A stretch of DNA of 35,422 nt from Mycobacterium sp. UM_CSW (lineage in GTDB: Bacteria > Actinomycetota > Actinomycetes > Mycobacteriales > Mycobacteriaceae). Every line of letters starts with the position of its first letter. Positions within the stretch are counted from its first letter, which is position 1. Positions 1 to 35,422 of the stretch are shown here, piece by piece. Under the pieces are notes generated by a model. It made no database searches. It was not told the origin of the DNA and worked only from the letters and a program-made list of their open reading frames with translations. A program made the translations under genes and the position numbers. The stretch spans positions 1 through 35,422 of the forward strand of contig NZ_AUWQ01000107.1 in the NCBI RefSeq assembly GCF_000455205.1, written 5' to 3'.

Positions 1-70
1 CACCCCCAGAACTCAAGCACTGAATTCGTCCATAGGCCCCACACTCGGTGGGTTAGGTTGTGCGCCAGCG

Positions 71-553
71 CTACTGATGCGGGATCTTGCCGAGGGCCTG
101 CAGCTTGCCGTCGGGTCCGATCTGGAACTTCACCGTGCCGATTCCGGTGGGACAACAGGGTTCGTCCTTGCCGACCTGCCATTGGTACTGAACGGTGATC
201 GTGTCGTCGGAGGGCGGCAGCACCGTGATGTACGGCTTCGGGTTCGGCGTGGGGGAGCCCAGCGGTGTGTTGTGGTCGAAGAAAAGGAGCTGCTGCGGCG
301 TCGACTCGCTGGCGATGGTCGGGATGATCTGAACCCAGTACAGCCGGCACTTCTTGGTGTGCCCCCGCGCGATTTCGACCCACGTCGAGCCCGGCACCTC
401 GACCGGCACCGAGGCGATGGCCTGCGGCACCGTGTCGGCGGTCGGACCGTCGGAATCCTTGCATGCATCGCCCCGCGATGCCGGCGGCGCCGTCGGTTTA
501 CCCCCACAGGCCGACACCAACAGGATCAGCAGAATCACAAATGGGCGGCGCAC
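71..553 (-). CDS. lppP: LppP/LprE-family lipoprotein
   Basis: This 160-aa protein has a lipoprotein signal peptide: a basic start (MRR), a hydrophobic stretch and the lipobox LVSAC with the lipidated Cys at residue 16. The mature part is compact and Cys-containing, with CKDSDGP near residue 31, KKCRLYW near 69 and EPCCPTG near 130. This matches, from memory, M. tuberculosis LppP (LppP/LprE family). It is expected to sit on the outer face of the cytoplasmic membrane; its biochemical function is unknown to me. The start is GTG at 551-553 with no convincing Shine-Dalgarno (SD) sequence, so a leaderless message is possible. It is divergent from the nitrate reductase gene and fits the M. tuberculosis order lppP-mez. 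Family call is confident, function open. Confidence 0.9.
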   Translation of the reverse strand: MRRPFVILLILLVSACGGKPTAPPASRGDACKDSDGPTADTVPQAIASVPVEVPGSTWVEIARGHTKKCRLYWVQIIPTIASESTPQQLLFFDHNTPLGSPTPNPKPYITVLPPSDDTITVQYQWQVGKDEPCCPTGIGTVKFQIGPDGKLQALGKIPHQ

Positions 554-731
554 ATTGTGAGCTTAACGAAATCTGTGAATGTCCCGTTTGTTTCATCGGA
601 AGCGGGCTTCTGAGGGCCAAATCACCAAGGAATGCGGGTAATCTGGCCGACGTCGCGGATCAGCGCTGACCTGCGATTACCTGGCATTCCGGGGACCTCA
701 CACGCTAGCCCGGATCCGGTGAAAGGAAGCC

Positions 732-769
732 GTAAAACGGCGGAAACATCGGACACCCGATGCCGAAAC
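732..769 (+). promoter_or_regulatory. Tandem GlnR-like box upstream of nitrate reductase
   Basis: The site reads GTAAA-n6-GAAAC-n6-CACCC-n6-GAAAC, with the two GAAAC cores at 743-747 and 765-769, exactly 22 nt apart. This fits the actinobacterial GlnR pattern gTnAC-n6-GaAAC repeated in tandem, with both b-half-sites perfect and the a-half-sites degenerate. A CATTAG element follows at 792-797, and the gene starts at 831. GlnR activation of nitrate assimilation is established in mycobacteria; its binding here is inference. Nothing else recognisable was seen in the 277-nt gap 554-830. Confidence 0.7.
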
Positions 770-830
770 ATCGTTGCCGCATTATTTGGTGCATTAGGCC
801 CTTTGCGCGCTGGAGGGGAGGAAAGTAGGC

Positions 831-3800
831 GTGGCCACAGAGCCCCATGGTGTCCGCGGGGACGCCGTGCAGAGCATGTGCGCCTACTGCGGTGTCGGTT
901 GCGGCATGGTGTTGCAAGTCACAGCCGACCGGGCAAGCGGCCGTCGTCACGTTACGAAAGCCGTTGGAAGCAAAAGCCACCCGGCCAACTTCGGCCGGCT
1001 GTGCACGAAGGGCACGACCACATCCGACATGCTGGCCGCGCCCGGCCGGATGGAATCGGCACACGTGCGAGCCGACCGCGGCGAGCCCCTCGAGCCGATC
1101 GACATCGACGACGCGATAACTCGGTGCGCGCAGCGGCTCCGGGCGATCATCGACCGGCACGGTCCCGACTCCTTCGCCATGTACGTGTCCGGCCAGATGT
1201 CCATCGAGGCGCAGTATTTGGCGAGCAAGCTGACTAAAGGCTTCATCGGCACCAACCAGATCGAGTCGAATTCGCGGCTCTGCATGGCCAGCGCGGGTTC
1301 CGGCTACAAGCTGTCCCTGGGCGCCGACGGACCGCCCGGCTCGTACCAGGACTTCGACGCGGCCGACGTGTTCCTGGTCATCGGCTCCAACATGGCCGAC
1401 TGCCACCCGATCCTGTTCCTGCGCATGATGGAACGCGTCAAGGCCGGCGCCAAGCTGATCGTGGTGGACCCGCGCCGCACCGCGACGGCCGAGAAGGCCG
1501 ACCTTTTCCTGCAGATCGCCCCCGGGACCGATCTCGCGCTGCTCAACGGGCTGCTGCACCTGATCGTCGAAAACGGCCACACCGATGCCGAATTCATCGC
1601 CGAATTCACCGAAGGCTGGGAGGTGATGCCGAGCTTCCTCGGGCAGTACAGCCCGGAACGGGTCGGTGAAATCACCGGTATCCCAAGCGAAGACATCCGC
1701 ACCGCGGCGCGCTGGATCGGCGAAGCCGAAAACTTCATGAGCTGCTGGACGATGGGGCTCAACCAGAGCACCCACGGTACCTGGAATACCAACGCGATCT
1801 GCAACCTGCACCTGGCGACCGGAACGATCTGCAAACCCGGCAGCGGTCCTTTCTCGCTCACCGGGCAGCCCAACGCCATGGGCGGCCGCGAAATGGGTTA
1901 CATGGGACCGGGTCTACCCGGTCAGCGCTCGGTGGCCTCGGTCGCCGACCGCGAATTCGTCGAGGACCAGTGGGGCATTCCGCGCGGATCGCTGCGCACC
2001 GAGGTCGGCACCGGCACCGTCGACATGTTTTCCCGCATGGTCGACGGCCAGATCAAGGCCTGCTGGATCGTCTGCACCAATCCCATTGCCTCCGTGGCAA
2101 ACCGGAGGACCGTGCTGGCCGGTCTGGAAAGAGCGGAGCTGGTGATCGCCCAGGACGCGTTCCTCGAGACCGAGACCAACGAGTATGCCGACATGTTGTT
2201 GCCGGCCGCCCTGTGGTCGGAGGCCGAGGGGGTGATGGTCAATTCCGAGCGAAACCTGACCCTGTTCCAGCCGGCCCTCGACGCGCCCGGCCAAGCGCTG
2301 CCGGACTGGCAGATCATCGCCCGAATCGCTTGCGCGATGGGGTTTTCCGAGTCGTTCAGTTATGACTCCGCGGAGGAGGTGTTCGAGGAGATCAAACGAT
2401 TCCGGAACCCCGCGACGGGCTACGACCTGCGCGGCGCCAGCTACTCTCGGTTGCACCGGACGCCGCTGCAGTGGCCGTGCCCGCCCGACGGTGCCGACCG
2501 TAACCCCATCCGCTACCTGAATGACGGTGTCAGCCAGGCCCGGCTGGTCCGCGAGGACGGCACCGCGCCCCGGCTGGCCTTCCCCACCCCGAGCGGTCGC
2601 GCGGTGTTCTTCGCCCGCCCACACCTGTTGCCCGACGAAATGCCCGACGACGACTTCCCGTTCGTGCTCAACACCGGGCGCCTGCCGCACCAGTGGCACA
2701 CGATGACCAAGACCGGGAAGGTGGCCAAACTCAACAAGCTCAACCCCGGGCCGTTCGTCGAAATCCATCCCGACGACGCGGCCCGCCTACAGATCTGCGA
2801 CGACGACCCTGTCGAAATCGCCTCCCGCCGCGGCCGGGCCGTGCTGCCCGCCGTGATCACCGACCGGGTCCGGCCCGGCAACTGCTTTGCGCCGTTCCAC
2901 TGGAACGACGTCTTCGGCGAGTACCTGTCGATCAACGCCGTCACCAACGACGCCGTCGACCCGGTCTCCCATCAACCCGAGTTCAAGGCCTGCGCGGTAT
3001 CCCTCACCAAGGTCGCCGTCGCGCAACCCGATTCGAGCGGCGCCTTGCCGGCGGGCGACGAGATCAGCGTGGCCCGCGTCGACGCCTTCGCCGAACTCCT
3101 CGGGGTGGCAAACGAACCGGCGCCGCAACTCGGGCCGCTGGGCCGCTCCTACCTGGCCGGCCTCGTCGCGGGGCTGCGCACGGAAGCGGGACGCCGCTCG
3201 GGGGTGCCTACCCTGCCCCAGAACGCCCCGTTCGATTCCACCACCCGGCTGTGGGTCGACGGCCTGCTCGCCGGGCTTTTCGCGCGCACCGAGGCGCCCC
3301 AGACGGCGCCCACACCGGCCGCCGGGCAGCCCCCGATCGCTCCACCCGACCCCGGCCCCGAACGGGCGCCCGTCGTGGTGTTGTGGGCTTCGCAGACCGG
3401 CAATGCCGAGGAACTCGCGGCCGATGTCGCCGCGCAATTGCGCGCGGCCGCCCTGCCGGTCGCGTTGCACGCCATGGACGACTTCCCGTTGCAGCAGCTT
3501 CCGGCGACGCGGGAACTGCTGCTGATCACCAGCACCACCGGTGACGGCGACCCACCGGACAACGGCACGGGGCTGTGGCGGGCGCTGACTTCCGACGACG
3601 CACCGCGATTCACCGACACCCGCTACGCGGTGCTCGCGCTGGGCGACTCCAACTACGACGACTTCTGCGGCCACGGCCGCAAGCTCGACGAGCGGCTCTC
3701 AGAGCGGGGAGCGACCCGAATCGTCGACCGGGTCGACTGCGAACCCGACTACGAAGACACCGCGGCCAAGTGGCTGGGCGGGGTCATCGAGGCGCTGGCC

Positions 3801-5006
3801 CGCACGCCCACACCGGTCGGCAGGACGGGCGCGGTCACCGCCCCGGTCGCCAAGCCGGCCCGGCCGGCCAACGGGGCCGGAGCCGTCGGCTACTCCAAGA
3901 AGCATCCCCTGATCACCGACATGGCGCGCAACATCAAGCTGGGCCGGCCGGAGTCGGCGAAGGACGTGCGGCAGTTGGTGTTTCGTGTGCCTGAGGACAC
4001 GATCAGCTACGAGGCCGGTGACGCCCTTGGGGTGTGGCCGCGCAACAGCGACCGGCTGGTCGACGAATGGCTCTCGGTCACCGGACTCGACGGGCAAACC
4101 CCGGTCGAGGTCGGCGAGCACGGTTTGATGTCGTTGCGGTCCGCGCTCACCGAGCGGATCGAGATCGCACACATCAGCCGGGATTTGGTGCGTTTCGTGC
4201 AGGAGCGCACCGGCAACCAGAAACTTGCCGAGCTGCTCAGGCCGGAGAACAAGGCCGAGCTGAGCAACTGGACGTGGGGACGCCAGTTGGTGGACCTGCT
4301 GGCAGCTCTGCCGGTCTACGCGTCGGCCCACGAGTGGCTGCGGGTGCTCAAACGCCTTCAGCCGCGTCTCTACTCGATCTCGTCGAGCCCCAAGGAGTGC
4401 CCGGCGGAAGTCCACCTGACGGTCTCGCCGGTGCGCTACAACTTCCAGGGCGTCCCGCGCCGTGGGGTGTGTTCGACCTACCTCGCCGACCGCTCCCCCG
4501 GCGATCGCGTCGCCGTGTATCTGCAGCCGTCGAGCAACTTCCGGCCGCCCAGCGACCCGGACACCCCGATGATCATGATCGGCCCGGGCACCGGGATCGC
4601 GCCCTTCCGCGGTTTCCTGCAGGAACGTCGCGCGCTCGGCCACACCGGCCCCAACTGGCTGTTCTTTGGCGAACAGCACGCCGCGACCGATTTCTACTAC
4701 CGCGACGAGATCGAACAGATGCGGGCCGACGGGCTGCTCACCGAGCTGGACCTGGCGTTCTCGCGCGACCAGCGCGAGAAGGTTTACGTGCAGCACCTGA
4801 TGCGCAAGCGCGGGGACCAGCTGTGGCGCTGGCTGCAGGACGGCGCGCAGCTGTACGTCTGCGGTAACGCCGACCCCATGGCCAAGGACGTCGACCGCGC
4901 GCTCTGCGAAATCGCCGCTGAACAGGGCGGCCTCGGCCCGGATGCGGCGCGGGAATACGTGCGATCGCTGAGCGCCGACAAGCGCTACCACCGCGACGTC
5001 TACTGA
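831..5006 (+). CDS. nasN: Diflavin assimilatory nitrate reductase (molybdopterin oxidoreductase-flavodoxin-FNR fusion)
   Basis: This 1391-aa single-chain enzyme has four parts. Residues 10-710 are a molybdopterin oxidoreductase of the NapA/NasC type, with a [4Fe-4S] set at C17, C20, C24 and C58. The probable Mo-ligand Cys is C151 in NSRLCMAS. A flavodoxin-like FMN domain starts near 848 ([10 protein letters not shown]). A CysJ/cytochrome-P450-reductase type FAD domain contains RLYSISSSP near 1180. The C-terminal NAD(P)H domain contains [12 protein letters not shown] and [13 protein letters not shown]. It should pass electrons from NAD(P)H through FAD and FMN to the Fe-S/Mo centre and reduce nitrate to nitrite in the cytoplasm. 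The layout matches what I know of the diflavin nitrate reductase NasN of M. smegmatis. The GTG start has a strong purine-rich SD (GGAGGGGAGGAAAG) just upstream. Automated annotation often calls it bifunctional nitrate/sulfite reductase. Confidence 0.93.
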
Positions 5007-5018
5007 GGCGCCCGGCCT

Positions 5019-5056
5019 GTAATACGACGGAAACGTCGCACACCCGCCGCTGAAAC
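5019..5056 (+). promoter_or_regulatory. Second copy of the GlnR-like tandem box
   Basis: The pattern is GTAAT-n6-GAAAC-n6-CACCC-n6-GAAAC, with GAAAC at 5030-5034 and 5052-5056 and the same 22-nt period as at 732-769. The similarity continues into the flanks: CATTAGG follows about 21-22 nt after the last GAAAC in both copies. The two stretches therefore look like a duplicated promoter. The box starts 13 nt after the nitrate reductase stop codon and lies in front of the small ORF at 5109. Confidence 0.7.
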
Positions 5057-5108
5057 ATCGCTGACGCAGGATTCACTCATTAGGTCGCGTACCAAAAGGA
5101 GTGACAGC

Positions 5109-5384
5109 GTGGCTCGCGATTCTGAAAGGCAAGTCTGCCCGCGGCGGGAGTGTCCGCTGCATCCCGACGGCAGGGCGTCGGCGCCGGGCCAAGTCGAGTG
5201 GGCAGGGTTGCCCGTCAACCTGGACATGGCGTTCTCCCGGGTGCAACGCGACAAGGTCTACGTGCAGCACGTGATGCGCAAGCAGGGCAGCCGGCTGTCG
5301 CGGTGGGTGCACAACGGCGCACGGCCCTGCGTCTGTGAAGTGGCCGCCGAGGACACTGCCGATACGGCCGCCGCTAGCAGGTAG
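5109..5384 (+). pseudogene. Remnant of a second diflavin reductase gene
   Basis: The reading frame has 91 codons, a GTG start and a good SD (AAAGGAG about 7 nt upstream). Residues about 36-81 are clearly homologous to the NAD(P)H domain of the upstream enzyme: NLDMAFSRVQRDKVYVQHVM here aligns with [20 protein letters not shown] there. The segment around the YVCGNADPM motif is lost by an in-frame gap of about 15 residues (C-V-C-E-V-A-A-E against Y-V-C, gap, E-I-A-A-E), so nucleotide binding should be gone. The first 35 residues have no recognisable domain, and all Mo, FMN and FAD parts are absent. I read it as the fused ends of a decayed tandem duplicate that kept its promoter. It could still be translated as a short peptide. 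Its 3' end overlaps the convergent DUF417 gene by 11 nt. Confidence 0.7.
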
Positions 5385-5871
5385 GTGCCGAGCGGCGCCG
5401 AGAATCGTTCGCGTCCAAAGCGTCCCCGAGGGTCCAAACCGCCGCTCCCAGCAACGCAAGGTCTTTGATCAGGAACCCGCCCGTGTCGGTCAGGATGGGA
5501 ATCGCTTCCGTTCGGATGTCCACAACACCCGGTGTCGTGAATAGGAAGCTCACCGTAGCCAGGAACAGTCCGATCGCGATTCCGCTGCCGACGGCCGATA
5601 TCCGCGGGACAAGCGGCTTGAGCGCAATGAGGATGGCTGTGGCGATTTCGATGACACCGATCACGTCCGAGACCGTCTGCACGCCGAGGATCCGGTAGAT
5701 CCATCCCATCAAAGGCTGGTTCGCGATGAGCGGTGCGATGCTGTTCGCCTCTCCGGCAGTGAACTTCGCCGCGCCTATCCATAGGATCGGCACGATCATG
5801 CCGTAACGGATCATCAGTCCGCCGTACCAAACCAAACGTTCAGCGCGATTCTTTCGAAACCCGGGGTACAT
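5374..5871 (-). CDS. DUF417 family membrane protein
   Basis: This 165-aa integral membrane protein has four hydrophobic segments, including MIRYGMIVPILWIGAAKF near residue 20 and ALLGAAVWTLGDAL near the C-terminus. The WIGAAKFTAGEA and IANQPLMGWIY patterns are typical of the DUF417 (YkgB/RclC) family. E. coli RclC is linked to reactive chlorine resistance, which would suit this oxidative-stress-like neighbourhood; that role here is inference. The start is ATG at 5869-5871, preceded by GGAGG. Its A base is shared with the stop codon of the GNAT gene (TGATG), which indicates translational coupling. An upstream in-frame extension exists but lies inside the GNAT gene. Confidence 0.85.
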   Translation of the reverse strand: MYPGFRKNRAERLVWYGGLMIRYGMIVPILWIGAAKFTAGEANSIAPLIANQPLMGWIYRILGVQTVSDVIGVIEIATAILIALKPLVPRISAVGSGIAIGLFLATVSFLFTTPGVVDIRTEAIPILTDTGGFLIKDLALLGAAVWTLGDALDANDSRRRSAPTC

Positions 5872-6353
5872 CACCGCCTCCGCAATGGTGGGGCTGGGAT
5901 ATCGAGGTGTCGAGCCAGAAGTCGTCGGCCATGGTCGGTGAAGTTTCTGCGCGCGTAATAGTCGACGAGGTGGGCGACGTTGTTGCCGTTGGGCGCGATG
6001 ACGACTTCGAGGGTGCCGCAACCGCGTGATCGGGCCCACTCGGCGCCGTCGTCGATGAGCGCGGTTGCGACTCCCTGTCGTCGATGAGCGGGTTCGACGA
6101 AGAGATCCTCGAGCTCGGCGATGGCGCCCTGTTCGAGTCCGAAGCCAAGCGTCGTGATGGCGAAGCCGACGATGTCGTGCCTCCGGCGGGCGATCGCGAC
6201 TCGGGCGGTGCGCGCGTGCAGCAGCACTGCGAGATTGTCGCGAAGCTCTGAAGCCGGTGTATCGAATCCGTCTTCGATGTAGAAGGCCGTCGCCAGGTAT
6301 AAAACCCGCGCAAAGTCAGCTGGCCGCGCGGCGCGGATATCAAGGCCGCTCAC
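5871..6353 (-). CDS. GNAT-family N-acetyltransferase
   Basis: The protein of about 160 aa begins IRAARPADFARVL, a typical GNAT N-terminus. It carries the acetyl-CoA pyrophosphate-binding signature HRRQGVATALID after ELEDLFVEP, followed by YYARRNFTDHGR near the end. The substrate cannot be told; small molecules or protein N-termini are both possible. I chose the GTG at 6353 because it is preceded by a G-run and gives the usual short N-terminus. In-frame ATGs at 6410 and 6392 lack an SD. It is the middle gene of a peroxiredoxin-GNAT-DUF417 operon on the minus strand, coupled to DUF417 by a one-base overlap. Confidence 0.82.
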   Translation of the reverse strand: MSGLDIRAARPADFARVLYLATAFYIEDGFDTPASELRDNLAVLLHARTARVAIARRRHDIVGFAITTLGFGLEQGAIAELEDLFVEPAHRRQGVATALIDDGAEWARSRGCGTLEVVIAPNGNNVAHLVDYYARRNFTDHGRRLLARHLDIPAPPLRRR

Positions 6354-6415
6354 AGCTGCCCCCCGGTGCCGAATCCCTTGCCGCACAATCATGCTGGCCG
6401 CCAATGGCAACGTCG

Positions 6416-6982
6416 TCAGGTTCCGGAATGGTCACGCGTGCCAGCTTGAGACGTGGACGCGACGGCTGCCAAGATTTCCTCGATCGGCGCGATGTCGGCG
6501 GCAGTCCTGCTTTGATGTGCATAAACGATGCGCGCATCGCGGTCGACGACGAACGTGCCGCGGCCCTGCAGGAAGCCCGAATTGGCCTTGCCGACATGGC
6601 TTCCCGACCGCAGCGCATGAATCAGTTTCCGGGGTGAGAACGCAGCGTAGCGAGCGATCGAGAAGTTCCGGACGTCCGTGGCGGTCTCCAGCTCACGGTC
6701 GGAATCGCTGACGCACCGGAACGGGATGGCGCGCTCGGCGCAGGCGCACGCAGTCGTCTCGACGTCTTCGCGGTAGACGAGGACGACGTGGACTCCTGCG
6801 GCGTCGAGTTGCTGTTTGACCGAGGCGAGTTCGCGAGCCGCCTGCTGGCAGAACGGGCACCACAACCTATGGAAAGCCACCACGAGCGGACCGGTGGACA
6901 GCAACGTTGACCACTCCAGAGGCCCATCGGGGGTGGCTACGGCGATCTTGGTGGGAAATCTGGTCCCGACGGCCAGGCTCAT
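6416..6982 (-). CDS. Peroxiredoxin-like protein (AhpC/TSA superfamily)
   Basis: The 188-aa protein has a thioredoxin-fold core with the active-site stretch FHRLWCPFCQQAAREL, where C42 and C45 form a CxxC. The family pattern continues with VVLVYREDVETT, FRCVSDSDREL, and GTFVVDRDARIVYAHQSR near the C-terminus. It resembles peroxiredoxin-like AhpC-TSA_2 proteins and probably reduces peroxides or acts as a disulfide reductase in the cytoplasm. The ATG is preceded by GGAAGGA. It heads the minus-strand operon and is divergent from the TetR gene. A TetR-type palindrome (7008-7027) covers the predicted -10 (TACAGT, read 7013 to 7008), so repression by the neighbour is likely. Confidence 0.85.
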   Translation of the reverse strand: MSLAVGTRFPTKIAVATPDGPLEWSTLLSTGPLVVAFHRLWCPFCQQAARELASVKQQLDAAGVHVVLVYREDVETTACACAERAIPFRCVSDSDRELETATDVRNFSIARYAAFSPRKLIHALRSGSHVGKANSGFLQGRGTFVVDRDARIVYAHQSRTAADIAPIEEILAAVASTSQAGTRDHSGT

Positions 6983-7007
6983 GGAATGTCCTTCCGGGTT
7001 AGACGCG

Positions 7008-7048
7008 ACTGTACTTCACAGTACAGTAATTGGACTGTTTGATACAGT
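7008..7048. promoter_or_regulatory. TetR operators in the prx/tetR divergent promoter
   Basis: A perfect 7-bp inverted repeat, ACTGTAC-TTCACA-GTACAGT, lies at 7008-7027. A shorter one, ACTGT-TTGAT-ACAGT, lies at 7034-7048. TACAGT at 7043-7048 is placed 6 nt before the tetR GTG as a -10 box. ACTGTA at 7008-7013 is the -10 of the opposite peroxiredoxin promoter. The repressor would therefore occlude both promoters. The same 20-bp site recurs near 8282-8322. Confidence 0.8.
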
Positions 7049-7054
7049 AGTTGG

Positions 7055-7681
7055 GTGATTTCGAATCCGACAACCGATCGAGGACGCGCGACGGTAGGTC
7101 GCATCTTGGAAGCGGCATGCCTGCTTTTCGACAAGCAGGGCGTGCGCGCGACGACGCTCGACGAGATCGGCGCCGCCGCGGGAGTGGGTCGCGGCCAGCT
7201 GTACCACTTCTTTGCCGACAAGTCCGACTTGGTCGCCGATGTGGTGGGTTTTCAAGTGGAGCGGGTGATCTCGTCGATACAGCCGCCTTTCGACGCAATG
7301 TCAACCGCCGACGACGTGCGCGCCTGGTGCGAGGACGCCACTCGGCAAGCGGCGTCCTCGACCGATCCCGTCCGCTGCCCGATCGGATCCCTGGTCTATC
7401 AACTCGACCCCGATGCGGTGGCCGCCCGCGCGGCGCTGACGGCAGGATTTGCCCGCTGGGAAGAAATCTTCGCCAAGGGATTGCGCCGAGTGGCAGACAA
7501 TGGCGAATTGCTGGCCGGCACCGACCCTTCGGTCCTGGCGGCCGGCCTACTTGCGGCCTATCAGGGCGGACTGCTGCTCGCTGACGTCAGCGGCAGCGTC
7601 GAACCTTTGCGCCGGGCGCTGCGCACGGTGACGGACGCGGCGTTGGCACCGCGTCCAAAGGCAAAATCACGCAAAGGCTAA
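7055..7681 (+). CDS. TetR/AcrR-family transcriptional regulator
   Basis: The 208-aa protein has an N-terminal TetR helix-turn-helix at about residues 12-58 (GRILEAACLLFDKQGVRATT, then IGAAAGVGRGQLYHFFADKS). A C-terminal ligand/dimer domain of the TetR_C type contains CPIGSLVYQLD and WEEIFAKGLRRV. The start is GTG at 7055, only 6 nt after TACAGT, so the message is probably leaderless and the operator half-site overlaps the -10. It most likely represses itself, the divergent peroxiredoxin operon and, through the matching operators at 8282-8322, the CMD and EamA genes. The ligand is unknown; the C-x-x-C and peroxide-type targets point to a reactive or electrophilic compound. Confidence 0.9.
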   Translation: MISNPTTDRGRATVGRILEAACLLFDKQGVRATTLDEIGAAAGVGRGQLYHFFADKSDLVADVVGFQVERVISSIQPPFDAMSTADDVRAWCEDATRQAASSTDPVRCPIGSLVYQLDPDAVAARAALTAGFARWEEIFAKGLRRVADNGELLAGTDPSVLAAGLLAAYQGGLLLADVSGSVEPLRRALRTVTDAALAPRPKAKSRKG

Positions 7682-7696
7682 GCCCCGCTTGATGAC

Positions 7697-8254
7697 TCAG
7701 ACGCGCGAGGAGTCGTCCTCCGCGAACTCGACTGGAGGGTAGTCGATCGGCACTTTGCTGAGATGGTGCAGGTAGTTGCTCAGCATCGTCGATAATGAGT
7801 GACCGACCAGTTCGACGATGTCGGCGTCGCTCCAGCCGGCCGCACGGACAGCGTCAAGGTGCCCGTCGTCGACACGTCCGCGAGTCCGGACGAGCTGTTG
7901 GGCAAAGCGCAGCGCAGCGGCGATCTTGGGATCGGATGCGTGCGCTGTGCGTGCGGCCGCAATGTCCTCGGCGGCAACGCCGTAGGCACGCGCGGCGGCG
8001 CTATGCGCCGCAAGGCAATAGGCGCAACCGTTCTCGTGCGACACCGCAATCGCGAGCTGCTCAGCTTCCGCGCCGGTGATGCCACCTGCGCTGAGCGCGT
8101 CGTCGAATGCCAGAACCGCTCGCGTCATGGGCAGCGACAAGGCAAGTACCGCACCGAGATTAGGCACCCTTCCCCAGTGGCGGCCGATTTCCGCCCGCGC
8201 CCGCAGCTGGTCGGGCTCAGCGGTGGACGACTCGGCGGTGGCGATAGCTGACAT
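7697..8254 (-). CDS. Carboxymuconolactone decarboxylase (AhpD-like) family protein
   Basis: This 185-aa all-helical CMD-family protein contains ENGCAYCLAAHSAAAR, an AhpD-type C-x2-C-x3-H motif (C77, C80, H84) after Glu74. Proteins of this kind act as alkylhydroperoxidase or disulfide-relay partners. With the peroxiredoxin-like protein under the same operator, the two may form a peroxide-reducing pair like AhpC/AhpD; that pairing is inference. The ATG at 8254 has an SD (GAGGAG). The promoter lies under the operator at 8282-8301, where TACAGT reads 8287 to 8282. It converges with tetR, with only 15 nt between the two stop codons. Confidence 0.88.
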   Translation of the reverse strand: MSAIATAESSTAEPDQLRARAEIGRHWGRVPNLGAVLALSLPMTRAVLAFDDALSAGGITGAEAEQLAIAVSHENGCAYCLAAHSAAARAYGVAAEDIAAARTAHASDPKIAAALRFAQQLVRTRGRVDDGHLDAVRAAGWSDADIVELVGHSLSTMLSNYLHHLSKVPIDYPPVEFAEDDSSRV

Positions 8255-8281
8255 TGCGGCTCCTCATATCGAGCGGATGTA

Positions 8282-8322
8282 ACTGTACTTCAAAGTACAA
8301 TATCTGTACTGTGAAGTACAGT
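8282..8322. promoter_or_regulatory. Two TetR operators in the CMD/EamA divergent promoter
   Basis: Site A (8282-8301) reads ACTGTACTTCAAAGTACAAT. Site B (8303-8322) reads TCTGTACTGTGAAGTACAGT, which is the reverse complement of the 7008-7027 operator with one mismatch. The two outer TACAGT elements serve as -10 boxes: on the minus strand (8287 to 8282) for the CMD gene and on the plus strand (8317-8322) for the EamA gene. This ties both genes to the TetR at 7055. Confidence 0.82.
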
Positions 8323-8328
8323 CTGCTG

Positions 8329-9279
8329 ATGGGAGGAACCTCGTTGACTAGCCTGCACCGAGGCGAAGCCGGCGTCGCGGCTGCCGCGGTTGCGTTCGGA
8401 GTCGGCAGCGCGCTGACCGTGCTGGCGCTACGTGGCCTGACCCCGGCGGACATGCTGGTCGTCGAATTGGGCGGATCAACTCTTGTCTTCATGCTCGCCG
8501 CGGCCATCAGTGGGCAACTCCACAGCGATGGCGCCGCGCGTGCGATGGCCCAAGGCGTCATGTTGCCGGGCCTGACCTGGCTGTTGGAGAACCTCGGTTT
8601 GGCCCGGACCACCGCTACGAGCGGATCGCTGCTGCTGGGGACGGAGACTCTGATGACCGTTGCGCTGGCGGTGCTCGTGCTGCGCGAGCGGATCGGCGTG
8701 CCCGGCGCGATCGCGCTGATTCTCGGCCTGGCCGGGACCAGCCTGGTCTCGCTGGCGGCCGGCGAGCCGAATGACATAGCCGGCGATCAAACCGTCGGCA
8801 ACCTCCTCGTGATCGCGGCCGTGGCATGTGGCGCGGTCTACATCATCTGGTCGCGACACACGGCCCATTCCGCAACCACGGCACTGGGACTGACCGCTTG
8901 GCAATTTGCCGGGTCCACCCTTGCCGTCAGTCCCTTCGTGGCGGTGTCGTGGGCCACCCAGCGAAGCCACTTCAGCACCGCGAGACCTGCGCACCTGCTT
9001 GCCGCCATCGCGGTGCTGGCCTCGACCATCGCGGCGATGATCGCATTCAACCGAAGCATCGCATCGGTGAGCGCCTCACGAGCCGGGCTGATGCTGAGCC
9101 TGCAACCCGTCGCCGGAGCGATCACCGGCGTGATGGTGCTCGGCGAACCGCCGCAGGCGCCCACCGCGATCGGAGGGACGCTGATCGTGCTTGGCCTATT
9201 GGTCCTTGCCAATAGACGCACCCGGCTCCGCGACCCAATCACCGCGATGAGCACGGGCGTATCAGGACAGACTTCTTAG
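8329..9279 (+). CDS. EamA/DMT-superfamily transporter
   Basis: The protein has about 316 aa and ten hydrophobic segments arranged as two EamA halves. The first half runs to about residue 145 and has the typical end VLRERIGVPGAIALILGLAG. The second half ends in SLQPVAGAITGVMVLGE and GTLIVLGLLVLA. It is a probable inner-membrane exporter of a metabolite or toxic compound. The start is ambiguous: ATG 8329 lies 6 nt after TACAGT and would be leaderless, whereas TTG 8344 has a strong SD (GGGAGGA at 8331-8337). The difference is only five residues. Operators immediately upstream suggest that the TetR at 7055 controls it, perhaps to export the inducing compound. Confidence 0.88.
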   Translation: MGGTSLTSLHRGEAGVAAAAVAFGVGSALTVLALRGLTPADMLVVELGGSTLVFMLAAAISGQLHSDGAARAMAQGVMLPGLTWLLENLGLARTTATSGSLLLGTETLMTVALAVLVLRERIGVPGAIALILGLAGTSLVSLAAGEPNDIAGDQTVGNLLVIAAVACGAVYIIWSRHTAHSATTALGLTAWQFAGSTLAVSPFVAVSWATQRSHFSTARPAHLLAAIAVLASTIAAMIAFNRSIASVSASRAGLMLSLQPVAGAITGVMVLGEPPQAPTAIGGTLIVLGLLVLANRRTRLRDPITAMSTGVSGQTS

Positions 9280-9344
9280 CGAGGAGCCGGATCGACAAGA
9301 GCACTTCCGGATGCGTTCACCGCGATCGGCGCTACGGTGTTGTG

Positions 9345-10991
9345 ATGAGCGATCCCCACACGCCGCGGATCCCGCCGGCCCTGGCCGCCCCCAGCCTGAA
9401 TCGCGGCGTGGGATTCACCCACGAGCAGCGCCGGCGCCTGGGGCTGACCGGCCGGCTTCCGTCGGCGGTGCTCACGCTTGACGAGCAAGCCGACCGCGTG
9501 TGGCACCAACTGCAAAGCCTCGGTACGGATCTGGGCCGCAACCTGCTTCTCGAGCAACTGCACTACCGGCACGAACTGCTGTACTTCAAGGTGCTGGAAG
9601 ACCACCTGCCCGAGCTGATGCCCGTGGTGTACACGCCGACCGTGGGTGAGGCCATTCAACGCTTCTCGGATGAATACCGCGGGCAGCGCGGCCTGTTTCT
9701 GAGCATCGACGAGCCGGACGAGATCGCGGAGGCCTTCGAGACTTTCGGCCTGGGACCCGACGACGTCGACCTGATCGTCTGCACCGACGCCGAGGCGATC
9801 CTGGGTATCGGTGACTGGGGCGTCGGCGGCATCCAGATCGCCGTCGGCAAGCTGGCGCTCTACACCGCGGGCGGCGGGATCGACCCGCGCCGTTGCATCG
9901 CGGTGTCGCTCGACGTGGGAACGGACAACGAACAGTTGCTGCAGGATCCGTTCTATCTGGGCAACCGCCACGCCCGGCGCCGCGGCGCGGATTACGACGC
10001 CTTCATCAAGCGCTACATCGAGACCGCGCACCGGCTGTTTCCACACGCGATCCTGCATTTCGAAGACTTCGGGCCGCTCAACGCGCGGCACATTCTGCAG
10101 ACCTACGGCGACGACTACTGCATCTTCAACGACGACATCCAGGGCACCGGCGCGGTGGTGGTCGCAGCCGTCTACGGCGGATGCCATGTCACCGGCATCC
10201 CGATGCGCGACCAGAAAACGATCGTCTTCGGCGCCGGCACCGCCGGGATCGGCGTGGCCGATCAGATCCGGGACGCGATGGTCGCCGACGGCGCGACGGT
10301 CGAGCAGGCCAGGTCGCAGATCTGGCCGATCGACAAGCAGGGCCTGCTCTTCGATGATATGGACGACCTGCGCGATTTCCAGGTGCCGTACGCCAAGAAC
10401 CGGCAGCAACTCGGGGTCGGTGCCGGGGATCGGGTGGGCCTGGTGGACGCGATCAAGCTCGCGTCGCCGACCATTCTGCTGGGCTCCTCAACGGTATTCG
10501 GGGCGTTCACCGAGAAGGTAGTGGACGCGATGACGGCTTCCTGCGAACGCCCGATGATCTTTCCGCTGTCGAACCCGACCTCACGGATGGAGGCCATGCC
10601 GGCCGACTTGCTCGAGTGGTCCAACGGTAAGGCGTTGATCACCACCGGCACCCCGGTCGCCCCGGTCGAATTCGACGGCGTCACCTACACCATCGGCCAG
10701 GCCAACAACGTGCTGGTGTTCCCGGGCATCGGGTTGGGCATCATCGTCTCCCGGGCCAGGACCGTCACCCCCGGCATGCTGCAGGCGGCAGCGAAAGCCG
10801 TTGTGCACCAGGCGTGCCCGACGAACGCCGGCGACTCCCTCTTGCCGGATGTGCAGAACCTGCGCGAGATCTCGACGGCGGTCGCCGAGGCCGTCTATCA
10901 CGCTGCGGTGGAAGACGGGGTTGCCACCAAGACCCACGAGGACGTCGGGCAGGCCGTCGCCGACACGATGTGGACGCCGGTCTACGACTAG
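9345..10991 (+). CDS. mez: NAD-dependent malic enzyme
   Basis: This malic enzyme has about 548 aa. The malic domain contains LLLEQLHYRHELLYFKV, YTPTVGEAIQRFSDEY, GIGDWGVGGIQIAVGK and the metal-binding FNDDIQGTG. The NAD domain contains VFGAGTAGIGVADQI near residue 295 and ends with PLSNPTSRMEA and the asparagine-rich GQANNVLVFPG. It converts malate to pyruvate and CO2 with NAD(P)H formation, linking the TCA cycle to gluconeogenesis and lipid precursors. It matches, from memory, M. tuberculosis Mez (Rv2332). TACGGT at 9333-9338 lies 6 nt before the ATG, so a leaderless transcript is likely; GTG 9342 is an alternative start. It converges with the mce-linked CAP gene with only 3 nt between the two genes. 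Confidence 0.96.
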   Translation: MSDPHTPRIPPALAAPSLNRGVGFTHEQRRRLGLTGRLPSAVLTLDEQADRVWHQLQSLGTDLGRNLLLEQLHYRHELLYFKVLEDHLPELMPVVYTPTVGEAIQRFSDEYRGQRGLFLSIDEPDEIAEAFETFGLGPDDVDLIVCTDAEAILGIGDWGVGGIQIAVGKLALYTAGGGIDPRRCIAVSLDVGTDNEQLLQDPFYLGNRHARRRGADYDAFIKRYIETAHRLFPHAILHFEDFGPLNARHILQTYGDDYCIFNDDIQGTGAVVVAAVYGGCHVTGIPMRDQKTIVFGAGTAGIGVADQIRDAMVADGATVEQARSQIWPIDKQGLLFDDMDDLRDFQVPYAKNRQQLGVGAGDRVGLVDAIKLASPTILLGSSTVFGAFTEKVVDAMTASCERPMIFPLSNPTSRMEAMPADLLEWSNGKALITTGTPVAPVEFDGVTYTIGQANNVLVFPGIGLGIIVSRARTVTPGMLQAAAKAVVHQACPTNAGDSLLPDVQNLREISTAVAEAVYHAAVEDGVATKTHEDVGQAVADTMWTPVYD

Positions 10992-10994
10992 CCG

Positions 10995-11486
10995 CTATCG
11001 CCTGGGTGCGTCGGGTTGCCCATACACGGCGACGACGACGGTGCGGTCGAGGCTGTTGTCGGACCACACCCCGATGTTGGTGTTGGCGCAGTCCCGGATG
11101 ATCGCCATGTCGTCGGGGTTGTAGTACCACTGGTTGACCAGTTCGAGGCTGCTGATCGCTATCGCGGGGTTGATCGCCACCGTTTCGGCCGCCCGGCCGT
11201 GGAAGCCGGCCGCGTTGGCGCGGTCCTGCGGCGTCGATCCGTCGGATCCGGTGTCGTCGTTGATGTTCCGGTTGCTGATCATGTCGTCCGCGTGCCATTC
11301 GGCGGCCAGCGTCAGCGCGTTGTTCCGGATGACGTCGTTCGTGCAGCCCGCCTGGTGCTGCAGGGTGTAGACGGCCGAGACGACGGCGCTGTTGAGCCGC
11401 TTGTTGTCGGCGTGCGCGGCGGGCGCCGGCAACGCCGCTGCCGCCGCCGCGATCAGCGCGGCGGACACCACCGTGACCGTTCGCAT
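10995..11486 (-). CDS. Secreted CAP/SCP-domain protein at the end of the mce operon
   Basis: The 163-aa protein has a Sec signal peptide (hydrophobic Ala/Val stretch, cut likely after PAAHA near residue 26). The mature part is one CAP (cysteine-rich secretory/PR-1) domain with AAEWHADDMIS, then AAETVAIN, and a Cys pair (GCTND, RDCANT). The usual second active-site His is not evident: the expected region reads NPDDMAIIRD. Some CAP proteins bind sterols or lipids, which would suit an mce operon, but this is inference. Its ATG shares one base with the TGA of the upstream Mce-associated gene, so it belongs to the same polycistron. A much longer upstream in-frame extension is an artefact running through that gene. 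Confidence 0.83.
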   Translation of the reverse strand: MRTVTVVSAALIAAAAAALPAPAAHADNKRLNSAVVSAVYTLQHQAGCTNDVIRNNALTLAAEWHADDMISNRNINDDTGSDGSTPQDRANAAGFHGRAAETVAINPAIAISSLELVNQWYYNPDDMAIIRDCANTNIGVWSDNSLDRTVVVAVYGQPDAPRR

Positions 11487-12076
11487 CACACCGGGTCGAA
11501 CCGCGAGACCAGCCATCGGCCGTCGACCTTGTCCAGCGTCACCCGCACGACGGGTTGGGTGTCCGTGGGGGCGCCGCTGCCGATGGTGACGGTTTGGTCG
11601 ACGAACGCCAGCACCACGGCGTGGTTGGCCGACGCCGAAACCGAGGCCGCCGCGTTGACTTTCGCCACCGAGGAGATGTGCTTCTCCTTCGCGCCCGGAA
11701 TGACGACCTGGCGGGTCAGCTCGGTGTAGGCGTCCTTGAACTCGCCGGTCAGTCGTTCGCGCGCCGCGGCGAGATCCTTCTCCACCGAATCCGCCTTGTA
11801 GGACAACAGGGCGACCGCGTCTTCGCCGGCGACCCGCACCGATTCGGCACGTGCCCGCGCCAGGTCGTCGGCCGACCCGGCCACCCACTTGAAATAGCCC
11901 GCCCCCAACGCCAGCAGCAGCGCGACCGCGGGCAACACGCCCCGGGCGAAGACGCGCGACCAATTGATGCGCCGCCTCTCGGGCGCTTCCGAATCTTCCT
12001 CTACCGTCTCGTCTTCCGCCGCAGGCTCCACGTCCTCGTCGGCGGCGGCCTCGATGTCGTCGCGCAGTGTGGTCAT
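11486..12076 (-). CDS. Mce-associated membrane protein (second)
   Basis: The 196-aa protein has a very acidic N-terminus (about residues 1-33, rich in Glu and Asp), then one membrane helix near residues 45-66 (VLPAVALLLALGAGYF). An extracytoplasmic domain follows with the pattern GEFKDAYTELTRQVVIPGAKEKHIS and ends GRWLVSRFDPV. This is the layout of Mas/Mam (VirB8-like fold) proteins that accompany mce operons and stabilise or assemble the Mce transporter. Start and stop overlap both neighbours (ATGA with the preceding gene, TGATG with the following one), indicating coupled translation. Confidence 0.87.
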   Translation of the reverse strand: MTTLRDDIEAAADEDVEPAAEDETVEEDSEAPERRRINWSRVFARGVLPAVALLLALGAGYFKWVAGSADDLARARAESVRVAGEDAVALLSYKADSVEKDLAAARERLTGEFKDAYTELTRQVVIPGAKEKHISSVAKVNAAASVSASANHAVVLAFVDQTVTIGSGAPTDTQPVVRVTLDKVDGRWLVSRFDPV

Positions 12077-12618
12077 GGCACAAACACCACGCTCGACACC
12101 TTTGCGTCGTCACCGACGGACCGGACCTCGATTCGCATCCGCCATTCCCGCGGCGCCTCCTCGCCGCCGGCGGTGCGGGACTTGACCGCGACCGCGACCA
12201 GGACCTGCGCGGAGTCGCCCCGCTGGGATTCCAGGCCGGCATCGGTGACGGTGCCTTCCGATTTGGACTGTGCCGCCTTGACGACCTCGACGAAGGGCTT
12301 GGACCGCTGCTCGAAGTCGTCGCGGAACGCCCCGGTGGACAGGTCGAGGATGCGTTGCACGTCGGCGTCGACCTGGGCGTAGTTGATGGTGGTCAGGTTC
12401 ACCGCGCCCTGGCGGGCGACCTGAACGAACAAGTCGCGCTGGGTGTCGGCCTCGTGCTTCTCGTAGGCCCGGTAGCCCAGCCAGCCGGCCAATCCGGCCA
12501 GCGCCGTCACCACCGCGGCGGCGGCCAGCACTGCCGTTGCGGCGCGCGAGAGCCGGGGGGTGGCCCGGCGCCGCCAGCGCGCAAGCCGCTTCTCGGGTTC
12601 TTGGGTGTCTTCGGCCAT
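12073..12618 (-). CDS. Mce-associated membrane protein (first)
   Basis: The 181-aa protein has a basic cytoplasmic N-terminus (RLARWRRRATPRLSR), one membrane helix near residues 28-49, and an extracytoplasmic domain with YAQVDADVQRILDLSTGAFR and the end VSSVVFVP. It is the classic Mce-associated protein type and is paralogous to the next gene, although the two are diverged. It probably helps build or stabilise the Mce complex in the envelope. A clear AGGAG lies upstream of the ATG, and the gap to mceF is 17 nt, the largest gap in the operon. It overlaps the next gene by 4 nt. Confidence 0.88.
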   Translation of the reverse strand: MAEDTQEPEKRLARWRRRATPRLSRAATAVLAAAAVVTALAGLAGWLGYRAYEKHEADTQRDLFVQVARQGAVNLTTINYAQVDADVQRILDLSTGAFRDDFEQRSKPFVEVVKAAQSKSEGTVTDAGLESQRGDSAQVLVAVAVKSRTAGGEEAPREWRMRIEVRSVGDDAKVSSVVFVP

Positions 12619-12635
12619 GTTGCTCCTTCGATTGC

Positions 12636-14114
12636 TTACGGCGTCGGGACTAAAAGCGATTGCCAGTTCTTGGCGCGAGGGTGCGCCAAATCGGCTTCGG
12701 TGTAACGGTGTCCGTCGGGCCCCACGTAGTCGCCGGTGGCGGGGTCGTAGGTCGCGACGGCGAGCGGCGGCGGCGCCGGTGCCGGGGGCGCGGTGCCCCG
12801 CGGCGGGGGCAGCCGCGGGTCTTGTCCTGGCGGATACATCGGGACACCCTGCCCGCTGTAGGTGGCGTTGGGGTCTCCCTTCCAGTTGTAGCCGTCGTTG
12901 AGCGGCACATACTCCTCGTCGCTTTCACACAGCTCGACGGTGGGCGCCCGCTTCCATGGCTTGGCCTCGCACGGAATGTTGCGCACGCCACGGACATTGA
13001 ACTCGGAATCTTGCGGCACCCGGCAGAACAGGTCCGCGGCGGGACGGTCCGGCGCGTCGACGCTGGCCGGTGAGCGGCGCTGGGTCGGCGGGAGATAGCC
13101 CGTCGTGCACGGCGGCGGCAGGTTGATGTTCAGGTTGAAGTCCAACTGGGCGCCCCGGTACTCCTGCTTGGTATTGGAGCTGGGCACGACGATGGCCGCC
13201 ATGGCAGCGATGCCTTGGGGGAACAGCACGAGCAGTTGTTCGATGTCGTGGCGGTACACGACGGCGATGTCGCCGAGGCTGACCAGGTTGGCGAACAACA
13301 CCGGCACCGCCGGCGCGACCCGGTCGAACAGGGCGCGGCCTTCCTCCAGCCCGGAAGTGCCCTGCGTCAACAGGTCCCGCAGCGCCGCGTCTTGCGCCTT
13401 GAACTGTGCCGTGATGGCCGCCGTGCGATTGGCCCACGTGGCAATGTCGTCCGCCGTCTGCACCTGGGAGTTCAGCACCGCCGGGGACTGGTCGATCAGG
13501 GCGGCCAGCGGGTCGGCCGTCCGGCCCCCGGCGATGGCCAGCGCGGTGGACCCGTCGACGATCCGCGACAACTCCGGCCCCAGGCCGCTCACCGCGCGGT
13601 TGGTCTCGTCGATCACCGTGTGCAGGTTGTCCCGCGGGATCGCCTGCAGCGCACGGTTGGTCAGGTCGAGCAGGTGGCCGATGTCGACGGGTACGTCGAC
13701 GCGGCCGGCGGGGATGACGTCGCCCGAGGCCAGCGACCGGAGGTGTTCTCCTTCCTTGCCCGGCCGCGGGGTCAGCTCGATGTATTGCTCGCCGATCGCC
13801 GAGCGGCTGTGCACCGACGCCTCGACGTCGGAGGGCACCTTGACCCCAGATATCAGGGCGAGCACCGCACGCACCCCGGTGGCGGTGACCTCGACCGACT
13901 TGACCTGGCCCACGTCGGTGCCGCGGTAGGTGACAACGGAGGTCTGGTAGAGCCCACCCGACTGCGGCAGGTCGACCGAGACGTTGTATTCGCCGATCCC
14001 GAACAGCGTGGCGGGCAGCTTCATGAAGTTGAAAGCCATTGCGCCACAAGAAAGCACGGTCACCAGCGTCAACATCGACAGCTGGATCCAGGTGCGGCGG
14101 TTCAGGCGCAGCAT
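12636..14114 (-). CDS. mceF: MCE family protein MceF
   Basis: The 492-aa protein is the sixth Mce subunit. It has an N-terminal membrane anchor (residues 11-30), then an MlaD/MCE domain (about 40-115) with YRGTDVGQVKSVEV and SAIGEQYIELTPR. A long helical region follows, and the C-terminal tail is Pro-rich (PPRGTAPPAPAPPPL). Mce A-F subunits assemble into a periplasm-spanning tube that carries lipids to the YrbE permeases. The start is the ATG at 14114 inside a TGATG overlap with mceE; an in-frame extension of 39 codons upstream lies within mceE and is rejected. The substrate of this mce system cannot be read from the sequence. Confidence 0.92.
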   Translation of the reverse strand: MLRLNRRTWIQLSMLTLVTVLSCGAMAFNFMKLPATLFGIGEYNVSVDLPQSGGLYQTSVVTYRGTDVGQVKSVEVTATGVRAVLALISGVKVPSDVEASVHSRSAIGEQYIELTPRPGKEGEHLRSLASGDVIPAGRVDVPVDIGHLLDLTNRALQAIPRDNLHTVIDETNRAVSGLGPELSRIVDGSTALAIAGGRTADPLAALIDQSPAVLNSQVQTADDIATWANRTAAITAQFKAQDAALRDLLTQGTSGLEEGRALFDRVAPAVPVLFANLVSLGDIAVVYRHDIEQLLVLFPQGIAAMAAIVVPSSNTKQEYRGAQLDFNLNINLPPPCTTGYLPPTQRRSPASVDAPDRPAADLFCRVPQDSEFNVRGVRNIPCEAKPWKRAPTVELCESDEEYVPLNDGYNWKGDPNATYSGQGVPMYPPGQDPRLPPPRGTAPPAPAPPPLAVATYDPATGDYVGPDGHRYTEADLAHPRAKNWQSLLVPTP

Positions 14115-15235
14115 CAGTATCCCCCGAAGTGATACGGATAGGTCAGCGGGTTGCCCCCGGTGACCGGGCTGGGCTGCATGCCGATCGTGCGCCCCCACTG
14201 CAGTTCGAGCTGGGTGAGATTGCCCTCCCATCGGGAGCCGGTGAAGAGCCCTTGGTCGATGCGGCTCAAGGTCAGGTCGACCACCAGGGTGAGGTTGGCG
14301 TAGTCACCGCGGAACCAGTTCCGCACGGTGGACGCCGGCCACGGGTAGGCCACCAGGCCGTCCAGGCCCCTGGTGAGCGACGGCCCGGCATCGGCCAACG
14401 ACCGCAGCACCGGCGCGATGTTGCGCAGGTTGTTCACCAGGGATTCCCTGCTCTGGTGGATCGTGTCCGCCGCGAGCGCGCTGAACTTGCCGAGTTGGTC
14501 GATGGCATCGGCGATCTTGGTGCGCTCCTCGGCAAGTAGCGCAAGCGCTTTCGGAACGGTGGTCAACGCCTTGTCGACGACGGGGTCTTTGTCGGCGACC
14601 TGGCCCGCCAGCGAGTTGAGGTTCTCGGAGGCGGCGATGATGTCGTCGGTCTGGGCGTTGGTGCCGGCGATGAACTGGTCGAGCTGGCCGAGCAGGCTGC
14701 GCATGTCGTTCTCGCGGCCCGCGAAGGCCTTGGCGAGCGCCTGGGTGATTTCCTGCAGCTGACCCAGCCCGCCGCCGTTGAGCAGGATCGACACCGAGGC
14801 CAGGGTCTGCTCGGTGGTCGGATAGGTGCTCGCGCGCGGCAGCGAGATCACCGAACCGTTTTTCAGTTCACCCACGGGCGGCTCGTCTTTGGGCGGTGCG
14901 AGTTCGATGTGCATCGAGCCCAGCAGGCTGGTCTGCCCGAGCTTCGCGGTCGAATTGGCCGGCAGCCGAACGTCGCCGTTGATCCGCATGGTGACCAGCG
15001 CGTGCCAATCCTGGAGCTCGATCTTGGTCACGTTGCCGATGTTGACGTCGTCGACGCGAACCCTAGTGTTCTCCTGAATCGTTGCGACGTCGGGCATTTG
15101 CGCCTGGATGGTGTAGGAGCCGGGTCCCCCACCCGCGGTGCCGGGCAGGGTGAACGAATTCAGGCCCTTCCATCCGCAGCCCGACACCGCGGCGAGGCAG
15201 GCGAGGCACAGCGCCGCCACCATCGCGCGTCTCAT
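14114..15235 (-). CDS. mceE: MCE family lipoprotein MceE (LprK-like)
   Basis: The 373-aa protein is a lipoprotein, as is usual for the fifth Mce subunit. It has a signal peptide with lipobox AVSGC (Cys at residue 20), then an MCE domain with VRVDDVNIGNVTKIEL and AKLGQTSLLGSMHIELAPP, and a helical domain that includes LLGQLDQFIAGTNAQ. The C-terminal part carries NWFRGDYANLTLVVD, a segment often conserved in MceE proteins. It is anchored on the outer face of the membrane and forms part of the Mce hexamer. It overlaps mceD by 4 nt (ATGA) and mceF by one base. Confidence 0.92.
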   Translation of the reverse strand: MRRAMVAALCLACLAAVSGCGWKGLNSFTLPGTAGGGPGSYTIQAQMPDVATIQENTRVRVDDVNIGNVTKIELQDWHALVTMRINGDVRLPANSTAKLGQTSLLGSMHIELAPPKDEPPVGELKNGSVISLPRASTYPTTEQTLASVSILLNGGGLGQLQEITQALAKAFAGRENDMRSLLGQLDQFIAGTNAQTDDIIAASENLNSLAGQVADKDPVVDKALTTVPKALALLAEERTKIADAIDQLGKFSALAADTIHQSRESLVNNLRNIAPVLRSLADAGPSLTRGLDGLVAYPWPASTVRNWFRGDYANLTLVVDLTLSRIDQGLFTGSRWEGNLTQLELQWGRTIGMQPSPVTGGNPLTYPYHFGGY

Positions 15236-16572
15236 GATGCCCCCGTCGGAAGCATCAGGTCACGCAGCACTTGCGTCGAGTCGACCGTGCCGTTCGGCGG
15301 CGGTGGCGCCTCGCCGGGCGGTGGCGCCTCGGTGGGCGCCGGCTGCTCGGCGGCCGCGGGCGGCTGGGGCGGCGCGGGATCCGTCGGCGCTTCGGGGGGC
15401 GTGTAGCCCGGCCGCAACCGGTCCTCGCTGTAGGTGATTTCGCTCGGCCGGGCCTGCGTCCCGACGAACGGGTTCAGACCGAACGGAAGGTAGTTGTAGA
15501 TGCGGTTTTTGATGATCGGGTTGATGTATTGCAGGCACAGCTTCGACACGCGGTCCAGGCGCAGCCGGGAGGCCGCCTCGATCGAGCTGCAGATCCATTG
15601 CGGGATGTCGGCGAAGTTGTTCAGCGCCATGATGCCGGTCATGGCGCTCTGCGCCGGCTGGTAGATGTTCAGGAAATTCTGGAACACCGTCGGGGCGATG
15701 TGCAGAATCTGTTTGACGTCGGCGCGGCTGTCGTTCAGCGCCGTGGTGATGGACGCCAGCCGGTCGGACGTGACGCCAATGGCTTCCCGGTTCTCGGACA
15801 GGAAGTCGCGAAGATCCGTCAGCGCCCCATCGAGGCCCTTCACCGCGTTCGCCACCTCGTTGGGGGTGTTCGACAGCACCGTCGTCACGCTGGCCAGGTT
15901 CTGGTTGAACGAGGCCAGCAGATCGCTGCTGGAGTGCAGCGCCGACACCAGCAGCTGCAGGTTGCGCACAGTGCTGAAGATGTCTTCGGCGTGATCGCCC
16001 AGCGCCGAAATCGCCTCGGACAGCTTCAATACCGTGTCGCGGGCCGTGTCGCCCTCGCCGCGCACGTTGTCGGCGCCGGAGTTGATGAACTCGCCGAGCG
16101 AGTTCACGCCGCCCGGAGCGGTGGGCTGCAACGCCTCGGTCAGCTTCTCCAGCTGCCTGCGGAAGTCGTCCCATTCGACTGGAACCGCGGTGCGGCTCAG
16201 GGGAATCGAGGCGCCGGGGCTCAGCTTGGGGCCGCCGGAGTACGCCGGGACGAGCTGGATCGCCCGCGAGGTCACCAGCGACGGCGACAGGATCGCCGCG
16301 CGGGCATCGGCAGGGACCGCGTACTGCTTGTCGACGGAGAAGGTCACCTTGGAGCTGGCGGGCTGTGGCTCGATCCTGTCCACCACGCCCACCGCGACGC
16401 CCAGGATGCGGATCTCGTCGCCGACGAACAGGCCGTTCGCCTCCGCGAAATAGGCCGTGTACGTGTTCCTTTCGACCTGCCTCAGCAACTTGGCGCCGAC
16501 GAGGAACGACGCCACGACGAGGGTGGCGACCAGGCTGATGCCGGTCACCGTCTGCAGCGTCCGGCGACTCAT
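15232..16572 (-). CDS. mceD: MCE family protein MceD
   Basis: The 446-aa fourth Mce subunit has an N-terminal membrane helix (residues 9-28) and an MCE domain with YFAEANGLFVGDEIRILGV and SLVTSRAIQLVPAYSGGP. The helical region contains DFRRQLEKLTEALQPT. The C-terminal tail is rich in Pro, Ala and Glu (PPEAPTDPAPPQPP), as is common for MceD. It overlaps mceC and mceE by 4 nt each (ATGA), so synthesis is coupled through the operon. Long opposite-strand reading frames over this gene are compositional shadows. Confidence 0.92.
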   Translation of the reverse strand: MSRRTLQTVTGISLVATLVVASFLVGAKLLRQVERNTYTAYFAEANGLFVGDEIRILGVAVGVVDRIEPQPASSKVTFSVDKQYAVPADARAAILSPSLVTSRAIQLVPAYSGGPKLSPGASIPLSRTAVPVEWDDFRRQLEKLTEALQPTAPGGVNSLGEFINSGADNVRGEGDTARDTVLKLSEAISALGDHAEDIFSTVRNLQLLVSALHSSSDLLASFNQNLASVTTVLSNTPNEVANAVKGLDGALTDLRDFLSENREAIGVTSDRLASITTALNDSRADVKQILHIAPTVFQNFLNIYQPAQSAMTGIMALNNFADIPQWICSSIEAASRLRLDRVSKLCLQYINPIIKNRIYNYLPFGLNPFVGTQARPSEITYSEDRLRPGYTPPEAPTDPAPPQPPAAAEQPAPTEAPPPGEAPPPPNGTVDSTQVLRDLMLPTGAS

Positions 16573-17741
16573 CGCTGTCCCCCCGCATCCGCCGGAGCGA
16601 GCTCGGGCGGTGGGCCCGGCGCGGGGCCCGGGGAGGGCGGTTGCGACCAGATGGGATGCGGCGCGTTCTCGGGCGGCACGGGCGGGCTGCCGGTCGGCGG
16701 GTCCACCGACTCCGACGGCAGCCCCTGGTTGGGATCCAGGAACCGGTCATACATCCGCGCGTCGATCGTCGGGCCGCTTATCTGCCCCGGGATCAGGTTG
16801 GCCACGTATGCCTTGAAAAACGGCCCCGAGCCGAGGCATTCACCGAACGACATCGCGTAGCGCTTGAACTTCGGCAGGGTCTTCTGCAGGTCTTCCTTGC
16901 GGTTGTCCAGCACCTCGAGCACCCCGTTGAGCTTGTCGAGGGCGGGCTTGAGCTGGGTCCGGTTGTCGTCGACCAGCCCCGAAATCTGATGCGACACCGC
17001 CGTGATGTTGTTCATCAGCGCGTCGAGAGAATCCCGTTCGTCCAGCAGCGCGGCGAGCAGCGCGTTGGAATCGGCCACCAGCGTGGCGATCTGCTGGCTG
17101 CGCTTGCCGAGCACGCCGGAGACCTTGTTGGCGTTGCCCAATAGACTGCGCAGCTGCGCGTCGCGATGGTTGAGGGTCTCGGAGAACCGGGCGACGCCCT
17201 GTAGCGCGGGTTTGAGGTCGGCCGGGGTTTCCTTGAACGTGTTGGCCAACGTCGTTAGCGCCGAGGACAATTGGGTAGTGTCGAGCCCGCTGATCGTCGT
17301 CGTCAGGTCACCCAGCGCGTCGGGAAGGTCGTAGGGCGAGTGGGTGCGTTCCAGCGGGATGGGGCCGTTCAGCCGTCCGTCGCCGCGCGAGGTTAGCTCG
17401 AGCATCTTGCTGCCCAACACCGTCTCGGTCTTGATCGCGGCTTCGGTTCGGTCGCCCAGCTCGATGGCTTTGCGGACGGTGAAGCCCACCCGGACCTTGG
17501 TGCCCTCCAGGCGGATGTCGGAGACCCTGCCGACGCCCATCCCCGAAACCCGGACCGTGCTACCGGTTTTGATGCCGCCGGCCTCGGAAAAGTAGGCCGC
17601 ATAGTCGTTGGTGTTCTTGACGAACGGCAACTTGTCGTACTGGAAGGCCGCGACGGTCACGCACACCAGGACCGCGGTGCCGATCACGCCGATCGTGACG
17701 GGGCTCCGTCCCGCGAGCGGCCTTATCTTGGGTAGCTTCAT
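16569..17741 (-). CDS. mceC: MCE family protein MceC
   Basis: The 390-aa third Mce subunit has a membrane helix near residues 17-36 and an MCE domain with YFSEAGGIKTGSTVRVSGMG and ETVLGSKMLELTSRGDG. The helical part carries DERDSLDALMNNITAVSHQI, and the C-terminal tail is Pro-rich. I chose ATG 17741 because it makes the ATGA overlap with mceB seen at the other junctions; an in-frame ATG four codons upstream (17753) lies inside mceB. It acts with the other Mce proteins in lipid import. Confidence 0.92.
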   Translation of the reverse strand: MKLPKIRPLAGRSPVTIGVIGTAVLVCVTVAAFQYDKLPFVKNTNDYAAYFSEAGGIKTGSTVRVSGMGVGRVSDIRLEGTKVRVGFTVRKAIELGDRTEAAIKTETVLGSKMLELTSRGDGRLNGPIPLERTHSPYDLPDALGDLTTTISGLDTTQLSSALTTLANTFKETPADLKPALQGVARFSETLNHRDAQLRSLLGNANKVSGVLGKRSQQIATLVADSNALLAALLDERDSLDALMNNITAVSHQISGLVDDNRTQLKPALDKLNGVLEVLDNRKEDLQKTLPKFKRYAMSFGECLGSGPFFKAYVANLIPGQISGPTIDARMYDRFLDPNQGLPSESVDPPTGSPPVPPENAPHPIWSQPPSPGPAPGPPPELAPADAGGQR

Positions 17742-18769
17742 TGCGGCGTGCACCGCCCGCTGGGCTGGCCGAACAGCTTGACGAAGATGGGGTTGCCGCC
17801 CTTGCCGTTGAGCTTGAGCAACACTTCGCAGAAGTAGAAGCCGAAGTAGTCGCCGTTCAGGCCCTGCCGGGACAGCACCTGGTAGATGTCGGGAAGCTGC
17901 TTGAGCAGGTTGTCGACATAGTCGCGGTCGGACATCACCTGCCCCGACATCCGGTCGGTCTCGTGCACCACGTCCTTGATCGGCTGGCGGGCCTGGACGA
18001 GCAGGTCGGCGACCGACCCGGCCGCCGCGTTGATGTAGGCCAGCCCGGTGGAGATGTCGTCCCTGCGCTGCGCCAGGCCGTTGACGAACTGCGAGAGCTT
18101 GTCCAGGCCGTCGGAGAACTCGCGGTCGCGGGTGCCGAAGGTGTGCAAGACGGTGTTCAGGTTGGTGATCAGCTCGCCGATCAGTTCGCTGCGCCCGGCC
18201 AGGGTCGACGTCAGCATCGAGGTCTGCGCCAGCACCGAGGCCAGGGTGCCGCCCTGCCCTTGGAAGATGCGCAGCAACTCGCCGGACAGGGCGTTGACCT
18301 GATCGGGGTCCAGCGCCCGGAACAACGGCCGGAAGCCCCCGATCAGCGCGTCGATGTCGAGGGCGGGCGACGTTCGCGCCAGCGGAATCGTCGCGCCCGC
18401 CGGCAGGCGCCAGGGGGACCCTGGCCCGTCTTCGAGCGCGAGATAGCGGTCCCCGATCAGGTTTTCGTAGCGCACGACGGCCTTGGTGCCGTCGGTGAGC
18501 CGCACGCCCTTGTCCACGGCGAAGCCGACGGTGACGGTGCCGTCGCGGTGCAGAGTGAGGTCGCCGACCTTGCCGACCTCGACCCCGGCGATGCGCACGA
18601 AGTTACCGGACTTCAGGCCGGATATGTTCGTGAAGACCGCCTGGTAGCCGGTGCGGTCCTCGAAGCGCAGCTGGCCGAACACGGCGATCAAGGTAAACGT
18701 GAACACCAAGCAGACCGCCGTGAACAGCGCGACGCGCGCGAGGATGGCGGACATCTTCCGTCGTCTCAT
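17738..18769 (-). CDS. mceB: MCE family protein MceB
   Basis: The 343-aa second Mce subunit has a membrane helix near residues 10-30 (ALFTAVCLVFTFTLIAVFG) and an MCE domain with VFTNISGLKSGNFVRIAGVE and YENLIGDRYLALEDGPG. The helical region contains LLRIFQGQGGTLASVLAQTS, and the C-terminus is short and Cys-containing, ending QPSGRCTPQ. The start at 18769 gives the 4-nt ATGA overlap with mceA. A longer in-frame reading to 18964 lies within mceA and has no domain match, so it is rejected. Confidence 0.92.
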   Translation of the reverse strand: MRRRKMSAILARVALFTAVCLVFTFTLIAVFGQLRFEDRTGYQAVFTNISGLKSGNFVRIAGVEVGKVGDLTLHRDGTVTVGFAVDKGVRLTDGTKAVVRYENLIGDRYLALEDGPGSPWRLPAGATIPLARTSPALDIDALIGGFRPLFRALDPDQVNALSGELLRIFQGQGGTLASVLAQTSMLTSTLAGRSELIGELITNLNTVLHTFGTRDREFSDGLDKLSQFVNGLAQRRDDISTGLAYINAAAGSVADLLVQARQPIKDVVHETDRMSGQVMSDRDYVDNLLKQLPDIYQVLSRQGLNGDYFGFYFCEVLLKLNGKGGNPIFVKLFGQPSGRCTPQ

Positions 18770-20034
18770 GGCGGTGGCCGTCCCCCGCGATACCAGTAGT
18801 GGGGTGCTTCGGGCGGGTTCTTGGTGGTCGGGAACCAGTTGGCCCACCACGGATTTCCGGCGGCCACATTGGTGCGGATCTCGTCGGGCGCGGCGCCCCA
18901 ACCGGTGTCGGTGACCAGCGCGCGAACCGGGAAGTTCGCGCTCGGGTCGGGCAGCGACCCGCAACTGGGCTTACCACCGGGACCGCCCGTGGCGTTGACC
19001 TTGGGTAGGTGTCTTGGGTAGCGGTACGGGTCGTCACCGAACAGCAGCGCGGAGTCGAGGATCACCGAATAGCCGTTGCCGCCCAACGCGTCCCGGCCGC
19101 CATGGTCCACATACCATTGCGCACCCTGGAACAGGCACGTGAAGGTCGGTGAGTACTTGTTCAGCAGCGCCGTGGTCGGATCGACCAGGTTGAAAGACCG
19201 GACGATGTTGGCCTCGCTTCTGCCGATGACGTTGATGCCGGTCTGGCTGAAACCCGCCGCCGACAACAGCAGCGAATCGAGCGACCGCTGGTTGTCGGTC
19301 AGGGTGGTGCTGCTGGTTGTCGCCGAGTCGAGGATCGACAAAATATCCTGCGCCGCATTGGAATAGGCGGCCGTCGTCTTGCCGAACAGCCGCCAGTCGG
19401 TGTGGATGGTGTCCATCCGCGGGTTGACGCTCAGCAACAGGTCGTTCGCGTCGGTGATGGCCTCGCCGATCCGTTCACCCTTGCCGCGTACCGACTCCGC
19501 GAACGCCGACAGGATCGAGTTCAGCTTGGCGGGATCCAGGGCCTTGACCACGGCCTGCAGGTTCTCGAACACCGTGTTGACTTCCACGGTGACGTTCCGG
19601 GAGCGCAGCACCGCGCCGGGCTTGAGCGGTGTGGCGCTGGCGTGGTCGGGCACGATCAGGTCGACGTACTTGGACCCGAACGCGGTGGTCGATTTGATCT
19701 CCGCCTCGAGGTTGCTCGGCAGGTATTTGAACGGACCCGGTTGCATCTTCAATTGCAGCTGTGCGGCTTTCACGTCGGTGCCGATCGAGGCGACCTGGCC
19801 GACCTGCACCCCGCGCAGCTTGACCTTCGCGCCCGGTTCCATCACCAGGCCCGCGCGGTCGGACACCAGCGTGAGCGGGATGAACTCCTGGAACTTGCCG
19901 GAGAACGACGCCGCGGTCAGCGCAACCAATATCCCGACGACGATGAACAGCGTCGGCGCCCACCAGATCGGATCGATCCTGCTGCTGCGGACCCTGTTTC
20001 GCGCGCGCGATCCGTCGTCACGATGATTGCTCAT
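18766..20034 (-). CDS. mceA: MCE family protein MceA
   Basis: The 422-aa first Mce subunit has a basic N-terminus, a membrane helix near residues 26-44 and an MCE domain with VKLRGVQVGQVASIG and STTAFGSKYVDLIVPDHA. A longer helical domain follows with LNSILSAFAESVRGKGERIG. The C-terminal region has conserved Cys residues (FTCLFQGAQWY, KPSCGSLP). This is the subunit whose homologue in mce1 gave the family its mammalian-cell-entry name; the established role of the complex is lipid transport. It starts 4 nt after the yrbEB stop codon and overlaps mceB by 4 nt. Confidence 0.93.
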   Translation of the reverse strand: MSNHRDDGSRARNRVRSSRIDPIWWAPTLFIVVGILVALTAASFSGKFQEFIPLTLVSDRAGLVMEPGAKVKLRGVQVGQVASIGTDVKAAQLQLKMQPGPFKYLPSNLEAEIKSTTAFGSKYVDLIVPDHASATPLKPGAVLRSRNVTVEVNTVFENLQAVVKALDPAKLNSILSAFAESVRGKGERIGEAITDANDLLLSVNPRMDTIHTDWRLFGKTTAAYSNAAQDILSILDSATTSSTTLTDNQRSLDSLLLSAAGFSQTGINVIGRSEANIVRSFNLVDPTTALLNKYSPTFTCLFQGAQWYVDHGGRDALGGNGYSVILDSALLFGDDPYRYPRHLPKVNATGGPGGKPSCGSLPDPSANFPVRALVTDTGWGAAPDEIRTNVAAGNPWWANWFPTTKNPPEAPHYWYRGGRPPP

Positions 20035-20038
20035 GCCG

Positions 20039-20887
20039 TCATCCCGACAGGTTGAAGTTGCCGGATTGCCCGTAGACGGACAACGAAATCATCAGGCAGA
20101 CAAAGGCGGTGACGATCATCGACGACCGCACCGAACGACCGACCGCCTCCCCCACGCCGGCGGGCCCGCCCGTCGCGGTGAAACCGTAGTAGGTGTGCAC
20201 GACCATCACACCCGTGGCCATCGTCAGCGCGGCCAGGAACGACCAGAACAGGTCGGTGGGCCGCAGGAACGTGGAGAAGTAGTGCTCGTACACGCCGCGC
20301 GACTGCCCGTAGATGTAGATGGTGCCGAACTTGGCGGCGATGAACGACATCAGCACGGCGACCGCGTACAGCGGAATGACCACGAGGACACCGGCGATGA
20401 TCCGTGTCGACGACAGATAGGTGATCGCGCGGATGCCCATCACTTCCAGCGCGTCGATCTCCTCGTTGATGCGCATCGCGCCGAGCTGGGCGGTCGTGCC
20501 CGCGCCGATGGTGGCCGCCAGGGCCACACCGGCCGTGCACGGCGCGATCATGCGCACGTTGAAGAACGCCGAGAGAAATCCGGTCAGCGCCTCGACACCG
20601 ATGTTGGACAACGTGTCGTAGCCCTGCACCGCGACGAGAGCGCCGGTGGTCAGCGTCAGGAAGCCGATGATGCCCACGGTCCCGCCGATCACCGCCAGCG
20701 CGCCCGTGCCCATGCCCATCTCCGCGATCAGCCGCAGCACTTCGCCCGGGTAGCGCCGTACCGCCTCGGCCGTGGCGGCCAACGACCTGCCGTAGAACTC
20801 GGTCTGTTCGCCCAGCCTGCGGGTGCTGGCGACCAGCCTGGGCCCGAGGGCGGCCAGCCATCCGGGCTCGCGTGCGGCGTCGGTCAC
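20039..20887 (-). CDS. yrbEB: YrbEB, MlaE-family ABC permease of the mce system
   Basis: The 282-aa integral membrane protein of the MlaE/YrbE permease family has five or so hydrophobic segments. It contains the conserved EEIDALEVMGIRAITYLSSTR cytoplasmic helix that contacts the ATPase in this family. With YrbEA it forms the membrane channel powered by an MceG/Mkl-type ATPase, which is not encoded in this window. The start is GTG at 20887, chosen because it overlaps the yrbEA stop by 4 nt (GTGA) and gives the normal family length. An in-frame reading to 21325 is an extension through yrbEA. Confidence 0.92.
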   Translation of the reverse strand: MTDAAREPGWLAALGPRLVASTRRLGEQTEFYGRSLAATAEAVRRYPGEVLRLIAEMGMGTGALAVIGGTVGIIGFLTLTTGALVAVQGYDTLSNIGVEALTGFLSAFFNVRMIAPCTAGVALAATIGAGTTAQLGAMRINEEIDALEVMGIRAITYLSSTRIIAGVLVVIPLYAVAVLMSFIAAKFGTIYIYGQSRGVYEHYFSTFLRPTDLFWSFLAALTMATGVMVVHTYYGFTATGGPAGVGEAVGRSVRSSMIVTAFVCLMISLSVYGQSGNFNLSG

Positions 20888-21651
20888 TTGGCGGTCACCT
20901 TCACACCGAGGGCGGTGATCACGATGTTGATGAAGAACAACGCCATGAACGAGAACACGACGGTCTCGTTGACCGCGTTGCCGACGCCGGTCGGGCCGCC
21001 GCCCACCGAAAGGCCCTTGTAGCAGGCGATCAGGCCCGCCGACAGCCCGAACAGGGTCGCCTTGATGAGCGAGATCACCACCTGCGGTAGGCCGGTGACG
21101 AGCGTCATCCCGGCGATGAACGCGCCCGGGGTGACGTGCTGGACGAAGACCACGAAGATGTAGCTGCCCGTCAGCCCGGTGACCGCGACCACCGAGTAGA
21201 GCAGCAACGCGACGAAGGTGGCGGCGATGATGCGCGGAACCACAAGCGCCTGAACCGGATTGACGCCGATCACCTTCATCGCGTCGATCTCCTCGCGGAT
21301 GGTGCGCGCGCCCAGGTCGGCGCACATCGCGGTCGATCCGGCGCCGGCGACGGCCATGGCGGTGACGACGGGCCCGACCTGGGTCACCGACGCCAGCGCG
21401 GCACCCGCGCCCGAGAGGTCGCCCGCGCCGATCTCGACGAGCAGGATGTTGAGGACGAACACGATGAGGACCGTGTACGGAATCGACAGCATGATCGTCG
21501 GGAAAATCGAAACCCGCGCCACGAACCAGATCTGCTCGAAAAGTTCACGCCACGCCCACGGCCCCCGTACCGCGGCAACCAGTGCCTCGAGGCTGAGCAG
21601 AAAGAACTGACCCAGCGCGTTCATGGGCCGTGCGATGGCGGTGCCGTTCAT
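20884..21651 (-). CDS. yrbEA: YrbEA, MlaE-family ABC permease of the mce system
   Basis: The 255-aa MlaE-family permease has several membrane segments and the signature REEIDAMKVIGVNPVQALVV near residue 118, parallel to that of YrbEB. It is the first gene of the mce operon. The start is uncertain: ATG 21651 and ATG 21624 are both in frame and neither has a clear SD. All genes from here to the CAP gene at 10995 run in one direction with overlaps or gaps of at most 17 nt, so one transcript is likely. The mce group number cannot be decided from sequence alone. Confidence 0.92.
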   Translation of the reverse strand: MNGTAIARPMNALGQFFLLSLEALVAAVRGPWAWRELFEQIWFVARVSIFPTIMLSIPYTVLIVFVLNILLVEIGAGDLSGAGAALASVTQVGPVVTAMAVAGAGSTAMCADLGARTIREEIDAMKVIGVNPVQALVVPRIIAATFVALLLYSVVAVTGLTGSYIFVVFVQHVTPGAFIAGMTLVTGLPQVVISLIKATLFGLSAGLIACYKGLSVGGGPTGVGNAVNETVVFSFMALFFINIVITALGVKVTAK

Positions 21652-21883
21652 GGGGTTCGTTCATGCCCCCCGCGTCGTCCAGATATCTATACGGCTCATG
21701 CAGCCCCCGTTTTAGTGAAAGAAGCGAAAAACTTCGTGATTACCGTCACCGCAAAGGATTAGCGGTGTGCAGCGTGCAATCCGGCCACTTCGCCTGGCTG
21801 CGCACACAAAACACTTCGGAAGCCTAAAACCGACCCGGAAGATGTCGCAGGGTTGAAATCAACAAGAAGAAATCTGGCGAACG
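21652..21883. other. Intergenic region between encapsulin cargo gene and mce operon
   Basis: These 232 nt must hold the 3' end of the encapsulin operon transcript and probably the promoter of the mce operon, both on the minus strand. It is AT-richer than its surroundings. On the minus strand it has a TATAGATATC-like stretch and an imperfect GAAG-n7-CTTC inverted repeat. I see no convincing terminator and cannot assign a regulator site. Confidence 0.4.
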
Positions 21884-23773
21884 TCAGCCGGCGCCCGCGC
21901 CGCCCTCGGCAATCCGGCGCACCGCGCTGAGGAAGACGTCGATTTCCTCGAAGGTGTTGTAGAACGCGAACGACGGGCGGACGGTGGCCTCCAAGCCGAG
22001 ACGGCGCAGGATCGGCTGCGCGCAGTGATGGCCGGCGCGCACCGCGATGCCTTCGGCGTTGAGCGCCTTGCCCACCTCGAGCGGATCGTGTCCAGCCAGC
22101 ACGAACGACAGCACGCTGGCCTTTTCGGTCGCGGTGCCGACCAGGCGGACGCCTGGGATGTCGGCCAGCCGCGGGGTCGCGTAGTCCAGCAGGGCCCGCT
22201 CGTGGGCGGCGATGCGCTCCACGCCCAACCGCTGCACGTAGCGCAGCGCCTCGCCGAGGCCGACGGCGTCCGCGATGTTGCCCGTGCCGGCCTCGAACTT
22301 GCTGGGCGGTCCCTGATACAGCGAGCGTTCCAGCGTCACGTCGGCGATCATGTTGCCGCCGCCCTGCCACGGCGGTGTTTCGGCCAAGGCCTCCTCGGTC
22401 CCGTAGAGCACGCCGATTCCGGTGGGGCCGTAGATCTTGTGGCCGGAGAAGACGAAGAAATCGACGCCCAGCTCGGCGACGTTGACCGGCAGGTGCTGGA
22501 TGGACTGGGCCCCGTCGATCAGCACCCGCGCGCCGTAGCGGTGGCCCAGCTCGACGATCTGCTCGACCGGTGTCACCGTGCCCAGCGCGTTGGACACCTG
22601 GGTCGCGGCCACCAGTTTGGTCTTTGGCCCAAGCAAATCCTCGAATTCCGACATCAGCAAATTGCCGGCGTCATCGACCGGCGCCACTTTCAGAATCGCG
22701 CCTGTCTGTTGCGAAAGCAGTTGCCACGGGACGATATTGGCGTGATGCTCTAAATGAGTAATGACAATCTCGTCGCCGGGCAGCAAATGCTTGCCGCCCC
22801 AGGCGTAGGCCACCAGATTGATGGCTTCGGTGGTGCCTCGCACGAAGATGATCTCTTCGTCGTTCGCGGCGCCGATGAATCGCCGGACGGTGTTGCGCGC
22901 TTCCTCGTAGGCGTCGGTCGCGCGGGCCGCCAACTCGTGCGCCGCGCGATGAATGTTGGAGTTCTCGTGGGCGTAGAAGTGCGACAGGCGATCGATCACC
23001 GCCTGCGGTTTCTGGGTGGTTGCCGCGTTGTCGAACCAGATCAGCGGCTTGCCGTTGACGGTCTCGGTCAGGATGGGAAAGTCCGCGCGCACCGCGTTGA
23101 CGTCGAACACCTCGTGCTCGTCGGGCAAGCGGGGCACGGGATCCGTCTTGGTCAGGAAGTGATAGAGGTGCTCGTCGCCGACGGGCGCAACTGGTGGCGC
23201 GTCGGACCAGCCGAGATCGAGCACCGGCGGCGCGTCGGGCAGCCACGAGGGCGTCGCGGGCGCTGAACTGCGGGGGGCCACCGGAGCGGACGGCACCGTC
23301 CCGGCGAGCACCCCGGGCACCGTGGGCACGATGCCCTCGCTGGGCACCGCGAAGGCGGCGAGGTCGGCGACGCCGGGTGGAAGGTAGGGATCGGCGACGC
23401 TCGCGGCCGTCTCCCCGGCCGACGGCGCGGCCGTCGCATCGGGCACGTTGCCGCGCGGGGCGACGGGCACCGTCTGTGGCGGGCTTTCGGGCCCGGGCGA
23501 TGTCGGCGCCGGGACGTATATGTCGGCGAAGCCGACGACGGGGACCGGCGGCAGGTAGGGGTCCGACGTGCCGGCGGCGGCGTGTCCGGCCGAGGTGGCG
23601 GCGGTGGCGTCCGGCACCGTGCCGCGCGGGGCCACGGGTGCCGTCTGCGGCGGGCTGTCCGGCCCGGGCCGGATGCTGGCCGCGTACAGCTGGGTGGCCA
23701 GCGCCGCGAGTTCGGCGGCTCCGATCGGCAACTCGCTTTCGGCGTCTACCGCTCGGTACTCACTTGTACTCAT
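21884..23773 (-). CDS. Cysteine desulfurase, family 2A encapsulin cargo
   Basis: The 629-aa protein is a SufS-type (class II) cysteine desulfurase from about residue 225, with an N-terminal extension of about 220 residues. PLP Lys446 lies in SGHKIYGPTG. The catalytic Cys584 lies in RAGHHCAQP, and ITHLEHHAN and FEAGTGNIADAVG are typical of the family. It releases sulfur from cysteine as persulfide. The extension is Pro/Ala-rich and low in complexity. It contains two 41-residue repeats (36-76 and 93-133, both PGPxSPPQTxPVAPRG to DPYLPP) and a third partial PVAPR. In known family 2A systems such an extension loads the enzyme into the encapsulin. It overlaps the shell gene by 14 nt, so the two are co-expressed. 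Confidence 0.95.
   Translation of the reverse strand: MSTSEYRAVDAESELPIGAAELAALATQLYAASIRPGPDSPPQTAPVAPRGTVPDATAATSAGHAAAGTSDPYLPPVPVVGFADIYVPAPTSPGPESPPQTVPVAPRGNVPDATAAPSAGETAASVADPYLPPGVADLAAFAVPSEGIVPTVPGVLAGTVPSAPVAPRSSAPATPSWLPDAPPVLDLGWSDAPPVAPVGDEHLYHFLTKTDPVPRLPDEHEVFDVNAVRADFPILTETVNGKPLIWFDNAATTQKPQAVIDRLSHFYAHENSNIHRAAHELAARATDAYEEARNTVRRFIGAANDEEIIFVRGTTEAINLVAYAWGGKHLLPGDEIVITHLEHHANIVPWQLLSQQTGAILKVAPVDDAGNLLMSEFEDLLGPKTKLVAATQVSNALGTVTPVEQIVELGHRYGARVLIDGAQSIQHLPVNVAELGVDFFVFSGHKIYGPTGIGVLYGTEEALAETPPWQGGGNMIADVTLERSLYQGPPSKFEAGTGNIADAVGLGEALRYVQRLGVERIAAHERALLDYATPRLADIPGVRLVGTATEKASVLSFVLAGHDPLEVGKALNAEGIAVRAGHHCAQPILRRLGLEATVRPSFAFYNTFEEIDVFLSAVRRIAEGGAGAG
23375..23668 (-). 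repeat. Two 123-nt coding repeats in the cargo-loading extension
   Basis: The two segments (23546-23668 and 23375-23497) encode 41-residue copies that differ at a handful of positions and recur with a 57-residue period. Each begins PGPxSPPQT and ends DPYLPP. The nucleotide sequences are also alike, as in the stretch encoding PVAPRG. A weaker third unit (PSAPVAPRSSAPATP) follows near residue 161. They probably act as repeated shell-binding motifs; this is inference from family 2A encapsulins. Confidence 0.8.
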
Positions 23774-24692
23774 GGAACTGGTCCACGGCCACGTCGTCGA
23801 GGACGGCGAGCGCGTCGTCGGTGAGGACGGCCAGCGAGTTGTACAGCGTGACCAGGTATGTCGCGATCGCTGACTGGTTGATCCCGGTGAACCGCACCGA
23901 CAGGCCCGGCGCCTGCTCGCCGACCAGGCCGGGCTGGAACAGGCCGACCACGCCCTGGCGCTCCTCGCCGGTGCGCACCAGGATGAACTTGGTCTTGCCG
24001 TCTTCCACCGGCACCTTGTCCGACGGGATCAGCGGAATGCCGCGCCAGGTGATGAACTGCGCCCCGAACAGGCTCACCACGGGCGGCGGCACGCCGCGGT
24101 AGGTGGCCTCGCGGCCGAACGCCGCGACACCGAGCGGGTGGGTGAGGAAGAAGCTGGGCGTCTTCCACACCTTCGTGATGAGCGCGTCGAGGTCGTCGGG
24201 CGTCGGCGCCCCGCCGAGCGTCTGGATCGTCTGCTCCGGCGTCGCCTGGGCCAGCAGCCCGTACTCGGGGCTGTTGACCAGCTCGAACTCCTGGCGCTCC
24301 TTGATCGTTTCGATGGTCAGCCGCAGCTGCTGGGCGATCTGGTCGTGCGGGCTGGAGTACAGGTCGGAGACCCGGGTGTGGATGTCGACCAGGGTCGAGA
24401 TCGAGCGCAGCGTGTATTCGCGCGGGCTGGTCTCGTAGTCGACGTAGGTCTCGGGCAGCGGTTCCTCGGTGCCGGCGCCCTCTTCGGCCTTGATCGCCAC
24501 ACTCTCGGGGTTGACGACCCGGTTCACCCGGTAGAGGCCGGCTTCCACGGGAACCCAGCTGAGCAGATGCAACAACCAACGCGGCGTGATGGTCGAGAGC
24601 TGCGGGACGGTCTTCGTCGCGTTGGCAAGCTGCCGGGCGGCGAGATCGCCTAGTGCCTGGGATTCGTTTTGAGCCCCCTGAGCCGTCGTCAT
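23760..24692 (-). CDS. Family 2A encapsulin shell protein (major membrane protein I type)
   Basis: The 310-aa protein has an HK97-type capsid fold by family relation. It contains the characteristic extended N-arm (NATKTVPQLSTITPRWLL), then LPETYVDYETSPREYTLRSI and ITWRGIPLIPSDKVPVEDGK, and ends FTGINQSAIATYLVTLYNSL. This matches the SrpI / M. leprae MMP-I group now known as family 2A encapsulins. The protein should self-assemble into a cytoplasmic protein shell that packages the downstream cysteine desulfurase. A strong SD (GGAAGGAGCG) precedes the ATG. It is divergent from the cysteine leader and cysK1 genes, which puts sulfur mobilisation next to cysteine synthesis. From memory it is absent at this place in M. 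tuberculosis. Confidence 0.95.
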   Translation of the reverse strand: MTTAQGAQNESQALGDLAARQLANATKTVPQLSTITPRWLLHLLSWVPVEAGLYRVNRVVNPESVAIKAEEGAGTEEPLPETYVDYETSPREYTLRSISTLVDIHTRVSDLYSSPHDQIAQQLRLTIETIKERQEFELVNSPEYGLLAQATPEQTIQTLGGAPTPDDLDALITKVWKTPSFFLTHPLGVAAFGREATYRGVPPPVVSLFGAQFITWRGIPLIPSDKVPVEDGKTKFILVRTGEERQGVVGLFQPGLVGEQAPGLSVRFTGINQSAIATYLVTLYNSLAVLTDDALAVLDDVAVDQFHEYK

Positions 24693-24870
24693 CGCGCTCC
24701 TTCCGCTCGGTCGAACGCTGCTGCGAGTGCGGCAGCTTCATGATCGCCCACCGTCAGCGGTGGCGCGCGCCGAGCGTAGGCGGGCACGGAGGTGATACAG
24801 AAGGTTTACACCGGGGGTGAGTGAAAACAAGGAAGCGAGCCCGAAATCTGACAGCGGTGTTTGCGGGCCC

Positions 24871-24876
24871 TATAGT
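24871..24876 (+). promoter_or_regulatory. -10 box of the leaderless cysteine-leader transcript
   Basis: TATAGT lies exactly 7 nt before the ATG at 24884, so transcription should begin at or next to the A of that ATG. The same element with the same 7-nt spacing precedes the second leader (28075-28080). No clear -35 is seen, which is common in mycobacteria. Confidence 0.75.
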
Positions 24877-24883
24877 GGGGGCC

Positions 24884-24958
24884 ATGCAACAGGCCGTTCA
24901 GCTGCGCTTCGTTCCTTCGCGCTGCCTCGCCATGGACTGTTGTTGTCGCTGTTGTTGA
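24884..24958 (+). CDS. Polycysteine leader peptide (cysteine attenuator)
   Basis: This 24-codon ORF ends M-D-C-C-C-R-C-C-stop, with six Cys residues in total and five of the last six codons TGT. It is in frame from the leaderless ATG at 24884; the internal ATG at 24932 is an alternative start giving only the eight-residue end. Leaderless short ORFs with Cys runs that control cysteine genes are known in M. smegmatis. Ribosomes stalling at the Cys codons when cysteine is scarce would change folding of the downstream RNA and expose the next gene. The genes downstream (TQXA-like, cysK1, cysE) fit this logic. Confidence 0.85.
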   Translation: MQQAVQLRFVPSRCLAMDCCCRCC

Positions 24959-25069
24959 TTTCCTGACGCCCTAACGACGCCTTAGAAATCCTCGCGCTTT
25001 CCCCGCAACGGGCAGGACCCGCGGTCCGCCCCGCGGCATCGATGCGCGCCAGTCGAACCCTTTCAGGAA
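24959..25069 (+). promoter_or_regulatory. Attenuator region: possible SD-sequestering helix
   Basis: TTCCTGA at 24960-24966, directly after the leader stop codon, is exactly complementary to TCAGGAA at 25063-25069, which contains the SD of the TQXA-like gene. A ribosome held on the Cys codons (24938-24955) would cover the upstream arm and free the SD. A small hairpin GGACC-CGC-GGTCC (25015-25027) lies between the arms. The pairing is visible in the sequence; its function is inference. Confidence 0.55.
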
Positions 25070-25081
25070 GATCAACCACCC

Positions 25082-26359
25082 ATGACCGTCTTATCCATGC
25101 CCAACCGCGCCCTGACGCGGGTCGCGACCCGCCGGCGCGTGCACATCCGGCCGGCGGCCGACGTCGCCCGCATGACGCGCTACCGCGGCGGCACCTACTC
25201 CCACACCGTGGACCGGATCGTGTTCGCCGACGGCAGCTGGGCGCGCACCGACCTGATCCGGCTGCATCCCAACCTGCTGGCCTACTCGCTCGACTTCACC
25301 GGCATCGCACCGCACCTGCCCTCGAGCTACCGCCTGGGCACCTGGTCCGCCCTGCCCCACCTGCGGGCCCGCGGGTGCGAGGCCGCGGTCGAATGGATCC
25401 TGCGGCACTCCTTTCCGACGAGCCACATCGCCGAGCTGAGCCAACGGTTGCGGGCCGCCGGTTACCCGCTGGGGCGGGCCAACCTCAGCGAACACGAGGC
25501 CATCGCGGCCACTCAGGCCGCGATATGGCACTTCACCAACGGCCTGGCCTTGGACACCCGGCCGCTCAACGAGCCCGTCTTTGTGGACCGCGCTCCCGGG
25601 CCGGTGATCACCTTCGAATTCGACGGCGAACCACAGCTGGGCGGGTACTCGGTATGGACGGCGTCCGACACCACCATCGGTGTGAAACTGCAAAAGTCCT
25701 CCAATGGCGTTGACTGGCAGGATGTTTCGGGTTCACAGCTGACCGCCCATGCCGGCGAGGGGCGACACCGGCGCAGCCTCGGCGTCGGCAGCACGCTGTC
25801 TACCAGCAGCCACGGCGGCGGTGGGCGCGGTTACCGCCACTACCGGCTCGTCGCAACGACGGACACCGCCGGCGCGACGATCGGCGATGTCCGGTTCTGG
25901 CTGACCGGCGCCCGCCACTACCGCAATGCCGATCGGGTCGTGCACCTCTACAATTACCTACTCACGGGGGCGAGCGCCGCCTTGCGCAACTCCGAAGAGC
26001 CGCGACTGGTCGATACCCATGCAACCGCCGAATCCGAACTCATAGGACCCTTCCAGGTGCGAATCCCTTTGAGCCTCAGCGCGGCCGGCGGACACGCGCT
26101 GGTCGACGCCGACGGTTTGGGCATCGACGAGATCGTCCAGCCGGGAACGGACTTCTATGTGCGTCCCGCGCCGGGCACATCGGCGATGACAATGACGGCA
26201 ACGACACCGCACGACCTCACCGGACGGGTACTCACCGGCGAGGCATTCGCGGGGGCGTCGCAGCGGTTCACCCCGGTTGCGCTTATCGTGCCAATAGACG
26301 TTGCAATCGAATTCGACATCACCTGGCAAGCCGACGAGCCCTGTACCGACATCGCGTAA
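25082..26359 (+). CDS. TQXA/thioester-domain-like protein without signal peptide
   Basis: This 425-aa protein has three parts. A TQXA-like domain (about 30-165) has YRGGTYSHT and the hallmark TQAAIWHFTNG (Gln145). A discoidin-like beta-sandwich follows (about 172-285, VKLQKSSNGVDWQDVSG to RHYRLVATTD). A C-terminal domain (about 310-420, GPFQVRIPLSL to DGLGIDEIVQPGTDFYV) resembles those of actinobacterial thioester surface proteins. In such proteins a Cys-Gln thioester forms covalent adhesion bonds. Here the expected Cys site reads AYSLDF (Ser69), and I see no signal peptide, LPxTG or membrane anchor, so it may be cytoplasmic and unable to form the bond. It is first in the cysK1-cysE operon behind the polycysteine leader. 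Function unknown. Confidence 0.8.
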   Translation: MTVLSMPNRALTRVATRRRVHIRPAADVARMTRYRGGTYSHTVDRIVFADGSWARTDLIRLHPNLLAYSLDFTGIAPHLPSSYRLGTWSALPHLRARGCEAAVEWILRHSFPTSHIAELSQRLRAAGYPLGRANLSEHEAIAATQAAIWHFTNGLALDTRPLNEPVFVDRAPGPVITFEFDGEPQLGGYSVWTASDTTIGVKLQKSSNGVDWQDVSGSQLTAHAGEGRHRRSLGVGSTLSTSSHGGGGRGYRHYRLVATTDTAGATIGDVRFWLTGARHYRNADRVVHLYNYLLTGASAALRNSEEPRLVDTHATAESELIGPFQVRIPLSLSAAGGHALVDADGLGIDEIVQPGTDFYVRPAPGTSAMTMTATTPHDLTGRVLTGEAFAGASQRFTPVALIVPIDVAIEFDITWQADEPCTDIA

Positions 26360-27301
<942 letters not shown>

Positions 27302-27303
27302 CC

Positions 27304-27987
27304 ATGCTCGCAGCCATGCGGCGGGACATCCGGGCGGCCAGGGAGCGCGACCCCGCCAAGCCCACCACGCTGCAGGTCGTCTTCGCCTACCCGGGCGTGC
27401 ACGCGATCTGGGCCCACCGGGTCAGCCACTGGCTGTGGAACCGCGGCGCCAGGCTGGCCGCCCGGACGTTCGGGGAGGTCACCCGCATCTTCACCGGGGT
27501 CGACGTCCACCCCGGTGCCGTCCTGGGCCCCGGCCTGTTCATCGACCACGCGACCGGCGTGGTGATCGGCGAGACGGCCGAGGTGGGCGAGGACGTGACG
27601 CTGTACCACGGCGTGACCCTCGGTGGCAGCGGCGCGGAGACCGGAAAACGCCACCCGACCGTCGGCGACCGCGTGATCATCGGCGCCGGGGCCAAGGTGC
27701 TGGGCGCGATCAAAGTCGGCGACGACAGCCGGATCGGCGCCAACGCGGTGGTGGTCAAGCCGGTGCCGTCGGGGTCCGTGGTCGTCGGGGTTCCCGGGCA
27801 GGTCATCAGCCGCGCCGGCCGGGGCACCCCCGACGACTCGATGATGCCCGACCTGGTGGGCGTCAGCCTGCAGTCCCTGCTCACCCGAGTGGCCAAGCTG
27901 GAGGCGTTGAACGACGGCCCGCAGAATGGCCGGGTAATCCGCCCGCCCGAGGCCGGCGTGTGGCACGGCGAGGACTTCCAGATCTGA
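27304..27987 (+). CDS. cysE: Serine O-acetyltransferase
   Basis: The 227-aa enzyme makes O-acetylserine, the substrate of CysK1, from serine and acetyl-CoA. It has a short helical N-terminus (the EpsC/short-type SAT lacks the long N-terminal domain), then left-handed beta-helix hexapeptide repeats. The catalytic pair Asp81-His82 is in FIDHATGVVIGETA, followed by LYHGVTLGGSG. CysE and CysK usually form the cysteine synthase complex through the SAT C-terminus, which here ends in Ile (GEDFQI), the residue typically needed. The start is ATG 27304, 2 nt after the cysK1 stop; a longer in-frame reading from 26614 lies inside cysK1. Confidence 0.97.
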   Translation: MLAAMRRDIRAARERDPAKPTTLQVVFAYPGVHAIWAHRVSHWLWNRGARLAARTFGEVTRIFTGVDVHPGAVLGPGLFIDHATGVVIGETAEVGEDVTLYHGVTLGGSGAETGKRHPTVGDRVIIGAGAKVLGAIKVGDDSRIGANAVVVKPVPSGSVVVGVPGQVISRAGRGTPDDSMMPDLVGVSLQSLLTRVAKLEALNDGPQNGRVIRPPEAGVWHGEDFQI

Positions 27988-28074
27988 GGGCGATCGCGCG
28001 TCCCTCGGTGCGCAAGGTTTAAATCCGTTGTGAGCCAATGACATATGTCGCAGCAGCGCCCGTCGACCATGCCC

Positions 28075-28080
28075 TATAGT
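28075..28080 (+). promoter_or_regulatory. -10 box of the second leaderless leader transcript
   Basis: TATAGT is followed by 7 nt and then ATG (28088), the same geometry as at 24871. The preceding CCC is also shared (CCCTATAGT in both places). This gives the ANTAR gene its own promoter separate from cysE, which ends 87 nt upstream. Confidence 0.72.
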
Positions 28081-28087
28081 GGTTCGT

Positions 28088-28120
28088 ATGTCACGGGCCT
28101 CGACGCGCTGTTGCCGTTGA
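28088..28120 (+). CDS. Short Cys-containing leader peptide (MSRASTRCCR)
   Basis: This ten-residue leaderless ORF ends T-R-C-C-R-stop. The Cys-Cys pair just before the stop, the leaderless start and the context after cysE suggest a second cysteine-responsive leader, acting on the ANTAR gene at 28233. The sequence after the stop (TTGATT-n2-CTGACG) matches that after the first leader, supporting common origin or mechanism. With only two Cys codons the response might be weaker than for the first leader. Confidence 0.72.
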   Translation: MSRASTRCCR

Positions 28121-28232
28121 TTCGCTGACGTTCGCGCCCCATCTTGCGCGAGACGTGGCTTTGCCCAATTCCTTTCAGGCAAATTGCTGCTATTTCGTTG
28201 CGCGGCAGAACTTTTCAGGAGGTGGTCGACAG
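28121..28232 (+). promoter_or_regulatory. 5' untranslated region of the ANTAR gene
   Basis: This stretch of 112 nt between leader 2 and the ANTAR start can form a hairpin TTTGCC-n13-GGCAAA (about 28161-28185). It ends in a strong SD (CAGGAGGTGG, 28217-28226). An in-frame GTG at 28155 would add 26 residues including Cys-Cys but has no SD. I could not find as good an anti-SD arm as in the first leader. Confidence 0.45.
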
Positions 28233-28514
28233 ATGACCGAAACCCTTGCGGGCCAACGGCATATCGATGAGGGCCGTCAGCAGGCCAGCCGGGCGCTCGA
28301 TACGGCGGTGGGGATACTCGTCGGGTGGCGTAGGTACAGCACCTATGTCGCGTTTCGGGAGTTGCTCAGCGCCAGCGAACGGTACGGGGTACCGCTGTTC
28401 AAGCTGGCTTCGGCGCTGGTGGACCTGGCCAGCGGAACCGCCGAAAGCGAGACCGGCGTCGACGCGGCCCGGTTGGCCGCGGAACGGGAATGGGGCCTGA
28501 ACTACTTGCTGTGA
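28233..28514 (+). CDS. Minimal ANTAR-domain protein
   Basis: The 93-aa protein consists of little more than an ANTAR domain (about residues 20-72). It has LDTAVGILVGWRRYSTYVAF, then RELLSASERYGVPLFKLASALVDLAS, the three-helix pattern of these RNA-binding antiterminators. No receiver, GAF or PAS sensor domain is present. ANTAR proteins usually bind dual hairpins in nascent RNA and prevent termination. With no sensor, its abundance may be the signal, set through the Cys-containing leader upstream. The ATG has a strong SD (AGGAGG). It overlaps the convergent isomerase-like gene by 13 nt at its 3' end. Targets are unknown. Confidence 0.82.
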   Translation: MTETLAGQRHIDEGRQQASRALDTAVGILVGWRRYSTYVAFRELLSASERYGVPLFKLASALVDLASGTAESETGVDAARLAAEREWGLNYLL

Positions 28515-28801
28515 CCGGCGGGGTCGTTGGGGTGCGGGCTCAGCGGCGTCACCTCGTCGGTGCGCCAGATGCGCAGGGGCATCGACGCGAGCACCCGCTC
28601 CAGCTCCTCCGCGTCGGTCGCGGCGAACAGGCCGAGGGTGCGCCATTCGCCCGGTTGCAGCGGTGGGCGCCACAGCCGCAGTAGGTGCCCCTGTTCGGCC
28701 AGTTCGCGCGAATGCGCGGCCTCCCTGGCCCGCACGTCGTCGACGGCTTCCTGAGGCGTCCCGTCCGGGACCTGCGTGGTCATGGTGACCAGGAATTCCA
28801 T
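28502..28801 (-). CDS. Muconolactone delta-isomerase family protein
   Basis: The 99-aa protein has the ferredoxin-like fold pattern of the muconolactone isomerase family: MEFLVTMTTQVPDGTP at the start, REAAHSRELAEQGHLLRLW in the middle, and GLFAATDAEELERVLASMPL toward the end. Such small proteins occur in catechol degradation but also alone, and no catabolic genes are nearby, so the substrate is unknown. The ATG at 28801 has a clear SD (AGGAGGG); an upstream extension to 28840 is unnecessary. Its last codons overlap the end of the ANTAR gene. Confidence 0.85.
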   Translation of the reverse strand: MEFLVTMTTQVPDGTPQEAVDDVRAREAAHSRELAEQGHLLRLWRPPLQPGEWRTLGLFAATDAEELERVLASMPLRIWRTDEVTPLSPHPNDPAGHSK

Positions 28802-28883
28802 CAGCCCTCCTGAGAGGCACTGGAAAGCATTGGGTTCCATGGCCGACCGGCGGCCAGAGCGTGCGCGACTGAGGCTAACCCCG

Positions 28884-28956
<73 letters not shown>

Positions 28957-29107
28957 TTAAACCGATCGCCGGACGACTCTAGCGTACTGGCCCGACGCCG
29001 CCCAACTAGACACAGGTGTCCTGCCCCGGGCCTGATGGCCACATGCCCCGCGCGCCAACCGCCGAAAGTGAGGCAGGATGGAGCCATCGATCGTCGGGAG
29101 GAACGCT

Positions 29108-29386
29108 TTGATCCGGTATGTCGTGGTGCTGGGACTGGGTTACGTGCTGGGCTCGAAGGCCGGACGTCGCCGATACGAGCAGCTCGTCGGCACCTATCGC
29201 GCGCTGACCAGCAGCCCCGTGGCCAAGTCGATGATCGAGGGGGGACGCCGCAAGATCGCGAACCGCATCTCGCCCGACGCCGGTTTCGTCACCCTGACCG
29301 AAATCGACGACCAGACCGCGGTGGTCCAGCGCGACCTCGAGCGACCGGCGGATCCGGCCCTCACACCGTCAGATCGTCGCCGCTAG
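29108..29386 (+). CDS. Small conserved actinobacterial protein (Rv2342-like)
   Basis: The protein of about 92 aa has a short hydrophobic N-terminus with a Gly zipper (YVVVLGLGYVLGSKAG) followed at once by RRRYEQLVGTYRALTSSP and KSMIEGGRRKIANRISP. The GYVLGSKAGRRRYEQ pattern is widespread in actinobacteria, and the gene is found before dnaG in mycobacteria. Its function is unknown to me; it may be membrane-associated. I chose TTG 29108 because GGGAGGA lies 5 nt upstream; ATG 29078 is an in-frame alternative with a weaker SD. Its 3' end overlaps dnaG (convergent) by 26 nt. Confidence 0.8.
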   Translation: MIRYVVVLGLGYVLGSKAGRRRYEQLVGTYRALTSSPVAKSMIEGGRRKIANRISPDAGFVTLTEIDDQTAVVQRDLERPADPALTPSDRRR

Positions 29387-31295
29387 CCTGCTCCAGCAGG
29401 CTGCGCCGATAGGCCTCCATGGCGACCAGGTCGCCGAACAGCGCGTGATACTCGTCGCCCTGCTCGATGGGTGACATGCGCTGCAGTTTGGACTTCACCT
29501 CGGCGATCTGCCGGCCCATCCAGACCTCCTGGAGGCGCGCGAGCACACCCCCGATATAGCGCGGCAGCTTCTCGTCGTCGACCTGGATGGCCTCCACCCC
29601 CAGCTCGCTGATCAGGCCGGCCGTCAGGCTCGAGGTAGTCTGCGCTCGCACCGCCTCGAGCCACTCCGCCCCGGTAACGCCGGTCGAGGTTCCGCCCGCG
29701 GCCTCGATGGCCGCCCGAACGGCCGCGTAGCCGGGGTGCGTGAAGCTCTCCACGGTCAGGGTGTCGAACACCGGACCCGCCAGCGCCGGGTACTGCAACG
29801 CCGACTTGAGGGCCTCGCGCTGGGCCCACAGGATCGGGTCGCGCGGGTCCGGACGGGCGGCGCGCGACTCCTTCGCCTCGCTAGCGACCGGCGCGGCCGG
29901 CTGGCGCTCGGCCCGGCGGGGAGCCTCGGATGCGAGGCCGCTGCGAGCCGGGGCCTTGGACCGTTTGGCCTCGCCGCGGACCCGCTCGATGACCTGGGCG
30001 ACGTCGTCCCAGCCGACCCAGCCGGCGAGCTGGCGGGCGTACTCGTCGCGCAGCGTGGGGTCCTTGATCTGGCTGACCATGGGCACGCAGCGGCGCAGCG
30101 CGGCGACCCGGCCCTCGGCGCTGTCCAGGTCCATCTCGGCGATCGTGGTGCGAATCGCGAACTCGAACAGCGGGGTTCGCCGCGCCACCAGGTCGCGCAG
30201 CGCGACGTCGCCGGATTTGAGCCGCAGGTCGCACGGGTCCATGCCGTCCGGCGCGACGGCGACGAAGGACTGCCCGGCCAGGTTCTGCTCGCCGCCGAAC
30301 GCCTTCAGCGCGGCGGCGCGCCCGGCCGCGTCGCCATCGAAGACATAGATCAATTCCCCGCGAAAGAAGCTGTCGTCCATCATCAATCGGCGCAGCATCG
30401 CCAGGTGCTCGTCGCCGAACGCGGTGCCGCAGGAGGCGACGGCGGTGGTGACGCCGGCCAGGTGCATCGCCATCACGTCGGTGTAGCCCTCGACGACGAC
30501 GGCCTGGTGCCCCTTGGCGATGTCGCGCTTGGCCAGGTCGATGCCGAACATCACCGACGACTTCTTGTACAGCGCGGTCTCGGGCGTGTTGATGTACTTG
30601 GCTTCCATCGGATCGTCGTCGAACAGACGGCGGGCCCCGAAGCCGATCACCTCGCCGGCCGCGGTGCGGATGGGCCACAGCAGCCGCCGGTGGAAGCGAT
30701 CCATCGGGCCGCGGCGCCCCTCCCGGGACAGCCCGGCCGCCTCCAGCTCCTTGAACTCGAAACCCTTGCGCTGCAGGTGTTTTGTCAGCGAGTCCCAGCC
30801 CGACGGGGCGAACCCGCAGCCGAAATGACGCGCCGCCTCGGCGTCGAAGTTCCGCTCCGTCAGGTACTGGCGGGCCGGTGCCGCCTCGTCGGACTCCAGG
30901 GCCGCCGCGTAGAACTCGGCGGCCGCCGCGTTGGCCGCGACCAGCCTGCTGCGGCTACCGCGGTCGCGCTGCACGTTGGTGGCCGCGGCACCGGTGTAGG
31001 TGATGGTGTGGCCGACCCGGTCGGCGAGCAGTTCGACGGCCTCGACGAAGCTGACGTGTTCGATCTTCTGGACGAACGCGTACACGTCGCCGCCCTCGCC
31101 GCAGCCGAAGCAGTGGAAGTGGCCGTGGTTCGGCCGGACGTGGAACGACGGCGACTTCTCGTTGTGGAACGGGCACAGGCCCTTGAGCGAGTCGGCGCCG
31201 GCGCGCTTGAGCTGGACGTAATCGCCCACGACGTCTTCGATGCGGGCCCGTTCGCGGATGGCGGCGATATCGCGATCAGAGATCCGGCCGGCCAT
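29361..31295 (-). CDS. dnaG: DNA primase
   Basis: The 644-aa replication primase has an N-terminal zinc finger with C41, H44, C62 and C65 (LCPFHNEKS, HFHCFGCGEG). The DnaG core follows, with a Toprim domain carrying VVVEGYTDVMAMH and YVFDGDAAGRAA. The C-terminal DnaB-interacting region is preceded by a basic, Ala-rich linker (near 440-480). It synthesises RNA primers at the replication fork. The ATG lies 6 nt after TAGACT (read 31307 to 31302), so the transcript may be leaderless. It corresponds to M. tuberculosis Rv2343c. Confidence 0.97.
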   Translation of the reverse strand: MAGRISDRDIAAIRERARIEDVVGDYVQLKRAGADSLKGLCPFHNEKSPSFHVRPNHGHFHCFGCGEGGDVYAFVQKIEHVSFVEAVELLADRVGHTITYTGAAATNVQRDRGSRSRLVAANAAAAEFYAAALESDEAAPARQYLTERNFDAEAARHFGCGFAPSGWDSLTKHLQRKGFEFKELEAAGLSREGRRGPMDRFHRRLLWPIRTAAGEVIGFGARRLFDDDPMEAKYINTPETALYKKSSVMFGIDLAKRDIAKGHQAVVVEGYTDVMAMHLAGVTTAVASCGTAFGDEHLAMLRRLMMDDSFFRGELIYVFDGDAAGRAAALKAFGGEQNLAGQSFVAVAPDGMDPCDLRLKSGDVALRDLVARRTPLFEFAIRTTIAEMDLDSAEGRVAALRRCVPMVSQIKDPTLRDEYARQLAGWVGWDDVAQVIERVRGEAKRSKAPARSGLASEAPRRAERQPAAPVASEAKESRAARPDPRDPILWAQREALKSALQYPALAGPVFDTLTVESFTHPGYAAVRAAIEAAGGTSTGVTGAEWLEAVRAQTTSSLTAGLISELGVEAIQVDDEKLPRYIGGVLARLQEVWMGRQIAEVKSKLQRMSPIEQGDEYHALFGDLVAMEAYRRSLLEQASGDDLTV

Positions 31296-31322
31296 CGGCC
31301 CAGTCTAAAACGCCGGAGCCGA

Positions 31323-31922
31323 TCAGCTCGTCGGCCCGATGACGCCGCACGCGATCCGCTCCATCGACTGGTCGCCGACGCCGTGGATCATCAACGCGGT
31401 CTTGTCCCCGGCCAGCAGCTGGTCCCTGGTGAACGCGTCGCTGGTGGTCACCAGGTACGCGGACCCGTCCTGGCGCACCTCGAGCATCGTCAGGTCACCG
31501 CTCTCGGGCATCCCGGAGTGCCCGGGCGCCTGGAAATGCCCGCCGGCCGACAGGAAGTTCCCGGGCGGGCCGCCGTTCGGGGCGACCGAATTCGGCTCAC
31601 ACTTGCCGACCTGGTGGATGTGCATGTCGTGGAGGCCGGGTGCGAGGATGCCGCCGGCAACCGTCTTGACGGTGATGGTGGCGTAGCCGTTGCTGAAGTC
31701 GAAGGTTGCGGTGGCCACGTCCTTGCCGTCGGCCGTCTTCAGTTGCGCCGTCAGCGATCCGGCGGCGGGCGCCGGTCCCGAGGTCGACGACGCCGGAGCA
31801 CCGCTTTGGACGGGAGGCGTGGTACCCGTCTGGCTGGTCGCATGCTGGGGCGAACTGCAGGCGTTCAGGGCCACGACGGGAAGCGACAGCAAGGCGACGG
31901 CAACGGCGCTGAGTTTGGTCAT
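31323..31922 (-). CDS. Superoxide dismutase [Cu-Zn]-like lipoprotein
   Basis: The 199-aa lipoprotein has lipobox ALNAC (Cys at about residue 22), a Ser/Thr/Pro-rich linker and a SodC domain. The Cu ligands are HIH in GLHDMHIHQVG, the bridging His in SAGGHF, and the late His in LMIHG. A disulfide is likely between GKCEP and IACGVIG, with the guiding Arg just before the latter. The zinc loop is altered: GHSGMPESGDL lacks the His found at the Met position in M. tuberculosis SodC (itself a zinc-free enzyme). The segment between IHG and the terminal ACGVIG is also very short. I infer a copper-only enzyme that detoxifies superoxide at the cell surface. TAGCGT lies 7 nt before the ATG (leaderless). 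It is extra relative to the M. tuberculosis dnaG-dgt order. Confidence 0.85.
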   Translation of the reverse strand: MTKLSAVAVALLSLPVVALNACSSPQHATSQTGTTPPVQSGAPASSTSGPAPAAGSLTAQLKTADGKDVATATFDFSNGYATITVKTVAGGILAPGLHDMHIHQVGKCEPNSVAPNGGPPGNFLSAGGHFQAPGHSGMPESGDLTMLEVRQDGSAYLVTTSDAFTRDQLLAGDKTALMIHGVGDQSMERIACGVIGPTS

Positions 31923-31932
31923 GCGGGTAACG

Positions 31933-33201
31933 CTATCCGGTCGCCTGACGGGCGTCGATCCGCTCCAGCCGACCCTCGGTATAGGAGGCGACCTGATCGA
32001 CGACGACTCGGAGCCGGGCGCGGTCGTCGGCGGCGGTGTTGAACGCCGCGGCGAACATGGGGTCCAGCGTTCCGGGCGCCCCGGAGTACAGCCAGTGCGC
32101 CACGCGATGGATGCGTTCGCGCTGCCGGGCCTGGGTTTCCAGGTGCCGGGGGTCAGACATGATGAACTGCAGCGCCAGGATTTTCAGCAGGGCGACCTCG
32201 GCGCGCACCAGGTCGGGCACCTGCAGGTCGGCCCGGTAGCGCACCAGCGGGCCCGGGCCGGCCGCCGCACGGGTGGTCGCAATGGCGGCCGAGGCGAATC
32301 GGCCCACCAGTTCACTGGTCAATCGCTTGAGCGCCACCGCTGCCGCGAGCGTCGCGTCGTACTTGCCGACCGCGGCGACCACGGGTAGGCCCGACAGCCG
32401 GCGCGCGGCGGCCATGAAGTCGTCGGCGCTCACCCGGGAGAATTCGCTCTCCCCCAGCTTGGCCAGCGCGGCCGCCTCGTCCTCGTCGGCCAGCACGCGC
32501 AGGTCGATGCGCTGGGAGACGACGCCGTCCTCCACGTCGTGCACCGAATACGCGACGTCGTCGGCCCAGTCCATCACCTGGGCCTCCAGGCACGTCCGAT
32601 TCGCCGGCGCCCCCTGGCGGACCCAGGCCGCGGGCTCGCAGTCCTCGTCGTAGAAGCCGAACTTGCGTGCGGGCCCCTCACCGCGGGTCCACGGGTACTT
32701 GGTGACCGCGTCCAGGGACGCGCGGGTCAGGTTCAGGCCCGCGCTATTGCCTTGCGCGTCAAGCACTTTGGGCTCGAGGCTGGTCAGTATCCGGAAGTTC
32801 TGGGCGTTGCCCTCGAAACCACCGTGGTCCGCGGCCAATTCGTCGAGCGCGCGTTCGCCGTTGTGCCCGTAGGGCGGATGGCCGATGTCGTGTGCCAGGC
32901 CGGCCAGCTCGACCAGGTCGAGGTCGCAGCCCAGCCCCACCGCCATCCCCCGGCCGATCTGGGCCACCTCCAGCGAGTGGGTCAGCCGAGTGCGGGGGGT
33001 GTCACCTTCGCGCGGCCCGACCACCTGCGTCTTGTCGGCGAGGCGGCGCAGCGCGGCGCTGTGCAGCACCCGGGCGCGGTCCCGGGCGAAGTCGGTGCGG
33101 TGCTGGCCTTCCGTGCCCGGCAGACCCGCCGTCTTCGCCACTTCGCGCACCCGTCGCTGACGGTCGAAGTCGTCGTAGGGGTCCTGCTGATGCGTACTCA
33201 C
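31933..33201 (-). CDS. dgt: Deoxyguanosinetriphosphate triphosphohydrolase-like protein
   Basis: The 422-aa HD-superfamily dNTPase has metal ligands H75 ([14 protein letters not shown]) and H104-D105 ([16 protein letters not shown]). It also has the typical [20 protein letters not shown] at the start and [17 protein letters not shown] in the middle. It hydrolyses dNTPs to nucleosides and tripolyphosphate, helping control nucleotide pools. The start is GTG at 33201 ([17 protein letters not shown]), which gives the usual length; the in-frame extension to 33420 runs into the divergent neighbour. Its stop codon overlaps the -10 of the SodC-like gene downstream. Confidence 0.95.
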
Positions 33202-33241
33202 CGCAGCACAGTCTGCCAGGGAACGCGGGCTAGATTGGCCT

Positions 33242-35245
33242 ATGCGCTCTGCTCGGCTGCTCGGCGTGATCCTGACGGTCCTCATGGGGCTCGGCGCCGG
33301 GGTGCTGCTGGCGCCGACGGCAGGCGCGCAACCGCCGTTTCGGCTGCCGGACCAAATCACCGACAACGCGAACGCGCTCTCAGACTCCGCTCGCGCCGCG
33401 GTGACGTCGGCCACCGACAAGCTCTACGCCGATCGCCACATCCGGCTGTGGGTGGTCTACGTCGACGACTTCTCCGGGGAAAGCGCCGACAGCTGGGCGA
33501 GGCGCACCCGAACCGTCAGCGACTTGGGCGACTACGACGCGCTGCTGGCCGTCGCCACCACCGGCCGGTCATACGCGTTCTTCGTCCCGTCGGCGATCGC
33601 GAGCGTCAACGCGGGTCAGGTTGATCAGCTGCGGCGCACCAAGATCGAGCCCGCGCTGCACGACGGCGACTGGGCCGGTGCCGCGGTCGCGGCGGCCAAC
33701 GGGCTCAACAGGTCGCCATCATCGTCGACTCGCGTGGCCCTGCTGGTCGCGTTGAGCGCCGTTGTCGTCGCCGTCGTGGTCCTGCTGGTGGTGATGGGCT
33801 ACCGGCGCCGGCGGCGGCGCGCCGCCGAGTTGGCCGCGGCGCGGCGCATCGATCCCGCCGATCCCAACGCGCTGGCCGCGGTGTCATTGGCGGCCCTCGA
33901 CGACCTGTCGCGCTCGTTGGTGGTGGAGGTCGACAACGCGGTGCGCACCAGCGCCAACGAGTTGACGTTGGCGATCGACGAGTTCGGTGACGAGCGGACC
34001 CAACCGTTTACCCAGGCCGTGAACAACGCCAAAGCGACTCTGGCGCAAGCCTTTACGATCCGCCAGCAGCTCGACGACAGCATGCCCGAGACGCCCGCGC
34101 AGCGCCGCGAGATGCTGACCCGGGTGATCGTCTCGGCGGCGCGCGCCAACCGCGAACTCGAATCACAGCGGCAGGCGTTCGAAGAGCTGCGGGTTTTGGT
34201 GGTCAACGCGCCGTCGCGGTTGGACGCGCTGACCCAGCAGTACGTGGAGCTCACCGCCCGCATCGCCCCCGCCGAGCAGCGGCTGGCCGAGCTGCGCAAG
34301 GAGTTCGACGCCGCGGCCCTGACTTCGGTCTCCGGCAATATCGCAAGCACCAACGAGAGGCTGGCGTTCGCGGACCGCAACATCGGCTCCGCCCGCGAGC
34401 TGGCCGGCGTCGCGGGCGGTCAGCAGGCCTCGTTGGTCGACGCGATCCATGCCGCCGAGGCGGCGCTCGGACAGGCCCGCGCGCTGCTGGACGCGATCGA
34501 CAACGCGGCCAAGGACATCCGGCACGCAGTCGCCGCGTTGCCCTCGCTCATCGACGAGATCCAGGCGGGCGTCAAGCGCGCCGACGAGCAGCTGCGGAAG
34601 GCGCGGGGCGCCGGGGCGGGCCGCGCCGCCGAACTCACCGCCGCGCGCGACGAGGCGGCCGCGGCCGTCATGGGAGCCCGCGGCGCCGGCGCCGCGGATC
34701 CTCTCGGCACGTTCGCCAGGCTGACGAAGGCCGACGCCGCCCTGAATCGGGTCCTGGACGCCGTCGCCCAGGAGGAGGCGGCCGCCGAGCGGCTCGAGCG
34801 TTCCTTCGAGCAGGCCGTCTTCACCGCGCAGGCGCGGGTGCGCGCCGTCTCCGAGTACATCGAAACCCGCCGGGGCAGCATCGGAGCCGAGGCGCGGACC
34901 CGGCTCGCCGAGGCCAACCGACACCTGCAGGCCGCACAGGACAAGAAGACGACGAACGTGTCCGAGGCGATTGCCCACGCCAACGCGGCATCGACGCTGG
35001 CCGCCAACGCCCAGGCGCTGGCGAACGCGGACGTCCAGCAGGCCCAGCGTTTCTATGCCCGCCGCGGCAGCAGCGACACCGGCGCCATGATCGGCGGGAT
35101 CATCATCGGCGACCTGCTCAGTGGGGCCATGCGCGGTGGGTTCGGCGGCTGGAGCCCCACCTCGTTCGGCGGCGGCCCGAGCGCCTCGGGCTCATGGGGC
35201 GGCTCGTCCGGGGGCGGCCTCATGGGTGGCGGCGGGCGGTTCTGA
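33242..35245 (+). CDS. TPM-domain membrane protein with coiled-coil region
   Basis: The 667-aa protein has a signal peptide (residues 1-29, ending PTAGA-QPP). A TPM (TLP18.3/Psb32/MOLO-1) domain spans about 35-155 and contains [17 protein letters not shown] and [18 protein letters not shown] membrane helix (about 163-185) is followed by a basic RRRRRR stop. The long Ala/Arg-rich cytoplasmic part is mostly helical or coiled coil (about 220-600). The C-terminal tail is Gly/Ser-rich ([15 protein letters not shown]). It matches M. tuberculosis Rv2345; its function is not established. TAGATT lies 5 nt before the ATG, so the message is nearly or fully leaderless. Only 40 nt separate it from the divergent dgt. 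Confidence 0.9.
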
Positions 35246-35263
35246 TACCCGGCGGACAAAGAA

Positions 35264-35295
35264 CGGGGCCGCACACCGGTTGGTGTGCGGCCCCG
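35264..35295. terminator. Bidirectional intrinsic terminator
   Basis: A perfect 14-bp stem (CGGGGCCGCACACC / GGTGTGCGGCCCCG) with loop GGTT is flanked by AAAG on the left and CTTT on the right. It lies between the convergent TPM and esx genes, 18 nt after one stop codon and 15 nt before the other, so it can serve both. The T-tract is short, as in many mycobacterial terminators. Confidence 0.9.
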
Positions 35296-35310
35296 CTTTG
35301 AAGCGGCGAA

Positions 35311-35422
35311 TCAGGCCCAGCTGGACCCGACGGCGCTGTCCGTGCTGGACATGTTGCTGCCCGCCGTCTGCACCTTCTGGCCGTGCGCGTTGGCCTGCTC
35401 GTAAATCACCTGGAAGTTACGA
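35311..35422 (-). CDS. EsxN/EsxO-type WXG100 protein, 3' part only
   Basis: Thirty-six residues plus a stop codon are visible before the window ends, beginning RNFQVIYEQANAHG and ending STDSAVGSSWA. This is nearly identical, from memory, to the C-terminus of the M. tuberculosis EsxN/EsxO (Mtb9.9) group, small ESX-5 substrates secreted as heterodimers with an EsxM/EsxP-type partner. The N-terminus and WxG turn lie beyond the window edge. The position after the TPM gene matches Rv2346c (EsxO). Confidence 0.9.
   Translation of the reverse strand, partial: RNFQVIYEQANAHGQKVQTAGSNMSSTDSAVGSSWA

Follow-up and report, generated by a model that had tools for sequence, protein, structure and literature searches.

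The short open reading frame that precedes the TQXA-cysK1-cysE genes of Mycobacterium sp. UM_CSW, referred to here as the first leader, is very probably a cysteine-responsive translational attenuator of these genes. It lies within the window, meaning the whole stretch of 35,422 nucleotides that was analysed. In the proposed mechanism, the transcript would begin at or next to the leader ATG, and the leader would be translated without a Shine-Dalgarno (SD) sequence. When Cys-tRNA is plentiful, the ribosome would complete the leader and depart, and the freed last codon, the stop codon and the bases that follow would pair back over the TQXA SD and shut it. When Cys-tRNA is short, the ribosome would wait on the last Cys codons and cover the first arm of this helix; with the helix blocked, the SD would open and TQXA would be translated. 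Expression of cysK1 and cysE would follow, through either translational coupling or freedom from polarity. We infer the start site, leader translation, stalling, the cysteine response, and the effect on cysK1 and cysE. The features concerned are as follows.

24848..24876, + strand: promoter of the first leader, with -35 CTGACA, a 17-nt spacer and -10 TATAGT (24871-24876).
24884..24958, + strand: leader short open reading frame, MQQAVQLRFVPSRCLAMDCCCRCC-stop, 24 codons, TGA at 24956-24958; leaderless, judging by spacing and sequence.
24938..24955, + strand: Cys codon run TGT TGT TGT CGC TGT TGT, identified from the sequence; presumed cysteine sensor.
24954..24966, + strand: helix arm 1, GUUGAUUUCCUGA, comprising the end of the last Cys codons, the stop codon and TTTCCTGA; predicted from the fold, duplex and swap tests, and compensatory changes.
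25063..25076, + strand: helix arm 2, UCAGGAAGAUCAAC, with one purine bulged; predicted on the same evidence as arm 1.
25065..25070, + strand: SD sequence AGGAAG of the TQXA gene, within arm 2, identified from the sequence.
25082..26359, + strand: TQXA/thioester-domain protein gene, the proposed first controlled gene (TIGR03934, 55.3 bits; PF08341, 39 bits).
26369..27301, + strand: cysK1, cysteine synthase A (TIGR01139, 473.5 bits).
27304..27987, + strand: cysE, serine O-acetyltransferase (TIGR01172, 240.8 bits).

The CTGACA-17-TATAGT promoter matches the consensus at 10 out of 12 positions, against 0.0 for shuffled sequences in the promoter scan, and its spacing would have the RNA begin with, or close to, the first base of the leader ATG. 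This ATG, at 24884, stands 7 nt downstream of TATAGT, and the frame ends with the Cys codon run (CCCRCC), which bears out the original prediction of a 24-codon leader ending CCCRCC-stop. Elsewhere in the window, none of 648 other overlapping 420-nt segments contained a promoter-preceded short open reading frame with two Cys among its last eight codons. By gene order, the leader heads a cysteine/sulfur operon, with cysK1 and cysE after TQXA, and the gap between the leader and TQXA is 123 nt.

The complementarity of TTCCTGA to TCAGGAA (25063-25069), at the SD of the next gene (ATG 25082), is likewise as predicted. TTCCTGA had been placed directly after the leader stop; it is present at 24960-24966, but one T (24959) intervenes. 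Similarly, the expected 7-bp helix exists, but is longer, with 13 bp and one bulged purine (24954-24966 with 25063-25076), and in the fold it extends over the final Cys codon and the leader stop. In the minimum-energy fold, A25068 is bulged, U24960 pairs with G25070, and two outer pairs are added; bulging G25070 instead of A25068 likewise gives 13 bp. AUCAAC, 3′ of the SD, takes part in the helix, though it is required by neither the SD nor the protein. The fold of the leader as a whole is unexceptional (z = -1.53; 13 out of 200 shuffles fold as well). The pairing of the leader end with the SD of the next gene is indicated by prediction and comparison. Between the arms, the block TAGAAATCCTCGCGC (24983-24997) is also seen at many loci most similar to the window; its GAAATC might offer GATTTC of arm 1 a different pairing.

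Relatives of TQXA were identified in 75 of 198 genomes of the genus, of which 66 are near full length by our own table count; seven matches contain one stop codon. Among 201 genomes of the family, TQXA is present in six, five being of the genus and one, in two pieces, of another genus. The upstream DNA was read for 62 of the 66 near-full-length loci, leaving out four at 46-47 % identity, and a Cys-run leader behind a -10-like box, judged by eye for part of the loci, is present at all 62. This gives comparative support to the control of the operon by the leader, which the original prediction had marked as its inference. For further analysis, 86 non-identical loci were folded, including those with decayed TQXA. 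All 86 leaders have at least three Cys in the last eight codons, and the scan selected for nearly that.

Within these leaders, the ratio of TGT to TGC for Cys is 366:105, compared with 1:11 in seven coding sequences of the window. The last leader codon is TGT in 77, TGC in two, and not Cys in seven, and the base after the stop is T in 83 out of 86; this T and a final TGT are what the helix requires. The preference for TGT fits a demand on the bases themselves. It also bears on the suggestion that the leader is kept for its peptide, which would be a small metal-binding or redox protein rich in Cys. MQQAVQLRF.PSR-like N-terminal residues are indeed shared by many loci most similar to the window, but more distant leaders have little in common beyond the Cys run, and neither the use of TGT where the window genes use TGC nor the conserved base after the stop favours a peptide role, which is therefore considered highly improbable. 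It is just as improbable that the leader merely delivers terminating ribosomes to the next gene. Coupled short open reading frames are over-represented in mycobacteria, according to the available part of PMC4633059, but the next gene here has its own SD, and the distance from leader stop to downstream start, at 55-132 nt (median 107 nt, 86 loci), is far from an RTGA overlap.

The number of expected arm-arm pairs has a median of 11.95 over the 86 loci, with nearly none in L018 (0.9), L024 (0.1), and L034 (0.4). Before the arm tests, six of the 86 (L048, L081, L086, L090, L154, and L157) were dropped, the arms or start being absent or unclear, which biases these tests in favour of the result; in L048 the leader ends CCCRCI and the arms pair little. 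In the remaining 80 loci, the mean duplex energy of the arms is -15.7 kcal/mol, compared with -8.9 kcal/mol after shuffling of arm 2; the median of the real arms is equalled by 1.3 % of the shuffled sets. Arms from the same locus also pair better than those of randomly paired loci (-13.6 versus -12.5), with none of 10000 permutations as low, relatedness being ignored. The gain comes from the UUCCUGA arms, which give -14.6 with their own partners and -9.6 with second arms from UUUCUGA loci; UUUCUGA arms pair about equally with either (-12.7 with their own, -13.0 otherwise), because of U-G wobbles. With real arms surpassing shuffled and swapped ones over 80 loci, the SD-sequestering helix, also put forward as an inference in the original prediction, gains support.

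The central pair of the helix is readable in 48 of the 80 loci, as CG in 30, TA in 13, TG in three, and CA in two; a stricter first reading of the 80 gave 29, 10, 3, and 2, respectively. Parsimony on a tree from which the arms were excluded places two compensatory changes (CG-TA), two wobble-keeping changes, and two pair-breaking changes at this position, L010 and L034 being the loci that break it. Alignment across mycobacteria, proposed with the original prediction as a check for covariation, has yielded two compensatory changes alongside two breaks, and the covariation of the arms is real but modest support for the helix.

Ribosome placement was simulated for the 86 loci, twelve of the downstream starts being taken from a typed anchor. 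The predicted openness of the SD has a median of 0.17 when the RNA is free, rising to 0.42, 0.39, and 0.41 with the A-site at the second-last codon, last codon, and stop, respectively, and to 0.29 and 0.26 with the A-site one or two codons earlier than the second-last; openness values mean little for five loci whose SD string went unrecognised. For the window, openness goes from 0.13 to 0.32, a predicted gain below the median across loci. At the third Cys codon, the most upstream placement modelled, a ribosome leaves the SD of the window unopened (0.13), assuming a 15-nt reach. Placement on the stop codon is predicted to open the SD to much the same degree as placement on a Cys codon. The predicted rise for a ribosome at the last two codons, to a median of about 0.4, counts in favour of the proposed mechanism.

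In trp-type transcription attenuators, the codons of the end product within a leader sense its supply. The first leader would share this codon sensing, but its pairing is with the SD, and the search for an intrinsic terminator came up empty, a result in favour of translational control. No terminator-like site was found at 24700-25120, where shuffles have a mean of 0.3; this is a weak test, terminators without a T-run being outside the scan. Rfam covariance models had no match at the leader at E values up to 5 in 24840-28300, the two chance-like matches both being outside it, and the sole match at gathering score in the window is a tRNA. It is unlikely, although less so than either alternative above, that the leader ribosome, through its state, governs whether transcription ends prematurely, by Rho or an unrecognised terminator, and not whether the SD is accessible. 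The median gap of 107 nt leaves room for Rho loading, and the available part of one paper proposes that the mycobacterial upstream open reading frame leader of ilvB1 acts by transcription attenuation (PMC13236596). Against this are the empty scan of 24700-25120, as far as terminators with T-runs are concerned, and the covarying arm, whose pairing partner is the SD. Translational attenuation remains the preferred explanation for the first leader.

Control of the TQXA start can pass to cysK1 given how tightly the two genes adjoin: of 30 loci, 28 have the TQXA stop between 10 nt upstream and 14 nt downstream of the initial cysK1 base, taking the cysK1 start as chosen by the script, which did not locate it in the other two. 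The closest named CysK1 among the 80 loci kept is that of M. interjectum, at 96 % identity, although records from the window's own genome may have been excluded. In some more distant genomes (G022 and G078), TQXA and a cysK relative (62 % identical) are approximately 3 kb apart and face away from one another. Thioester domains carry a Cys where the TQXA protein has Ser, in AYSLDF, in all 31 proteins read; TQAA is kept (TQAAIW), and no signal peptide was obvious by eye. From these features, the protein may be an intracellular relative that lacks the thioester. No solved structures were found for it at E values up to 0.1. Divergent from the leader are two further genes.

23760..24692, - strand: family 2A encapsulin shell gene (NF041162, 497.2 bits).
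21884..23773, - strand: encapsulin cargo cysteine desulfurase gene (NF041166, 838.2 bits).

The presence of the encapsulin and its cargo cysteine desulfurase beside the cysteine genes makes this place a sulfur island.

The leader is often kept where TQXA is not. Among 64 genomes with cysK1 at least 82 % identical, upstream DNA was read at 28 loci where cysK1 has no intact TQXA next to it, and the leader is retained in 19 of these. In the other nine, four simply have none, two have TQXA fragments, one has a stretch of only 298 nt, and two (G156 and G184) have TQXA with a leader elsewhere in the genome. With six further distinct named loci (L153, L154, L157, L159, L165, and L167), there are 25 with a leader and without an intact TQXA, including M. 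interjectum (L151, with a leader as in L081), M. scrofulaceum DSM 43992 (L161, as in L089), and M. colombiense GF28 (L159). The loci of this type span L081, L083-L101, and L151-L167. Several loci share ancestry, and remnant length suggests seven to nine separate deletions of TQXA.

In 17 of the 25, the helix-controlled ATG still opens a remnant open reading frame; this overlaps or abuts the cysK1 start in 14, stops 9 nt short in L087, and stops 38-39 nt short in L095 and L165. There is no such frame in the other eight (L086, L090, L092, L093, L100, L153, L154, and L157). Given the frame, the chance of a remnant ending near cysK1 is 0.04-0.57 per locus in 14 loci, and the pattern is only suggestive of a relay to cysK1. 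TQXA itself may be partly such a relay.

A second leader, followed by a small gene, was identified downstream of cysE.

28075..28120, + strand: second TATAGT (28075-28080), then 7 nt, then a leaderless leader MSRASTRCCR-stop (28088-28120), identified from the sequence.
28233..28514, + strand: gene for an ANTAR-like small protein of 93 aa (PF03861, sub-threshold at 22.5 bits against a curated cut-off of 27.3; E value 9.5e-5).

The 93-aa protein has no NCBIfam match. By coordinates, its relatives adjoin cysK1-cysE in 14 genomes, and a promoter-preceded leader with at least two Cys in the last eight codons is present at 11 of these 14 linked loci (430 nt scanned), compared with none of 14 unlinked ANTAR paralogues (420 nt scanned). 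In control scans, such leaders were found in 0 out of 648 overlapping segments of the window and 5 out of 2458 segments of relatives, with obvious true leaders left out of the latter figure. In L277 and L279, the Cys pair is four residues before the leader end. Several of the second leaders read MQQ...CC, resembling the first leader, which suggests a common origin. That the second leader copies the first helix is not supported: in 11 loci, pairing of the leader end with the SD region of the ANTAR-like gene is not clearly better than in shuffles (p from 0.05 to 0.82), and different hairpins appear in the window fold (z -0.33), which was started 1 nt into the ATG.

A broader arrangement can be proposed only tentatively, and is somewhat doubtful. 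Two leaders, similar to one another in several species and placed one at each end of TQXA-cysK1-cysE, would both read cysteine supply. Through the second, cysteine would also control an ANTAR-like regulator that possibly binds RNA, and stalled ribosomes would thereby set off a further layer of regulation acting in trans. TQXA would be part relay, species without its body often having kept the leader-controlled start and a frame open to cysK1. Among the results as a whole, it is the second leader that deserves attention.

Elsewhere in the same genome, two leader patterns gave 67 and 71 matches, compared with 50 and 57 for the reversed control. The 67th match to the first pattern is the second leader, and the matches to the second pattern include the first leader. 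Of the other 66 matches to the first pattern, which were read, a box and start are present at three, L122, L238, and L254. L254 is probably chance. The matches read do not amount to a census of such leaders. L122 and L238, on other contigs, have look-alike leaders ending FVHCCR-stop behind a TA...T box and are possibly further cysteine leaders, going by this resemblance.

For M. smegmatis polycysteine leaders, Canestrari et al. (2020) reportedly propose that stalled ribosomes block a structure that hides the SD of the next gene, and reportedly treat six loci. That Cys-run leaders are known in M. smegmatis, as had been stated for this DNA, agrees with the available parts of three papers, which credit cysteine-codon attenuation there to Canestrari et al. 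(2020; doi 10.1111/mmi.14498) (PMC9031893; PMC9094748; PMC13236596). In two of these, as far as the available text goes, the speed of elongation, dependent on cysteine, controls the genes downstream of M. smegmatis polycysteine leaders (PMC9031893; PMC13236596), and six M. tuberculosis open reading frames are predicted to work by cysteine attenuation in the available part of the third (PMC9094748). On the portions of these sources available, the mechanism proposed for the first leader is already published for the M. smegmatis polycysteine leaders, which are likewise leaderless short open reading frames with contiguous Cys codons. The present locus differs in having the TQXA gene first and a helix that includes part of the Cys codon run, and in that its arms were analysed for covariation.

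Cys-rich leaderless leaders are also described before cysA2/Msmeg_5788, Rv0485/Msmeg_0932, and nirA/Msmeg_4527 in the available part of Shell et al. (2015; PMC4633059). Like the first leader, these are conserved, leaderless, enriched in Cys, and before cysteine-metabolic or hypothetical genes; unlike it, they belong to other operons, and the part available describes no SD helix. In M. abscessus, a ribosome-protected upstream open reading frame precedes the TQXA gene MAB_0219 and is said to resemble those predicted in M. smegmatis and M. tuberculosis (PMC4974804, in part). This is probably the same leader as the first leader, although the portion of that paper available mentions neither cysteine sensing nor a helix. 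The TQXA-cysK1 locus may therefore already be among the published leaders. In the open-licence literature searched, no mention was found of the ANTAR-like member or of TQXA losses with the leader kept; as far as checked, the loss of TQXA with retention of the leader and the second leader before a cysE-linked ANTAR-like gene are new.

The conservation of the first leader, with some compensating changes, adds comparative support to a mechanism credited to work in M. smegmatis and pinpoints the bases expected to be important. Leader-based cysteine control would now include TQXA, whose role is obscure, and also an ANTAR-like regulator, provided that the second leader is functional. Loci that have repeatedly lost TQXA but kept the leader are a natural experiment on the purpose of the attenuator.
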